From assembly GCF_002929825.1 (NCBI RefSeq), contig NZ_PJJN01000036.1, forward strand, positions 310,001 through 374,000: DNA of 64,000 nucleotides, written 5' to 3'. Positions 1-64,000 of the stretch are shown one piece after another; position 1 is the first letter of the stretch, and every line of letters starts with the position of its first letter. The DNA comes from Cryobacterium sp. Y29. GTDB lineage: Bacteria; Actinomycetota; Actinomycetes; Actinomycetales; Microbacteriaceae. The notes under the pieces were generated by a model. The model searched no databases. It was not told the DNA's origin and saw nothing but the letters and a program-made list of their open reading frames with translations. Both the position numbers and the translations under genes were made by a program.

Positions 1-624
1 CCAAGGCGGCGGGTTCTCAGCGACGGCACGACTGAGTTGCAGCACGGCGTCGGTGACCTGGTCGACGCTCTTGCCGTAGGGCACCAGGCGACCGTCGCCG
101 TGATCGATGACCACGCGCCGAGCGAGCAGCCAAGCGCTCGTTTCACTGAGCAGGACAGATTCCGGCTCCCGGCCGAGCAGCAGGGCATTGTCGGTGAACA
201 ACCGACTGGCAAAAGAGTTGTACGTGGAGACGCTCGGCGTGTTGAAGAGGTCGGAAGACTCAGCCGCCGACCCGGCGCCTGAGCTGGCGTCTGAGTGGGC
301 GATGATCGGCATCAGTCCGGCGGCATCGAGGTCGGCGATGCGCTTATTGATGCGATCGCTCAGCTCGCCGGCGGCCTTGCGGGTGAAGGTGAGGCCGAGA
401 ATCTGGTCGGGGCGGGCGTGGCCGTTGGCCAGTAGCCACAGCACCCGGTTGGCCATCGTCTCGGTCTTGCCACTCCCGGCGCCGGCGACCACCAGGGTCG
501 GCCTGAGCGGCGCCTCGATGACCTCCTGCTGCTCATCGGTGGGCGGAGGAAGCCTGAGCTCCGAGGCAATGTCGAGGGCGGAGACCGTGGTGACTGATGT
601 GGTGACCGTTGTCGTGAGACTCAT
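1..624 (-). CDS. adnB: AdnB-like UvrD/Rep-family helicase-nuclease subunit, 3' end beyond window
   Basis: Only the first 208 codons lie in the window; the gene runs off the left edge. The N-terminus has the UvrD-family Q-motif region (PPPTDEQQEVIEAP, about residues 26-39) followed by a Walker A loop GAGSGKTE at residues 48-55. The ATG at 624 overlaps the stop of the upstream gene as ATGA, so the two are translationally coupled. AdnA and AdnB form the actinobacterial heterodimer that unwinds and resects DNA double-strand breaks, replacing RecBCD or AddAB; in mycobacteria AdnB carries the active motor. The name rests on this pairing and the intact Walker A; the C-terminal nuclease domain cannot be seen here. 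Confidence 0.8.
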   Translation of the reverse strand, partial: MSLTTTVTTSVTTVSALDIASELRLPPPTDEQQEVIEAPLRPTLVVAGAGSGKTETMANRVLWLLANGHARPDQILGLTFTRKAAGELSDRINKRIADLDAAGLMPIIAHSDASSGAGSAAESSDLFNTPSVSTYNSFASRLFTDNALLLGREPESVLLSETSAWLLARRVVIDHGDGRLVPYGKSVDQVTDAVLQLSRAVAENPPPW

Positions 625-3600
625 GAGCTGACCTGCTTGATGATGTGGATGCGGCAGGACCCGTGACTTCGCGGGTCGAGGCAGTGCGCGGTTATTTCGG
701 CGATGAAAGTGCTGCCGCCCATGCCTGCCGCGTCGTCGCTTACCCGGGTGCGAAAAGCATCGAGCTGCTCCGGGGTGAAGGTGGGCTGGGTGGGATTGCG
801 GTAGTTCTGTTTGACCGTGCCGGAGGAGATGATGACCAGGCGGGCACCAGCCAGCGCCATGTCGCCGGAAACGCCGTCGATGACGCCCTCCTGAAACGCC
901 AGCTGGTAGGCGCCGAGCTGGGGATGCTCCGCGACGCCTACATCGCTTGTCGCGTCGCCCTTGCCGGTTTTCAGGTCGACGATCACGGCCCGTCCGTCGG
1001 CCTGGCGTTCCACGCGGTCGATGGTGCCCGACAGCACTGCGCCGCTCACGTCCAGTTGAAAAGTCCCCTCGGCGCTCAGCAGCTCACCGCCCCCGTTCTC
1101 GAAATCGAGCAGGTACGAGGCGAGCCGGTCGGTGAGCGCTCTGGCGGCGACTTTCTGCACGCGTGACTGCCAGTCGGCGTCGAAGTCGAGTTCGTTCCAG
1201 CGGGACTCCACGCCCTGCCAGAGCGCCTCTGGCCGACGGTCGACGCAGTCTTCCATGACCTTGTGAATGATCGTGCCGAGGTTGGCGGCGGTATTCGAGC
1301 TGCCGCCGCCGACCTGCCCGATCAGCCAGTGCAACGGACAGGTTTCGAAGGCGGCCATTCGCGACGGCGAGACACGCACCGGATCATCACCGGCCGCGGA
1401 GTCGTTGAGCGGGCGTACGGTACTCGGGTCGGCCAGGCCGTACCACTGATCCGGTGCGGCGCCGGGCACGTTTTCACTGGCCAGGCGGGACAAAGTGGCC
1501 GCGGCATCCGCTGCGCGAGCGGCCGTCTCGGAGTCGATGCGGGCCGGTAAGCGGATCGCCCGGGTCAGGTCACGACGCATCCGCCCGGCCAGGCCGCGCA
1601 ACGACAGGGGGTAACGGGCAAAATCGTCAACAGCTCGCTCAGGCTCAGGGTCTGGCAGCAGACGAAGAAAGACCGACGGCTCGTTTTCTTCATTGCTCAC
1701 GGCGGTGACGAGCAGTTCAGTCGTGGCACGACTGACGGCCTGGGCGAACATGCGCAATTCGTCATGGAGAACCGCGGTGCGCGCGTCGGTACCGGCAGCG
1801 TCGTGCCCGGTGCCGTCCTGGCCCGTGGCGACCACGGCCAGGTCGCCAGCGCCGAGCAGGGAGCCACGGATGCGCAGGTCGGGCCAGACATTGGCCTGCA
1901 CGCCGGCCACCACGACAATGTCGAAATCGCGCCCGATGGTGCCGCTTGGGGTAGACACGGTGACGGCCGCGCCCAAAGCACGCGGCGCGAGGGTATCTTC
2001 GGGCACATCGGTGTCGACGAGGTGTTCCAGGAAAAGTACCGGCGGGGCCGACGGGGTGCGTTCGACGTAGCGCTGCGCCGCCGAGAACAAGGCGACGACG
2101 GCGTCAAGGTTGTGATTAGCTTCGTCGGCGACGATTCCGGTGCCGGTGGACTGCTCTTTCCACTCGCGATCAAGTCCGCTGCGCTGCCAGAGACCCCAGA
2201 GCAGTTCCTCGATGGTGGCACCGGCTTCGTATTCGATTTTCGCGTCGCGCAGGCTCGCTCCGCAGCCGGCGGCGCGGCGAGCGGTGCGGTTATCGATGGT
2301 GGCGAGCAGGTCGGGGGTCTGCAGTGCGACGACGAGCAGCTCGTCAGCGCTGCGCGGTGTGGGGGTGTCAGTGGCCAGCTCGTGCTGGCGTAACGCAGCA
2401 CGAAGCCGGCGCAGGGTGATCGGGTCGAGCCCACCGAGCGGGCCGCGCAGCAACTGGATCGCCGCCTCGGGGTCGAGCGGTTTGCGCCCCAGGGTCACCT
2501 CGAGCGCCAAAATGAACGCCCTCACCGCGTATTCGTCACGCAGGGCTGTGCTCGCGGTAGAGATCTGCGTCGGTACCTCGAGTGCGGCGAGCCCCTTGGA
2601 AATCGACGGCACGAGCGCTCCGGTGCGCACGATCACGGCCATACGCGACCAGGGAATTGCATCGATCACGTGGCGTTCGCGCAGCAGCCGGGCGATCACC
2701 GCGAGCTGATCGGCCGGGCTGGTCGCAACCACGGTCTGCACTGAACGCTCAGTCGCTTCTGTCGAATCGTGACCGGCCGCAGCACGCTGGGTGCCAGCCG
2801 CGGCGGCACCGATCCGGCCGGTGACCTGCGCAACGACTCGACGGATGTTCGCGCCGTGCCGATACACCGTCTGCAGCACGATCGGCGCGGCCACACGGCC
2901 TTCGGGTACGGCCCGGCCCTCGCTGAGATACGAGCCGAGGCGACCGAGGGCATCCGGATGCGCACCGTGAAACGAGCCGGTGCTGATGTCGGGGTCTCCG
3001 ACGGCGATGATCGCCACCCCGCGCGTCTGAAACTGGGCCAACAGCGTGATCGTGGCCTGCGTGACTTCCTGGGCATCGTCAAGCACTATCAGGCGCAGGT
3101 GGGCGAGGGAGCCGAGCGTTGCAACGCCGGCCGGTCCGGACTGGGCGCCCGCGACGACAGCGGCAGCATAGCGAGCCAGCTCGGTCGAGTCGTATTGGCC
3201 GGGGCGGGCCTGGTCTTTGGCCTCTTCATAACCGCGAATGAACTCGGCCGCCGCCACCCACTCCGCACGTCCGAGTGCGAAACCCTCGAGCTGCCCCGGC
3301 GAGACACCGTATTCGACCGCGCGCATCATGAGATCGCGAAGTTCGGTGCGAAAGCCCCGCAAGCGGCGCACATCGGGACCGAGGGTAGTCGGCCAGGCCG
3401 GGCCGGTCTCATCGTCAATGTGGCCCTGCAACAGCTCGGCAATGATCTGGTCTTGCTCACCACCGGTGAGCAGCGTGGGAGTCGGACCGCCCGCCTGCGC
3501 GACGGCCGAACGCACAATCTGGAAGGCCACCGAGTTGGCGCTGCGAGCCAGCGGGCCGTTCGTCGGCACGCCAAGGCGCAGCGCGAGCCGGTCGCGCAGC

Positions 3601-3797
3601 TCCGTGGCTCCGGCGCGGGTCGGTACCAGTACCAATACCTCGCTCGGAGAATACCCCCGGTTGAGTACCCTGTCGGCGACGAGTTCGACGAGCGTGGTCG
3701 TCTTGCCCGAGCCGGGCGCGCCGATCACCGCAGCACTGACCCCGTCGGGGAGGTCGAGAACGGCCGTCTGGGCGGAATCAAGGGTGTGGTTTGTCAC
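621..3797 (-). CDS. adnA: AdnA-like helicase-nuclease subunit (UvrD fold plus RecB-type nuclease)
   Basis: A 1058-aa protein with a GTG start at 3797. The N-terminus carries a Walker A loop GAPGSGKTT (residues 26-34). The C-terminus has a RecB-family PD-(D/E)XK nuclease: GTIIHK, then IVDLKTGKG at about 939-947, then the QLGAYQLA motif. Length matches mycobacterial AdnA (about 1050 aa). It is the upstream partner of the adnB-like gene, with a 4-bp stop/start overlap. Expected role is double-strand-break end resection as a heterodimer; in mycobacteria the AdnA motor is the weaker one. Cysteines in FETC and near the C-terminus might hold a metal or Fe-S cluster, but their spacing is not the classic AddB pattern. 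No clear Shine-Dalgarno precedes the GTG. Confidence 0.86.
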   Translation of the reverse strand: MTNHTLDSAQTAVLDLPDGVSAAVIGAPGSGKTTTLVELVADRVLNRGYSPSEVLVLVPTRAGATELRDRLALRLGVPTNGPLARSANSVAFQIVRSAVAQAGGPTPTLLTGGEQDQIIAELLQGHIDDETGPAWPTTLGPDVRRLRGFRTELRDLMMRAVEYGVSPGQLEGFALGRAEWVAAAEFIRGYEEAKDQARPGQYDSTELARYAAAVVAGAQSGPAGVATLGSLAHLRLIVLDDAQEVTQATITLLAQFQTRGVAIIAVGDPDISTGSFHGAHPDALGRLGSYLSEGRAVPEGRVAAPIVLQTVYRHGANIRRVVAQVTGRIGAAAAGTQRAAAGHDSTEATERSVQTVVATSPADQLAVIARLLRERHVIDAIPWSRMAVIVRTGALVPSISKGLAALEVPTQISTASTALRDEYAVRAFILALEVTLGRKPLDPEAAIQLLRGPLGGLDPITLRRLRAALRQHELATDTPTPRSADELLVVALQTPDLLATIDNRTARRAAGCGASLRDAKIEYEAGATIEELLWGLWQRSGLDREWKEQSTGTGIVADEANHNLDAVVALFSAAQRYVERTPSAPPVLFLEHLVDTDVPEDTLAPRALGAAVTVSTPSGTIGRDFDIVVVAGVQANVWPDLRIRGSLLGAGDLAVVATGQDGTGHDAAGTDARTAVLHDELRMFAQAVSRATTELLVTAVSNEENEPSVFLRLLPDPEPERAVDDFARYPLSLRGLAGRMRRDLTRAIRLPARIDSETAARAADAAATLSRLASENVPGAAPDQWYGLADPSTVRPLNDSAAGDDPVRVSPSRMAAFETCPLHWLIGQVGGGSSNTAANLGTIIHKVMEDCVDRRPEALWQGVESRWNELDFDADWQSRVQKVAARALTDRLASYLLDFENGGGELLSAEGTFQLDVSGAVLSGTIDRVERQADGRAVIVDLKTGKGDATSDVGVAEHPQLGAYQLAFQEGVIDGVSGDMALAGARLVIISSGTVKQNYRNPTQPTFTPEQLDAFRTRVSDDAAGMGGSTFIAEITAHCLDPRSHGSCRIHIIKQVSS

Positions 3798-3892
3798 ATT
3801 TCAACGGTAACGGGTTGCGCCGACAGTGAACTCTGTCCGGGCGGTGGCGCGTTCTGTCGTACTCTGGGCGCAAGGCTACGAAAGGCAGTTCT

Positions 3893-4117
3893 ATGGACAT
3901 TCGCATTGGTATTTTCAACTCCCCCCGGGAGATCGGTTTCGAGACATCGCAGCCAGCGACCGAGATTGAGGAGACCGTTGCGGCGGCTCTTTCCGGTCAG
4001 ACCGGCTATCTGAAGCTCAGCGACAGCAAGGGTCGCGTCTATATCGTTCCGACCGTCGGCCTGGCCTACGTCGAACTCGGCAGCGAAGAATCGCGTCGCG
4101 TCGGTTTCGTCGCCTAA
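3893..4117 (+). CDS. DUF3107 family small protein
   Basis: A 74-aa acidic protein beginning MDIRIGIFNSPREIGFE and ending SEESRRVGFVA. This is the actinobacterial DUF3107 family, of TB9.4/Rv3208A type from memory. Members are short single-domain proteins of unknown function, often next to adnAB and the RhlE-like helicase, as here. It is preceded by an AAAGGCAG Shine-Dalgarno and followed 6 bp later by the next gene, so the two are probably cotranscribed. No signal peptide or membrane segment is visible. Confidence 0.85.
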   Translation: MDIRIGIFNSPREIGFETSQPATEIEETVAAALSGQTGYLKLSDSKGRVYIVPTVGLAYVELGSEESRRVGFVA

Positions 4118-4123
4118 AGCGCC

Positions 4124-4432
4124 ATGGAACTCCTGTTCGTCGCACTGTTCGGAGCTCTCATCGGTCTCGGCGCGCGGTACTTTCTGCCCGGTCGGTCGAC
4201 GCAGGGTTCGGTGCTGGTTCCAGCGATCGGAACGGCTGCGGCATCTACTGTCTGGGTCGCGCTGACCTGGCTCGGCTGGAACTGGGCCGGTGGCTGGATC
4301 TGGTGGATATCCCTTGGCGCCGCCGCCGTGTCATCCGTCGTGTTGAATCTGGTGATCAGTCGGCGACGCATTCACGCCGACCATCGGCTGCTGCAACGCC
4401 TCGCCAACACCGGGTCCGCTGCCACCGCGTAA
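4124..4432 (+). CDS. Small integral membrane protein, three helices
   Basis: A 102-aa hydrophobic protein with three likely membrane helices: about residues 2-18, 30-50 and 58-80. The middle stretch is tryptophan-rich (WVALTWLGWNWAGGWIWW). The C-terminus is basic and soluble. It follows DUF3107 after 6 bp. I do not recognise a functional family; short integral membrane genes at this position are common in Micrococcales. Function unknown. Confidence 0.7.
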   Translation: MELLFVALFGALIGLGARYFLPGRSTQGSVLVPAIGTAAASTVWVALTWLGWNWAGGWIWWISLGAAAVSSVVLNLVISRRRIHADHRLLQRLANTGSAATA

Positions 4433-4559
4433 TTTTGTCGCGCCTCCTCTGGTCATTTGGCACACCTTGAAGTACGAGGGGACATGATGATTGGTCGTAC
4501 GGAGGTATCGAAAAAACTGGTTGGCCGCCTACTCAAGCGACTGACCGATACCCCAGGTG

Positions 4560-5294
4560 TCAGGCCGTCAGGCCGAGGCCGTCCATGCGGCGGGTGTGCG
4601 CGGCAATGAGTTCGGTGAAGACCGGTTCGATTCGCGCCTCGGCGCCAGGGCCAGCGGCCGAGTCGGTGCCTGGGTCCGTTGCCGGCATCGCCGAGCGAGC
4701 CACAAGCAGGGTATCGCCGACGAGCCGACGGCCCCACATAGCCAGCCGGGAGCCGAGCTCAACGTCGTTTTCAATGGCGGTCTGCAGTTCGTGCACGAGC
4801 ACGTCGGTGCCGGAATTTTCGCCAAGGAGCTGCGCCACCCTCGGTCCGATATCGCGCGGCAGGCCGTCCGACAGCCGGATGAAGAAGTCCTCGAGGAGGC
4901 CGCCCGCGAGATAGCAGCTCAGGAGCAGTTCATGCCAGTCGGCGCCGCTGGTGTTGCGACGAAACTCGTCGAGACTCGCGACAAACGGGGCCATCTCGGT
5001 GGCCGGATCGTGCCCGCGGCGTCGAATCTCGGTGACCAGACCGTGATGCTTGCTCAAGGTTCGACCTGCGGCGGCGCTGAGGCCTTCCTTCACGGCAAGA
5101 TTCGGCGCGGTGGCCACGGCGCGGGCCAGACTCTCGAACTCTCCGAGCTCGCAATAGGCGGCTTGTCCGAGAAAATGCTGCACGCCGGGGGCCAGCGAAC
5201 TGATGTCCACTTTTTCGGTCGGCTGGAGCGCCCCGCGGGCGGAAAGCCGCGGGGCTTCATTGCGCTGCGGGCGCCGACCGAACCACGTGACCAC
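4560..5294 (-). CDS. Ferritin-like-fold protein (MiaE-like, Rv3210c type)
   Basis: A 244-aa protein, helical by sequence, matching the ferritin-fold proteins that sit beside DUF3107 and the RhlE-like helicase in actinobacteria (Rv3210c type, from memory). Segments such as YCELGEFESLARAV, WHELLLSCYLAGGLLEDFF and VLVHELQTAI place Glu, His and Asp residues as in a di-iron four-helix bundle related to the tRNA hydroxylase MiaE. Whether a complete di-iron site is present needs alignment. It is transcribed convergently with the small membrane gene and divergently from the DEAD-box gene. The last 35 residues look disordered. Confidence 0.72.
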   Translation of the reverse strand: MVTWFGRRPQRNEAPRLSARGALQPTEKVDISSLAPGVQHFLGQAAYCELGEFESLARAVATAPNLAVKEGLSAAAGRTLSKHHGLVTEIRRRGHDPATEMAPFVASLDEFRRNTSGADWHELLLSCYLAGGLLEDFFIRLSDGLPRDIGPRVAQLLGENSGTDVLVHELQTAIENDVELGSRLAMWGRRLVGDTLLVARSAMPATDPGTDSAAGPGAEARIEPVFTELIAAHTRRMDGLGLTA

Positions 5295-5439
5295 TGGCTC
5301 AGCTTAGGACAGCGCGCCTGTGGCCGCGGTACAGACGGGGCAGTAAGCTGGAATTACGTCGTCGACAAGGATCGACGGCCGCTGCCCGAGACGCAAAAAC
5401 GGGCGCACTTCGCTTCCAGTTAATGACAGGCAAACATTC

Positions 5440-7047
5440 GTGACTTTCTCCGAACTTAATATTGACCAGGACATGGTCGACTCCCTTGCCGCCAAGGGCA
5501 TCCTCGAACCGTTCCCCATCCAGACCCAGACCATTCCGCTCGCGCTTGCCGGCCAGGACATCATCGGCCAGGCCAAGACCGGCACCGGCAAAACCTTCGG
5601 CTTCGGCCTTCCGGTCATTCAGCGCCTCGGCCTCGATCCCGAGTCCGGCGTGCAGGCCCTCATCGTCGTTCCGACACGTGAACTATGCGTGCAGGTCTCG
5701 GAAGATCTCGAGCTCGCCGCAGCCGGCCGCAACACCAAGATCGTCTCCATTTATGGCGGCAAGGCCTATGAAGGTCAGATCGAACAGCTCAAGGCCGGCG
5801 CACAGATCGTGGTCGGAACCCCCGGCCGCCTGCTCGACCTGGCCAGCCAGCGCCTGCTCACTCTCGCCAACGTGCGCGAAATGGTGCTCGACGAAGCCGA
5901 CAAGATGCTCGACCTCGGTTTTCTCTCCGACATCGAGAAGCTGTTCGCCCAGACCCCGTCGACCCGCCACACCATGCTGTTCTCGGCGACAATGCCCGGT
6001 CCGATCGTGGCCCTGGCCCGGCGCTTCATGAACCGCCCGATTCACATTCGCGCGACCGACCCCGATGAGGGCCTGATGCAGACCAACATCGAGCACCTCG
6101 TCTACCGTGCGCACAACATGGACAAGGACGAGGTCATCGGCCGCATCCTCATGGCGGAGGGCCGCGGCAAGACCATCATCTTCACCCGCACCAAGCGCGC
6201 CGCCGCGAAGCTCGTTGAAGAACTCGGCGACCGCGGCTTCAACGCCACGGCCGTGCACGGCGACCTGAACCAGGAACAGCGCGAACGCGCCATGGCCAGC
6301 TTTAAAAGCGGCAAGAAAGAGATCCTGATCGCAACGGATGTCGCTGCTCGCGGCATCGACGTTGAAGACGTCACGCACGTCATCAACCACACCATTCCCG
6401 AAGACGAGAAGGCGTACCTGCACCGCGTGGGTCGCACCGGCCGCGCCGGTAAAACCGGTATCGCGGTGACCTTCGTCGACTGGGATGACCTGCACAAGTG
6501 GTCCCTCATCAACAAGGCACTGGACTTCGGCCAGCCGGAACCGATGGAAACCTACTCGTCGTCGCCGCACCTCTATACCGACCTCAATATTCCGGCCGGA
6601 TCCAAAGGACGCCTGCGCGCGACTCCGGTGAAGGACGTCGCTGCTGGCGATGCTCGCACCGGCGGCGCCGGTCGCTCCGGAGGTGCCCGCTCCGGAGCCG
6701 GCAGCCGATCAGACACTGGTCGCTCCGGTGCGGTACGCGGCCGCTCTGCAGGCGGTCGCTCTGAAGGGGCTCGCTCCGAAGGTGCTCATAGCGACCGGCG
6801 TGGCGATTCACCGCGTGGCTCCGACCGGCCGGCAACGAGCCCGGTACGCGACGGTGGGGACGACACGGGTCGACCGACGCGGTCACGTACCCGCGTAGGT
6901 TCCAGTACCAACCCCGACGCCCCGGCCGCAACCCCAGCAGCCGGCACACACGACGGAGGCGGAACCGAGCATCACGACGGCAACAACGCACCGCTGCGCC
7001 GCAGCCGCACGCGTCGTCGCTCGCCGCGGACCGGCAGCGCCATCTAG
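5440..7047 (+). CDS. DEAD-box ATP-dependent RNA helicase (RhlE-like)
   Basis: A 535-aa protein with a GTG start at 5440. The helicase core runs to about residue 380. It has the Q motif (FPIQTQT), Walker A AKTGTGKT, PTREL, TPGRLLD, DEAD in VLDEADKM, the SAT motif FSATMP, ARGIDV and HRVGRTGRAG. The C-terminal 150 residues are Arg/Gly/Ser-rich with repeats of GRSGG, SEGARSEG and RSRTR type, a probable RNA-binding tail ending in basic RRRSPRTG. Expected role is remodelling of structured RNA, such as ribosome assembly or cold adaptation, in the cytoplasm. It corresponds in position to Rv3211 of mycobacteria (from memory). It converges with the PHP gene. Confidence 0.92.
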   Translation: MTFSELNIDQDMVDSLAAKGILEPFPIQTQTIPLALAGQDIIGQAKTGTGKTFGFGLPVIQRLGLDPESGVQALIVVPTRELCVQVSEDLELAAAGRNTKIVSIYGGKAYEGQIEQLKAGAQIVVGTPGRLLDLASQRLLTLANVREMVLDEADKMLDLGFLSDIEKLFAQTPSTRHTMLFSATMPGPIVALARRFMNRPIHIRATDPDEGLMQTNIEHLVYRAHNMDKDEVIGRILMAEGRGKTIIFTRTKRAAAKLVEELGDRGFNATAVHGDLNQEQRERAMASFKSGKKEILIATDVAARGIDVEDVTHVINHTIPEDEKAYLHRVGRTGRAGKTGIAVTFVDWDDLHKWSLINKALDFGQPEPMETYSSSPHLYTDLNIPAGSKGRLRATPVKDVAAGDARTGGAGRSGGARSGAGSRSDTGRSGAVRGRSAGGRSEGARSEGAHSDRRGDSPRGSDRPATSPVRDGGDDTGRPTRSRTRVGSSTNPDAPAATPAAGTHDGGGTEHHDGNNAPLRRSRTRRRSPRTGSAI

Positions 7048-7068
7048 TCCCTGATCAGCTCTGTCAAC

Positions 7069-7120
7069 GCCCGGCATGCGGGCTGCCACCGTTTCGGCCG
7101 TGGCAGCTTTCGTGCCGGGC
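7069..7120. terminator. Bidirectional hairpin between convergent helicase and PHP genes
   Basis: Outer arms GCCCGGCA (7069-7076) and TGCCGGGC (7113-7120) enclose an inner GCTGCCAC/GTGGCAGC stem. It lies in the 108-bp gap between two convergent genes, as expected of a shared terminator. No strong U-tract follows on either side. Confidence 0.6.
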
Positions 7121-7155
7121 TGTATCGAGCACGGCCACGGCACTCGCTGAGAAGG

Positions 7156-8025
7156 TCAGCCGTAGACGGGCGCGGAGCCGTGGCCCTCAGCGATGATGCG
7201 GTCGAGTACCTCGGGGGCGGTCGTGTTCTCGCCGAACCGATTGGGTTTGCCGGTGCCGTGGTAGTCACTCGAACCGGTGACATACAGCCCGAATTTGGTG
7301 GCGAGTTCGTACAGGCGCGCTGTGGGTTCCGGGTTGTTCTCGCGATGCTCGAGTTCGAGGCCGAACAGCCCCGCTCCCACCATCGTCTTCAGCCGAGATT
7401 CCGAGACCACGTCGGCGATACCCCGCGTGGCGGGATGGGCGATAACCGGCACTCCCCCAGCGGCACGCACGAGTTCGATCGCGCGTAACGGATCTGGCGC
7501 GTAGTGCGGTTGAAAATAGCCGGCCTTCCAATGCAAAATGTCGGCGAAAGCCGCGCTGCGGTTGAGCGCGTGACCGCGCGCGACGAGCGCGTCGGCGATG
7601 TGCGGCCGGCCGACAGTAGCACCGGGCGTAGTCTGGGCGAGTACATCGTCCCAGCTGAGGTCGTAGTCCATACCGATGCGGGCCACCATCTGCTCCGCCC
7701 GGCTCAGGCGAGCGGCCCGCACCCGCGTCACTTCGGCCAGTAGTGCAGAATCGGCCGGATCGAAAAGATATGCCAAAAGATGAACACTGGCGTACTGCAC
7801 CCGCGTACTGAATTCCATTCCGGGAATAAGCGTGATCCCCGCGGTGCGCGCGGCAGTGGATGCCGCGGCCCAGCCCGCCGTAGAGTCGTGGTCGGTCAAG
7901 GCAACCGTTCCGAGCCCGGCACCGGCCGCCGCACGAACCAGTTCGGCCGGCGTTTCGGTGCCGTCTGACACGCTCGAGTGCGCGTGCAGATCAATCGGAC
8001 CCTGAAATTGCCGCACGACTGCCAT
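7156..8025 (-). CDS. PHP-domain metal-dependent phosphoesterase (RNase AM/YciV-like)
   Basis: A 289-aa PHP-fold protein. Metal-site motifs are readable in order: DLHAHSSVSDG (about 12-22), LTDHDST (about 43-49), GMEFST, HPATRG, LELEHREN and GSDYHG near the C-terminus. This set matches the TrpH/YciV branch, whose studied members are 3',5'-nucleoside bisphosphate phosphatases and 5'-3' RNA/DNA exonucleases; the exact substrate here is not determined. Length is usual for the family. It is cytoplasmic with no signal peptide and converges with the DEAD-box gene. Confidence 0.86.
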   Translation of the reverse strand: MAVVRQFQGPIDLHAHSSVSDGTETPAELVRAAAGAGLGTVALTDHDSTAGWAAASTAARTAGITLIPGMEFSTRVQYASVHLLAYLFDPADSALLAEVTRVRAARLSRAEQMVARIGMDYDLSWDDVLAQTTPGATVGRPHIADALVARGHALNRSAAFADILHWKAGYFQPHYAPDPLRAIELVRAAGGVPVIAHPATRGIADVVSESRLKTMVGAGLFGLELEHRENNPEPTARLYELATKFGLYVTGSSDYHGTGKPNRFGENTTAPEVLDRIIAEGHGSAPVYG

Positions 8026-8111
8026 AACCCCATGCTAGTTGGACGCCCCCGCCTCTTCCCCGCGGTGCAACGCTGGGGATTCCCCAGAATTCTGATCTAT
8101 GGTTCAGAATA

Positions 8112-9164
8112 ATGTTCACGCGACTCCTCCGGGCACTGATTCTCCTTGCCGCCGCCTTTTTTCTGCTGGTCCTGACCTGGCCGCAGGCATTCGGCCTGCA
8201 CACCGCCTGGGTCGTTGCGCATCTCGTCTCATTTCGTGCGATCGCCGTCATCGGCGCGATCGTTGGCCTCATTGTGCTTGGATTGCTCCGATTCATGCGG
8301 CCACTGCGCCCAATCCTCAGCATGGCCATGGTGCTGCTGATGTTATTCGCCGTGGCTAATGCCGGCATTCTTGCATCTCGCGGTTTCACCGCGATTACCG
8401 CCCGGGAAAACACGGGTCCAGCCGACGCCAAAACGGATGCCGACACCGTCACGGTGCTCAGTTGGAACACGCTCGGCGATGCTCCCGGCGCTGCGGTCAT
8501 CGCAGAGCTAGCCCTCGCCCAGAACGCCGACGTCCTGACCCTGCCCGAGACAACGGAGGCGACCGGGGTTCAGATCGCCGAAATGATGCGCGAGGCCGGC
8601 CGCCCCATGTGGGTGCACACGCTCTCGTTCGATCTGATCTCCAAGGCTCGGTCAACGACGCTGCTGATCAGCCCCGACCTCGGTGACTATGCCGTGACCA
8701 ACGCTGCGGGTTCCGGCCCGCCCGGCAACACCAACGTACTGCCCACCGTCGTGGCCGAACCGGTCGACGGGGGCGGGCCGACCATTGTTGCCGTGCACGC
8801 CGTCGCTCCGATTCAGTACGAGATGTCGAACTGGCGCAGCGACCTCGACTGGCTCGCCACCCAGTGCCAGGGCGACAACGTGATCCTGGCGGGCGATTTC
8901 AACTCAACGCTTGACCACATGGCCGGCCGGGCCAACGATGGCGTGACTGCTGTTCTCGGCAACTGCGCGGATTCCGCACTTTCGGCCGGTGCGGCAGCCG
9001 TCGGCACCTGGCCCACAAGCATTCCGGCGCTCCTCGGCAGCCCGATCGATCATGTGATGGCGACAGTGAACTGGCAGGTGACCACGCTGCAGGTTATCGA
9101 GTCGCTCGACGACGCCGGCAGCGACCACCGTCCGATCGTCGCCACTCTCACACCGGCCAGATAG
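8112..9164 (+). CDS. Membrane-anchored endonuclease/exonuclease/phosphatase (EEP) family protein
   Basis: A 350-aa protein with about three N-terminal membrane helices (roughly 4-25, 33-55, 62-85) and then an EEP (DNase I-like) catalytic domain outside. Motifs are LSWNTLGD at the domain start, LPETTE (metal Glu), LAGDFNST and the terminal GSDHRPIVA (catalytic Asp-His). This topology is common in Micrococcales and suggests an extracellular phosphodiesterase or phosphatase; the substrate is unknown. The gene starts at ATG 8112 in a short divergent interval with the PHP gene. Confidence 0.82.
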   Translation: MFTRLLRALILLAAAFFLLVLTWPQAFGLHTAWVVAHLVSFRAIAVIGAIVGLIVLGLLRFMRPLRPILSMAMVLLMLFAVANAGILASRGFTAITARENTGPADAKTDADTVTVLSWNTLGDAPGAAVIAELALAQNADVLTLPETTEATGVQIAEMMREAGRPMWVHTLSFDLISKARSTTLLISPDLGDYAVTNAAGSGPPGNTNVLPTVVAEPVDGGGPTIVAVHAVAPIQYEMSNWRSDLDWLATQCQGDNVILAGDFNSTLDHMAGRANDGVTAVLGNCADSALSAGAAAVGTWPTSIPALLGSPIDHVMATVNWQVTTLQVIESLDDAGSDHRPIVATLTPAR

Positions 9165-9250
9165 TTTCTGCCGGATCCCGCATCCGCTTGGCGCAGCATC
9201 CGCACCAATATGATCGGCCACCGCCCAGAGTCCGGTGCCAGACTGGGGAG

Positions 9251-10795
9251 ATGGCTGATACCACTGCTCTTCCTGTAATTCCCGCTGCGCGCTCGAACGA
9301 GAACCGTTCGACGACTCCCGGATCCACCGGTTTCAAATCGTTCATCGCGAGCGGCTGGGCTGAGCGCACGGATGCGCTGCCGGGTGCCCGCGAGCAGGCA
9401 TCCTTCGCCGCCGCGCGCCGCGCACGCCTCTCGGCTCAGTACCCGGGGCAGCGCCTGATCATTCCGGCTGGCCGATTGAAACCGCGCTCCAACGACACCG
9501 ACTACGCGTACCGCGCGCATTCAGCCTTTGCCTACCTGACCGGTTGGGGCAGTGACAGTGAACCCGGCGCTGTACTCGTGCTCGAACCGACAGCGGCCGG
9601 CGGCCACGACGCGACCCTGTACTTTCGAGAACGAGCCGGCCGCGACTCCGACGAGTTCTACGCCAATCCCGACATCGGTGAATTCTGGATCGGTCCGCGC
9701 CCATCGGTCACCCAGGTCGCGAGCGACCTCGCCCTCCACGTGCGTGGCATTGCCGAGCTCACTGGCGTGCTGAGCGCCGTCGACAGTGGAACGCTCGTAC
9801 TTCGCGCGGCAGACCCGACCTTCACCGAGCAGGTCGACGAAGCCCGCCTGCGTTTTGCCGCCGAGCGCGTACTCGGGAGCAACGCCACTGACTCACCGTT
9901 CAGCATCGAAATAAACGCCGAGCACGAGCCTGACGCCGGTCTCACCCGCGACCTCTCCGAGCTGCGCCTGGTGAAGGACGCCTATGAAATCGCGCAGATG
10001 CGCCTCGCCGTCGCTGCAACAGCCCGCGGCTTCGACGATGTCATCGCCGATCTGCCCCGGTCAAGCCAGCACGCCCGCGGCGAGCGGCTGGTGGAGGGCG
10101 TCTTCAATACCCGCGCCCGCACCGACGGCAACACGGTCGGCTATGATACCATCGCAGCCTCCGGACCGCACGCGTGCATCCTGCACTGGACCCGCAACGA
10201 CGGCGTCGTCGCCCCCGGCGATCTCATCCTGATCGATGCTGGCGTTGAACTCGACAGCTACTACACCGCCGACATCACCCGCACCCTGCCGGTCAACGGC
10301 GTGTACACCGACGTGCAGCGACTGGTGTACGAGACCGTGCGTGAGGCAGCGGATGCCGCCTTCGCCGTCGTTCGCCCCGGCGCTGTCTTTCGTGACGTAC
10401 ACGCCGCGGCGATGGCCGTGATCGCCCGGCGCACCGCCGAGTGGGGCATACTGCCGGTCACCGCCGATGAAGCCCTGCAGCCGGAGAACGGCCACCACCG
10501 CCGTTACATGGTGCACGGCACCAGCCACCACCTCGGCATCGACGTGCACGACTGCGCGCAGGCGCGCCGCGACATGTACCTGGATGGCGTGCTCGAACCG
10601 GGCATGGTCTTCACCATCGAACCCGGCCTGTACTTTCAGCCAGACGACCTCACCGTTCCGCCGGAGTTCCGGGGCATCGGCGTGCGGATCGAAGACGATA
10701 TCCTGGTGACTCCCACCGGTGCCGAGAACCTCTCAGCCGCCATCCCCCGCACCGCTACAGAGGTCGAGGCCTGGATCGCCGCCGCTCAGCGCTAA
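9251..10795 (+). CDS. Xaa-Pro aminopeptidase P family metallopeptidase
   Basis: About 514 aa from the ATG at 9251; a TTG at 9188 would extend it by 21 residues. The N-terminal domain (to about 225) is the AMP_N type seen in aminopeptidase P. The pita-bread catalytic domain follows, with metal ligands in LIDAGVELDSYYTADITRT, the HGTSHHLGIDVHD histidine segment, FTIEPGLY and GIGVRIEDD. It should remove N-terminal residues preceding proline from peptides in the cytoplasm with a di-Mn(II) centre. The start is uncertain because the GGGGAG run directly abuts the ATG. Confidence 0.88.
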   Translation: MADTTALPVIPAARSNENRSTTPGSTGFKSFIASGWAERTDALPGAREQASFAAARRARLSAQYPGQRLIIPAGRLKPRSNDTDYAYRAHSAFAYLTGWGSDSEPGAVLVLEPTAAGGHDATLYFRERAGRDSDEFYANPDIGEFWIGPRPSVTQVASDLALHVRGIAELTGVLSAVDSGTLVLRAADPTFTEQVDEARLRFAAERVLGSNATDSPFSIEINAEHEPDAGLTRDLSELRLVKDAYEIAQMRLAVAATARGFDDVIADLPRSSQHARGERLVEGVFNTRARTDGNTVGYDTIAASGPHACILHWTRNDGVVAPGDLILIDAGVELDSYYTADITRTLPVNGVYTDVQRLVYETVREAADAAFAVVRPGAVFRDVHAAAMAVIARRTAEWGILPVTADEALQPENGHHRRYMVHGTSHHLGIDVHDCAQARRDMYLDGVLEPGMVFTIEPGLYFQPDDLTVPPEFRGIGVRIEDDILVTPTGAENLSAAIPRTATEVEAWIAAAQR

Positions 10796-10807
10796 CACCA
10801 TCACGGA

Positions 10808-10855
10808 AGCGAAAAGAGCACTCGTTCAGCGCGGCTGGCCCTGTGCTCTTTCGCT
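10808..10855. terminator. Bidirectional terminator hairpin with A/T-rich stem base
   Basis: AGCGAAAAGAGCAC (10808-10821) pairs with GTGCTCTTTCGCT (10843-10855), with one bulge. It lies between convergent aminopeptidase P and the stress-protein-like gene. The A-run and T-run in the arms give each strand a short U-rich 3' side. Confidence 0.7.
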
Positions 10856-10868
10856 TTATCGCGAATTT

Positions 10869-11444
10869 TTACTCGTGCTCCACAGGGGCTGCTGGGTCAA
10901 CAGGGGCGTCCGGGTCAACAGGGGCGGCCGGGCGTGCCGCAGCTGCCGATTCGTGTGAACTGCCACCCAGCAGGTTTCGCGCCCGGTTGATCAATTCGAC
11001 GTCGACGATAATCTGATAGCTGGTCGCAATGACCTGCATGGTCGAGGTGAAGTCGCGTCGACGTCGGTTGATGGCATAGCTCGCAATACCCAGCAGCATG
11101 CCAAAACCGGCACCCATGATGAGAGCGGCGAAAACGAACGGCAGGCTCGACCCGGTGGGCGAGAACAGAAAGAACAGAATGCCGAAAAAGATTCCGAGCC
11201 AGGCACCGGATGCCGCCCCCGCGAGCGCGACCCGGCCATAGGTGAGTTTGCCGGTCACCCGCTCGACACTCTTGAGGTCGTTGCCCACGATCGAAAGCTG
11301 TTTCACCGGAAAGTCGGCCTTTGCGAGCGTATCGACCGCGGCTTGCGCATCGGCATAGGTGCCGTAGGTGGATAGCACCTCCCCGCGGGGCAACACGGGA
11401 GGAAGCACCGGGCGGCGTCGGGAGAAAAGGCTCTGGTTGGTCAT
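10869..11444 (-). CDS. General stress protein 17M-like membrane protein
   Basis: A 191-aa protein taken from the ATG at 11444; longer upstream frames read through the divergent promoter region. Residues about 20-60 (STYGTYADAQAAVDTLAKADFPVKQL and on) match the general stress protein 17M/YflT domain. Two Gly-rich membrane helices follow (about 70-130). The tail is Ala/Pro/Asp-rich and ends in near-repeats of APVDPDAPVDPAAPVEHE. It is divergent from the MgtE-N/CBS gene, the arrangement of Rv1234 near Rv1232c in mycobacteria (from memory). Function beyond stress association is unknown. Confidence 0.75.
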   Translation of the reverse strand: MTNQSLFSRRRPVLPPVLPRGEVLSTYGTYADAQAAVDTLAKADFPVKQLSIVGNDLKSVERVTGKLTYGRVALAGAASGAWLGIFFGILFFLFSPTGSSLPFVFAALIMGAGFGMLLGIASYAINRRRRDFTSTMQVIATSYQIIVDVELINRARNLLGGSSHESAAAARPAAPVDPDAPVDPAAPVEHE

Positions 11445-11579
11445 CAGGCCATTCTTCCACGCCGTGCTGATCGTGAAATGTGCCTGATCAGCGATGTTCG
11501 ATGTCGGATCGCACTCTGACATTTTCGCTGGGCCACTGAGAGTGGCCGTATTACCGCGCGGGTGGCCTAGATTTGTCAT

Positions 11580-12911
11580 GTGAGTGCCACCAGAGTTTTT
11601 GTTGCCCGACTGGCCGGGTGCACCGTTTTCGACCCCGCGGGCGACCGCGTGGGCAAGGTGCGCGATGTTCTCGTGGTGTATCGAAAAAACGACCCGCCCA
11701 GCGTCGTCGGCCTGATCGTGGAGATCCCCGGCAAACGGCGCGTGTTCGTGTCGATCAATCGGGTCACCAGCATCGGCAGCGGCCAGATCATCACGACCGG
11801 CCTGATCAACGTGCGCCGCTACGAGCAGCGTGGCGGCGAAGTGCGCGTTATCGCCGAATTGCTCGGGCGCAAAGTGCTCTTCACCGACGGTTCCGGCGAA
11901 GCGACCATTGAAGACGTCGCGATCAAAGAAGGCACGGAGGCCGACTGGGCCATCAGCCAACTGTTCGTGCGCCGCCCCAAGACCAGCGCCTCGCCTTTCG
12001 TCAAGGGCGTCACGTCATTCGCGACCTGGGCCGAAGTGCGCGAAAAAGAGACCAAGGGCCAGGCGCAATCCGCCGAGCACCTCATCGCGACCTACTCCGA
12101 TCTCAAGCCCGCCGACCTGGCCAATACCCTGCTGGACCTGCCGCGGGAGCGCATGTTCGAGGTGGCGGGCGAACTACCCGACGATCGCCTCGCCGATGTA
12201 CTCGAGGAGATGCCCGAAACCGACCAGGTCGGAATTCTGACCAGCCTCGGCGATGCGCGCGCCGCCGATGTGCTCGACCAGATGCAGCCAGACGACGCGG
12301 CCGACCTCATCGCCCAGCTGCCGGAAGAGCGCGGCGAGCAGTTACTCGACCTGATGGAACCCGAAGAAGCCGAAGATGTACGTTTTCTGCTCTCCTACGC
12401 CCCCGACACCGCCGGTGGGCTCATGACGACCGAGCCGATCATCGTCTCGGCGGACGCCACCGTCGCCGAAGGGCTCGCCCGCATCCGTCGTCACGACCTG
12501 GCCCCAGCACTCGGCGCGGCGATCTGCGTGACCCTGCCCCCCTACGAAGCTCCTACCGGTCGTTTTCTGGGCATGGTGCATTTTCAGCGGATGCTGCGCT
12601 ACCCGCCCCACGAACGCCTCGGCACGTTGCTCGACGCCGGCCTCGACCCGGTGACCGCCGACACCTCGGCCGCTGAAGTCAGCCGAATTCTCGCGAGCTA
12701 TGACCTGGTTTCGGTGCCGGTGGTGGATGAGAATTACCGACTGGTCGGGGTGGTGACGATTGATGACGTGCTCGACTATCTGCTGCCCGACGACTGGCGC
12801 AGCCACGACGGCAACGACGATGTGCGCCGCCGGGCCGCTGCCCGCAGCGAATTGAGAACCGGCAGCATTCCGTTGCCCGGAGCGCAGAGGACATCTCGTG
12901 GCCCGCAATAA
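11580..12911 (+). CDS. MgtE N-terminal plus CBS domain protein without channel domain
   Basis: A 443-aa soluble protein with a GTG start at 11580. An N-terminal PRC-barrel-like region (FVARLAGCTVFDPAGDRVGKVRD) is followed by the alpha-helical MgtE-N repeat array (residues about 160-280: LLDLPRERMFEVAGELPDDRLADVLEEMPE and further copies). A CBS pair follows (about 280-410; GLMTTEPIIV and VPVVDENYRLVGVVTIDDVLDYL). The Mg2+ channel membrane domain of true MgtE is absent, so it cannot transport alone. A magnesium- or nucleotide-sensing role is inference. It overlaps the DUF1003 gene by 14 bp and is followed by Mrp. Confidence 0.85.
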   Translation: MSATRVFVARLAGCTVFDPAGDRVGKVRDVLVVYRKNDPPSVVGLIVEIPGKRRVFVSINRVTSIGSGQIITTGLINVRRYEQRGGEVRVIAELLGRKVLFTDGSGEATIEDVAIKEGTEADWAISQLFVRRPKTSASPFVKGVTSFATWAEVREKETKGQAQSAEHLIATYSDLKPADLANTLLDLPRERMFEVAGELPDDRLADVLEEMPETDQVGILTSLGDARAADVLDQMQPDDAADLIAQLPEERGEQLLDLMEPEEAEDVRFLLSYAPDTAGGLMTTEPIIVSADATVAEGLARIRRHDLAPALGAAICVTLPPYEAPTGRFLGMVHFQRMLRYPPHERLGTLLDAGLDPVTADTSAAEVSRILASYDLVSVPVVDENYRLVGVVTIDDVLDYLLPDDWRSHDGNDDVRRRAAARSELRTGSIPLPGAQRTSRGPQ

Positions 12912-13473
12912 CCGCGCCGACCTGCGCCTGGATGCGCCCAAGGGCCTGCGCACCGGCAACCTCGTAGGTCTTGGCCGCACTGGTCACAGCCGGGACAGCT
13001 TCGGCCGCTTCACCGAGGCCATCGCCCGCGGCATGGGGACCCCCTGGTTTTTGCTCGGGCTCACCCTGTTCGCCGTCGCCTGGATCTCCTGGAACACCCT
13101 CGCCCCGGAGGCGTGGCGGTTCGACTCGGTTGCGCTCGGGTTCATCGCGCTGACTCTCGTCTTGTCGATGCAGGCCTCCTATGCTGCTCCGATGATTTTG
13201 CTCGCCCAGAACCGGCAGGACGATCGCGACCGGGTGCAGTTCGAACAGGACCGGCAGCGCGCAGAACGCACCCTCGCCGATACCGAATACCTGGCTCGGG
13301 AGGTCGTGGCCCTGCGCATCGCGATCAAGGACATGGCCTCGAAGGATTTCATTCGCGCGGAACTGCGCACATTGCTCGAGCACCTGGATGAGCGCAGTCG
13401 CGCGGACGAGCGCAATCCCGTGGATGAACCTCCTGCCCCAAACAGCACCACGGAAAGCCGCCCGACCGCATGA
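12898..13473 (+). CDS. DUF1003 family membrane protein
   Basis: A 191-aa protein with a GTG start at 12898. It has two membrane helices (about 50-68 and 80-98) and the DUF1003 signature YAAPMILLAQNRQDDRDR immediately after the second. A long charged helix, probably coiled coil, follows. It overlaps the end of the MgtE-N/CBS gene by 14 bp, and its stop overlaps the Mrp start (ATGA), indicating one operon. The family is often near magnesium or stress genes but has no settled function. Confidence 0.85.
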   Translation: MARNNRADLRLDAPKGLRTGNLVGLGRTGHSRDSFGRFTEAIARGMGTPWFLLGLTLFAVAWISWNTLAPEAWRFDSVALGFIALTLVLSMQASYAAPMILLAQNRQDDRDRVQFEQDRQRAERTLADTEYLAREVVALRIAIKDMASKDFIRAELRTLLEHLDERSRADERNPVDEPPAPNSTTESRPTA

Positions 13474-14621
13474 ATTCTGCCCCCGACACCATCCGCTCCC
13501 GTGTTTTCACCGCCCTGGCCGGGGTGACCGACCCGGAGATTCGCAAGCCCATCACCGATCTCGACATGGTATCGGGGGTGACGGTGAGCGACACTGGGCG
13601 GGTGAGCGTCGGCATCCGCTTGACCATTGCCGGTTGTCCGGCCGCTGCACGCATCGAGAGCGACGTTCTCGCCGCCGCTGAGTCGGTGTCCGGGCCAGGC
13701 CGCGCGAGCGTCGAGGTCGCCGTCATGACCCGCGAGCAACGCACCGCGCTCACCGAGAAACTGCGCGGCGGCCAGGCGGAACGCAGCGTGCAGTTCGGCC
13801 CGGAGTCACTCACCCGGGTCTACGCGATCACGAGTGGCAAGGGCGGCGTCGGCAAATCCACCGTCACGGCCAACCTGGCCGTGGCCCTGGCCGGGGAGGG
13901 ACTGCGGGTGGGTATCGTCGACGCCGATGTGCACGGCTTCAGCATTCCCGGCCTGCTCGGTCTCGTGCATGACGGTCTCGCGGTCAAACCGACCCAGGTG
14001 GGCGACATGATCCTGCCGCCGATCGCGCACAACGTGAAGGTCATCTCGATCGGCATGTTCATCGACGATGCGTCGGCGGCGGTCGCTTGGCGCGGCCCGA
14101 TGCTGCACCGCACGATCAAACAGTTTCTGACCGACGTGTATTTCGGCGATCTCGATGTGCTGCTGCTCGACCTGCCTCCCGGTACCGGAGACGTCGCCAT
14201 CACGGTGGGCCAGCTTTTGCCACACGCCGAGGTCATCGTCGTGACCACCCCTCAGGCCGCGGCGGCCGATGTGGCCGAGCGGAGCGGAATCGTGGCCCGG
14301 CAGACCGGACAAAGCGTGTACGGCGTGATCGAGAACATGTCGGCGATGGTGCAGCCCGACGGTAGCTTGCTCGAACTGTTCGGTTCGGGCGGGGGCGCCG
14401 AAGTGGCCAGGCGACTCTCCGCCGGCCAGACAGCACCGGTTCCGGTGCTCGCGCAGGTTCCGCTGAGTCTGGCGCTGCGCACCGGCGGGGATGCCGGCCT
14501 GCCGGTCGTACTCGGCGCACCGGATGACCCCTCGGCCCGCGCTATTCTTGCGCTCGCCCACACTATGAAGACGCGCACTCGAAGCCTGGCTGGGCTCAGC
14601 CTGAAGCTCACGCCCCGCTGA
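13470..14621 (+). CDS. mrp: Mrp/NBP35-family iron-sulfur cluster carrier ATPase
   Basis: A 383-aa protein. Residues 1-95 form a MIP18/DUF59-like domain (TDPEIRKPITDLDMV, AGCPAA). The deviant Walker A P-loop GKGGVGKST is at 123-131, followed by DADVHGFS and DLPPGTGDVAIT. The usual CPxC cluster-binding pair after VIENMS is absent (VIENMSAMVQPDGS), as in other actinobacterial Mrp proteins. Expected role is delivery of Fe-S clusters in the cytoplasm. It is the last gene of the MgtE-N/DUF1003/Mrp operon and converges with ppk2, with 3 bp between stops. Confidence 0.88.
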   Translation: MNSAPDTIRSRVFTALAGVTDPEIRKPITDLDMVSGVTVSDTGRVSVGIRLTIAGCPAAARIESDVLAAAESVSGPGRASVEVAVMTREQRTALTEKLRGGQAERSVQFGPESLTRVYAITSGKGGVGKSTVTANLAVALAGEGLRVGIVDADVHGFSIPGLLGLVHDGLAVKPTQVGDMILPPIAHNVKVISIGMFIDDASAAVAWRGPMLHRTIKQFLTDVYFGDLDVLLLDLPPGTGDVAITVGQLLPHAEVIVVTTPQAAAADVAERSGIVARQTGQSVYGVIENMSAMVQPDGSLLELFGSGGGAEVARRLSAGQTAPVPVLAQVPLSLALRTGGDAGLPVVLGAPDDPSARAILALAHTMKTRTRSLAGLSLKLTPR

Positions 14622-14624
14622 CGC

Positions 14625-15446
14625 CTACTCCTCGGGCTTGACCAGCGTCGCCGCGTGGTCGGGAACCTGGTGGTTGCTCTCGCGCGGCGGCCTCTCATAG
14701 TCGGAAGCCGGCGGGCGCGGCGGAATGTGCACCTTGGGTGGGTCGGTCTTCTCGTAGGGCACGAGGGAGAGCAGATGGCTGATCGCGTTCAGCCGGCTAG
14801 CTCGCTTGTCTTCACTCTCCACCACCCACCAGGGCGCTTCGGCAATGTCGGTGTGCACGAACATCTCGTCTTTCGCCTTGGAGTAATCCACCCACTTGGT
14901 AATCGACAGCACATCGGTCTCGGACAGCTTCCACCGACGCATGGGATCTTTCAGACGCGAACGAAACCGTCGTTCCTGCTCCAGGTCAGACACCGAAAAC
15001 CAATACTTGACCAGCAAAATTCCATCTTCGACCAGCATCCGTTCGAACAGGGGGGCCTGATGCAGAAACCGACGGTATTCATCACTGGTGCAATAGCCCA
15101 TGACCCGCTCGACACCGGCCCGGTTGTACCACGAGCGGTCCATCAGCACGATCTCACCGGTCGACGGCAGGTGCTCGATGTAGCGCTGAAAATACCACTG
15201 GCCGCGCTGGCGTTCGGTGGGCATCGGCAGGGCTACTACGCGCGCAACACGCGGATTGAGATACTGGGTGATGCGCTTGATCGCCGACCCCTTGCCAGCG
15301 GCGTCGCGGCCCTCGAAGATCACCACGACCCGCGCACCGGATGACTTCACCCATTGCTGCATCGTGACTAATTCGGCCTGCAGGCGGGCGAGCTCGGCCT
15401 CATAGACGGTCTTTGTGACGCGTTTGGGTTTCTTGACAGCAGACAT
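14625..15446 (-). CDS. ppk2: Polyphosphate kinase 2 family protein (PPK2)
   Basis: A 273-aa protein from the ATG at 15446, chosen for its GAGAGG Shine-Dalgarno. Walker A lies in FEGRDAAGKGSA (44-55). The lid module RSWYNRAGVERVMGYC and Walker B-like EIVLMDRSWYN identify PPK2 class I/III. It transfers phosphate between polyphosphate and nucleoside diphosphates, with the direction depending on conditions. The C-terminal 40 residues are Pro- and charge-rich. A longer frame to 15551 is possible but lacks a good ribosome site. Confidence 0.88.
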   Translation of the reverse strand: MSAVKKPKRVTKTVYEAELARLQAELVTMQQWVKSSGARVVVIFEGRDAAGKGSAIKRITQYLNPRVARVVALPMPTERQRGQWYFQRYIEHLPSTGEIVLMDRSWYNRAGVERVMGYCTSDEYRRFLHQAPLFERMLVEDGILLVKYWFSVSDLEQERRFRSRLKDPMRRWKLSETDVLSITKWVDYSKAKDEMFVHTDIAEAPWWVVESEDKRASRLNAISHLLSLVPYEKTDPPKVHIPPRPPASDYERPPRESNHQVPDHAATLVKPEE

Positions 15447-15489
15447 CAACCTCTCTTTCCGCTCCGCACTACTCTTAAACGCATGCGAT

Positions 15490-15879
15490 CTACGTGGATT
15501 CAGAATCGAACGGGGCCGGCCCGAGGGCGGTTTGGGCAGCTTCTCTGGCACGCTTACGTTTCAGGTAAGCGCCTCCAGGGTTGGGCTCGGCGCGAGAAAT
15601 CGTCGCAGACTGGTCCTTGAACGGGTCTTCGTCGGCGAGGGCTTCCCGGATGATGCGGCGCGGGTCATACTGGCGCGGGTCCAGTTTTTTCCAGTCCAGA
15701 TCGTCGAACTCCGGGCCCATCTCATCGCGCATACGATCTTTGGCACCGTTGGCCATGTCGCGCAGCTGCCGCACGAGACGACCCAGTTGGGCGGCATAGT
15801 GCGGTAACTTATCGGGGCCAAGCAAGAAGACAGCGATGATCCCGATCAGCAGAATCTTTTCGAACGTCAGCCCAAACAT
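15490..15879 (-). CDS. tatB: Sec-independent translocase subunit TatB
   Basis: A 129-aa protein starting at ATG 15879 with AAGGA just upstream. MFGLTFEKILLIGIIAVFLLGPDKLPHY is the TatA/B-type N-terminal membrane helix and hinge (LGPDKLP). An amphipathic helix (LGRLVRQLRDMANGAKDRMRDEMGPEFDDLDW) follows, then an acidic/basic tail. Length and the GP hinge fit TatB, which with TatC recognises twin-arginine signal peptides. The gene lies upstream of ppk2 on the same strand and divergent from the O-methyltransferase, as tatB lies near Rv1220c in mycobacteria (from memory). Confidence 0.85.
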   Translation of the reverse strand: MFGLTFEKILLIGIIAVFLLGPDKLPHYAAQLGRLVRQLRDMANGAKDRMRDEMGPEFDDLDWKKLDPRQYDPRRIIREALADEDPFKDQSATISRAEPNPGGAYLKRKRAREAAQTALGPAPFDSEST

Positions 15880-15965
15880 GTCCTTAGAGTAGCGCCCGGC
15901 GAGGCATCCACAGACCACACGCGCCACGGCCCTAGTCTTGACCTAATCATCTACTGGAGTTATTT

Positions 15966-16598
15966 GTGTCTGACATTGAACTGAACTGGAAATTTTCCGA
16001 CGACTGTGTCGTGGAATCCGAAGCCATCATTCGAGCGCGCCAGCAATCCCTCGAGCTGGGAATCGACGCGATAACGCCCGCGGTCGGGGCGCAATCGGCC
16101 GTTCTGGCTGCTGCGACCGGGGCGCGCAGTATCCTCGAGGTCGGCACGGGGGCCGGAGTTTCGGGCATCTGGCTGCTGACTGGGGCTCCTGGCGCCACTC
16201 TCACGTCGATCGACACCGAGGTCGACCATCTGCAGCACGCCAAGGCGAATTTCGCCGAGGCGAAGGTTCCCGCCAACCGGGTGCGCCTGATCACGGGCAA
16301 GGCCAGCGAAGTCCTTCCGCGCATGAACGAGAATTCTTACGACATTGTGTTCATTGACGCCGACCCTCAGTCGGTCATCGAATACGTCGAACACGGACTG
16401 CGTCTGGCTCGTCCGGGTGGCACCGTGCTCGTCGCGCACGCTCTCTGGCGCGGCCGGGTGGCCGACCCAGCCCAGCGCGACGACGTCGCGACCGGCTTTC
16501 GCACATTGCTGACCGAGATTGCCGCGTCGAGCGCTGTCATCAGTGCGCTCTCCCCCGTCGGCGACGGCCTGCTGCAGATCACCAAGCTGCGCGCCTGA
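15966..16598 (+). CDS. O-methyltransferase (Rv1220c-like, SAM-dependent)
   Basis: A 210-aa class I methyltransferase, GTG start at 15966. The SAM motif I is LEVGTGAGVSGIWLL (about 55-69), an acidic loop follows in LTSIDTEVDHLQHA, and the metal-dependent family motif FIDADPQSVIEYVEHGL is near 130. It resembles the catechol-type O-methyltransferase 3 family; the substrate is unknown. It is divergent from tatB and followed by a strong bidirectional terminator. Confidence 0.85.
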   Translation: MSDIELNWKFSDDCVVESEAIIRARQQSLELGIDAITPAVGAQSAVLAAATGARSILEVGTGAGVSGIWLLTGAPGATLTSIDTEVDHLQHAKANFAEAKVPANRVRLITGKASEVLPRMNENSYDIVFIDADPQSVIEYVEHGLRLARPGGTVLVAHALWRGRVADPAQRDDVATGFRTLLTEIAASSAVISALSPVGDGLLQITKLRA

Positions 16599-16610
16599 CG
16601 CGCCCCCAGA

Positions 16611-16653
16611 ACACCAGAACGGCCGCGCAGTTACTGCGCGGCCGTTCTGGTGT
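16611..16653. terminator. Perfect 20-bp stem bidirectional terminator
   Basis: ACACCAGAACGGCCGCGCAG (16611-16630) is followed by a TTA loop and the exact reverse complement at 16634-16653. It sits between the convergent O-methyltransferase and DUF3117 genes. The stem is very long for its 3-nt loop, but the placement is that of a shared terminator. Confidence 0.8.
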
Positions 16654-16674
16654 GTTACCTACAGGAACACGAGG

Positions 16675-16851
16675 TTACTTCGCCGCTGCGACAACCCCGG
16701 CGAGTGCATCGTGAAGTTCCTTGGCCTCGGCGTCGTTGACTGACACGACGAGCCGGCCCCCACCTTCGAGCGGTACACGCACGATGATCAGGCGTCCCTC
16801 TTTTACAGCCTCCATTGGCCCGTCTCCGGTCCGTGGCTTCATGGCCGCCAT
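16675..16851 (-). CDS. DUF3117 family small protein
   Basis: A 58-aa protein beginning MAAMKPRTGDGPMEAVKEGR and ending LHDALAGVVAAAK, the invariant actinobacterial DUF3117 pattern. GGGGAG precedes the ATG at 16851, which settles the start over the upstream in-frame GTG/ATG. Function unknown; the strand order suggests a small cytoplasmic beta protein. It stands alone between a terminator and a divergent-side gap. Confidence 0.88.
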   Translation of the reverse strand: MAAMKPRTGDGPMEAVKEGRLIIVRVPLEGGGRLVVSVNDAEAKELHDALAGVVAAAK

Positions 16852-16956
16852 GAACTCCCCTTCCATTCGTCTGTGTACCACCATTATCGACTATCTCAGC
16901 CCGAGACGTAAATTCGGGTCGGACGCAGTGTCAGATTCGAGGGATGCACCCGCCCG

Positions 16957-18204
16957 TTAGGGCGGTGTCCAGTCGTACCCGTCGACGCCCCAGCAAATCA
17001 GCAGCCACCCCCACTGGCCGGCCACGAACAATACGACCATGGCCACGCGGTAGACCCGGCTGCCCGGCAACGCGGCCGCCCCAAGTAGGGGAAGCATCGG
17101 CATGAGCAGCCGAAACGTGCTCGACTGCGGAAAGAACACCGCGAGCAGGTAGAGACCGTAACTGGCCAGCCAGAGCCTCAAATCCACGCCAAGACGCCGG
17201 ACGGCGGGAGTGAACAGCAACACGGTGAAGGTCAGAATAAGGGCGGTCACCACGACAATGCCCCAGGGGTTGCCGAGCCACCAGATCCCGCTCTGGAACC
17301 ACGCGGTGAACGGGACCAGCTCCACATAGCCGATGTACGGCGCTCGCCAGGCCAGTTCAGTGTCGGTGTAGGCCATCAGGTCGCCGGTGGCTGCCCAAGC
17401 TGCGATCGGCCAGGCCACTCCCATCAGCGCGCTGAACAGGGCCACGGATGCCGCCAATATCCGCTCGTGACGGGGGAACGGGTCGCGGGCTCGGGTGACG
17501 AAGCGGTAGATGACATGCAGGCCGAGGGCGAGGGCGAATGCGAGCCCGCTGGGCCGGGTCAGGGCCATGACCGCGATGACGGGGTAGAGCAACCAGTAGC
17601 GGCGCTCCAGGAGTAGGTAGAGGGCGAGGGTCAGAAAAAACAGGTACATCGACTCGGCGTAGGCAAACTGCAGAATCGGCGATAGCGGGGCGGCGCAGAA
17701 CAGCACGACCGCGAACAGTGCCGTGTTCGACGGCTGCACCCGCGCCATCAGGCGGTAGAACAGCAGGGCGGTCCCCAGGCTGAACACCACCGACACGAAC
17801 ACGGCCACGGGCGCCCACGGAAAGTTAGTCAGCTCCATGAGCAGCCGGGCCACGACCGGATAGCCAGGCATGAATGCCCAGGCATTTTCGCCCACCTGGC
17901 CGGTGTCGGTGATCGGCAGCACGCTCGGGTAGCCGAGCATCGCGACGATGTTGTACCAGCGCCCGTCCCACATGGTCGCGAAATCGGTGTATTTCGGGCT
18001 GGCACCGGTCCAGGCGTTGGGGCCCTGAACGCTCGCCAGCACGAGTATGAGGCTCGTTGTGACCAGTCGCGATAGCGCCCAAACCACGAACACTTTGCCC
18101 CACCACGGGGTCAGCCGGTAGCGGACGTGCCAGACGGTTGGCAGCCGGCGGGCGCGCTGACTATGGGCGATCGTGCGGCGGGGGCCGAGCATCCGCTCAG
18201 TCAT
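16957..18204 (-). CDS. GT-C fold (PIG-V-like) polytopic membrane glycosyltransferase candidate
   Basis: A 415-aa integral membrane protein with roughly ten helices. The first extracytoplasmic loop has FATMWDGRWYNIVAMLGYP, where Asp plus WY fit the GT-C catalytic loop of PIG-V-type mannosyltransferases. FAYAESMYLFFLTLALYLL and ALTRPSGLAFALALG are also characteristic of that group. It would transfer sugar from a polyprenyl-phosphate donor on the outer face of the membrane; the acceptor is unknown. It is encoded just downstream of dapE on the same strand. Confidence 0.7.
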   Translation of the reverse strand: MTERMLGPRRTIAHSQRARRLPTVWHVRYRLTPWWGKVFVVWALSRLVTTSLILVLASVQGPNAWTGASPKYTDFATMWDGRWYNIVAMLGYPSVLPITDTGQVGENAWAFMPGYPVVARLLMELTNFPWAPVAVFVSVVFSLGTALLFYRLMARVQPSNTALFAVVLFCAAPLSPILQFAYAESMYLFFLTLALYLLLERRYWLLYPVIAVMALTRPSGLAFALALGLHVIYRFVTRARDPFPRHERILAASVALFSALMGVAWPIAAWAATGDLMAYTDTELAWRAPYIGYVELVPFTAWFQSGIWWLGNPWGIVVVTALILTFTVLLFTPAVRRLGVDLRLWLASYGLYLLAVFFPQSSTFRLLMPMLPLLGAAALPGSRVYRVAMVVLFVAGQWGWLLICWGVDGYDWTPP

Positions 18205-18219
18205 TGTGCTGTCGCTGCG

Positions 18220-19362
18220 CTACCGAACGGATGCGCTCAGCCAGTCGCGCAGACCCTTCTCGCAGGCCGTGATCTCGGCCACGGCGACGCGTTCGTCGTC
18301 GGCATGAGCCTTGAGCGGGTCACCGGGCCCGTAGTTGACGGCCGGAACTCCGAGAGCCGAGAAGCGAGCGACATCGGTCCAGCCATATTTCGGGGTGGCC
18401 ACGCCGCCGACGGCGGCGAGGAATTCGCGAGCGAGCGGGGCATCGAGACCGGGACGGGCACCCTCGGCCCGGTCGACGACGGTGAGATCGTAGCCGGCGA
18501 AGAGCTCGCGCAGATGGGCGACGGCTTCGTCGCCGCTGCGGCTCGGCGCAAAGCGATAGTTGACATGCACCATGCACTCGTCGGGGATGATATTGCCGGC
18601 GACGCCGCCGGTGATGCCGACCGCGTTGAGGCCTTCGCGGTAGACGAGGCCCTCGACCTCGACCTCGCGGGCCTCGTACCCGGCCAGAATGTTGAGAATA
18701 GGAGCGGCTTTGTGGATGGCGTTTTCGCCGACCCAGCTGCGCGCTGAGTGCGAGCGCAGCCCGAAGGTGCGAATCTCCACGCGCAGGTTGCCGTTGCAGC
18801 CGCCCTCGACCTGGCTCCGGGTCGGTTCCCCGAGAATGGCGAAGTCGCCCGCGAACAGGTCGGGACGATTGCGCGCGAGGCGTCCGAGGCCGTTGAGGTC
18901 GTCGGAGACCTCTTCGTGGTCGTACCACATCCAGGTCACGTCGACCCCGGGGTCGGTCAGTTCAGCGGCGAGCTTGAGCTGCACGGCCACGCCGGCCTTC
19001 ATGTCGACGGTGCCTCGACCCCAGAGATACTCGGTGCCGTCGATGGTCTCGTAACGGGTGGGCAGGTTGTCGTTGAGCGGAACCGTATCGATATGGCCGG
19101 CGATGACGACGCGCTGGGCACGGCCGAGGTTGGTGCGGGCGACGACGGTGTCGCCGTCGCGAATGATCTCGAGGTGATCAAGACCGGCGAGGGCAGCCAC
19201 GATCGCGTCAGCGAGGGCGGTCTCGTTGCCCGACACCGACTCCATATCGCAGATTTGCCTGGTCAGGTCGATCGAGGTCGCCGTTAGGTCGAGCACGGTG
19301 AGCTGTGCCGGCCTTGCGGCGGCGCTGGCGGGAGCGGCCGGGGCAGGAGTCAAAGAAGTCAC
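18220..19362 (-). CDS. dapE: Succinyl-diaminopimelate desuccinylase
   Basis: A 380-aa M20-family zinc peptidase with a GTG start at 19362. Motifs are SVSGNE, IAGHIDTVPLND (metal His-Asp), WGRGTVDMKAGVAV, WYDHEEVSDDLNG (catalytic Glu) and GEPTRSQVEGGCNG. It removes succinate from N-succinyl-LL-diaminopimelate in lysine and peptidoglycan precursor synthesis. It is divergent from dapD with only 17 bp between start codons, so the two promoters must overlap the opposing genes or the mRNAs are leaderless. dapC, which completes the branch, lies at 28369-29469. Confidence 0.92.
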   Translation of the reverse strand: MTSLTPAPAAPASAAARPAQLTVLDLTATSIDLTRQICDMESVSGNETALADAIVAALAGLDHLEIIRDGDTVVARTNLGRAQRVVIAGHIDTVPLNDNLPTRYETIDGTEYLWGRGTVDMKAGVAVQLKLAAELTDPGVDVTWMWYDHEEVSDDLNGLGRLARNRPDLFAGDFAILGEPTRSQVEGGCNGNLRVEIRTFGLRSHSARSWVGENAIHKAAPILNILAGYEAREVEVEGLVYREGLNAVGITGGVAGNIIPDECMVHVNYRFAPSRSGDEAVAHLRELFAGYDLTVVDRAEGARPGLDAPLAREFLAAVGGVATPKYGWTDVARFSALGVPAVNYGPGDPLKAHADDERVAVAEITACEKGLRDWLSASVR

Positions 19363-19379
19363 TCTACTAATCTAGAGGT

Positions 19380-20363
19380 ATGCCCTCTGTTGTTACCGAA
19401 AACGCCACATCCGCACCGACTCAGGCCTGGGGGTATGGTCTCGCCACCGTCGCCTCGGATGGCACCGTGCTCGACACCTGGTTTCCGTCCCCGGCACTCG
19501 GAGCATTGCCGACCGGCCGCGACCGCTGGATCGTTTCGGCCGAACTGTGCGAAGCAGCCGGTGACGACGCTCGCCGCGCGGTGCGTCTCGAGGCCATCAC
19601 GGTGGAAATCACTCTCGATGCGGCGCCGGCAAGCACCTCGGATGCCTATCTGCGGCTGCACCTACTCTCGCACCTGCTCGTCAGGCCGAACACCATCAAC
19701 CTCGACGGCATCTTCGCGCACCTGCCCACGGTGGTCTGGACCAATGCCGGCCCGATGCTGCCGGCCGACTTCGCCCGGCTACGCCCTACCCTGCAACGCG
19801 CCGGCATCCAGGCCAGCGGCGTCGACAAATTTCCGCCGCTGCTCGACTACGTCGTGCCGGTCGGCGTGAGAATAGCGGATGCCTCCCGCGTGCGGCTCGG
19901 CGCCCACCTCGCCCCCGGCACGACCGTGATGCACGAGGGCTTTGTGAATTTCAATGCCGGAACCCTCGGCTCCTCCATGGTCGAGGGCCGTATCTCGCAG
20001 GGTGTCGTGGTCGGTGACGGCGCCGACATCGGTGGCGGGGCATCCATTATGGGAACTCTGTCCGGCGGTGGAACGCAGCGCATCTCGATCGGCGCCCGCG
20101 CCCTGCTCGGTGCTAACTCCGGCGTCGGTATCGCCATCGGCGACGACACCGTTGTGGAGGCCGGGCTCTACGTCACGGCCGGTACCAAGGTTGTCTTGGT
20201 GGGAGAAGCAGTCACAGCCAACGGCGCCCCGTCCACGGTGAAAGCGGTCGAGCTTTCCGGCGTTCCGAACCTGCTGTTTCGCCGTAACTCCATCTCGGGT
20301 GCCGTCGAGGTGCTCGCTCGCAGTGGCAGCGGCATCACGCTGAACGCCGCGCTGCACGCCTAG
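19380..20363 (+). CDS. dapD: Tetrahydrodipicolinate N-succinyltransferase
   Basis: A 327-aa protein of the actinobacterial DapD type. The N-terminal domain contains [18 protein letters not shown]; the C-terminal left-handed beta-helix hexapeptide repeats include [37 protein letters not shown] and [13 protein letters not shown]. It succinylates tetrahydrodipicolinate with succinyl-CoA. It lies head to head with dapE, 17 bp apart. No Shine-Dalgarno is evident before the ATG at 19380, consistent with a leaderless message. Confidence 0.93.
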
Positions 20364-20457
20364 ACGGCGGCCGCCAAGCGGATGTCGGCGGGTTCCGCTA
20401 GCATCCGGGTAGCGGCATCCGTTCGGGTGGGGATCGCGCGATTCGCGAGGGAGTGAT

Positions 20458-23166
20458 GTGGGCACCGACGCACCGCGCAGCAGGGGGCACCGTCGCGTTC
20501 GGCGGGTGTTGATCGCGCTCGGTATCGTGGTCAGCCTGGTTGTGGTCACCGCGGGTCTCGGGGTCTGGACGGTCACGCGGTCGTTTCCAACACTGGCCGG
20601 CACCATCGACATTCCGGGGCTCACCGACACGGTCACGGTCACCCGCGATGACGCCGGAATTCCCCAGATCACCGCGAAGACCGCTGCCGACCTGTTTCTC
20701 GCCGAGGGCTACGTGCATGCGCAGGACCGGTTTTGGGAGATGGACTTTCGCCGGCACATCACGAGCGGGCGACTGTCGGAACTGTTCGGAGAAAGCCAGG
20801 TCGGCACCGACACATTCGTGCGCACGCTCGGCTGGCGAGCCGTCGCCGAGCAGGAGGTTGCCCTTCTCGACCCGGTCAACCTCGGTTACTACCAGGCCTA
20901 CGCCGATGGCGTGAATGCCTACCTGAGCACCCACCACGGAGCCGATCTGTCGCTCGAGTATGCCGTCTTGGGCCTCCAGAACCCCGGATACGAGGTGGAA
21001 CCGTGGACCCCGGCCGACTCCGTCGCGTGGCTGAAAGCCATGGCCTGGGACCTGCGTTCCAACCTCGACGACGAGATCGACCGCGCCCTGCTGTCAACCA
21101 CGCTCACCCCCACCGAGGTGAGCCAACTGCACCCGAACTTTCCGTCCGACCAGCACCCCACCATCACCGGCAGCCAGGCCATCACCAAGCCGTCACCCGG
21201 GGCGCTGGCCGCTCGGCCGAACGTTGATTCAACGGATATCCCCGCCGCCGACCACAGCGCCACCCCGGGCACCGAGTCCAACGCACCCGGTTCCAGTTCC
21301 GGTTCCGGTTCCGGTTCCGGTTCCGTCGATTCGTACGCGCGGGCTCTCACCGAGTTGCGCTCGCACCTCGGGTCGGTGCCTGAATTACTCGGACCGGCCG
21401 GCGGGGAGATCGGTTCCAATTCCTGGGTCGTCGCCGGGGCCCTCACCGACACCGGCAAACCCCTGCTCGCCAACGATCCGCACCTCGGCCCGGCGCTGCC
21501 CGCGGTCTGGTACCAGGTGGGGTTACGCTGCCAGTCGATCACAGTCGACTGCCCGTTCGACGTTGCCGGGTACAGCTTTTCGGGACTACCCGGCGTGATC
21601 ATCGGGCACAATGAGCGCATCGCCTGGGGGTTCACCAACCTCGGCCCTGACGTCGCTGATCTCTATATCGAGAAAATCACCGGCGACAGCTACGAGTTGG
21701 ACGGCGTTCTCAGGCCCCTGCTGCTGCGCGACGAAAAGATCTCCGTCGCCGGCGGTGACGACGTCAAGCTCGAGATTCGCTCGACCGAACACGGTCCGCT
21801 GCTGAGCGGTTTCGAGGGCACCGCCTACCCCCAGATCGCCAGTGACTTTCCGGAGGCGGCAGGCCTGCCTCCAACTCCGACCGCCGAGGCGGGTGCTGAC
21901 CCGACCGGCACTGACCCAACTAGCACTGAGCCAACCACGTATGAGCTGTCGTTACAGTGGACGGCGCTCACGCCGGGGCATACAGCATCCGCTATTTTCG
22001 CCCTGAACCAGGCGACCGACTGGACCAGTTTTCGTGCCGCGGCCGCCCTGTTCGAGGTGCCGGCGCAGAACCTGACCTATGCCGACGTCGACGGAAATAT
22101 CGGCTATCAAGCGCCCGGACTTATCCCCATTCGGGCCAGCGGCGACGGTACCCTGCCGGTGCCGGGCTATACCAGCCAGTATGGCTGGACCGGATACATC
22201 CCCTTTGACGCCCTGCCCAGCACGTTCAATCCGCCGAGCGGATACATCGTCACGGCCAATAACGCGGCCACCGACCAGACCTACCCCTACCTACTGACCG
22301 CCGATTGGGACCTGGGTTATCGGGCAAACCAGATCACGGCTCGGCTGCAGGAACTCATTGCCGCGAAGACCCCGCTGACCGCAGAGCTGATGAGCGAGAT
22401 TCAGGGCGACAACTACAGCGCCATCGCGGCGGCACTGGTGCCGGCCCTACAGCAGGTGCGGCTCACCGGCGACGCCACCGAAGCACAGAAGTTGCTCGAC
22501 GGCTGGGACTACCAAATGGACGCCGACAGTGCCGCCGCCGCGTATTTCAACGTGATCTGGCGCACGCTTGTGCACGATATATTTACCGGCAAGATTGACG
22601 CGGGCGCTGCCCTCACCGGCGGTGATCGCGCCTTCTCCGTGATCACGAGCCTCCTCGCCGAGCCGAACTCCCCGTGGTGGTCCAACGCTGCCTACGGAAC
22701 CGTCGGGCAGAACAGCATGCTGCGCCGAGTAATGACGGATGCCGCGGTCGAGGCTGCCGACCTCATGGGATCGAACCCGACGGACTGGCAGTGGGGCAGC
22801 ATCCACACCCTTGAGCTCACCAACCAGAGCTTCGGCAAGTCCGGGATTGCCCCGCTGGAATGGTTGTTCAACCGCGGTCCGTACGAGCTCGCCGGAAGTT
22901 CAGCCGTCGTCAACGCGGTCGGCTGGGATGCCACCTCGGGCTACCAAGTGGACTGGGTACCGTCGATGCGACAAGTCGTCAGCCTGGAGAACTTCGACGA
23001 CTCCAGCTGGATCAACCTCACCGGGGCATCCGGGCACGCTTTCCACCCCAACTACACCGACCAGGCGCCGCTCTGGCGCGACCACGAAACCCGCCCCTGG
23101 CTGTTCACCCCCGCTGCCATCAACGGCAATGCGGCCAACACCCTGACCCTCGAGCCGGCGTCGTAG
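20458..23166 (+). CDS. Penicillin acylase family Ntn hydrolase, membrane anchored
   Basis: A 902-aa protein with a GTG start. One membrane/signal segment spans about 17-38. The alpha region has VTRDDAGIPQI and GYVHAQDRFWEMDFRRH, typical of the family. The beta chain begins at Ser320 in GSNSW, the expected autocatalytic nucleophile; LANDPHLG and VIIGHNERIAWGFTN follow. Members cleave amides such as acyl-homoserine lactones or penicillins, and the substrate here cannot be told. A Gly-Ser tract encoded by hexanucleotide repeats lies about 30 residues before the cleavage point. It would act outside the membrane, and its longer spacer regions (about 245-290 and 455-485) look disordered. Confidence 0.86.
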   Translation: MGTDAPRSRGHRRVRRVLIALGIVVSLVVVTAGLGVWTVTRSFPTLAGTIDIPGLTDTVTVTRDDAGIPQITAKTAADLFLAEGYVHAQDRFWEMDFRRHITSGRLSELFGESQVGTDTFVRTLGWRAVAEQEVALLDPVNLGYYQAYADGVNAYLSTHHGADLSLEYAVLGLQNPGYEVEPWTPADSVAWLKAMAWDLRSNLDDEIDRALLSTTLTPTEVSQLHPNFPSDQHPTITGSQAITKPSPGALAARPNVDSTDIPAADHSATPGTESNAPGSSSGSGSGSGSVDSYARALTELRSHLGSVPELLGPAGGEIGSNSWVVAGALTDTGKPLLANDPHLGPALPAVWYQVGLRCQSITVDCPFDVAGYSFSGLPGVIIGHNERIAWGFTNLGPDVADLYIEKITGDSYELDGVLRPLLLRDEKISVAGGDDVKLEIRSTEHGPLLSGFEGTAYPQIASDFPEAAGLPPTPTAEAGADPTGTDPTSTEPTTYELSLQWTALTPGHTASAIFALNQATDWTSFRAAAALFEVPAQNLTYADVDGNIGYQAPGLIPIRASGDGTLPVPGYTSQYGWTGYIPFDALPSTFNPPSGYIVTANNAATDQTYPYLLTADWDLGYRANQITARLQELIAAKTPLTAELMSEIQGDNYSAIAAALVPALQQVRLTGDATEAQKLLDGWDYQMDADSAAAAYFNVIWRTLVHDIFTGKIDAGAALTGGDRAFSVITSLLAEPNSPWWSNAAYGTVGQNSMLRRVMTDAAVEAADLMGSNPTDWQWGSIHTLELTNQSFGKSGIAPLEWLFNRGPYELAGSSAVVNAVGWDATSGYQVDWVPSMRQVVSLENFDDSSWINLTGASGHAFHPNYTDQAPLWRDHETRPWLFTPAAINGNAANTLTLEPAS
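21289..21324 (+). repeat. Hexanucleotide GGTTCC tandem repeat, about six units
   Basis: Six in-frame GGTTCC units (the second reads AGTTCC) encode a Gly-Ser tract in the penicillin-acylase-like protein. The unit length is a multiple of three, so copy-number change would not shift the frame. Confidence 0.85.
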
Positions 23167-23255
23167 GGAGAAGCTCCCCTAGCCTCATTTAGAACGGGAC
23201 ACCAGCCTGTGGATAAGTTAAATGGGATCGTAGTAATCCGGTCTATGGTGACCGC

Positions 23256-23864
23256 ATGCGAAATCCACCACGTCGCCGCCGCGTGCACAGAGTTGTGCTC
23301 GCTGCTGGTAGCTTAACGCTCGCCGTCGCGACGTTGAGCGGATGCTCCGCCGCTCCCGTACCCACCGAAACAGCAGTGCCGGTCCCGTCAGAAACCGCCA
23401 AGCCCACCGATTCGCCCCCGGTCTTTGCCTCCAACGACGAGGCCCTGGCTGCCGCCAAGGCCGCGTATACGAAATACCTCTCCCTCGGCGATTCTGCCGG
23501 TGCAACAGATTCTGATTCTTGGAAGGAATACTTGGCCCTCACGACAGGAACGGAACACGATGGTGCAGCGCAAGCGGGCAAGCTGATGAAGGAAAAAGGC
23601 TGGTCCTTTACCGGAGTCACCCTGTTTGATTCGATGACCATTCAGTCGTCACGAGCCTTGCCAGATTCTACTTGGGAGATACGCACTTATTTGTGCCTAG
23701 ACCTGAGCGCCTCCGACACTGTCAACGAATCCGGTGACTCTGTAGTCAAACACGACGAGCCCCGCTCGCCGATGATCGTTGTCTTCGTTACACCCGATAA
23801 AAATTCGCGACAATTGCTGATTTCGGAGTCCCCCATATGGTCCGGTTCAAACTTCTGCTCGTAA
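23256..23864 (+). CDS. Putative lipoprotein, unknown function
   Basis: A 202-aa protein with a basic n-region (RNPPRRRRVHR), a hydrophobic stretch and the lipobox LSGC at about 26-29, followed by a Thr/Pro/Glu-rich linker. The mature domain includes EALAAAKAAYTKYLSLGDS and ends in GSNFCS. I do not recognise the domain, which resembles small lipoproteins found beside PKD proteins in Micrococcales. The stop lies inside the next gene (28-bp overlap), implying translational coupling. Base composition is less GC-biased than that of the neighbours. Confidence 0.7.
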   Translation: MRNPPRRRRVHRVVLAAGSLTLAVATLSGCSAAPVPTETAVPVPSETAKPTDSPPVFASNDEALAAAKAAYTKYLSLGDSAGATDSDSWKEYLALTTGTEHDGAAQAGKLMKEKGWSFTGVTLFDSMTIQSSRALPDSTWEIRTYLCLDLSASDTVNESGDSVVKHDEPRSPMIVVFVTPDKNSRQLLISESPIWSGSNFCS

Positions 23865-24718
23865 TCACAGCCCTGGCAACGATGACTCTCACCCTTGCAA
23901 CTTCAACGCCCTCCCACGCGGATCTTACTGACTGCACCTTTTCCCAGAAGAAAGCGGGACTCTGCCCGGATGGTCCGGAAACGGGCGGGAAGGCTATCGG
24001 CGGCGGCGTTGATCTGACGGCAGATACCACCACGGGCTCAAGCGGTACCGGAACCTCAAGTCACCCACGACGAGGACTCGGGGGAACAAACACCCTGGCG
24101 CCGCCGAGAGTGTGCGCAAACGGCGACCCGGCGAAGCCCGGCATCAACACCATCCCCTGCGGCAACGGCTCCTTCCTACCCTTCGCCCGCCCCAACACCC
24201 CCACAACCCCCTGCACCGTATGCTCCCCCTCAACCATCGTGAGCGTCACCGACCTGCAAAACTTCCCCGCCTACGCAGCCCCCACAAACATGGAACCCAA
24301 CGGCTGGACCATCGTCGGACTGCCCACAAATTTCTGGGCCGACGCATCCGCGCAAATCCAAGAAGGACTACTCCTCGGCGAACCCGCCCAAGTCATGTTC
24401 ACCCCGACAAGCTACCGCTGGGACTACGGAGACAGCAACACCGCCTCAACCCCAACAGGCGGCTCGAACTGGACAACACTCAACCTCACCGAATTCTCCA
24501 ACACCACCACCAGCCACACCTACACCACCAAAGGCACCTACACGGTCATCCTCACCGTCGACTACCGCGCCGACTACAGCTTCGGCGACCAAGGCTGGCG
24601 GCCCGTCGAAGGCGTCGTCACCGTGCCATCAGCCCCCTTCACCGTTATAGCCGCCAAAGAATCCACCGTGCTCGTCGCCGAAGACTGCAACACCAACCCC
24701 CGCGGACCCGGCTGCTGA
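23837..24718 (+). CDS. Secreted PKD-like domain protein
   Basis: A 293-aa protein with a signal peptide (about 1-28, cleavage near SHA). A Gly/Thr-rich low-complexity stretch and a Cys-containing segment (CANGDPAK, IPCGNG, CTVCSP) follow. Residues about 180-270 resemble a PKD domain: SYRWDYGDSN, TTSHTYTTKGTYTVILTVDY. It ends in a Cys-containing tail. It is probably surface exposed or secreted, perhaps for adhesion or cell-wall binding. It overlaps the lipoprotein gene. From about 24100 its coding strand is strikingly poor in G and rich in A and C. Confidence 0.72.
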   Translation: MVRFKLLLVITALATMTLTLATSTPSHADLTDCTFSQKKAGLCPDGPETGGKAIGGGVDLTADTTTGSSGTGTSSHPRRGLGGTNTLAPPRVCANGDPAKPGINTIPCGNGSFLPFARPNTPTTPCTVCSPSTIVSVTDLQNFPAYAAPTNMEPNGWTIVGLPTNFWADASAQIQEGLLLGEPAQVMFTPTSYRWDYGDSNTASTPTGGSNWTTLNLTEFSNTTTSHTYTTKGTYTVILTVDYRADYSFGDQGWRPVEGVVTVPSAPFTVIAAKESTVLVAEDCNTNPRGPGC

Positions 24719-24922
24719 ACCGACACAACCACCACACGCCCGACATCGACACGTTCACCACAACGCCGTGTTCGCGTTGGTCATAGCGACGGCGTCCCAA
24801 CCTCGAATCACCGCTACTGCTACCTCGCCCGTAACCCGAGCGATAAGACTCTCCCCTACCGTGCTGTCTGGGTGTACCCACAAGGTTGAAACCCGCACTG
24901 CACCGCTTCAATCCGTGGGCTG

Positions 24923-26410
24923 CTATCGGGATTTAGACTCGAGGTAGGTTACAGCCTCGGTTGCGGACCAGCCCTGGGGGTGCGCGGCACGCAAGGCGGT
25001 GACCCCGTCGAGGTCAGTACCGAGAGTGACCAGCGGCAACTCCTCGTATCCATCTCGCCGGGTCTGGCTGAGTCCGACGTTGGCCGTGAGGGCGTTGCAC
25101 AAGCATTTGCGGCCGGCGGCCTCCCCGCTGGAACCGCCCTTGCGCACAAACGTCGCAACCGGTTCGGCTGGGCACCGGTAGCCAAGCACTCCGGGGGCGC
25201 GTTCGTACGGCACCCGGAGATAACCGAGATCGCACAGGCGCGGGCGCTCTTCATACAGGGTGGCGTCCGACAGGGTTCCCGGCAGCGTCGCGACTTTGAA
25301 CGGGAATCCTGTCGAGGAGGCCAGCGGATCGGTACGAATCTCCAGCCCCTGGCTGTCGATTTGGCGGAGCAGCTGCTCCCGCAGGGTCTCGTCGAGGCCG
25401 GATTCGGCCGCGAGGGCGAACAGCGTCCCCACCTGAACGCCAGCAGCACCATTCGCGAGGGCTTCGCTGACCCGCTCGGGGGTGCCGTAACCACCGGCGA
25501 CCCAGAACGGCAGGCCGACCGCTGCGACCTTCGCCAGATCGGCATCATCCCGGGGGCCGTAGACGGGTTGGCCGTCGTCATCGAGGGAACCGCGTCCGCG
25601 CGGAGGCGCATTGTGCCCGCCGGCCCGCGGCCCTTCGATGATGAAGCCGTCGGGACGCGTGGACTCCTCCCGGGTCAGGTACACAGCGAGCACATGGGCA
25701 GCGACGATCGCCAGAAAACGGGGGCGGTGTAACGGCGGCAGTCCTCCACCGGTCAGGGCTTCCGGATCGAACTCGACGGAGTATCTGGTGGTGGAGTTCT
25801 CGACGTGCAGGTCGAGCGCCCGGGTCTCGTGCCGGGCCAGCCCGGTGAGCAGCGCAGGTATCTCGGCCGGGATTCCAGCTCCCATCAACACATAGTCGAC
25901 GCCAGCCAACATTGCTCCATAGGCCGCGCTCGGCGTGGCCAATTGCACCTTCTCCAAAAAATTGATGCCGACCAGACCATCGTGTCCCTCCTTGGCCAGC
26001 CAGACTTCGACGAAGTTCGCGACAACACTCAACTCAAGCGATTTCACGAGCGGATGCTGGCTGACCTTCGCGATGGGAAGGTATGGAATTCCAGAGCGAC
26101 GGCCACCGTCCCGAAAGTATTTCCGCAGTACGCGGTCGGCCAGGGCCGGCACCGGGAAGTGAGCCAACGCGCGGCGCACGTGGCCACCCGCGTCGCCGTC
26201 CTGCAAGCGCCTTGCGATGACCGTGTCGAGAGCGGTACCGCTGACGACACCGAGCTGCCCCGCCTTGGACACCGCGCGGGCGAGTTGCCACGATGACACG
26301 GCAACGCCCATGCCGCCCTGAATGATGGTCGGCAGCGCCTGCGTTGGGCGCGGAGTCGTGGGAGTGGCCGTCGCAAGTATCACGGACGCAGTCATCTGGA
26401 GCAGAGTCAT
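24923..26410 (-). CDS. Nitronate monooxygenase / 2-nitropropane dioxygenase-like flavoprotein
   Basis: A 495-aa FMN TIM-barrel protein. IIQGGMGVAVSSWQLARAVSKAG is the N-terminal strand-helix of the family; EGPRAGGHNAP carries the catalytic-type His, and AGGYGTPERVSEALANGAAGVQVGT the phosphate-binding part. A C-terminal Cys-rich segment (YRCPAEP then GRKCLCNAL) is found in the longer PfaD-like branch, so an enoyl-reductase-like role is possible. GAAAGG lies 7-8 bp upstream of the ATG at 26410. It is downstream of gltA on the same strand but separated by 439 bp. Confidence 0.8.
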   Translation of the reverse strand: MTLLQMTASVILATATPTTPRPTQALPTIIQGGMGVAVSSWQLARAVSKAGQLGVVSGTALDTVIARRLQDGDAGGHVRRALAHFPVPALADRVLRKYFRDGGRRSGIPYLPIAKVSQHPLVKSLELSVVANFVEVWLAKEGHDGLVGINFLEKVQLATPSAAYGAMLAGVDYVLMGAGIPAEIPALLTGLARHETRALDLHVENSTTRYSVEFDPEALTGGGLPPLHRPRFLAIVAAHVLAVYLTREESTRPDGFIIEGPRAGGHNAPPRGRGSLDDDGQPVYGPRDDADLAKVAAVGLPFWVAGGYGTPERVSEALANGAAGVQVGTLFALAAESGLDETLREQLLRQIDSQGLEIRTDPLASSTGFPFKVATLPGTLSDATLYEERPRLCDLGYLRVPYERAPGVLGYRCPAEPVATFVRKGGSSGEAAGRKCLCNALTANVGLSQTRRDGYEELPLVTLGTDLDGVTALRAAHPQGWSATEAVTYLESKSR

Positions 26411-26849
26411 GGGCGAACCTTTCAGTGACGGACACCACGGCTGGGCGCCCTTTCACAGACTATTCCCGTGCATATTCCGCCCCACGAATACGTTCCGCAG
26501 GTCCATGCCAGCTCTGGTCAAAAGCAAAAAGCTGAAAGCGGAAGGCAGACGGCGGACGGCGCACTCAACGAGGGACAGCCGACGCCCGGGCGATGCTGGG
26601 CGTCGGTCCGCACGCTCGTCCGTGCGGAAGTACCCACAAATAATCACTGCGCCGTCGCTCGAAGCAGGCCACCACGTCAGCGCCCCTCACGCCAGACGAC
26701 AGTCACCAGAGCACATCACAGCGATTGCTCTTCAGGCATCCACCCGTTGCCAGCGCGACCGCGCTAGCAACCCGTGGTTGCGCCCCTGTTCGTAGTGAGC
26801 GGGGTCTTCACCCCTGGGTCATTTGCGCAGGAAGAGTGCAGGAGCGATG
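26411..26849. other. 439-bp intergenic region, no supported gene; hairpins
   Basis: Between gltA and the flavoprotein gene, both on the minus strand, I find no convincing coding frame. Two adjacent perfect hairpins occur at 26579-26606 (9-bp arms CCGACGCCC/GGGCGTCGG) and 26607-26628 (8-bp arms TCCGCACG/CGTGCGGA). A third at 26746-26771 (11-bp arms with one wobble) lies about 80 bp past the gltA stop and could terminate gltA. The region should also contain the promoter of the flavoprotein gene. Confidence 0.5.
26746..26771 (-). terminator. Possible gltA terminator hairpin
   Basis: GTTGCCAGCGC and GCGCTAGCAAC pair around a 4-nt loop with one mismatch or wobble, about 80 bp downstream of the gltA stop on the minus strand. 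No U-tract is evident. Confidence 0.35.
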
Positions 26850-28175
26850 CTATTTGCGGGGGTAGTCGCGGGCCGGGGAACCCACGTAGAGCTGCTGCGG
26901 GCGGCCGATCTTGGTGGCCGGATCCTCGTTCATCTCACGCCAGTGCGCAACCCAGCCGGGCAGACGACCGATCGCGAAGAGCACGGTGAACATGCGCGTC
27001 GGAAAGCCCATCGCCTTGTAGATGACGCCGGTGTAGAAGTCGACATTGGGGTACAGGCGACGTTCCTTGAAGTAATCGTCATTGAGCGCAATGTGCTCAA
27101 GTTCCTGCGCAATGTCGAGCAGGTCGTCCTGCACGCCCAGAGCGGCCAACACCTCATGGGCGCTCTCCTTGACCAGGGTGGCGCGCGGGTCGTAGTTCTT
27201 GTAAACCCGGTGCCCGAAGCCCATGAGCTTCACGCCCTGCTCTTTATTCTTGACGCGTTCGACGTACTTTTCGACGCCCTGGCCAGATGCCTGGATCTCA
27301 CCGAGCATCGATAATACGGCTTCATTGGCTCCGCCGTGCAGCGGTCCGAACAGCGCGTTGATGCCAGAGGAGACCGACGCGAATAGGTTGGCCTCCGTCG
27401 AGCCGACCAGGCGCACCGTCGAGGTCGACGCGTTCTGCTCGTGATCTTCGTGCAGCATGAGTAGGCGTTCAAGGGCCTTACTGACGACCGGGTTGATCTC
27501 GTAGGGCTCGGCCATGTTGCCGAAGTTGAGCTTGAGAAAGTTGTCGACGAAGCTCAGGGAGTTGTCGGGGTAGAGAAAGGCCTGACCGACGCTCTTCTTG
27601 TGCGCGTAGGCGGCCATGACCGGCAGCTTGGCCAGAAGGCGAATGGTCGAAATCTCGACCTGTTCCGGGTCCCTCGGGTCGAGCGAGTCCTGGTAAAAAG
27701 TGGACAGTGCCGAGACGCCCGAGGCGAGCACACTCATCGGGTGCGCCTTGTGCGGCAGGGAATCAAAGAACCGACGCATGTCTTCGTGCAAGAGCGTGTG
27801 ATGGCGGATGCGATCGTCAAAGTTAGCCAGTTCACTCGCGCTGGGCAGATCACCATAGATCAACAGCCAGGCCGTCTCGAGAAAGTTCGAGTTCTGAGCG
27901 ATCTGTTCGATCGGATACCCGCGATAGCGCAGGATACCGGCGTCACCGTCGATGTAGGTGATCGCGGAGCGAGTTGCCGCAGTATTCACGAAACCGTAGT
28001 CCAGCGTGGTGAGGCCGGTTTTCTTGGTCAGGGTGGAGATGTCGATGCTCGACACGCCGTCCACACTGGTCAGGATTGGGAACTCTGCACTCCCGCCGGG
28101 AAAAGTAATGGTGACCTTATTCGGGTCAGCGCTCATCGGTTCGCCGGATGTTGTGTGCTGCGCGACGTCGGTCAC
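26850..28175 (-). CDS. gltA: Citrate synthase
   Basis: A 441-aa protein. The GTG at 28175 is chosen because AGGAGG lies 5 bp upstream; a longer frame to 28223 lacks this. Type II hexameric-type features are YIDGDAGILRYRGYPIE, LHEDHEQNASTSTVRLVGS, GPLHGGANEAVLSML, MGFGHRVYKNYDPRA and DFYTGVIYKAMGFPTRMFTVLF. The catalytic His, His and Asp lie within LHGGANE, GFGHRVY and the VDFYTG segment. It condenses oxaloacetate and acetyl-CoA in the TCA cycle. It is downstream of dapC on the same strand with a 193-bp gap. Confidence 0.95.
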   Translation of the reverse strand: MTDVAQHTTSGEPMSADPNKVTITFPGGSAEFPILTSVDGVSSIDISTLTKKTGLTTLDYGFVNTAATRSAITYIDGDAGILRYRGYPIEQIAQNSNFLETAWLLIYGDLPSASELANFDDRIRHHTLLHEDMRRFFDSLPHKAHPMSVLASGVSALSTFYQDSLDPRDPEQVEISTIRLLAKLPVMAAYAHKKSVGQAFLYPDNSLSFVDNFLKLNFGNMAEPYEINPVVSKALERLLMLHEDHEQNASTSTVRLVGSTEANLFASVSSGINALFGPLHGGANEAVLSMLGEIQASGQGVEKYVERVKNKEQGVKLMGFGHRVYKNYDPRATLVKESAHEVLAALGVQDDLLDIAQELEHIALNDDYFKERRLYPNVDFYTGVIYKAMGFPTRMFTVLFAIGRLPGWVAHWREMNEDPATKIGRPQQLYVGSPARDYPRK

Positions 28176-28368
28176 GGAGCCTCCTCGGGTATCACTGCCG
28201 GATGAAATGTGACGACGCGTCACTGAATCGGCCAGTGTTCAAGCTGCTGTGGTCGACTCCGTCGCGACTACAGCCTAATCGGCCTGACCACCCGCTGTTG
28301 CATCAGCTAAGAGTTCGGTCGATTCGTTGGCAGATGTCCACAAGCCCCAAGCCCAGACAAACGCTGCT

Positions 28369-29469
28369 TCAGACCGACAGGCGTGCTGCTGCTGCGGCAA
28401 TACGCTCGTCGGTCGCGGTGAGCGAAAATCGCACGTGCTCAGGGTAGACATCACCATAGAACGGACCGGGACCAGCCAGAATGCCGAGGGCAGCCATCCG
28501 TTCGATGGATTGCCATGCGGGTCGTCCCTCGGTCGCCCACAGGTAGAGCCCCGCCTCGCTGCGATCGATGCGAAAGCCGGCCTCCTCCAGCGCGGGACGC
28601 AGCACAGCGCGGCGTGCACGATAGCGCTCCTTCTGAACGCTCACGTGCTCGTCGTCGCCGAGAGCGGCGATCATTGCCGCCTGCAGCGGCGCCGGAAGCA
28701 TGAGGCCGGCGTGTTTGCGCACGGTCAGCACGCGGTCGAGTACGCCGCTGCAGCCGGCCGCGAAGGCCGCCCGATAGCCCGCCATATTGGACTGCTTGCT
28801 GAGTGAGTAGATCGCGACGATTTTGCGTCGGTCGCCGTCAATAACTCGGGGGTCAAGGATGCTCGGGATCGCCTCGGCATTCCACGGGGCGTCCCAGCCA
28901 AGCTCGGCATAACACTCGTCGCTCACGATCACGGCGTCGAGTTCGCGGGCGCGCGCAACGGCAGCACGCAGGTCGTCGACCGACAATACTCGGCCGTCCG
29001 GGTTTCCGGGGCTGTTCAACCAGATCAGCTTGGTCGATTCGGGCCACTCGGCCGGATCATCAGAGGCCACGGCCACAGCACCGGCCATAGCGGCACCGAT
29101 CGCGTAGGTCGGGTAGGCCGCCCGCGGGTGCACGATCGTGTCGCCATCGCCGAGGCCGAACATGAACGGCATGAGCGCCACGAGCTCCTTGGAACCGATC
29201 GTGGGCAACACGTTCTTGGGATCCAGCCCAGTGACACCGCGGCGCCGGGCATACCAGGCGATGATCGCCTGCTGCAGGGCGGGCGTACCGACGGTTTGCG
29301 GATAAGCGTGGGCATCCGTTGCCGTGCGCAGCGCCTGCTGCACGACGTCGGGCGTGGCATCGACCGGTGAACCGATCGACAGGTCGACGATCCCGCCTGG
29401 ATGCTGCCGAGCCTGTTCGGCGAACGGAACCATCTGGTCCCAAGGGTAGTCCGGAAGCGGCTTCAGCAC
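28369..29469 (-). CDS. dapC: N-succinyldiaminopimelate aminotransferase
   Basis: A 366-aa class I/II aminotransferase, GTG start at 29469. LSIGSPVDATPD and SPGNPDGRVLS are substrate and PLP contact regions; the PLP lysine lies in SLSKQSNMAGYRAAF. It follows fdxA by 9 bp, the fdxC-dapC pairing of Rv1177-Rv1178 (from memory), which supports DapC over a generic aminotransferase. It uses glutamate to aminate N-succinyl-2-amino-6-ketopimelate, linking to dapD and dapE elsewhere in the window. Confidence 0.87.
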   Translation of the reverse strand: MLKPLPDYPWDQMVPFAEQARQHPGGIVDLSIGSPVDATPDVVQQALRTATDAHAYPQTVGTPALQQAIIAWYARRRGVTGLDPKNVLPTIGSKELVALMPFMFGLGDGDTIVHPRAAYPTYAIGAAMAGAVAVASDDPAEWPESTKLIWLNSPGNPDGRVLSVDDLRAAVARARELDAVIVSDECYAELGWDAPWNAEAIPSILDPRVIDGDRRKIVAIYSLSKQSNMAGYRAAFAAGCSGVLDRVLTVRKHAGLMLPAPLQAAMIAALGDDEHVSVQKERYRARRAVLRPALEEAGFRIDRSEAGLYLWATEGRPAWQSIERMAALGILAGPGPFYGDVYPEHVRFSLTATDERIAAAAARLSV

Positions 29470-29478
29470 GAAAATCGC

Positions 29479-29802
29479 TTAGTGCTGAACCTGCGGTGGC
29501 AGTGCGGAGATGACGGGGTGGTCCTTGGCGAGAACACCGATTTTGGCGGCTCCTCCGGGGGAGCCGATATCGTCGAAGAATTCGACGTTGGCTTTGTAGT
29601 AATCGGACCACTGTTCGGGCAGGTCATCTTCGTAGTAAATGGCCTCGACCGGGCAGACCGGTTCGCAGGCGCCGCAGTCGACGCACTCGTCCGGATGAAT
29701 ATAGAGGGAGCGTTCGCCCTCATAAATGCAGTCCACCGGACATTCATCGATGCAGGCACGATCTTTCACATCGACGCACGGAAGAGCGATCACATACGTC
29801 AC
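29479..29802 (-). CDS. fdxA: 7Fe ferredoxin
   Basis: A 107-aa ferredoxin with a GTG start at 29802 and GAAGGGAA upstream, giving the usual FdxA length. Cysteines in [20 protein letters not shown] and [17 protein letters not shown] fit one 3Fe-4S and one 4Fe-4S cluster. The conserved [20 protein letters not shown] tail segment is present. It is a cytoplasmic low-potential electron carrier. It heads the fdxA-dapC pair. Confidence 0.92.
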
Positions 29803-29883
29803 AGGCTGGGGGTTCCCTTCAAGAGCGGACACTTGATTGTACGCCCCCTCGGTCAGGCCACTTTTCGTATTACGCGGCGCTGG

Positions 29884-30852
29884 CTAGCGTCGGCGCGGCG
29901 GCAGTTTCGGCCAGGCCAGCACGAAAGCCGCGATCAGCGCCGGAACAACAGTCCACAGGGTCCCGGGCAGGCCAGCCGGTACAAGCACCGACCCTCCGGA
30001 ACCGCGTAGCGACAGCACAAAAATGGTCAGGAGTAATCCCGTCGCAGCGAGGCCGACCACGAACCTGTCCCCCACGACAAGGCGCAGCCCGAGCAGCAGC
30101 GCTCCGATGCCGACGAACGCGATTGTCAGGCCAATCGGCAGCGCCACCCCGAACAGCGTCAGGGTGGCCTGGTGAGCGATGGTTCCCAGCACACCGAAGA
30201 GGATACCCAGAAGCAGTCCGCCGAGACCGCCCAGCGAACGGTTCGCCATGGTCGGGCGGGCGGGCCGTCGGGTGGGCACGGGCAGCGCTGTGCGCGGGGC
30301 ATCCGCTCTCAGGAACGTTTCGGTGTCGGTGATGACATCGATGGCCCCGTCCGCCAGGACGCGGGTGTGCTCGGTCAGCGTCCAGCGCGCAGGGAAGTGC
30401 GAGAGTGCGCGCAGTTTCTGGTCGAGGTGAGCGCCGACGTCGATGGCGATGAGACGCTGGCCGGCTGCCTGCCGCACCGTGCAGGCCAGAAACACGGGCA
30501 GGCCGGCCTCGTGCGCGGCGGTCGTCGCTCCCACACGCAGACCGTCATCGACGGCGCCGACGACCACTGCGGTTGCCCCGAGTGCGTCAATGGCCTCTCG
30601 AAATGTCGAGACGAATTCGAGCGCGGAAACCTGGGGCAAGCGGTGCCAGCTGCGCGCCCCCAGCTCGGCCAACGCCGCAAAGATCGCGTTGTCTGCTTCG
30701 ATGCGAGCACCGGCGTAGAGCACAACCACCCGGGACCCATCGGCACGCAACCGGGCAATCGTGCCGCCGGTAAGTGCGGATTCGTCGCCGGGCCGGGCAT
30801 GCACGAACAGGATTCGCTCGCCGCTGCCGGACATGACCATGGGCGTACGCAC
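29884..30852 (-). CDS. Degenerate PIG-L/MshB-type deacetylase fused to membrane domain
   Basis: About 322 aa; the start is uncertain (GTG 30852, or ATG 30840 or 30834). The N-terminal half is a LmbE/PIG-L fold, but the hallmark HPDD motif reads RPGD (residues 20-23), so the zinc His and the general-base Asp are gone. The later zinc-His motif (HPDH type) is not recognisable near DDGLRVGATTAAHEAGL. The C-terminal third has about four membrane helices (about 210-315). Its location close to fdxA-dapC matches mshB in mycobacteria (from memory). It is probably a non-catalytic derivative of a mycothiol-type deacetylase; its role is unknown. It is divergent from efeU. Confidence 0.68.
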   Translation of the reverse strand: MRTPMVMSGSGERILFVHARPGDESALTGGTIARLRADGSRVVVLYAGARIEADNAIFAALAELGARSWHRLPQVSALEFVSTFREAIDALGATAVVVGAVDDGLRVGATTAAHEAGLPVFLACTVRQAAGQRLIAIDVGAHLDQKLRALSHFPARWTLTEHTRVLADGAIDVITDTETFLRADAPRTALPVPTRRPARPTMANRSLGGLGGLLLGILFGVLGTIAHQATLTLFGVALPIGLTIAFVGIGALLLGLRLVVGDRFVVGLAATGLLLTIFVLSLRGSGGSVLVPAGLPGTLWTVVPALIAAFVLAWPKLPPRRR

Positions 30853-30953
30853 CGTTTCTGTTTTGCTGGCTATTCATCTTGCTGGGTAACACCCGTGTCC
30901 GAGTCAAATTATAACTAGACACGCTCGCGCCGTACCAACTAGAGTCGATTCGG

Positions 30954-30972
30954 TAAGGATAGCCTTACCAAA
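30954..30972 (+). promoter_or_regulatory. DtxR/IdeR-type iron box upstream of efeU
   Basis: TAAGGATAGCCTTACCAAA matches the 19-bp consensus TWAGGTWAGSCTWACCTWA at 17 positions, the differences being positions 6 and 17. It lies 40 bp upstream of the efeU GTG, in the divergent interval with the PIG-L-like gene. It fits iron-dependent repression of efeU. Confidence 0.8.
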
Positions 30973-31012
30973 GCTGTAACCCGAAACTTGCCCGAACTAT
31001 TCGAGGGACCCT

Positions 31013-31882
31013 GTGTTCGCAAACTACCTGATCGGCCTGCGCGAAGGCCTTGAGGCCGCGCTGATCGTGACGATCCTCATCGCCTACATCGTGAAAATCA
31101 ACCGTCGTGACGTGCTGCCGCGCATCTGGATCGGCGTGAGCTTGGCCGTGCTCCTCGCCCTCGGCATCGGCGCCCTGCTCACCTATGGCACCTATGGGCT
31201 CTCGTTCACCGCACAGGAGACCATCGGGGGCGTGCTGTCGATCGTCGCGACCGGCCTGGTGACCTGGATGGTGTTCTGGATGCTGCGCACCGCACGCGAC
31301 CTCAAGGGGCACCTGCAGGGCAACATCGACAAGCACCTTGTCGGCACCGGCCTCGGCCTTGTTCTCGTCGCCTTTCTCGCGGTCGGTCGTGAAGGTATCG
31401 AAACCGCCCTGTTCCTCTGGGCCGCCGTGCAGGCCACCGGAGCAACGACCATGCCGCTGCTCGGCGCGGCGCTCGGCATCGCGACGGCGATCGGCCTCGG
31501 CGCACTGATCTACGCGGGCATGCTCAAGATCAACCTGTCTAAGTTCTTCACCTATACCGGCGCGATTCTCATCATCGTCGCTGCAGGCGTACTCTCCTAC
31601 GGCGTGCACGACCTGCAGGAAGCCGGATTCCTGCCCGGCCTGCATGCCCTGGCCTTCAACGTGAGCGCCGCCGTGCCGCCGGACAGCTGGTATGGCACGC
31701 TGCTCAAGGGCACCCTGAACTTCTCCCCCGCCACCACCTGGCTGGAGATGTTCGCCTGGCTGGCCTACACCGTGCCGACACTGAGCCTCTTCATCAAAAA
31801 AAGCCGCCTCGGTCGCACGAACACCCGCACGGTTCAGACCGCACCCCAGACGCCGGGGCCGGTTCCGGTTGCCGCACACTGA
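31013..31882 (+). CDS. efeU: Ferrous iron permease EfeU (FTR1 family)
   Basis: A 289-aa protein with about seven membrane helices and a GTG start. The two REXXE iron-ligand motifs of FTR1/EfeU are intact: REGLE at 10-14 and REGIE at 126-130. It would import iron as the membrane component of EfeUOB. It stands behind an iron box, but its partners downstream are decayed, so transport may be impaired or use other redox partners. The C-terminal tail is Thr/Pro-rich. Confidence 0.9.
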   Translation: MFANYLIGLREGLEAALIVTILIAYIVKINRRDVLPRIWIGVSLAVLLALGIGALLTYGTYGLSFTAQETIGGVLSIVATGLVTWMVFWMLRTARDLKGHLQGNIDKHLVGTGLGLVLVAFLAVGREGIETALFLWAAVQATGATTMPLLGAALGIATAIGLGALIYAGMLKINLSKFFTYTGAILIIVAAGVLSYGVHDLQEAGFLPGLHALAFNVSAAVPPDSWYGTLLKGTLNFSPATTWLEMFAWLAYTVPTLSLFIKKSRLGRTNTRTVQTAPQTPGPVPVAAH

Positions 31883-31910
31883 CTTCTCGTTTCTCTGCCA
31901 AAGGATTCTC

Positions 31911-32681
31911 ATGCCTCGTGTCTTTCGTTATGCCCGCCTGCTCGGCGTCGGTGTCCTCGGTGTCGCTCTGCTCAGCGGCTGCGTCGCAAACAACCCGGCC
32001 GCCTCGCACACGGCCCTCGCCGTAGACAGCAGCGCGACGAATTGTGCGGTGTCAGCCAATGAGGCGCCGGCTGGCAGCATTCGCTTCTCGGTCACCAATT
32101 CCGGTGACCAGGTGACCGAGTTCTACCTGCTCGCCGACGACGGCCTGCGCATCGTCGGCGAGGCCGAGAACATCGGCCCCGGGCTCAGTCGCGACCTCGT
32201 CGTGCAGCTCGACGCCGGCAGCTACTTCACCTCTTGTAAGCCGGGGATGGGCGGCGACAGCGTCGGCAAGGCCGAATTCACCGCCACAAAAACGGATGCC
32301 GCCGCCACCGTCAGCGTCGACCGTGCCGCCCAGATCGACACCGCCAACTCCGACTACGCCTCATACGTCTCTCAGTAGACCGACCAGTTCATCACGGGCA
32401 CCGCACCGTTCGGAGACCTTGACCCCAAGCTCGACCTACGCGAGCCCGATCTCGAAAAGGGCCAGGACTGGACCGCCTGGCACGCGATCGAAAAGGACCT
32501 CTTGCCAGCCGAAGCTGATACCAGTTTCGAGCCGTTCAGCGCCGAGAAGCGCGCAGCCCACACGCAGCAACTCATCATCGACACCGCCACCCTGCACACG
32601 AAGGTGCAGGGCGTGAGTTTCACCCTGTCGCAGCAGACCAATGCTGCCAGCGGCCTGCTCGACGAGGTCGCCACCGACCAG
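31911..32681 (+). pseudogene. efeO: efeO remnant: cupredoxin-like domain, nonsense codon, internal deletion
   Basis: ATG 31911 with AAAGGA upstream opens a lipoprotein-like frame (signal helix, lipobox LLSGC) and an EfeO cupredoxin-like domain (FSVTNSGDQVTEFYLLADDGLRIVGE). A TAG at 32376-32378 ends it at 155 codons. The same frame then resumes: TDQFITGT jumps to PFGDLDPKLDLREPDLEKG and WTAWHAIEKDL, the start of the M75 peptidase-like domain. About 30 residues that normally intervene appear deleted. The frame continues to NAASGLLDEVATD, where EfeO homology stops mid-domain and EfeB sequence begins. The 155-codon cupredoxin part could still be translated and exported, but the iron-binding M75 domain is lost. 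Confidence 0.82.
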
Positions 32682-33190
32682 GTCTGGGTGTCGGCGTCCG
32701 ACGCCCCGGCCTGGCTGGCGACTCCTCCCTGGCAGCGCGGCACATCCGCATGACCATCGAGACTTGGGAGCGCTCGATCCTCAGCCAGCAGGAGGCCGTG
32801 TTCGGGCGCACCAATGGGTCAGGGCACCGCTCTCCGGCCGCACCGAGTTCACCGAACCCGACTTCACCCCGGCCAGCCGTGCAGACCAGCCACTCATCGG
32901 CGCTGCTACACCCGTGCGACTGGCGCATCCAGCCCAGAACAACGGCATAAAATTACTGCGTCGCGGCTACAATTTCGTCGATGGCAGCGATGAGTTGGGG
33001 CGACTGGAAGCCGGGTTGTTCTTCATCAGCTTCCAGCGGTCGCCAGCCCAAAACGCTTCTGTGCAGCTGAACCTGTCCAAGCACGACGCGCTCAACGAGT
33101 ACATTCGGCAGGTCGGCAGCGCCCCCCCCCTTCGCCGTTCCGGGAGGCATCTCCGACGAGAGTTACGTCGGCGCAGCCCTGTTCGCCTAA
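32682..33190 (+). pseudogene. efeB: efeB remnant: C-terminal third of DyP-type peroxidase, three frameshifts
   Basis: EfeB-like sequence starts at VWVSASDAPAWL in the efeO frame. It then shifts to a second frame (HIRMTIETWERSILSQQEAVFGRTNGSG), to a third from about 32820 (APLSGRTEFTEPDF, LLRRGYNFVDG, GLFFISFQR, KHDALNEYI), and shifts again at a C9 run (33122-33130) to end FAVPGGISDESYVGAALFA-stop. These are the conserved C-terminal blocks of DyP-type heme peroxidase EfeB. The Tat signal, the heme-distal Asp motif and roughly the first two thirds are absent. No single reading frame covers it, so it is non-functional. Confidence 0.85.
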
Positions 33191-33651
33191 CCGAACGCCG
33201 GCACCGGAGTGACGGTGTAGAGAACGCCATCGGAATTGCCAGCGACGACGACGCCGTACGTCGTGTTCGCCATTGTAACCACCTCGGCGTCGACTCCGGC
33301 CACCACTTCGGTGAAGCCGGCCGCCAACAGCTGGTCCCGCGCGTCGTTCAGGGGAGTCGTCGACGTGGCATTGACGGTCACGACCCAGCCACCGACCCCA
33401 CTCTCGCCCTGGCCACCGGTCGCGAAGAGAACCTCTCCGTCGAGCACAGGAATTTCGGTCGGCCAGTCGGCGGGAAGTTGCCCGCCGAGGCTGACGTCAC
33501 CGCCCGTCGCGTCCTGAACGGCGCCGTTGACGGCACCGTTGACGCTGTCGCGCACGGACTCGCCCACGGAGCAGCCCGCCAAGAGCGGCAATCCAGCTGC
33601 GGCGACTACGAGAGCGAGAACAACTCGTCGAGTTGGTCTGCTGGTTGTCAT
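33187..33651 (-). CDS. Putative lipoprotein
   Basis: A 154-aa protein from the ATG at 33651 with GAAAGG upstream. The signal peptide ends in the lipobox LLAGC (about 24-28). The mature protein starts with a repetitive SVRDSVNGAVNGAV stretch, then LPADWPTEIPVLDGEV and a WVVTVNA core. Function unknown; LPADWPxxIPxxDG lipoproteins are frequent in Micrococcales. Its stop overlaps the efeB remnant stop tail to tail. Confidence 0.72.
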   Translation of the reverse strand: MTTSRPTRRVVLALVVAAAGLPLLAGCSVGESVRDSVNGAVNGAVQDATGGDVSLGGQLPADWPTEIPVLDGEVLFATGGQGESGVGGWVVTVNATSTTPLNDARDQLLAAGFTEVVAGVDAEVVTMANTTYGVVVAGNSDGVLYTVTPVPAFG

Positions 33652-33700
33652 GAAAAAACCTTTCACGTGATGCGAATGTATATACCGCGAGGATGCACAA

Positions 33701-33731
33701 AGTGCCGCTTTGACCTGGTCAAAGCGGCACT
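33701..33731. terminator. Hairpin between lipoprotein promoter region and typA
   Basis: AGTGCCGCTTTGAC (33701-33714) pairs exactly with GTCAAAGCGGCACT (33718-33731) around a CTG loop, 27 bp beyond the typA stop on the minus strand. The position suits a typA terminator that insulates the lipoprotein gene. Confidence 0.7.
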
Positions 33732-33757
33732 CTTCACGCTCTCGCGGGCGAAACTGA

Positions 33758-35668
33758 CTAGTTAGCGTCCTGCTTCTTCACGCGTGAGACCTGGCGCGAG
33801 CGAGCGGCTGCCGTGAGCTCTACCTTACGAATACGTACGGCGGCCGGGGTGACCTCGACACACTCGTCTTCACGAGCGAATTCGAGGCACTGCTCGAGCG
33901 AGAGCTGCTTGGGCGGCGTCATCGACTCGAACGTGTCGGAGCTGGACTGACGCATGTTGGTCAGCTTCTTTTCCTTGGTGATGTTCACGTCCATGTCGTC
34001 GGCGCGCGAGTTCTCGCCGATGACCATGCCCTCGTAGACCTCGGAGGTCGGCTGCACGAAGAACGACATGCGCTCCTGCAGGTTGATGATCGCGAACGGG
34101 GTGACCGCACCGGAACGGTCGGCGACGATCGACCCGTTGGTACGGGTGCTGATCGTTCCGGCCCAGGGCTCGTAGCCGTGCAGGATGGCGTTGGCGATAC
34201 CGGTACCGCGCGTGTCGGTGAGGAACTGCGTGCGGAAGCCGATCAGGCCGCGCGACGGAACGATGAATTCCATGCGCACCCAGCCGGTACCGTGATTGGC
34301 CATGTTCTCCATGCGACCCTTGCGGGCGGCGAGCAGCTGCGTGATGGCGCCGAGGTATTCTTCGGGCGCGTCAATGGTGAGGTGCTCGTAGGGCTCGTGA
34401 ACCTTGCCGTCGATGCGACGCACAACGACCTGCGGCTTGCCGACGGTGAGCTCGAAGCCCTCACGACGCATCTGCTCGACGAGGATGGCGAGGGCCAGTT
34501 CTCCACGACCCTGCACCTCCCAGGCGTCGGGGCGTCCGATGTCGACGACCTTGAGCGAGACGTTACCGACGAGCTCGCGATCGAGGCGGTCCTTGACCAT
34601 GCGGGCAGTGAGCTTGTGGCCCTTGACCTTGCCCATGAGCGGCGAGGTGTTGGTACCGATGGTCATCGAGATGGCCGGGTCGTCAACCGTGATGGTCGGC
34701 AGGGGGCGCACGTCGTCGGGGTCGGCGAGGGTCTCACCAATGGTGATGTTCTCGATACCGGCCACGGCCACGATGTCGCCGGGGCCGGCGCTCTCGGTCG
34801 GGTAGCGGTCGAGCGCCTTGGTGATCAGCAGCTCGGTGATCTTCACATTGCTGACGGTGCCGTCCTGCTGCACCCAGGCCACGGTCTGGCCCTTCTTGAT
34901 GGTGCCCTGGAAGATGCGCAGCAGCGCGAGACGGCCGAGGAACGGCGAGGCGTCGAGGTTGGTGACGTGCGCCTGGAGCGGGTGCGTGTCATCGTAGGTC
35001 GGTGCCGGGATGTGCTTGAGGATGGCGTCGAACAAGGGCTCGAGGTCGTCGTTGTCCGGCAGGGTGCCGTCTTCGGGCTTGTTCCAGCTGGCGGCACCGT
35101 TACGGCCCGATGCGTAGACGACGGGTACGTCGAGGACGGCATCGAGGTCGAGGTCGGGAAAGTCGTCGGCCATGTCGCTCGCGAGACCGATGAGGAGGTC
35201 CTGGCTCTCGGCCACGACCTCGTCGATGCGCGCGTCGGGACGGTCGGTCTTGTTGACCAGCAGGATGACGGGAAGCTTGGCTTCGAGCGCCTTACGGAGT
35301 ACGAAACGGGTCTGCGGCAGTGGGCCCTCTGAAGCATCGACGAGGAGCACGACGCCGTCGACCATGGACAGTCCGCGCTCAACCTCGCCACCAAAGTCGG
35401 CGTGGCCCGGGGTGTCGATCACGTTGATCGTGATGGGACCGTCCGCGGCGTGGATGCCCTTGTACGAAACCGCCGTGTTCTTGGCGAGAATCGTGATGCC
35501 CTTTTCGCGCTCGAGCTCGTTCGAGTCCATCGCGCGCTCTTCAACGTGAGAATGGTCGGCGAAAGAGTCGGTCTGCTTGAGCATCGCGTCGACCAGCGTC
35601 GTCTTACCGTGGTCAACGTGAGCAACGATTGCAACATTTCGGAGGTTATTGCGTGTAGCAATCGCCAT
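33758..35668 (-). CDS. typA: Translational GTPase TypA/BipA
   Basis: A 636-aa protein. The G1 loop AHVDHGKT (16-23), G2/G3 with [16 protein letters not shown] and G4 NKTDRPDAR are all present; EF-G-like domains III and V and the TypA-specific C-terminal domain ([27 protein letters not shown]) follow. It binds the ribosome and aids assembly and stress or cold growth. Full family length. A palindrome lies 66-82 bp upstream of the start. Confidence 0.95.
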
Positions 35669-35733
35669 AAAAATAGATCCTTACGAAGAATGAGTGCCGC
35701 AGAGTCTCGCGCGCGACGAAGAATGGATACCAA

Positions 35734-35750
35734 GGGTCATAGTATGACCC
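35734..35750. promoter_or_regulatory. Perfect 17-bp palindrome upstream of typA
   Basis: GGGTCATA-G-TATGACCC is a perfect inverted repeat with a 1-nt centre, in the 133-bp gap between the ABC ATPase stop and the typA start. A -10-like TAGGATAGT lies just upstream on the minus strand. It could be an operator at the typA promoter, or a 5'-UTR hairpin. Confidence 0.45.
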
Positions 35751-35801
35751 AACGTACTATCCTACCGTATGGTTTATCTTCGCCTCGTGGGGCGCCCACG
35801 G

Positions 35802-37589
35802 CTAAACATCGTTGCCGGCGGCCAGCAACTCACGGCGCAACTCGCGGCGGGCACGTTGTTCGGTCGGATCGGGGATCGGAACGGCCGCGAGCAGGCGCTG
35901 GGTATAGGGGTCTTTCGGGTAGCGCAGGATCTCATCCCGCGTGCCGGTTTCCACGATGCGGCCGTGGTGCATGACCGCGATGCGATCGGCGAGCACGTCG
36001 ATGACGGCAAGATCGTGGGTGATGAACAGGCAGGCGAAATTCATCTGCTGCTGCAGCGCCTGGATCAGCAGCAGTACGCGGGCCTGCACCGATACGTCCA
36101 GCGCGCTGGTGGGCTCATCGGCGATGAGCACTTTCGGTTCAAGCGAGAGCGCACGGGCAATGCCGACACGTTGCTTCTGCCCACCGGAGAGTTCGTGCGG
36201 AAAGCGGCTGCGATAGGACCGAGGCAGCTCAACGCTATCGAGCAGCCGCTCCACCTCGGCGCTTAGTGCCGCGCCCTTCAAACCCTTTCCGAGTTTGAGG
36301 GGTTCCCCGATGCTGTCGCCGATGGGCATCCGCGGGTTGAGCGAGGAGGAGGGGTCTTGAAAGACGATGCCGACGCTTTTATGCAGTCGATGGATCTCGT
36401 CACGGCTGGCCTTCGAGATATCCTGACCGGCAACGTGCAGCGTTCCCTCTGTTATCGGCAGTAGACCGATGGCCGCGCGGCCGAGGGTGGTTTTACCGGA
36501 GCCCGATTCCCCCACGAGTCCGAGAACCTCTCCTTGGCGCACGAACAGGTTGACCTTGTCGACGGCACGGAACGCCGCGACGCGACCGTGCTTGGGGTAT
36601 TCGATGACGACGTCGTCAAACTTCACGACCACGTCGCGGCTATCACGCCGGGCTGTAACGGCGGCCTCATTTGCCAGACGCTCGTTGACCTCGATGCGAG
36701 CGGCGAGCACGGCGTCCACCACGATGTCGGTGCCGATGGCGAGCGCGGCCGTCATGTCGATCGCTTGGTCACCGCGCTGGCCGAGGTGCGGAACGGCTTG
36801 GAGCAGGGCGATGGTGTACGGGTGGGTGGGTTCGTTGAAGATCTGATCGACCGTGCCGCGTTCGACGATGACCCCCCGCCGCATCACGGCGATGTCATCG
36901 GCGAGGTCGGCAACGACACCCATGTCGTGCGTGATCAGCAGGATGGCGCTGTCGAGTCGGTCGCGCAGGCTACGCAGTAGGTCGAGGATCTCGGCCTGCA
37001 CCGTCACGTCAAGGGCCGTCGTCGGTTCGTCGGCGATGAGGAGCTGCGGGTCGCAGGAGATGGACTGGGCGATCATGGCGCGCTGGCGTTGTCCACCGCT
37101 CAGCTGGTGCGGATAGGAGTCGAAGGCTTTGAGTGGATCGGGCAGCTCGACCAGGTCGAGCAGCTCCAGGGCGCGCGCCTTGGCCTGTGAGGGTGACATG
37201 CCGAAGTGGGCGCGCAGAGTCTCGATGATCTGGAACCCGATCGTGTAGACCGGGTTGAGTGCCGTCATCGGCTCCTGAAAAATCATGGCGATCTGGCCAC
37301 CGCGCACCTTATGCATCTGGGCGGGCTTCAGCCCCATGAGCTCCCGGCCGTTGAGCTTGACGCTGCCGGAAATGCGGCTGTTCTCGGGGAGCAGGTCGAG
37401 GATGGCCATCGAGCTGGCGCTCTTACCCGAGCCGGACTCTCCGACGATGGCGAGCACCTTGCCCCGCTCGATCGAATAGTTCAGGTTGAGCGCGGCCGGC
37501 ACCCAAACGTTGTCGACGCCGAAATGCACTGTGAGATCAGTGACCTGCAGCACCGGGCCGGAGAATGTGGTCGTCACCTGGTCGGTCAT
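35802..37589 (-). CDS. Oligopeptide ABC transporter double ATPase (DppD-DppF fusion)
   Basis: A 595-aa protein with two complete ABC ATPase domains. The first has Walker A GESGSGKSA and signature LSGGQRQR; the second has GESGSGKTT and LSGGQKQR. Walker B segments LLIADEPTTALD and VLIADEPTSALD and the oligopeptide-family tails (HPYTIALLQAVP, DPYTQRLLAAVP) are present. It energises peptide import through the two permeases encoded downstream in coordinates. It is separated from the permease gene by an opposite-strand PH-like gene, so it probably has its own promoter. Confidence 0.92.
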   Translation of the reverse strand: MTDQVTTTFSGPVLQVTDLTVHFGVDNVWVPAALNLNYSIERGKVLAIVGESGSGKSASSMAILDLLPENSRISGSVKLNGRELMGLKPAQMHKVRGGQIAMIFQEPMTALNPVYTIGFQIIETLRAHFGMSPSQAKARALELLDLVELPDPLKAFDSYPHQLSGGQRQRAMIAQSISCDPQLLIADEPTTALDVTVQAEILDLLRSLRDRLDSAILLITHDMGVVADLADDIAVMRRGVIVERGTVDQIFNEPTHPYTIALLQAVPHLGQRGDQAIDMTAALAIGTDIVVDAVLAARIEVNERLANEAAVTARRDSRDVVVKFDDVVIEYPKHGRVAAFRAVDKVNLFVRQGEVLGLVGESGSGKTTLGRAAIGLLPITEGTLHVAGQDISKASRDEIHRLHKSVGIVFQDPSSSLNPRMPIGDSIGEPLKLGKGLKGAALSAEVERLLDSVELPRSYRSRFPHELSGGQKQRVGIARALSLEPKVLIADEPTSALDVSVQARVLLLIQALQQQMNFACLFITHDLAVIDVLADRIAVMHHGRIVETGTRDEILRYPKDPYTQRLLAAVPIPDPTEQRARRELRRELLAAGNDV

Positions 37590-37654
37590 GAAGTCCTGCT
37601 TTCGTCAATGCTGCTGCTTCGGTGGTTGCCGCCAAAATCTGGCAGCATGGCTGC

Positions 37655-38263
37655 ATGCCCGTCGCTGCCGTCCCGAATGTTTTCTACTCGCGGTTTAATC
37701 GCATCATCGCCGCGGTCTTCTGCGCGGTCGCCGCGCTCAGCGCGCTGAGTCTGTTTTTGCTCCCGACAGCGTCGAACCGTTGGCTGGTCATCCCGGCCCT
37801 GTTCGTGATGCTGTTCGTCTGGGAAGTGCTCTGGCGGCCCGACCTGCGAGTGAGCGATGATGCCGTCACCATTCGCAATCCGCTGCGCACCATCGTCGTT
37901 CCGTGGGCGGCGCTCGTGCACGTGGACACTAAGTTCGCCCTCACCCTCTACACGCCAGGTCGTAAGTTCGCGGTGTACTGCGCCCCAGCGCCCGGCCGCA
38001 GCCTGACCAGCGCCGGACGCCGCAAGAGCACCGACCCGGTGCCCTTCCTGATCGGGCAACCCCGACCCGGCGACCTGCCGGATAGTGATTCCGGCGAGGC
38101 GGCGCACCTGGTGCGCTCTCGCTGGAACGCCCTGCAGCGCAGCGGTCGGCTCGACGGAGGCCTCGCGGCGCAGACGCCCGTGTCGGTGGTGTGGGCGTGG
38201 GGCCGTGCCAGCGTACTTGTGGCCGGTGCTGCGGCATCCGTGGTGGCTCTTCTTCTGGCCTGA
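37655..38263 (+). CDS. PH-like domain membrane protein
   Basis: About 202 aa from the ATG at 37655; an in-frame GTG at 37622 would add 11 residues. Two N-terminal membrane helices (about 15-33 and 40-55) precede a bacterial PH-like domain (LRVSDDAVTIRNPLRTIVVPWAALVHVDTKFALTLYT), and one helix closes the C-terminus. This architecture is frequent in actinobacteria, with no known function. It is transcribed against the ABC transporter genes on both sides. Confidence 0.75.
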   Translation: MPVAAVPNVFYSRFNRIIAAVFCAVAALSALSLFLLPTASNRWLVIPALFVMLFVWEVLWRPDLRVSDDAVTIRNPLRTIVVPWAALVHVDTKFALTLYTPGRKFAVYCAPAPGRSLTSAGRRKSTDPVPFLIGQPRPGDLPDSDSGEAAHLVRSRWNALQRSGRLDGGLAAQTPVSVVWAWGRASVLVAGAAASVVALLLA

Positions 38264-38292
38264 GCGCAGTACCGGCGTGCACATGACCGGCG

Positions 38293-39336
38293 TCATGAGT
38301 GGCCCTCCAGTTCCGGTTCGGGCCGGGTTTCGCGCATTTTACTGAGCTTGAACCGGCGGTGGCGCGGGTCGAAGGCATCGCGGAGGCCGTCGCCGACAAA
38401 GTTAACGAGTAACGCCAGTGACACGATGAAGGCGCCGGGCCACCAGAACAGCCACGGTCGGGTTTGGAACGCCGACTGGTTGGAGCTGATCAGCAGGCCG
38501 AGCGACACGTCGGGCGAGCGGATACCGTAGCCGAGAAAACTCAGCGCTGTCTCGAGCAAAATGGCGGACGCCATGATGAGCGTGGCCGATACGATGACCA
38601 CTCCCATGGCGTTAGGCAGGATGTGCTTGAAGATGATGCGCGCGTCCGAGGCCCCGGCGACTCGGGCGGCCTCGACAAACTCGCGTTCGCGTAGCGACAG
38701 GAACTCGCTGCGCACCAGCCGGGCGATGCCCATCCAAGAGAAGAACCCCAACATGACGGCCAACACCGGGGCGCCCAGGCTGCCGAACCAGTGGCCGACG
38801 ACGGAGCCGATGACGAGGGCAGGAATCACGATGAAGACGTCCGTGACGCGCATCAATACGGCATCGACCATGCCGCGGTAGTAGCCGGCTACCGCCCCGA
38901 CCACCACTCCGACCACGGTGGCGATCAGGCCGAGAACCACCATGACGAGCGCGGAGTTCTGAATTCCCCGCATGGTCATGGCGAAATAGTCCTTGCCGAT
39001 TCGGTCCTGGCCAAACGGATGTTCGCCCAACGAGATTCCGTTGCCGCCGAGGAATTGGGGCAGGAGCGACAGGGTCGGGTCACCCTGATTCACCTGCGGA
39101 TTAAGCGATTTGAAGTCGTATTTCCACCAGCCGGGAATGGCGCCGACACCGATGGCGGAGAAGGAAAAAATGATGATGAACGCAATGACGATGATCGAAG
39201 CAACGGCGACCTTATTGCCGATGAACCGTCGCCAAATCAAACGCCCCTGGCTCTCGGGGATAGCGCTGGCGGCGGCGAGTTCGTCGGCCGGAATTTCGGT
39301 GGGCGGGGTCTGCCCCGAACCAATCGGTGTGGACAT
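38293..39336 (-). CDS. Oligopeptide ABC transporter permease (DppC-like)
   Basis: A 347-aa protein with about six membrane helices. The cytoplasmic N-terminus leads to a first helix at about 40-62; the BPD_transp_1 EAA loop reads EFVEAARVAGASDARIIFKHILPNAMGVVIV. DP/GxD-type residues at the C-terminus (GDGLRDAFDPRHR) are typical of DppC. Its ATG directly abuts the stop of the upstream permease, so the pair is translationally coupled. Confidence 0.92.
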   Translation of the reverse strand: MSTPIGSGQTPPTEIPADELAAASAIPESQGRLIWRRFIGNKVAVASIIVIAFIIIFSFSAIGVGAIPGWWKYDFKSLNPQVNQGDPTLSLLPQFLGGNGISLGEHPFGQDRIGKDYFAMTMRGIQNSALVMVVLGLIATVVGVVVGAVAGYYRGMVDAVLMRVTDVFIVIPALVIGSVVGHWFGSLGAPVLAVMLGFFSWMGIARLVRSEFLSLREREFVEAARVAGASDARIIFKHILPNAMGVVIVSATLIMASAILLETALSFLGYGIRSPDVSLGLLISSNQSAFQTRPWLFWWPGAFIVSLALLVNFVGDGLRDAFDPRHRRFKLSKMRETRPEPELEGHS

Positions 39337-40869
39337 TTAGCGAATCCTCACTCTCGGGTCGAGCCCGGCATAGGCCATATCGGCCAGAAAGTTGAAGGTG
39401 ATGGCCATCGCGGCCACGATCAGGAAGTACCCCATGACCGGATTGACGTCACCGCGAAAGAGACCCGCATTGAACAGACTGCCCATGCCGGGGATAGCGA
39501 AGACAAATTCGGTGATGATCGCGCCACCGAGCAAGGCGCCGACGTCGAAAGCGACGAGGGTTGTCAAGGGAATAAGCATGTTGCGAAAGGCGTGGCGCAT
39601 GATCACGGTGCGTTCGGGTAGTCCCTTTGCGCGAGCCGTCCTGATGAAGTCCAGACTGAGAACTTCGAGCATGCCCGCGCGGGAGTATCGGGTGTACCCG
39701 GCGAAGGAGATGAGCAGCAGCGCGATTGTCGGCAGGGTCAGGTGCACGAAGGCATCGAGGCCCGAAAGCCACACGTCGCCGGACAGCCCCGGTGTCTTCG
39801 ATCCCACCGTCGCGATCGGTCGCCCGTTCGTAGCGGACAGCAGGTCGCCCCAGGACTGCATGAAGCGGTCCAGCAGAACGACAGCGCCGGAAAACAGGGC
39901 AGTGACAAGACCGACCCGCATGTTCTGGCCCCGGTCGTAGCCCCCCGCCAGAAAGCCGCTGACCAGCCCGACCGCGATGGTGGCGAGGGCGAGAATGAAC
40001 AGCGTTCCCGCGCTCGACACGTCGAACAGCGGCTGCAGGGTGAAGTACGCCGCAATGGCGATCACCGCGTTGATACCCGCCGTGACGAGTGCCCGACGGT
40101 TGCGCAGGCCGGCCAGCAGGGTGGCCGAGCCGAGGGCGATCGCAGCGACCAGCAGAATGATCGGGATCGCGCCGAGGCCCGGGCGCATGAACCAGCCCGT
40201 CGCACTCATCAGCAGCAAAACACCCGATGTCGCAAGCCCCGACACGAGGAAGACGACCAGTCTGCGCCGCCCGTCACCACCGAGGAGCGACTGCCAGATG
40301 GCCCCGACAATGAGGCCGATGACCAGCAATGCTATGCCACCGATCACGGGGTCTCGCAGAAAGTCGTTGAAACCGATGGCGACGAATTCTTTGAGCAGTA
40401 CGGCGACAAGGAAGGCCGGCAGCGAGTACAGAAAGAAACTGACGAAGGTGACCGTGTTGTCCAGGCCGCTGTACTGGCGGAGGGCGGTAATGATGCCGAT
40501 CGTCACGCCGAGCAGAATGGCCAGCACAAGCGCGAAGGTGACGAGCTGCACCGTCGCGGCAAGGGCATTGGGCAGGATGTCGACCACCCGAGCATTCGAG
40601 ATAGTCGAGCCCAGGTCGCAAGCGTTGGCGAACGGAATCGCGCATTTCGCCACACCTCCGATCCAGAGTACCCAGCGCAAGGGCGGCGGAACGTCAAGGT
40701 CGAGCAGCGAGACGCGGGCGTTGATCAGTTGCTGCTTATTGGGCGAATTGCTGCTTCGGAGGTCTTGAAGCGGGTCGGCCGAATAGCCCACCATGACATA
40801 CATCAGAAATGATGCAGCGACCAGAATGAGCACGGAAACGAGAACACGTCTCAGGATGAAGGTCACCAT
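39337..40869 (-). CDS. Oligopeptide ABC transporter permease (DppB-like), enlarged
   Basis: A 510-aa protein from the ATG at 40869 with GAGGTAG upstream. The N-terminal helix and periplasmic domain are DppB-like (FILRRVLVSVLILVAASFLMY). The EAA loop near the C-terminus (LSLDFIRTARAKGLPERTVIMRHAFRNMLIPL) is intact. Compared with the usual 310-330 aa, about 190 extra residues with some six hydrophobic helices are inserted between PAFLVAVLLKEF and FVHLTLPTIALL. It pairs with the DppC-like permease. Confidence 0.88.
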   Translation of the reverse strand: MVTFILRRVLVSVLILVAASFLMYVMVGYSADPLQDLRSSNSPNKQQLINARVSLLDLDVPPPLRWVLWIGGVAKCAIPFANACDLGSTISNARVVDILPNALAATVQLVTFALVLAILLGVTIGIITALRQYSGLDNTVTFVSFFLYSLPAFLVAVLLKEFVAIGFNDFLRDPVIGGIALLVIGLIVGAIWQSLLGGDGRRRLVVFLVSGLATSGVLLLMSATGWFMRPGLGAIPIILLVAAIALGSATLLAGLRNRRALVTAGINAVIAIAAYFTLQPLFDVSSAGTLFILALATIAVGLVSGFLAGGYDRGQNMRVGLVTALFSGAVVLLDRFMQSWGDLLSATNGRPIATVGSKTPGLSGDVWLSGLDAFVHLTLPTIALLLISFAGYTRYSRAGMLEVLSLDFIRTARAKGLPERTVIMRHAFRNMLIPLTTLVAFDVGALLGGAIITEFVFAIPGMGSLFNAGLFRGDVNPVMGYFLIVAAMAITFNFLADMAYAGLDPRVRIR

Positions 40870-40953
40870 GTGTGGGCTACCTCGCTGTAGGGGGTTGGTT
40901 CGCACTTCTGAATTAGGCGAAAGAACAAAAGAACGGATGCCGCCAGACTCACG

Positions 40954-40987
40954 AGTTGGGCTCCCGGGCATGCCCAGGAGCCCAACT
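40954..40987 (-). terminator. Hairpin between solute-binding protein and permease genes
   Basis: AGTTGGGCTCC (40954-40964) pairs with GGAGCCCAACT (40977-40987), with a GGGCATGCCC palindrome in the loop. It lies 30 bp past the solute-binding-protein stop, in front of the permeases. It may attenuate transcription so that the binding protein is made in excess, as is usual in such operons. Confidence 0.65.
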
Positions 40988-41016
40988 GCGCGATCGAGCT
41001 GTATATCTCGGTCGTG

Positions 41017-42804
41017 CTACTTACTGACGGACCACTCCCAGAAGTTCCAGAACGGACCGGTTTGGTTGCCCATATACTCCACACCATTCACGCGCTTGGC
41101 GACACCGAACACACCGGGCAGTTGGAACATCGGCAGGCCGTAGGCATCCGTAAACATCTGCTTGTCCATACGCTTCTCGATCTTGACGAGTTCATCGGGA
41201 TCCAGAGTGGTCTGGGTCGCGATGGCATCAGCATTGGTTCCCGTGTAACGACTGTAGTTTCCACCGCCGTCGGTTGAGAAGATCTGCGAAATGCCGGCAG
41301 AGCCGACACCCGGGCTGATCCAACCAAAGATCGACGCGTCATAGTCGCCACCGGCCAAAAGGGACGCCCAGTCGGGTGAGCCCTTGTCCACAATGTTGAA
41401 ACCGGCTTTGGTAGCCGATTCCTGAATGGCCTGGAACTCATCGACGCGGTTTGGGTTCTTGGTGTTGTAGAGGATGCTGATCGTTGGTGTTGCTCCGGCG
41501 AGGAGCTTCTTGGCGCCTTCGATGTCGACCTCTGCGTAGTCGCTGGATCCGTTGTTCGCAACCGAGTCCGCGTACGGTTCGTTGGCCGGAACCCAGATTT
41601 GCGAGTTCAGAACCTTGGCGTCCGGGTTGACCGGGGTCACGATGGAGTCAAGGATCTGCTGCCGCGGAATGGTCTTCAGGAACGCTTGGCGAACACTGAG
41701 GTCGGCGAAGACCGGGGCTCCGAAGTTGAGGTCAAGGTGGTCGTACGACACCTGGTCGCCGGTGAGCACGTCAGCGCCGGTGTTCTCCAGTGCGGTCAGT
41801 GTGTCAGCGGATGCCTGCGGGTTGATGATGTCCACTTCACCGTTCTGCAGCGCGGTGACCTGCGCGTTCGCGTCGGGGATGACGCGCAGCACAATCTTGT
41901 CGATTTTGGGAATCATGCCACCGACGTAGTACTTGTTGCGCTCCATCGTGAACGACTGGCCGGGGGTCCAGCCGGTCGGCACCATCGGACCACTGGAAAC
42001 CAGTAGGTCGGGGTCGGTTGGGAAGGCGGTCACGTCGTAGCCGGTGTTTACGAAGTCCGCAGCAGCTTTGAGCGTGGGGTCGGGAGCGGCCGGGTTGGCC
42101 GGGTCGCCTTTTGGCAGCCCCTCGAGCAAGGCGGTCAGATCAGCGGCAGAGCCAAGCCCGGCCTTCTTGGCAACGATGTGTGCGGGCTGGCCGATCGGGT
42201 TGACCAGCTCCCAATCCACATAGGGGGTGCCGTAGACCAACGTCATCGACAGGTTGTCATCGCTGACCGTGGGAAAAGCTGTCGTGTCGAGGCCGGCAGT
42301 GCTCGCCGCAATCTCGAAGTAGGTCGTACCGGTGGTTACCTCACCCGTGGCCTCATCGGTAGTGGAACTGTTGTAATAGCCGGCCTGGGTTGCCCAGGAA
42401 AGCACCATGTCATCGGCTGTGACGGGCTCGCCATCGGACCACTTGTTCTCGGGATTCAGCGTGTAGGTGACGGTCTGCGGGTCGTCACTGGTTTTCTCAA
42501 AGGTGCCGAACTTTTTTTCACGCACGATCTTGAAGTCTTTATCAATGTAGGAGAAGGCCGAACCGTAGCTACCCATGAGGTAACCGACCTGGCCGTTGGT
42601 GTCGAGATTGGACTGCGGCGTCTGGTTATTGAACGACGTGAAGTCGTTGACCACCGCGACCGTGACCGTGCCGCCGCTGGCCGCGGCATCTGTATTCGGG
42701 GCGGTGCTGCCGGCTGTGGTGCATGCGGTCAAGGTAAGGGCAGCGACGCCGAGAACGGCGACCCCGCTGAGGCTCTTCCTGAACAGTTTTCCTCTGATGG
42801 ACAA
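41017..42804 (-). CDS. Peptide ABC transporter solute-binding lipoprotein (SBP family 5)
   Basis: A 595-aa protein. The start is taken as TTG 42804 because AGGAGG lies 4 bp upstream; the longer frame to 42900 lacks a ribosome site. The signal peptide ends in the lipobox LTLTAC. The mature protein has the SBP_bac_5 pattern: YTLNPENKWSDGEPVTADDMVLSW, LVSSGPMVPTGW and LQNGEVDIINPQ. It captures oligopeptides outside the membrane for the permeases. It resembles the size class of mycobacterial LpqW, which also lies near typA (from memory), but here it clearly belongs to a transporter. Confidence 0.88.
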   Translation of the reverse strand: MSIRGKLFRKSLSGVAVLGVAALTLTACTTAGSTAPNTDAAASGGTVTVAVVNDFTSFNNQTPQSNLDTNGQVGYLMGSYGSAFSYIDKDFKIVREKKFGTFEKTSDDPQTVTYTLNPENKWSDGEPVTADDMVLSWATQAGYYNSSTTDEATGEVTTGTTYFEIAASTAGLDTTAFPTVSDDNLSMTLVYGTPYVDWELVNPIGQPAHIVAKKAGLGSAADLTALLEGLPKGDPANPAAPDPTLKAAADFVNTGYDVTAFPTDPDLLVSSGPMVPTGWTPGQSFTMERNKYYVGGMIPKIDKIVLRVIPDANAQVTALQNGEVDIINPQASADTLTALENTGADVLTGDQVSYDHLDLNFGAPVFADLSVRQAFLKTIPRQQILDSIVTPVNPDAKVLNSQIWVPANEPYADSVANNGSSDYAEVDIEGAKKLLAGATPTISILYNTKNPNRVDEFQAIQESATKAGFNIVDKGSPDWASLLAGGDYDASIFGWISPGVGSAGISQIFSTDGGGNYSRYTGTNADAIATQTTLDPDELVKIEKRMDKQMFTDAYGLPMFQLPGVFGVAKRVNGVEYMGNQTGPFWNFWEWSVSK

Positions 42805-43131
42805 GATTCCTCCTGGGCGAAGTGATCGTCGACACCGGCGAGGGGCCGCGAGTCGATCGTGGTTTGATTCGACCATAGAGAGAAATCTCCAGCTTGCCAA
42901 TCAAATTGCCGAACTGTTATGAAATAGGTCCATTCTTTTTCGTTCAAGTCGGGCATTCTGCACAAAAATTGCGTCTGGTCCGCCCGTGCCTGGAATTGGA
43001 CCCGTTTTTACTGACCGAACCGCGGAAATCGCCGCAGGCCCGCCGCGCTGTTCGCGGTCCAAAGTGGCAGTGAACGCCAGACAGGCCTGACCGGAATTGC
43101 CGGTCAGGCCTGTCTGGGACAGATCAAGCGA
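42805..43131. other. 327-bp non-coding stretch upstream of solute-binding protein gene
   Basis: It holds the Shine-Dalgarno and presumed promoter of the solute-binding protein gene. A TTGAAC hexamer and AT-rich CATAAC/TATTTC hexamers lie around 42905-42950 on the minus strand, but the spacing is not ideal. The 43079-43115 hairpin is at its right end. I see no coding frame. Confidence 0.5.
43079..43115. terminator. Strong 16-bp stem terminator hairpin
   Basis: AGACAGGCCTGACCGG (43079-43094) pairs perfectly with CCGGTCAGGCCTGTCT (43100-43115) around a 5-nt loop. It begins 16 bp beyond the stop of the small minus-strand frame ending at 43132, so something on that strand is terminated here. Confidence 0.75.
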
Positions 43132-43236
43132 TTAGCGACCGAACTCGAAATCGCCCCCGGGGATGGCGGCGAAAAGCGCCTGCGTGTAGAGCTCCTGCAG
43201 GTTGTCGAACGCGAGGTGGCCCCGACGGGGAGGCAC
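43132..43236 (-). CDS. Candidate 34-aa small protein ending FEFGR
   Basis: GTG at 43236 has AGGAG two bases upstream and opens a 34-codon frame, MPPRRGHLAFDNLQELYTQA then LFAAIPGGDFEFGR. Codon third positions are strongly G/C like neighbouring genes, and a strong terminator follows within 20 bp. An in-frame ATG at 43293 would give 53 aa but overlaps the start codon of the divergent protease gene. I do not recognise the family. It could equally be the surviving 3' tail of a lost gene. Confidence 0.42.
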   Translation of the reverse strand: MPPRRGHLAFDNLQELYTQALFAAIPGGDFEFGR

Positions 43237-43291
43237 AGCTCCTGTGATCGTGAAGCCGGTACCTGGGATGTCGGGGTGGCAGGATAGGGCC

Positions 43292-44083
43292 ATGCCGCAA
43301 GCATCCCTATTGCCCAGTTCCCGGCTCGACCGTTCTCGGAACTATTGGGAGATCGGCATTGTTCTCGCGTTGTCGCTCGGGGCGTCGGCGGTGTACTCGA
43401 TCGTGTCGATCGTGGCCCGGCTGAGCGACACGACCCCCCTCTCCGACCAATCGGCGACGTTGAACGGCTCGCAGTCGCCGCGCGAGTGGCTCGACTTCAC
43501 ATACCAGTTTCTGGGCATCGCGTTCGGGCTCGGAGCGGTGGCCCTGGTGATGTTTCTGCTCTGGCGGCCCGGGCAGAACCCGTTCACCCGGCTCGGCTTC
43601 GACCTGACCCGACCGAGCAAGGACGTGCTCGGTGGGTTCGGACTGCTGCTGGTCATCGGTGTTCCGGGCCTCGCACTGTACCTGGCCGGGCGCGCGTTGG
43701 GGTTCACCGTGGCCGTGGTGCCCTCGCCGCTCGACACTTTCTGGTGGACCATACCTATTCTGGTCTTCGCCGCGCTGAAGGCCGCGCTGGTCGAGGAAAT
43801 CATCGTGGTCGGCTACCTGTTCACGCGACTGCGTGAACTCGGCTGGTCACCCTGGATCATCATTTTAAGCTCGGCCACACTACGCGGCAGCTACCACCTG
43901 TACCAGGGGATCGGGCCGTTCTTCGGCAACGTCGCCATGGGCGTCGTGTTCGGGTGGTGCTACACCCGATGGGGGCGCACCATGCCGCTCGTGGTGACCC
44001 ACTGGCTGCTCGACATTCTCTCGTTCGTCGGCTACCCCCTCGCGCTGGCCTGGTGGCCGGGGCTGCTCGCCCCGGCCGGCTGA
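43292..44083 (+). CDS. CPBP family (CAAX-type) intramembrane metalloprotease
   Basis: About 263 aa from the ATG at 43292. It has roughly seven membrane helices. The Abi/CPBP motifs are EEIIVVGYLFTRLRELGW (motif 1, Glu-Glu), LLRGSYH-type LRGSYHLYQG (motif 2 His) and VTHWLLDIL (motif 3 His). The first motif has Val-Gly where the FRG of many members sits, as in an actinobacterial subgroup. Substrate unknown. It converges with gcvP with 3 bp between stops. Confidence 0.82.
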   Translation: MPQASLLPSSRLDRSRNYWEIGIVLALSLGASAVYSIVSIVARLSDTTPLSDQSATLNGSQSPREWLDFTYQFLGIAFGLGAVALVMFLLWRPGQNPFTRLGFDLTRPSKDVLGGFGLLLVIGVPGLALYLAGRALGFTVAVVPSPLDTFWWTIPILVFAALKAALVEEIIVVGYLFTRLRELGWSPWIIILSSATLRGSYHLYQGIGPFFGNVAMGVVFGWCYTRWGRTMPLVVTHWLLDILSFVGYPLALAWWPGLLAPAG

Positions 44084-44086
44084 CTT

Positions 44087-47008
<2,922 letters not shown>

Positions 47009-47011
47009 GAG

Positions 47012-47383
47012 CTACTCGCCGATGAGGGCCGAGTATTCGGCCGGGCTGAGCAGGGTGGGCAGCGTGTCGAACTCAACCTTGATCAGCCAACCTGCGCCGA
47101 ACGGATCGCTATTGACCAGTTCGGGGCTCTCGACCACGGCATCGTTGGTGGCGGTGACGGTGCCGTTGACCGGTGCGAACAGTTCCCCGACCGACTTGGT
47201 CGACTCGATTTCGCCGATGACCGTGCCGCCGGCGACCGTGCTGCCCACCTCGGGCAGTTCAACGAACACCACGTCGCCGAGCTTCTCGGCGGCATAGGCG
47301 GTGATGCCGACGGTCGCGATGCTGCCGTCGACCAGAATCCACTCATGCTCAGCGGTGTAGTGCAGTTGGGATGTGTCTGTCAT
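47012..47383 (-). CDS. gcvH: Glycine cleavage system H protein
   Basis: A 123-aa lipoyl-carrier protein. The lipoylated lysine is in [18 protein letters not shown]; the N-terminus YTAEHEWI and C-terminal GAGWLIKVE are typical. It shuttles aminomethyl and hydrogen between the P, T and L proteins. It lies between gcvT and gcvP in one operon. Confidence 0.95.
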
Positions 47384-47436
47384 GGTGTTGCCTTTCGCAG
47401 GGTGAACGGATTCAGGGCTATTTCAACAGGGTGGGG

Positions 47437-48585
47437 CTATTTGACGCGCTTATAGAACGGAAGCGAGGTAACAGTGGCGGGAAGGCGGGTGCCACGCACG
47501 TCGACGTACACCTCGGTACCGAGGCGGGCGAGGTCGGGGGTGACGTAGGCCATGGCGATCGGGTAGCCGAGGGTCGGTGAGAGAGCGCCACTCGTGATGA
47601 CGCCGTCGGAAGTCTCGGCGTCGAGGCTGCGGAAAATCTCGTAGTCGGCGCGCCCGGCACGCTTGCCGGCGGCAATGAGACCCACCAAAACGGATGCCCC
47701 CACCTCCGGCCCTCTTTCAATCGCGCCGCGGCCGACGAAGTCGTTCTCCTTGCCCAGGCTGACCACCCGGCCAAGGCCCGCCTGCGCCGGGAAGGTGTTC
47801 AGGGTGAGCTCGTGACCGTAGAGCGGCATGCCGGCTTCGAGCCGGAGGGTGTCGCGACTGGCCAGACCGGCCGGAACGAGCTTTTTATCGGCGCCGGCGC
47901 TCATGAGTGCATCCCACAGCTCTCGGGCTCGCGCGGCCTCGAGGTAGAGCTCGAAGCCGTCTTCACCGGTGTAGCCGGTGCGGGCCACCAGAAGTGGTTG
48001 ACCGAGGAAGGATGCATCCGTGATGCGGTAATACTTCATGAAGTGCAGGTCGGTGCCGAGGTCGGTGACGCCCTCGGTGGCGTCAAGAATGGCGAGGGCG
48101 TTGGGGCCCTGAACGGCGATGAGGGCATAATCGTCGCTCTGGTCGACGACGCTCACGGCGAAGCCGTCGGCACGGGCGCGCAGCGCATCGAAAGCGGCGA
48201 ACCGATTGCCGGCGTTGGCGACGATGAGAAACCTGGTGTCGCCGAGGCGGTAGACGACGAGGTCGTCGATGATGCCGCCGTTCTCAGCGAGGAGCAGGCT
48301 GTACTTGGCCTGCCACAGCTCGATGACCGAGAGTTTGCCGGCGAGCGCATAGTCGAGGTAGGCGGCGGCATCCGGGCCCTCGACCAGAATCTCGGCCATA
48401 TGAGACAGGTCGAACAGGCCGGCTTCGGTGCGCACGGCGTGGTGCTCGGCGAGATCACTCGAGTAGCGCACCGGCATCTGCCAGCCGGCGAAATCGGTGA
48501 AGCTCGCACCGGCGTCGACGTGTGCCTGGTGCAGCGGCGAGAACCGCTCGGTGCTGGCGAGGGTGCTGGAATCGGCCGAGGTCAT
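47437..48585 (-). CDS. gcvT: Aminomethyltransferase, glycine cleavage T protein
   Basis: A 382-aa protein from ATG 48585, with GGAGA upstream; the longer frame upstream is the riboswitch RNA, not protein. Motifs are FDLSHMAEI, RTGYTGEDGFELYL (folate-domain signature) and AGLASRDTLRLEAGMPLYGHEL. It releases ammonia and transfers the methylene group to tetrahydrofolate. It is the first gene of gcvTHP, directly behind a tandem glycine riboswitch. Confidence 0.94.
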   Translation of the reverse strand: MTSADSSTLASTERFSPLHQAHVDAGASFTDFAGWQMPVRYSSDLAEHHAVRTEAGLFDLSHMAEILVEGPDAAAYLDYALAGKLSVIELWQAKYSLLLAENGGIIDDLVVYRLGDTRFLIVANAGNRFAAFDALRARADGFAVSVVDQSDDYALIAVQGPNALAILDATEGVTDLGTDLHFMKYYRITDASFLGQPLLVARTGYTGEDGFELYLEAARARELWDALMSAGADKKLVPAGLASRDTLRLEAGMPLYGHELTLNTFPAQAGLGRVVSLGKENDFVGRGAIERGPEVGASVLVGLIAAGKRAGRADYEIFRSLDAETSDGVITSGALSPTLGYPIAMAYVTPDLARLGTEVYVDVRGTRLPATVTSLPFYKRVK

Positions 48586-48654
48586 GAGTTCTCCGGGTGA
48601 CAGGGCCGAACAGGCGCGGCCGCATGTGTGCGAGGCTCGGTTGAGCCTCGTGGG

Positions 48655-48864
48655 AACTCCCCCTCTGTCGCTCGTGCCTGAGAGCTTCACCAGCGCGGAC
48701 GCACTGACTTTCACCGTGGGCGAGATTGTGAAACGCGCAGAGCGCGTTCAATCTACTTTTCAGAGTGGCCAGTTCGATGCGGTACGAGTACCTGAGAGAT
48801 TGTCGGGGAGGATTGCTCCTTCGGTGTTCGCACGCGTTCGCGCCGAACTCTCCCGCATCGTCCA
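48655..48864 (-). promoter_or_regulatory. Tandem glycine riboswitch in the gcvT leader
   Basis: Read on the minus strand, aptamer 1 has GATGCGGGAGAG, CCGAAGGAGCAA, CAATCTCTCAGG and CCACTCTGAAAAG. After a short linker, aptamer 2 has GGTGAAAG, GGTGAAGCTCTCAGGCAC and GACAGAGGGGGAG. These match the conserved core strings of actinobacterial tandem gcvT glycine riboswitches. The element ends about 70 bp before the gcvT ATG. Glycine binding normally turns on expression of the cleavage operon. Confidence 0.93.
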
Positions 48865-48899
48865 TATGACCCGATGTTTAGTTGTGACTTGGTGCCAGC

Positions 48900-49514
48900 C
48901 TAGCCCCACACCCCGCTGCTGCCACGCCGATGACTGTCGACGAGGTGGGTATCGATGATGCCGATCGCTTCCATGAGAGCGAACATCGTGGTCGGTCCAA
49001 CGAAGACGAAGCCGACCTTCTTGAGTGCTTTCGAGAGTGCGGCGGATGCGTCGGAGCGGGTGGGCACGTCGGACTGCGTCAACGGCGCTGGCGTGGCATC
49101 GGGTTGGAACGACCAGACAAAATCCACCAGGCCACCGCTTTCGCGAAGGGCGACCGTGGCCCGCGCGTTCGTAATAGTGGCGTGAATCTTGAGGCGGTTA
49201 CGTACGATTTTCTCGTCGTTCAGCAGCCGAGTAACGTCATTTTCGTCGAAGGCGGCGACCCGCTCGGGGTCGAAGTCGGCGAATGCTGCTCGAAACCCGG
49301 GGCGCTTGCGCAGAATGATCGCCCAGGACAACCCGGATTGAAACGCCTCGAGGCTGATGCGTTCGTACAGCCCGTGCTCGTCGCGCACGGGCACGCCCCA
49401 CTCCGTGTCGTAGTAATCGCGCAACATCGGGTCGACCGAGGCCCAGGCGGGGCGGGCGAGCCCGTCGGGGCCGACGATCGCCCCGGGGGCTGGTAATTGT
49501 TCCATACGAACCAT
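48900..49514 (-). CDS. tag: DNA-3-methyladenine glycosylase I
   Basis: About 204 aa from ATG 49514 (ATG 49505 is also possible). YYDTEWGVPVRDEHGLYERISLEAFQSGLSW is the TagI signature with the catalytic-region Glu, and SKALKKVGFVFVGPTTMFALMEAIGIIDTH completes the helix-hairpin-helix-like fold. It excises 3-methyladenine from alkylated DNA. The two zinc-binding cysteines of E. coli Tag are missing: Pro-Ala-Trp at the N-terminus, and HLVDS in place of HLxxC at the C-terminus. Confidence 0.9.
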   Translation of the reverse strand: MVRMEQLPAPGAIVGPDGLARPAWASVDPMLRDYYDTEWGVPVRDEHGLYERISLEAFQSGLSWAIILRKRPGFRAAFADFDPERVAAFDENDVTRLLNDEKIVRNRLKIHATITNARATVALRESGGLVDFVWSFQPDATPAPLTQSDVPTRSDASAALSKALKKVGFVFVGPTTMFALMEAIGIIDTHLVDSHRRGSSGVWG

Positions 49515-49565
49515 TAGACACCGGCCCCACAGACGGCCGTCGCCAAGCAGCGCGTGTGGGGCCAT

Positions 49566-50168
49566 TCACCAGGACAAAGACTCGGCAGCAGCCTCGGTCA
49601 GCTCGATGATGTTGTCCAGCAGTGCCGACATCGTGTCGGAGCGCAGGAGCGCGATCTGGTCGAGCGGTCCAACCGGGGCGATCGCGGCGAGCTGCCAGGC
49701 AGCGGCGGTCGGATCGTGCGAGAGCGCCACATCGGGCGACCACTCCTGGTCGGAGAACTCGCTCGCGAGCGACAGGGTGCGGCGCACGATCTGTTCGGCC
49801 TGTTCCCGGCGCGGCTGCAGCGCATCGTCCCAGGTCAAGTCGGGCACCGCGCGAATGGTGGCGAGCGGATGCGGGTCCTCCGGCATCCACTCGGTCACCT
49901 CGATTCTGCGCTCGCCCTGAACGACCAGCTCCAGGTAGCCCTCTGGTGCTTCGAGCTGGGTGACCCGGGCGACGGTGCCGATGCTGAAACGACGTTCGCC
50001 GCCGCCGACTTCCTGCCCGCGTTCGATCAGCACGATGCCGAACTCGGCCGGCTCGGAATCGAGCACCCGGGCCAGCATGACGAGGTAGCGTTCCTCGAAC
50101 ACACGCAGTTGCAGCGGCATGTAGGGAAACAGCACGGATCCCAGGGGAAACATCGGCAGGGTCGTCAT
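49566..50168 (-). CDS. Lon N-terminal (LON substrate-binding) domain protein
   Basis: A 200-aa protein from ATG 50168; ATG 50195 would add nine residues. MFPLGSVLFPYMPLQLRVFEERYLVML is the LON/PUA-like N-terminal signature. There is no ATPase or protease domain, so it is a stand-alone substrate-binding-domain protein of unknown role, common in actinobacteria. It is divergent from the HTH gene by 125 bp. Confidence 0.87.
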   Translation of the reverse strand: MTTLPMFPLGSVLFPYMPLQLRVFEERYLVMLARVLDSEPAEFGIVLIERGQEVGGGERRFSIGTVARVTQLEAPEGYLELVVQGERRIEVTEWMPEDPHPLATIRAVPDLTWDDALQPRREQAEQIVRRTLSLASEFSDQEWSPDVALSHDPTAAAWQLAAIAPVGPLDQIALLRSDTMSALLDNIIELTEAAAESLSW

Positions 50169-50293
50169 GCACCCAGCGAACCACGTCATCGGCATTGCGC
50201 CAAGCCCTTAGCGGGACGGATTGGAATGGGCTGCATTCGACGCGTAGCCTAGAGGGTCTACCGCGCACCAGCGCAAACGACGAAAGGCTGTTC

Positions 50294-50674
50294 GTGGACA
50301 TCACCCTGCTTGGGCACTTCGTGGCCGCCGCCGAGGCTCCCGATTTCGCCCGTGCCGCCCAGGCGCTCGGCGTCTCGCGCGACACCCTCAGCGCCTCAGT
50401 GAAGCAGGTTGAGGCCGAACTCGGCTACGCACTGTTCGATCGTTCCGCCGAGAGCACGATGCTCACCGAAATCGGGATCGCTTTTCTCGCCGACGCGCGC
50501 CTCGAGCTCGCACACGCCGCCGGCCGCGGCTCCCAGCCCGGCGCAGCCGGTGGTTCGGGCGGCGGATCGGGCGGCGGATCGGGCGGCGGCAAGGCCAAGG
50601 CCAACAAGGGCCGGGGCCGCGCACCCGCGGTGAAGGGCCAACCCAAGCTCGGCAAGAAACGCCAGTCTCGGTAG
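50294..50674 (+). CDS. Truncated LysR-type HTH protein with Gly-Ser linker and basic tail
   Basis: A 126-aa protein. GTG 50294 is chosen because GAAAGG lies 6 bp upstream. Residues 1-60 form a LysR-type winged HTH (LGHFVAAAEAPDFARAAQALGVSRDTLSASVKQVEAELG and FDRS). No effector-binding domain follows. Instead there is a linker of about 13 residues of GGSGGGSGGGSGGG type and a tail rich in Lys and Arg (KAKANKGRGRAP to KKRQSR). It may be an autonomous DNA-binding protein. It converges with the ABC-F gene. Confidence 0.7.
   Translation: MDITLLGHFVAAAEAPDFARAAQALGVSRDTLSASVKQVEAELGYALFDRSAESTMLTEIGIAFLADARLELAHAAGRGSQPGAAGGSGGGSGGGSGGGKAKANKGRGRAPAVKGQPKLGKKRQSR
50552..50590 (+). repeat. 12-bp tandem repeat encoding the Gly-Ser linker
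   Basis: Three copies of GG(A/T)TCGGGCGGC (50552-50587) plus GGC encode the GSGG-type linker of the small HTH protein. The unit keeps the reading frame. Confidence 0.75.
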
Positions 50675-50758
50675 CCCTTGCGTCCCTGGCACACGACTGC
50701 GAAGGGTGCCCCCACGCCAAGCGCGCGGTGGCCTGTAAAACGCGAGAATCGGCCGAAA

Positions 50759-52423
<1,665 letters not shown>

Positions 52424-52532
52424 TACTCCATAATCTCATTGACCGCACGGTCCCCGTACCTGCTACTCGGTAGAGTGAGCCTCGGCCGTGCAGCAGTGCC
52501 CTGCTGAGGCTATAACCAGGGGAATCGAAACG

Positions 52533-53807
52533 ATGAACGACAACAATTACGGCTCCGACCCGATGACTTTGCCGCAGGCGCCGGTGCTGCACACAGCGCT
52601 ACAGAAGCGCGTGGTGCGGGTGCTCATCGCCGGGCAGATCCTCGGAGGGATCGGCATGGGCGCGACCCTGTCCCTCGGCGCGCTGCTCGCTGCTCAGTTG
52701 TCGGGGTCGAGTGCCTGGTCGGGCATGGCCGCGACTATGAGCACCCTGGGCGCCGCGATCGTGGCCATACCCCTCGCTCGGCTGGCGCAGGCCCGCGGGC
52801 GCCGGGTGTCGCTCGCGACCGGCTCGCTCGCCGCCGGCACGGGTGCGATACTCGCCGTCACCTCGGTGTCGGTCGACAGCTTTGCCCTGCTGCTTCTCTC
52901 GCTCATGCTGCTCGGTGCCGGCTCAGCCACCAATCTTCAGGCGCGCTTCGCGGCCACTGACCTCGCCACACCGCGCTTTCGGGCCCGCGACCTGTCAATC
53001 GTGGTCTGGTCGACCACGATCGGCGCCGTACTCGGCCCGAACCTGTTCGGGCCGGGCGAAGTGCTCGGCGCAGCGCTCGGCCTGCCGGCGATGACGGGCG
53101 CTTTCGCGTTTTCCCTCGCTGCCACGGTCGCCGCCGCCTTCGTCTACGCGCTCGGGCTGCTCCCCGACCCTCTACTGACCGCGCTGGCCACGCGCACGGC
53201 GAGCGCGGGCATCCGCCGGGCTAATGGCGGTCTGTCAATTCTGCGCGGCAACGTGGCGGCCCGGTACGCCGTCATGGTCATCGCGCTCAGCCACGCCACC
53301 ATGGTGGCCTTGATGTCGATGGCTCCCGTGCACCTGCGTGACCACGGCGCCACCCTCACCGTCGTTGGGCTGACTATCAGCCTGCACGTGGCCGGAATGT
53401 ACGCCCTCTCCCCTGTCTTCGGCGCACTCGCCGACCGAGTGGGTCGTGTCCCGGTCATTCTCGGAGGACAGGCCCTGCTGCTCGTCGCCCTCACCGTCGC
53501 CTCGCTCAGCGACGGATCACAAAGCACGATGACGCTCAGCCTGATCTTTCTGGGACTGGGCTGGTCGGCATCCGTTGTGGCCGGTTCGGCGCTCGTGTCC
53601 GAAGCCGTGCAGATCGAGGAGCGCGCGTCGTTGCAGGGGTTCTCTGACCTCGCCATGAACGCGGCTGGCGCGCTCGGCGGCGCGCTCGCCGGTGCGATTT
53701 TGGCGCTGGCCGGCTACTCCGGGCTCGGCATCGCTGCCATGCCCCTGGTTGCGATTGTGGTGTTCTGGTCCATCGGTCGGCTGCGCATAGCGACTACGAG
53801 TCGGTGA
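52533..53807 (+). CDS. Major facilitator superfamily transporter
   Basis: A 424-aa protein from ATG 52533, with AGGGGA upstream, and 12 predicted membrane helices. The loop RLAQARGRRVSLATG between helices 2 and 3, and GALADRVGRVPVILGG in the second half, are the MFS motif-A repeats. Substrate unknown; drug/H+ antiporter-like. Its 3' end overlaps the convergent regulator gene by 14 bp. Confidence 0.88.
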   Translation: MNDNNYGSDPMTLPQAPVLHTALQKRVVRVLIAGQILGGIGMGATLSLGALLAAQLSGSSAWSGMAATMSTLGAAIVAIPLARLAQARGRRVSLATGSLAAGTGAILAVTSVSVDSFALLLLSLMLLGAGSATNLQARFAATDLATPRFRARDLSIVVWSTTIGAVLGPNLFGPGEVLGAALGLPAMTGAFAFSLAATVAAAFVYALGLLPDPLLTALATRTASAGIRRANGGLSILRGNVAARYAVMVIALSHATMVALMSMAPVHLRDHGATLTVVGLTISLHVAGMYALSPVFGALADRVGRVPVILGGQALLLVALTVASLSDGSQSTMTLSLIFLGLGWSASVVAGSALVSEAVQIEERASLQGFSDLAMNAAGALGGALAGAILALAGYSGLGIAAMPLVAIVVFWSIGRLRIATTSR

Positions 53808-55653
53808 CCGTGATGCCGAAGCTTTTCAATTTGCGGTAAAGCGACGACCGAGCGATTCCCAGGGACTCCGCCGCGCGCATCCGGTTGCCTTCGGCTTTGT
53901 GCAGCGCGCCGACAATGAGGTCGCGCTCCCCTGCTTCCAGCGCCGTCAGCAGCCGGGGCGCAACGCCGTGGCAGTAGGCGGGCAGGTCTTCCGCCTGGAT
54001 GGCACCAACCGGGCGCGTGAGCAGGGCGATATCGAGCGCTTCTTCGAGCTGCCGAATGTTGCCCGGCCAGGGGTAGCGGGAAATCACCCGCATAGCGCCG
54101 GCGCTGACGGTGGCGGGGCGCAATCCGGCTCGTCGGGCGAGGACCTGGGTGACGATGTCGGGCAGGTCGTCGATGCGATGCCGCAGGGGCGCCACGGTGA
54201 CGGAGGTTTCAAAATGGTGCAGCAGGCTCGTATACGCGCGATTGACGGCGAGATCGGCCTGGAGATCGGGTTGCGACACGGTCACGGCGATGCCGGCAGA
54301 GTCGGCGCGAGTCTCCCGGGCGACGAGAAATGCCTCTACTTCTTCGGTGACCGCCGTACTCAACCGATCGAAATTGCGAAAAATGTACAGCGTGGGCGGA
54401 ACCCCGACGCTGACCAGGTCGTTCTCCAACAGGGATTGCAGACCGTTCTCGTTGAGCGCTTCAGCGCCGAACACGACACTGCGACCCAGCGGAACGATCT
54501 GGCGATAGAGTTCGGCGAGGAGCGAAACCTTACCGCCGCCGGCCTCCCCCCACACGAGCAGGGCCGCCCCAGCAGTCAGCGCGGTGACCAGGCTGCTCGA
54601 GGCGCGTTTGCCGAGCAGGGATGACACATCGTGGACGATGGCCGCTGCCGCTGCAGAGCTCCGCTCGGGTTCACGCACCCGCCGCCCGCGCCCTTGTGAC
54701 AGGGTCAGACCTGACTCCCGGACCGGGAGGCGTGCCCGTTCGGACTTGATCTCGACGACCACGACGATACCAACGATGTCGGAGCCGACGACGACGCGCT
54801 TGCCCCGAATCTGCACGATCTTGCCCGATGACAGTTCGATCTCATCGACCGGCTGCCCCGGTGAGATCATCAGGTAGCGGGCGTGTTGGTGGATGGTCCA
54901 CTGTTCATCGGGAGAGAACTGGCTCTGCGCAACAGTGTTGCCCATCACGACGGTACCGCCGATCGCCATGACCGCGCCGCGGGTGCGAGAATCCACCCGC
55001 ACATACGCGTCAAACAGAGCCTGTTGCCGCTGGCTGCGGTCGATGAGCAGGTTGCGCTCTATTTCATGGGCGGCCGACTGCACCAGGGAATGCATGAGGG
55101 GGCTGGCATCCTCGCTCAGGCAGCTAATGTCGAGCACCCCCTCTACCCGGCCGGTGAGCGGGTCACGAATGGGGCTCCCTGCGCACGCGAAGGGCTGCAG
55201 GTGCTCCAAAAAATGTTCGGGTCCCACGATATACAGCGACTGGCCCGACTCGAGTACAGTGCCGATGCCGTTGGTTCCCACGTTTGTTTCGGCATAGTTG
55301 AAGCCCGGCGCGAGCGACACCTCGTCAAGCAGGGTTCCGATCGTCGTGTCGGTTTCGGAGCGACTGAGAATGCGCGCCTTGTAGTCGGTCAGAACGATCG
55401 ACAGCGGCATCTGGGCCATCTCGTCGCTCAGTCGGGCAATGACCGGTTCGGAGCACCGCATCAGCCGACCGGTGAGATCCAGATCGCTGTGAAAAACCGC
55501 CTGCGACGACACGGCATCGACGCCGGCTAAAAAGGATCGCTGCCAGGAAGCCGCCACTAATCCGGGAACCGATTGGGTTTCGGCGTGGCCGAAGCGAAGA
55601 AAATCGGCGCGAGCGGCGGCAATCCTGCTTCGCCGTTCGGCAACTCTGTGCAT
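53794..55653 (-). CDS. AcoR-like GAF / AAA / Fis-HTH transcriptional regulator without GAFTGA
   Basis: A 619-aa protein from ATG 55653, with AAGGGAG upstream. The N-terminus (HAETQSVPGLVAASWQRS) and a GAF-type sensor (SLAPGFNYAETNVGTNGIGTVLE, HFLEHLQPFACAGSPIRDP) are those of AcoR-type regulators. The AAA domain has a weakened Walker A (GEAGGGKVS) and no GAFTGA loop; a WPGNIRQLEEAL segment and C-terminal Fis-type HTH (NRMRAAESLGIARSSLYRKLKSFGI) follow. It is therefore unlikely to drive sigma-54 promoters, which fits actinobacteria. It is divergent from the carboxylase-like operon and probably controls it in response to a ligand. Confidence 0.86.
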   Translation of the reverse strand: MHRVAERRSRIAAARADFLRFGHAETQSVPGLVAASWQRSFLAGVDAVSSQAVFHSDLDLTGRLMRCSEPVIARLSDEMAQMPLSIVLTDYKARILSRSETDTTIGTLLDEVSLAPGFNYAETNVGTNGIGTVLESGQSLYIVGPEHFLEHLQPFACAGSPIRDPLTGRVEGVLDISCLSEDASPLMHSLVQSAAHEIERNLLIDRSQRQQALFDAYVRVDSRTRGAVMAIGGTVVMGNTVAQSQFSPDEQWTIHQHARYLMISPGQPVDEIELSSGKIVQIRGKRVVVGSDIVGIVVVVEIKSERARLPVRESGLTLSQGRGRRVREPERSSAAAAAIVHDVSSLLGKRASSSLVTALTAGAALLVWGEAGGGKVSLLAELYRQIVPLGRSVVFGAEALNENGLQSLLENDLVSVGVPPTLYIFRNFDRLSTAVTEEVEAFLVARETRADSAGIAVTVSQPDLQADLAVNRAYTSLLHHFETSVTVAPLRHRIDDLPDIVTQVLARRAGLRPATVSAGAMRVISRYPWPGNIRQLEEALDIALLTRPVGAIQAEDLPAYCHGVAPRLLTALEAGERDLIVGALHKAEGNRMRAAESLGIARSSLYRKLKSFGITVTDS

Positions 55654-55714
55654 ATCTACTCCCTTGTGGACTCTGCAAGCATGCCCCCTGCGACCGGGGA
55701 ACGCCAGCCGCACG

Positions 55715-55733
55715 GTGTCCCAATGTGGGACAC
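55715..55733. promoter_or_regulatory. Palindromic operator candidate between regulator and carboxylase-like operon
   Basis: GTGTCCCA-ATG-TGGGACAC is a perfect 8-3-8 inverted repeat in the 167-bp divergent interval, 88 bp from the first operon ATG and 62 bp from the regulator ATG. It is the most likely binding site for the Fis-type HTH of the divergent regulator. Confidence 0.65.
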
Positions 55734-55820
55734 GCCACCGCGGGAACGCGGGGTCATTCTTACGGGAGCGGTTTCCTCGGGAACCTCGGTCACTCACAAC
55801 TGCAACGCAAAGGAGCGCTC

Positions 55821-57677
55821 ATGGAACGTTTGATCAACATTGACAATGGTGGAACCCTCACCGACATTGTCGTCGCCAGCGGCACGGATTTCACGTTCAC
55901 CAAGACCCTCACCACCCCGGTCGACCTGTCCCAGTGTCTCTTCGACGCCATGACGAAGGCGTCAGCGCAGATCTATGGTGACGCCAACCTTGCCGGTCTG
56001 CTGCACTCGACCCAGCACATCCGCTATTCATCGACGCAGGGCACCAACGCGCTCGTGCAACGCAAGGGCCCGCTGATCGGCCTGATCACCGACGATCCCG
56101 CTCTGCCAGACTCGCTCGGCAACTCGGAAGAGACGGCCGGGCTCTTCAACGATCTGATCGGCGCCCGCGTCGGCATCATCGCCGCCGCCGGGACCCCGGA
56201 GGACCTAGCCCAGCAGCTCGTCGCCGAAATCAACCGGCTGACCACCGCCGGGGCCGAACGTCTCGTCGTCGCCGGCCAGAGCGCCGAACGCGAGCACCTA
56301 TTCAAACGAACAATGCTAAAGAACTTTCCGCGGCACCTGCTCGGATCGGTCCCGATCCTGTTCTCCCGCGAGTTCGCCACAGACACCTCCCGGCAGCGCC
56401 AGGTCTGGTCGGGCATTCTGAACTCTTTCCTGCATCCAACGGTCGAGCGTTTTCTCTACAGCGCCGAACACCGGCTGCGCGCCTACAAGGTCAAGAACCC
56501 GCTGTTGATCTACCGCAACGACGGCGCCTCCTCCCGCGTCGCCAAGTCGGTCGCACTCAAGACCTACTCCTCCGGACCGCGCGGCGGGCTCGAGGGTACG
56601 CGTGCCCTCGCCGAAGCCTACGGTCTCGACAACGTGCTCATGATCGATGTCGGCGGCACGACAACGGATGTCGGAGCCGTCGCCAACTCCACGATCGCCG
56701 TCGACCGGCGCGGATCGATCCAGGGCGTCGACATCTCCTACGAGATGAGCAACGTGCGTTCCACCGGAGTCGGCGGCAGCTCGATCATCGCCGTCCACGA
56801 CGGCGGGATCACCGTCGGGCCGGAAAGCGTGGGCGCAGCGCCCGGACCAGCCTGCTTCGGTTTCGGCGGCACCTCGGCCACGATCACCGACGTCAACCTG
56901 CTGCTCGGTGTGCTCGACCCTGCCACCTACCTGAACGGCGAGATGGCACTGGATGCTGAGCGGTCGCGCGCGGTCATCATCAAGACCGTCGCCGACCCGC
57001 TCGGGATCAGCCTCGAGGAGGCTCTGATTCTCATGGAAGCGAGCTATTCCAGCCACCTGGCGCGCTCCTTCGCCGACCTTGTGAGTGCAACCGGTGACAC
57101 CACGGTCGCCGCGTTCGGCGGCGGCGGACCGATGAACGCCTGCAGCGCCGCGCGCATAGCCCGCGTGCGCCAGGTACTCGTACCGCGACTCGCAGCAGTG
57201 TTCTCCGCCTACGGCATCAGCTTCTCCGACATCGCGCAGTCCTACGAAGCCAACGTCACCAGCTTCTCACCGGCCGAGATCGGTGCAGTACGCACCGCAC
57301 TGCAAGCGGATGCCGGCAAGGACATGTTTCAGGAAGGACACGACCTGAGCGAGTGCCAACTCGACTGGTCGACCCGGGTCGAAGATGGCGAAGAGATCCT
57401 CGCCCTCAAAGCCACCTTCCGACTGCCGCACCCGGAAATTGCCAGCGGAGCGCCCGCTACAGCGAGCGTCGGCGTCGCCGCCGGAACCCGACAGGTGCGC
57501 TCTACTCCCACCCAGATTGACACCGTGGCCGTCTACCACCTCGACGAGCAGAAGCCCGGTGCGACGGCAGCCGGACCGGCCATCGTCGAGGGCCCGTTCT
57601 TCACCGCGCGGGTGCCGCTCGGCTGGACTCTCACGGTTTCGACCGCCGGCGACCTGCAACTTGCCGACACGCTCTGA
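55821..57677 (+). CDS. HyuA/hydantoinase-A-like subunit, ApcA-like
   Basis: A 618-aa protein from ATG 55821, with AAAGGAGC 5 bp upstream; upstream frame extension is rejected. It has an ASKHA-type ATP-binding fold: INIDNGGTLTDIVV near the N-terminus (slightly altered DxGGT) and MIDVGGTTTDVGAV near residue 275, then SVGAAPGPACFGFGGTSATITD and FGGGGPMNAC. The family includes the ATP-hydrolysing subunits of acetone and acetophenone carboxylases. Size and first position match ApcA (about 70 kDa). In acetophenone carboxylase this class activates the ketone as a phosphoenol. Operon of five genes on one strand. Confidence 0.82.
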   Translation: MERLINIDNGGTLTDIVVASGTDFTFTKTLTTPVDLSQCLFDAMTKASAQIYGDANLAGLLHSTQHIRYSSTQGTNALVQRKGPLIGLITDDPALPDSLGNSEETAGLFNDLIGARVGIIAAAGTPEDLAQQLVAEINRLTTAGAERLVVAGQSAEREHLFKRTMLKNFPRHLLGSVPILFSREFATDTSRQRQVWSGILNSFLHPTVERFLYSAEHRLRAYKVKNPLLIYRNDGASSRVAKSVALKTYSSGPRGGLEGTRALAEAYGLDNVLMIDVGGTTTDVGAVANSTIAVDRRGSIQGVDISYEMSNVRSTGVGGSSIIAVHDGGITVGPESVGAAPGPACFGFGGTSATITDVNLLLGVLDPATYLNGEMALDAERSRAVIIKTVADPLGISLEEALILMEASYSSHLARSFADLVSATGDTTVAAFGGGGPMNACSAARIARVRQVLVPRLAAVFSAYGISFSDIAQSYEANVTSFSPAEIGAVRTALQADAGKDMFQEGHDLSECQLDWSTRVEDGEEILALKATFRLPHPEIASGAPATASVGVAAGTRQVRSTPTQIDTVAVYHLDEQKPGATAAGPAIVEGPFFTARVPLGWTLTVSTAGDLQLADTL

Positions 57678-57723
57678 CCCGATACCTCAACCCACTTTGT
57701 TTCCCAAGGAAGGTACAAACAAA

Positions 57724-58179
57724 ATGCGCGTTCCCATGACCGAATACCTGCTCATCGACCTCGACACGGAACGATGGATCTGCCGCGTCTGCGCCCACGA
57801 CTTCGGCGATGCTCGTGGCAATTATAAAGAGGGCACCCTGGTCTACGACCGAGACCCCCAAGAGATTCATCCTCCCGTGATCGCCCCGGAGAAATACGAA
57901 TTCACATTCTCTCCCGATCCCGCCTTCTGCCGCATCCTGGAGTTTTACTGCCCCACCTGCGGAACCCAGATCGAAGCCGAATATCTGCCGCCGGGCCATC
58001 CACCGACCGTTGACATGCTGTGGGACATCGACTCGCTGCGCGAAAAGTGGAATGCCCACGGGGGCAACCCCGAAGAGGTCGTCAACTATGGTCCTGGCGA
58101 AAACGCCGAGGCCGACCTCAGCGCCCGGTTCGACTCCGTGGCACCCCACGCTCACTCGCGCCAAAACGAAGGACACTGA
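57724..58179 (+). CDS. Acetone/acetophenone carboxylase gamma-like zinc protein, ApcB-like
   Basis: A 151-aa protein from ATG 57724, with AAGGAAGG upstream. WICRVCAHDFGDARGNYKEG, then RDPQEIHPPVIAP and FYCPTCGTQIEAEY, align with the acetone carboxylase gamma subunit (CxCGHDF, DTPQKMEEIYPRLMAP, EYFCPECGT). The two CxxC pairs should hold one Zn. A gamma subunit distinguishes these carboxylases from hydantoinases and oxoprolinases, so this gene is the key evidence for a carboxylase. It lies 46 bp after the ApcA-like gene and 2 bp before the next start. Confidence 0.84.
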   Translation: MRVPMTEYLLIDLDTERWICRVCAHDFGDARGNYKEGTLVYDRDPQEIHPPVIAPEKYEFTFSPDPAFCRILEFYCPTCGTQIEAEYLPPGHPPTVDMLWDIDSLREKWNAHGGNPEEVVNYGPGENAEADLSARFDSVAPHAHSRQNEGH

Positions 58180-58181
58180 CC

Positions 58182-60308
58182 GTGAAACGAATCTCGGTAG
58201 ACATCGGCGGCACGTTCAGCGATTGTTTCTTCGTCTGGGATGACGTCTACATCGAATCCAAAGCGCTCACCACGCACCACAACCTAGCGCTCGGTTTCAA
58301 CGAAGCCCTGGACCGGGCCTGCGAGCGGGCTGGTATCAGCCGCGAGACGGCCCTCAAAGAGGTCGACTCGGTGCGCTACGCCACGACGCTGGGCACCAAC
58401 GCCCTAATCGAGGGCAAGGGCCCACGGGTCGCGGCAATCGTCACCCACGGCTTCGAAGACACCATCCCACTCTCCCGCGGCCGCGGCTACGGCGAAGGAC
58501 TCGACGGGGCCAAGCAGGGCGACATGCCGGACGCCCAACGTCCCGAACCGCTCGTGCCACGCCAGCTCATCCGCTCGGTGAAGGAACGCATTGATTCGGT
58601 CGGCGAGGTGCTCGTGCCGATCATGTACGACGACGTGCGCACCCAGGTGCGCGAACTCGTCGACAACGGCGCCGAGGCCATCGTCATTGCCCTGACCAAC
58701 GCCACCGAGAACTCGGTGCACGAGGATCGCATTCTGGAAATCATCCTCGATGAGTACCCCGCGCACGAGCTCGGGTCTATTCCGGTGCTACTCAGCAGCC
58801 AGGTATCGGGGCGCAAGGGTGAATATGTGCGGGCCATGGCCACCATCGTCGACGCTTTTTTGCACCAGACCATGTTCCATGCGCTCAACCAGCTTTCCAA
58901 CAACCTGCGCGACTCCGGCTATGAGAAGCCGATGCTGGTCATCCATAACTCGGGCGGTATGGCGCAGCCCAATTCCACGGATGCCCTGCAGACGATTCAC
59001 TCCGGACCGATCGCCGGTGTCGGGGCGGCCCAGCACCTCGCGGAGTCGACCGGCCTCGGCGACGTAGTGTCAATGGATATGGGTGGCACCTCGTTCGACA
59101 TCGGCCTGGTGCCAGAGGGCGGCGTACGGCACTACGACTTCCAGCCCACCATTGGTCGCTGGATGGTCTCCGCGCCGATGATCCACCTCAACACGCTCGG
59201 CGCCGGCGGCGGATCTATCGCCGCCTACAACCGCATTCACCATGCCCTCCAGATCGGGCCGGAATCAGCCGGAAGCGACCCGGGCCCGGCCTGCTACGAC
59301 CGCGGTGGCCTGCGCCCAACGGTCACCGACGCCGACCTGGTACTCGGCTATCTCGACCCGGACAACTACGCCAACGGGCACATCACTCTCAACAAGAAGC
59401 GCTCGATCTATGTCATCGATGAGACGCTCAGCGACGAGCTCGACCTGGACGCGGTCGAGGTCGCCAAGGTGATCAAGAAGACTGTCGACGAACAGATGGC
59501 GATCGGCATCGAAAAGGAGCTGCGCTCGCGCGGCGGGCTGATCGAGGACTACACGATGCTCGCCTACGGCGGTAACGGCCCGCTGCATGCCTGCGGCATC
59601 GCGGCGAGCGCCGGCATCAGCCGTATCTTGTTTCCGCCGTTCGCCTCGGTGTTCTCCGCGCTCGGGGCCGGCAACATGCGTCCGCTGCACATTCACGAAC
59701 GCAGCGCCTACGTCGTGCTCTACGAACCGATCAAGCGCAGCCTCTACACCCAATACGAGGCGCTCAACGGGTACATCGAGGAGCTCGAAGCGAAGGGCGC
59801 CGAAGACCTCGTACGCCAGGGCTACGACCGCGCCGACGTGCGCTACCGCCTCGAAATGGACATGCGCTACGGCAACCAGCTCGTCACCACGGCCGTCGCC
59901 TTCACCATCAACCGGGTCAATGGAGTCGCCGACGTGCTGCACCTGATCAAGACGTTCTCCGATCTCTTTGGCGAACGCTACGGCGAGGGCACCCAGGCGC
60001 CGGAGGCGGGCGTGCGTGCGCAGACTATTCGCGTAGCGTCCTATATCGAGGGCGAAGTCATTGCATTCGAGTCGATTCACACCGGCGGGGAGAAGATCAA
60101 GCCGGAACCGGTCTCGCATCGGTCGGTGCATTTCACGAGTATCGCCGGCGCGGTCGACACCCCCGTTTTTGACGCCGAGGCGCTCAAACACGAATACGTG
60201 ATCCACGGACCGGCGATCGTCACGACCGAGAACACCACCTACCTGGTCGAGCCCGGCTGGCGGCTGGAACCGACCAGACAGGGTGCGGTATGGCTACTGA
60301 GCGACTGA
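58182..60308 (+). CDS. HyuA-like subunit, ApcC-like
   Basis: A 708-aa protein with GTG start at 58182 and GAAGGA upstream. The first nucleotide motif is VDIGGTFSDCFFVW (6-19) and the second SMDMGGTSFDIGLV (about 297-310), then NTLGAGGGSIA, GPESAGSDPGPACYDRGG and LAYGGNGPLHACGIA. It is the canonical HyuA/AcxA type, about 78 kDa like ApcC, and clearly different from the first HyuA-like gene, so the operon has two ATP-binding subunits, as in acetophenone carboxylase and unlike acetone carboxylase (one). Its start lies 2 bp after the gamma-like stop. Confidence 0.84.
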   Translation: MKRISVDIGGTFSDCFFVWDDVYIESKALTTHHNLALGFNEALDRACERAGISRETALKEVDSVRYATTLGTNALIEGKGPRVAAIVTHGFEDTIPLSRGRGYGEGLDGAKQGDMPDAQRPEPLVPRQLIRSVKERIDSVGEVLVPIMYDDVRTQVRELVDNGAEAIVIALTNATENSVHEDRILEIILDEYPAHELGSIPVLLSSQVSGRKGEYVRAMATIVDAFLHQTMFHALNQLSNNLRDSGYEKPMLVIHNSGGMAQPNSTDALQTIHSGPIAGVGAAQHLAESTGLGDVVSMDMGGTSFDIGLVPEGGVRHYDFQPTIGRWMVSAPMIHLNTLGAGGGSIAAYNRIHHALQIGPESAGSDPGPACYDRGGLRPTVTDADLVLGYLDPDNYANGHITLNKKRSIYVIDETLSDELDLDAVEVAKVIKKTVDEQMAIGIEKELRSRGGLIEDYTMLAYGGNGPLHACGIAASAGISRILFPPFASVFSALGAGNMRPLHIHERSAYVVLYEPIKRSLYTQYEALNGYIEELEAKGAEDLVRQGYDRADVRYRLEMDMRYGNQLVTTAVAFTINRVNGVADVLHLIKTFSDLFGERYGEGTQAPEAGVRAQTIRVASYIEGEVIAFESIHTGGEKIKPEPVSHRSVHFTSIAGAVDTPVFDAEALKHEYVIHGPAIVTTENTTYLVEPGWRLEPTRQGAVWLLSD

Positions 60309-60358
60309 CCGTTTTTCTCACCTTCGCAACACTTCACACAAGCAAAGGAGCTTGAACC

Positions 60359-62692
60359 ATGACACTGACAACCGACAAGTTCGTGCCCACCAGCGGAAAC
60401 GCCGACGCGTCCCAGCTACTCACCGACCAGGAACAGCAGTGGGTCGACAAATTCATGGACGAGACCACTCTTTTTCTCGGACCAGATCCGGCCATCATGC
60501 GTACTCACGAGATCATGCCGCGCACCGCCTATGAGGAGGAGTGCATCGCGCAGGGTATCGACCCGCTCGAGGTCGACCGGATTCGCAAACGCCTGGCCGG
60601 TGCACTTGATGAGGCCTTCGAGATGTGCGAAAGCATGGGCGCGGCTCCCGGAGCGAAGTGGGCCGACCTCTCCTGCGCGGTCTACACCGCAGAGGGCGAT
60701 GTCACGTATCTCTCCAACCGCGGCGTGATCGCCTTCTCTGCGGTGCTGCACCACCCCATCCGCTACATCATGAAGAACTGGAAGGATGAGCCCACCGTCG
60801 GCATCAACCCGGGTGACGGTTTCTTCCACAACGACTCCCGCTACGGCATGGTGCACAACACCGACCAGTCGATGCTTGTGCCGGTCATGCGCGACGGAAT
60901 CATCATCGCCTGGGTGGGTGCGACCATCCACGAAGGCGAGAACGGAGCGTGCGAACCTGGTGGCATGCCGTCGGGTTCGGAGTCACCATTCGATGACGGT
61001 CTGCGGGCCTCGCCGATCAAGATCGTGGAGAAGGGCCATCTACGTCGCGACCTGCTCACGTTCTTGCAGCACTCCACGCGCGACCCGAAGCTCATGCTCG
61101 CCGACATCAAGGTAAAGATGGGCGCTACCCGGCGCATCATGGACACCGTCGACCGGCTCATCGACGAGGTGGGACAGGAGACCTTCGTCGCGTCGCTTCG
61201 CGTCACCGTCGAGGACGTCGAGACTGAGGTGCGCCGGCGCATCGCCGAGCTGCCCGACGGCACCGTCACCTTCAATCAGTTCGTGGACTCCACGCTCAAG
61301 GAGAACATTCTGATCAAGTTCGCCTGCAAGATCACCGTCACGGGCGAACGGATGATTATCGACCTCACCGGCACCGGCCCCGAGATTCTCAATCGGGCCC
61401 TCAACTCACCGCTCGCGTCAACGAAATCCTTCATGTCCCAGGCAGTTCTCTCGTACTGGTGGCCCGACCTGCCTCGCAGCACCGGAGCGTTGTCGCCGAT
61501 TGAAATTATCACGGAGGAACACACCTGGGCGGATGCCGGGTACGACGCGCCCGTCGGCCAGTCGCTGCAGGCATCCTTCCGCGGCTTCTCCGCCCTACAG
61601 TCGGCCTTCGCCAAGATGCAGTTCTCATCGCCGCAGAAATACTCGAACGTCGTCGCGCCCTGGTTCAACCAGATCAACGATTTTCTCTGGGGCGGCACCA
61701 CGCAGAACGGTGAACAAGTGGGCAACCTGTGCGCTGATCTCAACGGCATGGGCGGCGGCGCGAAGGCGTTCCGCGACGGTGAAAATGCCGTAGCGCCGTT
61801 ATTCTGCGCCATGGCCGACCTCGGCGAACAGGAAGTCATGGAAGAGGAGGTTCCGTTTCTGCAGTTGGTCAGCAAGCGGCTGGTGCGCGACAACCAGGGC
61901 TTCGGGAAGTTTCGCGGCGGTATGGGCTACGAGATGATGGTGGCCTCACGCGGCACACCGAGCTGGGGTTTCATGACCGTCACCTCTGGATCGAAGTTCT
62001 CCTCGGTTCCGGGCATGTTCGGAGGGTACGGATGCCCGACGTACCCCCTGGCCATGGTCAAAAACATCAACATCTACGACATCATCAAGAAAGACCCCTC
62101 GCAGTTCAACCTGTCGATGGAACGTGTCATGAACGAGCAGCCCTTTGCGGGCGGCGATTACCAGTCCGGTCACATGGGACTGCAGTTCGACGTGGCGAAG
62201 GAGGGCGAGCTGTACATGATCGCCCAAGGCGCCGGCGGCGGCTACGGCGACGTGCTGGAGCGCGACCCCGAACTCGTCGTGACTGACCTGGAACTGGACC
62301 GGATCTCGGCCCACGTCGCCACGAACATCTACGGCGTGGTCTGGGAAGCAGACACCTTCGTGGTGCACGAAGAAAAAACGAACCTGCTGCGGGCACAGAT
62401 GCGCCAGGATCGGATCAGCCGCGGAAAGCCGTACAAGGAGTTCGTTGCGGAGTTCGTTCAAGAAGAGCCGCCCAAGGACCTGCTCTATTACGGTTCGTGG
62501 GGACAGGACAACAACGAGGAACTGCTGGCGACGCACTGGGGCAAAATCGAGCCCGAGCGAGTCAAGGGCAAGATCAAAGATCTGCCACTCATCATGGTTC
62601 CTGACCGCCGAGTACTGAAAATCAGCAAGCTCGAGGCGCGGGTACGTGAACTCGAGCAGAAATACGGCGAAGAGACCGTGCACAAATCCTGA
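60359..62692 (+). CDS. HyuB-like carboxylase subunit, ApcD-like
   Basis: A 777-aa HyuB/AcxB-family protein from ATG 60359 with AAAGGAG 8 bp upstream. The metal-site region reads NPGDGFFHNDSRYGMVHNTDQ and GATIHEG. His166, Asp169 and His191 have the same 3- and 25-residue spacing as the Mn ligands I recall for acetone carboxylase alpha (His150/Asp153/His175). KFRGGMGYEM and YGGYGCPTYPLAM are family blocks. The C-terminus has a short predicted coiled coil (LEARVRELEQKYGEE). It should carry the carboxylation centre of the complex. Confidence 0.85.
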   Translation: MTLTTDKFVPTSGNADASQLLTDQEQQWVDKFMDETTLFLGPDPAIMRTHEIMPRTAYEEECIAQGIDPLEVDRIRKRLAGALDEAFEMCESMGAAPGAKWADLSCAVYTAEGDVTYLSNRGVIAFSAVLHHPIRYIMKNWKDEPTVGINPGDGFFHNDSRYGMVHNTDQSMLVPVMRDGIIIAWVGATIHEGENGACEPGGMPSGSESPFDDGLRASPIKIVEKGHLRRDLLTFLQHSTRDPKLMLADIKVKMGATRRIMDTVDRLIDEVGQETFVASLRVTVEDVETEVRRRIAELPDGTVTFNQFVDSTLKENILIKFACKITVTGERMIIDLTGTGPEILNRALNSPLASTKSFMSQAVLSYWWPDLPRSTGALSPIEIITEEHTWADAGYDAPVGQSLQASFRGFSALQSAFAKMQFSSPQKYSNVVAPWFNQINDFLWGGTTQNGEQVGNLCADLNGMGGGAKAFRDGENAVAPLFCAMADLGEQEVMEEEVPFLQLVSKRLVRDNQGFGKFRGGMGYEMMVASRGTPSWGFMTVTSGSKFSSVPGMFGGYGCPTYPLAMVKNINIYDIIKKDPSQFNLSMERVMNEQPFAGGDYQSGHMGLQFDVAKEGELYMIAQGAGGGYGDVLERDPELVVTDLELDRISAHVATNIYGVVWEADTFVVHEEKTNLLRAQMRQDRISRGKPYKEFVAEFVQEEPPKDLLYYGSWGQDNNEELLATHWGKIEPERVKGKIKDLPLIMVPDRRVLKISKLEARVRELEQKYGEETVHKS

Positions 62693-62703
62693 CCTGTCCT
62701 TTC

Positions 62704-62753
62704 TGACCCGTGGCTGCGGGGTCGTCTCCTGGCGGCCTCGCAGCCACGGGTCA
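62704..62753 (+). terminator. Intrinsic terminator between fourth and fifth operon genes
   Basis: TGACCCGTGGCTGCG (62704-62718) pairs perfectly with CGCAGCCACGGGTCA (62739-62753) and is followed by CCCTTTT. It starts 12 bp after the ApcD-like stop and ends 28 bp before the start of the next gene. Confidence 0.8.
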
Positions 62754-62781
62754 CCCTTTTAATCGATCACAGGGAGACACC

Positions 62782-63585
62782 ATGACACTTTCGCTACATG
62801 AGCTTCTGGCCGAGCCACCCTCGGGCCGCAGTCGGGCTGTGGTGTTGGACAGTCACGATTATGCCCAATCCGTTTTTTTGCAGGGTAAGCCCGTGCCGTG
62901 GCAGGAACCCATGGCGTACGCGAATTTCTTCGGCCAGGTTCAGGGCGTTCTCAAGTCCGATCTGGCGCTGGTCAGTCTCGACCGGTTCTATGCACACCGG
63001 GTCGCATCTGATCCCGCTCTGCAAGCCGCCATGGGCGCCAAGTCCCGCACCGGTTACGCCCTCCGCACCCTGCTGGGTGATGCCGAAACGACAGCATCCG
63101 TGATCGAACTGGTCACCGTGCTGAGCCAGACTCAGCGGGTGCCGGTCGTGCTGCAGATTCCGTCGCCTATGCAGTGGCTGGCGCGAACGCATCCGTTTTC
63201 GGGGTCGGCCGACGTGTCAGGGCTCGACGCCGACACTGCCGAAAACGCCTCCATGTACGTCGCCGACTGGCTGCGCGGATTCGCCGCGCTGCCGTTGATC
63301 GCGGTGTTGCTCGACGACCGCGAACCCTCTCTCGGCAGCGAACCGATACCGCTGTCGACGTACTCTCCGATCACCAACGTGACCGACCACTACCAGTGGG
63401 CGCTCGGCCAGCGGCACGACGATCGGGTCGAGCTGCACAAAAGTGCGCTCCACGGAGCGGTGATCGGCACGGATTTCTGGTCGAACGACACCGACACCCT
63501 GCCGGTCGGTGATTTTCTGGTGGGCGAGGTGCCGCGCCAGGCAGTTCCGGAGCGGGTACTGAGCCGCATTTCGACACTGGTCTAA
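62782..63585 (+). CDS. Fifth operon protein, ApcE-like in size and position, family unrecognised
   Basis: A 267-aa soluble protein from ATG 62782, with AGGGAGA upstream. It contains alternating hydrophobic strands and helices, e.g. LVSLDRFYAHRVAS, VIELVTVLSQTQRVPVVLQIPSPMQW and WLRGFAALPLIAVLLDDRE, suggesting an alpha/beta or TIM-barrel-like fold. I do not recognise a named family. In acetophenone carboxylase a separately added fifth subunit ApcE of about 34 kDa is encoded last (from memory), and this 29-kDa protein fits in place and size. A terminator separates it from the fourth gene. Confidence 0.62.
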   Translation: MTLSLHELLAEPPSGRSRAVVLDSHDYAQSVFLQGKPVPWQEPMAYANFFGQVQGVLKSDLALVSLDRFYAHRVASDPALQAAMGAKSRTGYALRTLLGDAETTASVIELVTVLSQTQRVPVVLQIPSPMQWLARTHPFSGSADVSGLDADTAENASMYVADWLRGFAALPLIAVLLDDREPSLGSEPIPLSTYSPITNVTDHYQWALGQRHDDRVELHKSALHGAVIGTDFWSNDTDTLPVGDFLVGEVPRQAVPERVLSRISTLV

Positions 63586-63586
63586 A

Positions 63587-63630
63587 ACGGATGCCGGCGG
63601 TCGCGAAAATCGCGACCGGCACGAATCCGT
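63587..63630. terminator. Operon-end hairpin
   Basis: ACGGAT/ATCCGT outer arms enclose GCCGG/CCGGC and GGTCGCG/CGCGACC around an AAAAT loop, starting 2 bp after the fifth-gene stop. It lies between this gene and the minus-strand remnant, so it may act in both directions. Confidence 0.65.
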
Positions 63631-63640
63631 CACTGGTGAC

Positions 63641-63817
63641 TCAGGCCGAGCGCCGCCGGCCAGTGGCCGCTTTCTGCTCGAGCGGGGCAGCGAAGGCCAC
63701 GTTGAGTGCTGCGATGACGGCAAGCATCCGCTCTGTCAACTCGACCTCGTAGATCGGTTTGTGTTCCTGAAACCATTTGCGTTCGTTGCGATGCTCGAGT
63801 TCATCGAGACTGTCGAA
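63641..63817 (-). pseudogene. Probable DUF2461 N-terminal remnant
   Basis: A 58-codon open frame on the minus strand reads FDSLDELEHRNERKWFQEHK then PIYEVELTERMLAVIAAL, resembling the N-terminal NNxxWFxxHKxxYE block of DUF2461 proteins (usually above 200 aa). A stop codon lies two codons upstream in frame (TAG at 63821-63823), no start precedes the conserved part, and the frame ends soon after in RRRSA-stop. It is most likely a truncated, decayed gene; the assignment is tentative. Confidence 0.42.
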
Positions 63818-63853
63818 TGTCTATCCACTGGGATGAGGGCTCACCACGCGAGG

Positions 63854-64000
63854 CTACGCTTTCGCTGCGGCTTTCGCGGCCCGCTTGGTCGCGCGCACCC
63901 GGGTCACTGACTCGGGATCGACGATGTCTGCCACCGACCGGTACGCGCCGTCTTCGCCGTAGGGAGCGGATGCGTCACGCCAGCCGTCCGCGTCGATCCC
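63854..64000 (-). CDS. C-terminal 48 residues of an unidentified protein, cut by window edge
   Basis: The frame enters from the right edge with GWRDASAPYGEDGAYRSV and ADIVDPESVTRVRATKRA and stops at 63854 after an Ala/Lys-rich tail (AAKAAAKA). Codon usage is typical of the window. A basic Ala/Lys tail can be nucleic-acid binding, but too little is visible to name it. Confidence 0.5.
   Translation of the reverse strand, partial: GIDADGWRDASAPYGEDGAYRSVADIVDPESVTRVRATKRAAKAAAKA

Follow-up and report, generated by a model that had tools for sequence, protein, structure and literature searches.

Acetone carboxylases (AcxABC; known from Xanthobacter, Aromatoleum and Helicobacter pylori, structures 5m45 and 5svb) convert acetone to acetoacetate and are composed of subunits of the HyuA, HyuB and gamma families. 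They have a single kinase subunit and no epsilon subunit, and the fourth ligand of their His-Asp-His metal site is a glutamate (E89). For actinobacteria, Clark and Ensign reportedly described in 1999 a nucleotide-dependent, inducible acetone carboxylase from Rhodococcus rhodochrous B276, which is said to have subunits of 85, 74 and 16 kDa and to prefer GTP and ITP. The N-methylhydantoinases and 5-oxoprolinases (HyuAB; 7hk5 and 6yra) share the HyuA and HyuB families with the carboxylases and are two-subunit enzymes. The acetophenone carboxylase of Aromatoleum aromaticum, ApcABCDE (5l9w for the core, 9fou for ApcE), has two HyuA-like subunits and uses two ATP to carboxylate acetophenone; excerpts of PMC5214803 present it as the sole characterised Apc, acting on an aromatic ketone; by the same excerpts, a second HyuA, a zinc gamma subunit and an epsilon subunit are not parts of the hydantoinase. 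Acetovanillone carboxylases of the Hpe/Xcc type are biotin-dependent and belong to another family (PMC9618137 and PMC8461187, in part). In H. pylori, acxABC lies near scoAB (PMC2244623, in part), and in H. bizzozeronii a five-gene set lies beside scoAB and fadB (PMC3234257, in part).

A five-gene set of this kind is present in the window, i.e., the whole stretch of 64,000 nucleotides that was analysed, and also in many bacteria beyond its host. The host belongs to Cryobacterium, a cold-living genus. The best reading of the operon combines an Apc-like build with a role like that of acetone carboxylase: its products, A to E, probably form a five-subunit, biotin-independent, NTP-driven carboxylase of short aliphatic methyl ketones, acetone and butanone in the first place.

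Gene layout and subunits

The five genes occupy positions 55821-63585, all on the forward strand, with the gene of an AcoR-like regulator divergent from them (Table 1). All five open reading frames given in the preliminary description are present with the sizes stated there. For gene B, the ATG at 57736 is a possible alternative start.

Table 1. Features of the five-gene locus (positions in the window)
Feature	Position	Strand	Remarks
A, HyuA/ASKHA subunit, ApcA (alpha-prime)-like	55821..57677	+	618 aa; ORF
B, small zinc-binding subunit, ApcB/Acx-gamma-like	57724..58179	+	151 aa; ORF
C, HyuA/ASKHA subunit, ApcC (alpha)-like	58182..60308	+	708 aa; GTG start
D, HyuB-like subunit with metal site	60359..62692	+	777 aa; ORF
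E, epsilon-like accessory subunit	62782..63585	+	267 aa; TIM barrel by prediction, resembling UroD and ApcE
AcoR/DhaR-like regulator	53794..55653	-	619 aa; AAA_lid_14 and HTH_8
Probable regulator operator, inverted repeat TGTCCC-N5-GGGACA	55716..55732		conserved in regulator-A intergenic regions

Pfam places Hydantoinase_A in A and C, Acetone_carb_G in B (133 bits) and Hydantoinase_B in D (288 bits). The best solved-structure match of each of these four subunits is the cognate chain of Apc 5l9w, with E-values of 8.3e-77 (A, to chain 5l9w_b), 2.4e-32 (B), 6.6e-145 (C) and 9.3e-83 (D). The gene order, with two HyuA subunits, is that of apcABCDE and not of acxABC, as had been proposed, and this order rules out a plain AcxABC. 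A true Apc equivalog is also ruled out, by NCBIfam scores far under the equivalog cut-offs (bits against cut-off: ApcA 313/1250, which is the top NCBIfam match of A; ApcB 135/250; ApcC 532/1500; ApcD 304/1500). Acetovanillone carboxylases of the Hpe/Xcc type were considered as well and discarded, being biotin-dependent and of another family.

In the alignments, A has the motifs DNGGT, DVGGT and GAAPGP, and C has KERIDSVG at residue 134, corresponding to the fingerprint R/KERiDsxG of ApcC. The fingerprint is absent from the A-type strings compared, but it cannot separate Apc from Acx, because similar strings occur in Acx beta. All four zinc-site cysteines of B are present (Cys20, 23, 76 and 79). 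The His-Asp-His set that had been noticed in D is H166-D169-H191; together with D103 these residues are identical in 44/44 aligned rows of its own clade, so that neither the zinc cysteines nor the metal site has been lost. The ligand set Asp, His, Asp, His is common to the HyuB subunits of the five-gene type (44/44 rows) and of the Apc type (7/7), whereas the fourth ligand is a glutamate in 17/17 Acx-like rows and in 0/44 five-type rows. D is longer than its Apc counterpart, the medians of the trimmed rows being 770 and 675 aa, respectively.

E itself has no match in Pfam, NCBIfam or the PDB by sequence; the searches gave at most weak hits, which were not believed, and none ties E to ApcE. Its predicted model (pLDDT 95.4), however, has the solved ApcE 9fou as its three best Foldseek matches, the sole match with E < 0.001. 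By predicted fold, not by sequence, E is ApcE-like. E is present in 20/21 D-positive relatives and in 0/79 others, and in the single miss D sits at a contig end; it was not found in G614, one far member of the clade. Sixteen of 34 Helicobacter genomes have D, and exactly these have E, which is unlinked in 11 of them. That an unlinked gene has been kept suggests that epsilon cannot be dispensed with.

A clade of its own

Relatives of D occur in 80 named loci of many genera (the best 80 of at least 352), where the five-gene set recurs; the operon is thus far beyond chance. Members of the clade come from Actinobacteria, Psychrobacter, Marinobacter, gastric Helicobacter and a haloarchaeon. The records and papers examined label its genes as hydantoinase, as hypothetical protein or as acetophenone carboxylase (in one case "anaerobic"), and the open-licence literature searched yielded no activity assay of a member.

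In the HyuA and HyuB trees, A, C and D each fall in a clade apart from Apc, Acx and the hydantoinases, 7hk5 and 6yra included, and D lies outside the ApcD clade. The D tree comprised 37 of the 86 loci studied (each genus represented once or twice, besides the window and all five plasmid records), 30 further loci and three PDB rows; PDB rows consist of the aligned stretches only, and no Acx alpha row from the PDB is among those of D. The labels of the 30 further loci (five, apc-like or acx-like) agree with gene order but, being set by score, are not wholly independent of the tree. A more careful D tree of 42 of the 70 rows (five long or truncated rows omitted, five-type rows reduced from 44 to 21) recovered the five-type D as its own clade with support 100/99 and the Apc clade with 98/94. 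Five-type and Apc sequences form one side of a branch with a support of 74 only, and a grouping of five-type D with Acx is not rejected (p-AU 0.209). In the HyuA tree, A is on the ApcA side and C on the other, so there are two distinct HyuA-like subunits; the five-type C joins Acx and the hydantoinases with support 90, and neither the Apc-type A rows nor the Apc-type C rows form a single clade (two changes each). A and C of the operon are not both placed with the hydantoinases, the outcome that had been named as fatal to the proposal of an Apc-type operon.

In Helicobacter, 16 of the 34 genomes have a five-gene-type D, 15 have an Acx-like gene and none has both. The Acx-like genes were recognised by two stretches with 27-30% identity to D, and their name rests on the published acxABC of H. 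pylori. All 31 PF08882 matches found in 30 five-type genomes lie within the five-gene locus; thus, these genomes have no Acx gamma.

Pathway genes, probable substrate and proposed reaction

The most likely substrate, left open in the preliminary description, is a short aliphatic methyl ketone, to judge from the neighbouring genes, the occurrence in place of Acx in Helicobacter and a pocket residue in C. Both subunits of a CoA-transferase (SCOT) are found in 35 of the 86 loci, 80 of which are the best of at least 352, in 15 named genera and three further groups and in four arrangements. They lie upstream on the same strand in 9/9 named Helicobacter loci, eight of which also have a thiolase. Representatives score over the NCBIfam cut-offs for scoA, scoB, thiolase and acetoacetate-CoA ligase, the last over its equivalog cut-off at the locus of Cupriavidus N-1. 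These neighbours suggest acetoacetate-like products. At position 281, tentatively assigned to the ApcC pocket in the excerpts of PMC5214803, 6/6 ApcC have F or Y, 33/33 five-type C have I, V or M, and 9/9 Acx beta rows have L or I.

The stretches read at 41 of the 86 loci (again with 80 drawn as the best of at least 352) have no SCOT, thiolase, acetoacetyl-CoA ligase or related AMP ligase; among these 41 are 12/14 Cryobacterium loci and the window itself. As had been stated, no benzoylacetate-CoA ligase was seen beside the operon; right of 64000, where inspection had been advised, the open reading frames of at least 200 aa resemble a short-chain dehydrogenase, secreted proteins and housekeeping genes, as judged from their translations and not from a family search. 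The genome has a CoA-transferase pair on a contig other than that of the operon. Among the further comparison loci, SCOT occurs in 1/7 of the five type and, in stretches of about 15-18 kb that are shorter than some of the 86, in 0/17 Acx-like and 0/6 Apc-like loci, with acetoacetyl-CoA ligase in 2/17 of the Acx-like. Neighbourhood is therefore an imperfect guide.

We infer the following scheme for the reaction and its substrate, for the respective tasks of A and C and for the regulation. ATP or another NTP would drive the carboxylation. C would phosphorylate the ketone in its enol form, and A would convert bicarbonate to carboxyphosphate. Both intermediates would come together in D, at its divalent-metal site (H166, D169, H191 and D103), where the carbon-carbon bond would be formed. 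B, holding a structural zinc, would wrap D, and E may dock on the core and allow turnover, by analogy with the proposal for ApcE. The product, a 3-oxoacid such as acetoacetate, would be activated by SCOT or acetoacetyl-CoA ligase and then cleaved by thiolase. Small ketones such as acetone, once carboxylated, would most likely serve as food.

The part of the preliminary description that called the operon apcABCDE-type stands for its architecture, its two HyuA-like subunits and, by fold, E. The name acetophenone carboxylase is not supported: A to D are under the equivalog cut-offs, D has its own clade and many neighbourhoods are of the acetoacetate type. The Apc label fits the architecture and is probably wrong for the substrate. 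It is unlikely that the enzyme is an Apc of diverged sequence that carboxylates aromatic or larger ketones, whether acetophenone-like or cyclic. Such an enzyme would agree with the gene order, the two kinases and the epsilon subunit, with the Halorientalis member, whose neighbours, two AMP-binding ligases and a thiolase, are as expected for an aromatic-ketone pathway, and with some hosts from oil-polluted soil; it is opposed by the separate clade and low scores, by the SCOT, thiolase and ligase context, by the substitution for Acx in gastric Helicobacter and by the aliphatic residue where the ApcC pocket is aromatic. The short-ketone reading is weakened by the loci free of pathway genes, the Halorientalis ligases, the aromatic substrate of the characterised Apc and the breadth of SCOT.

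This breadth bears on another enolisable aliphatic substrate (a longer ketone, keto-acid or diketone), whose product would also pass via a CoA-transferase. SCOT-family enzymes accept several 3-oxoacids and also serve 3-oxoadipate, and a zinc alcohol dehydrogenase cluster in 19 of the 86 loci (nine named genera and one further group; 80 loci being the best of at least 352) would fit a range of secondary alcohols. The neighbourhood shared with H. pylori acxABC and the acetoacetate-CoA ligase of Cupriavidus N-1 argue against such a substrate, which we regard as improbable. Very improbable is an ATP-dependent lactamase or hydantoinase with extra subunits: it has in its favour the Pfam families and the labels hydantoinase and oxoprolinase in public plasmid records, and is ruled out as a HyuAB hydantoinase by the two kinases, gamma, E and separate clades.

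If the short-ketone reading is true, Actinobacteria and gastric Helicobacter use short ketones by a common route that has escaped notice. There would also be a natural pair of enzymes for a single reaction, Acx with one kinase subunit and the five-gene type with two, making the meeting of two activated substrates in ketone carboxylases directly testable. In Helicobacter, the two probably share a pathway slot, with scoAB and thiolase. A bolder proposal, which we hold tentatively and with somewhat more doubt than belief, is a third, separate class of ketone carboxylase. This would be an acetone carboxylase that is widespread, has two kinase subunits plus a TIM barrel of the ApcE type, and charges ketone and bicarbonate at separate sites, whereas AcxABC charges them sequentially on one nucleotide. 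Transferred from Actinobacteria or Psychrobacter, it would take the place of AcxABC in many gastric Helicobacter, and it would be the missing gene set of the Rhodococcus nucleotide-dependent acetone carboxylase, whose reported subunit sizes are near those of D, C and B.

Regulator and inverted repeat

The operon has its own AcoR-like regulator, as had been claimed. Its Pfam matches are AAA_lid_14 and HTH_8 only, with none to the sigma-54 activator domain, and its top NCBIfam match is DhaR, at 131 bits where the cut-off is 551. Its cluster recurs in 48 of the 86 loci, 80 of these loci being the best of at least 352. The regulator would work via TGTCCC-N5-GGGACA, probably its operator. This is the only site in the window with at most one mismatch, although 19/100 shuffles also contain such a site. 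Among 47 rows of regulator-A intergenic sequence, drawn from 46 loci with L024 counted twice, the repeat is exact in 21 and has one mismatch in 18, as against 4/235 random 550-bp windows (drawn without a fixed seed) with at most one mismatch.

Gene set, conserved residues and proposed mechanism

Genes A to E encode a widespread type of enzyme that has the architecture of acetophenone carboxylase (Apc) and a probable acetone-carboxylase (Acx) role. The window covers positions 310001-374000 of contig C35 in a genome of 3.66 Mb. The five genes and the regulator that the preliminary description had located there were found at the same positions and with the same sizes when the open reading frames of the window were re-read. 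Among solved structures, each of A, B, C and D is best matched by one chain of acetophenone carboxylase 5l9w (alpha, beta, gamma and delta, respectively). Past the end of the match to ApcD, D has about 60 further residues, charged and heptad-like by eye, which look like an added helix.

Features of the window and of other loci
Feature	Position	Strand	Assignment
Regulator	53794-55653	-	AAA lid and Fis-type HTH only (Pfam)
Perfect repeat TGTCCCAATGTGGGACA	55716-55732		
A	55821-57677	+	Hydantoinase-A family (Pfam, NCBIfam)
B	57724-58179	+	Acetone-carboxylase-gamma family (Pfam, NCBIfam)
C	58182-60308	+	Hydantoinase-A family (Pfam, NCBIfam)
D	60359-62692	+	Hydantoinase-B family (Pfam, NCBIfam)
D, C-terminal extension	62504-62692	+	
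E	62782-63585	+	Zero matches in Pfam and NCBIfam searches
Fragment of D, Cryobacterium genome G028	C19:169382-169486		
Rhodococcus qingshengii plasmid, near the cluster	L024:3850-5736		GTP-type PEP carboxykinase
Neorhizobium petrolearium, 3' of the cluster	L026:22229-29341		SCOT A/B and further genes
Cupriavidus, between D and E	L027:22247-23023		Dehydrogenase, short-chain type from reading of the sequence

In the alignment, B retains all four zinc cysteines (20, 23, 76 and 79), ASKHA motifs are found in both A and C, and C has the ApcC fingerprint KERIDSVG. D retains His166, Asp169 and His191, spaced, as had been claimed, like the Mn ligands of Acx (His150, Asp153 and His175; PMC5543143); the mercury-marked site reported for Apc (His123, Asp126 and His148; PMC5214803) has the same spacing. 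The column of the fourth metal ligand discriminates between the families: five-type rows, i.e., those of the clade of this operon, have Asp (44/44), as do Apc-type rows (7/7), whereas Acx-like rows have Glu (17/17). Directly past His191, Glu192 and Asn195 are each present in 44/44 five-type rows; Glu192 is otherwise found in 2/17 Acx-like, 0/7 Apc-type and 0/2 hydantoinase rows, and Asn195 in 1/17, 0/7 and 1/2, respectively.

A ketone pocket was assigned tentatively to ApcC in the Apc structure paper (PMC5214803). Position 281 of this pocket is Phe or Tyr in 6/6 ApcC rows; five-type C has Ile, Val or Met there (33/33 rows) and Acx beta has Leu or Ile (9/9 rows). The Asn282 column is His in all 33 five-type C rows. 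These substitutions would suit a smaller ketone but are no proof of one.

What is observed is the set of parts and their conserved residues; the reaction chemistry is proposed by homology. By analogy with Apc (PMC5214803) and Acx (PMC5543143), C would form the enol phosphate of the ketone and A would form carboxyphosphate, the metal site of D would join the two, and E would be required for turnover. Confidence in this mechanism is lowest at the joining step, since those who solved the Apc structure doubted a catalytic role for the Apc metal site (PMC5214803).

Phylogeny and distribution

Trees of HyuA and HyuB, suggested in the preliminary description, grouped A-type proteins with ApcA, apart from hydantoinase rows, and placed D in its own clade. 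In a quick HyuB tree of 70 rows, 44 five-type rows were split off by one branch (support 100), and the remaining rows were 17 Acx-like (100), 7 Apc-type (85) and 2 from hydantoinases. A careful tree restricted to 42 of the 70 supported five-type at 100/99, Apc at 98/94 and Acx at 100/100. The HyuA tree (89 rows) placed A-type and ApcA on one side of a branch (support 100) and every C-type, Acx and hydantoinase row on the other, with five-type A (33 rows) and five-type C (33 rows) each set apart by one branch (support 99).

A scan of named genomes for D retained the best 80 of at least 352 confirmed loci, among which the nearest D is that of Cryobacterium sp. Y57 (99% identity), which makes Cryobacterium very probable as the host of the operon in the window. 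Hosts of these 80 are Actinobacteria of many families, Psychrobacter, Marinobacter and gastric Helicobacter; further members, found in plasmid records, belong to Rhodococcus, Neorhizobium, Cupriavidus and the archaeon Halorientalis. D was present at 91% identity or more in 21 of the 57 Cryobacterium genomes searched, and thus the operon is accessory in this genus; a 35-residue fragment with 86% identity to D, in a genome of the genus without the operon (G028), is likely a relic. Psychrobacter and Helicobacter lie together, nested within the actinobacterial part of the careful D tree (100/100), making horizontal transfer likely. In four Helicobacter genomes (G889, G895, G897 and G914) D is fragmented, possibly by decay or assembly error, and E is retained.

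The gamma family (PF08882) was present in 30/30 five-type genomes searched, and 31/31 matches lay within the five-gene locus, so that Acx gamma was seen in 0/30. PF08882 of any type occurred in 22/396 sampled Actinomycetota genomes and in 7/369 from the class of Psychrobacter. Four genomes of the latter class show a striking expansion of ketone-carboxylase paralogues, with 12 (G341), 7 (G248), 6 (G219) and 4 (G442) matches; gene order, where read, was Acx-like at three G341 loci, mixed in G248 (two loci) and G219 (three), and five-type in G442 (two).

Regulator and inverted repeat

A Pfam search of the regulator gave no match to the sigma-54 activator domain. The repeat between the regulator and A is the sole match in the window, and since 19/100 shuffled controls also contain a site with one mismatch or none, its weight rests on its conservation. 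Among 47 regulator-A intergenic rows from 46 loci (L024, of R. qingshengii, entered twice), including loci from the best 80 of at least 352, TGTCCC-N5-GGGACA was exact in 21, 14 of them Cryobacterium, and had one mismatch in 18; random windows gave 4/235 with at most one. The regulator cluster was found at 48 of 86 loci (this locus, five plasmid records and the best 80 of at least 352), and a MalT/LuxR-type regulator at 17 of the other 38.

Gene neighbourhoods

Clustering of the open reading frames at the same 86 loci (80 being the best of at least 352) revealed both subunits of 3-oxoacid CoA-transferase (SCOT) at 35, spanning 15 named genera and three other groups. Their placement varies in side (upstream or downstream) as well as in strand. 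They lie downstream in the same orientation at 15 loci, and upstream, again in the same orientation, at 9/9 named Helicobacter loci retained in the best 80; 20-73 bp separate them from A in 8/9 of the latter, and a thiolase was called at 8/9. Representative neighbours score above the cut-off for scoA, scoB and thiolase in NCBIfam; a neighbour in Cupriavidus N-1 is an acetoacetate-CoA ligase (798 bits vs a cut-off of 521). SCOT was found at 0/17 Acx-like and 0/6 Apc-like loci, for which the stretches compared were few and short. Counting against an Acx role, none of the pathway genes sought was found at 41 of the 86 loci, including 12/14 Cryobacterium, and SCOT was found at only 1/7 further five-type loci outside the named set. 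The present genome has one CoA-transferase pair, on a different contig from the operon.

The H. pylori acxABC operon, for which acetone carboxylation was proposed, is described as near scoAB and a thiolase (PMC2244623). In H. bizzozeronii, 'acetophenone carboxylase subunits 1 to 4' adjoin scoAB and fadB, a set which its authors stated could form part of an alternative pathway (PMC3234257). The simplest reading is that five-type and Acx are two enzyme types with one role. Rhodococcus ruber apc1-4, termed a putative anaerobic acetophenone cluster (PMC6498646), may be a five-type cluster.

A dehydrogenase gene lies between D and E in Cupriavidus and, as a member of a zinc alcohol dehydrogenase cluster, at two Streptomyces loci (L083 and L064), which suggests that the precursor is a secondary alcohol. 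The N. petrolearium stretch also holds an RNA polymerase sigma-54 factor, a sigma-54-dependent regulator and a CobW-type GTPase, possibly a metal chaperone. Several thiolases accompany the PEP carboxykinase near the R. qingshengii copy, and on the haloarchaeal plasmid (L028) the A-E set is beside two AMP-binding proteins, a thiolase and an OB-fold protein.
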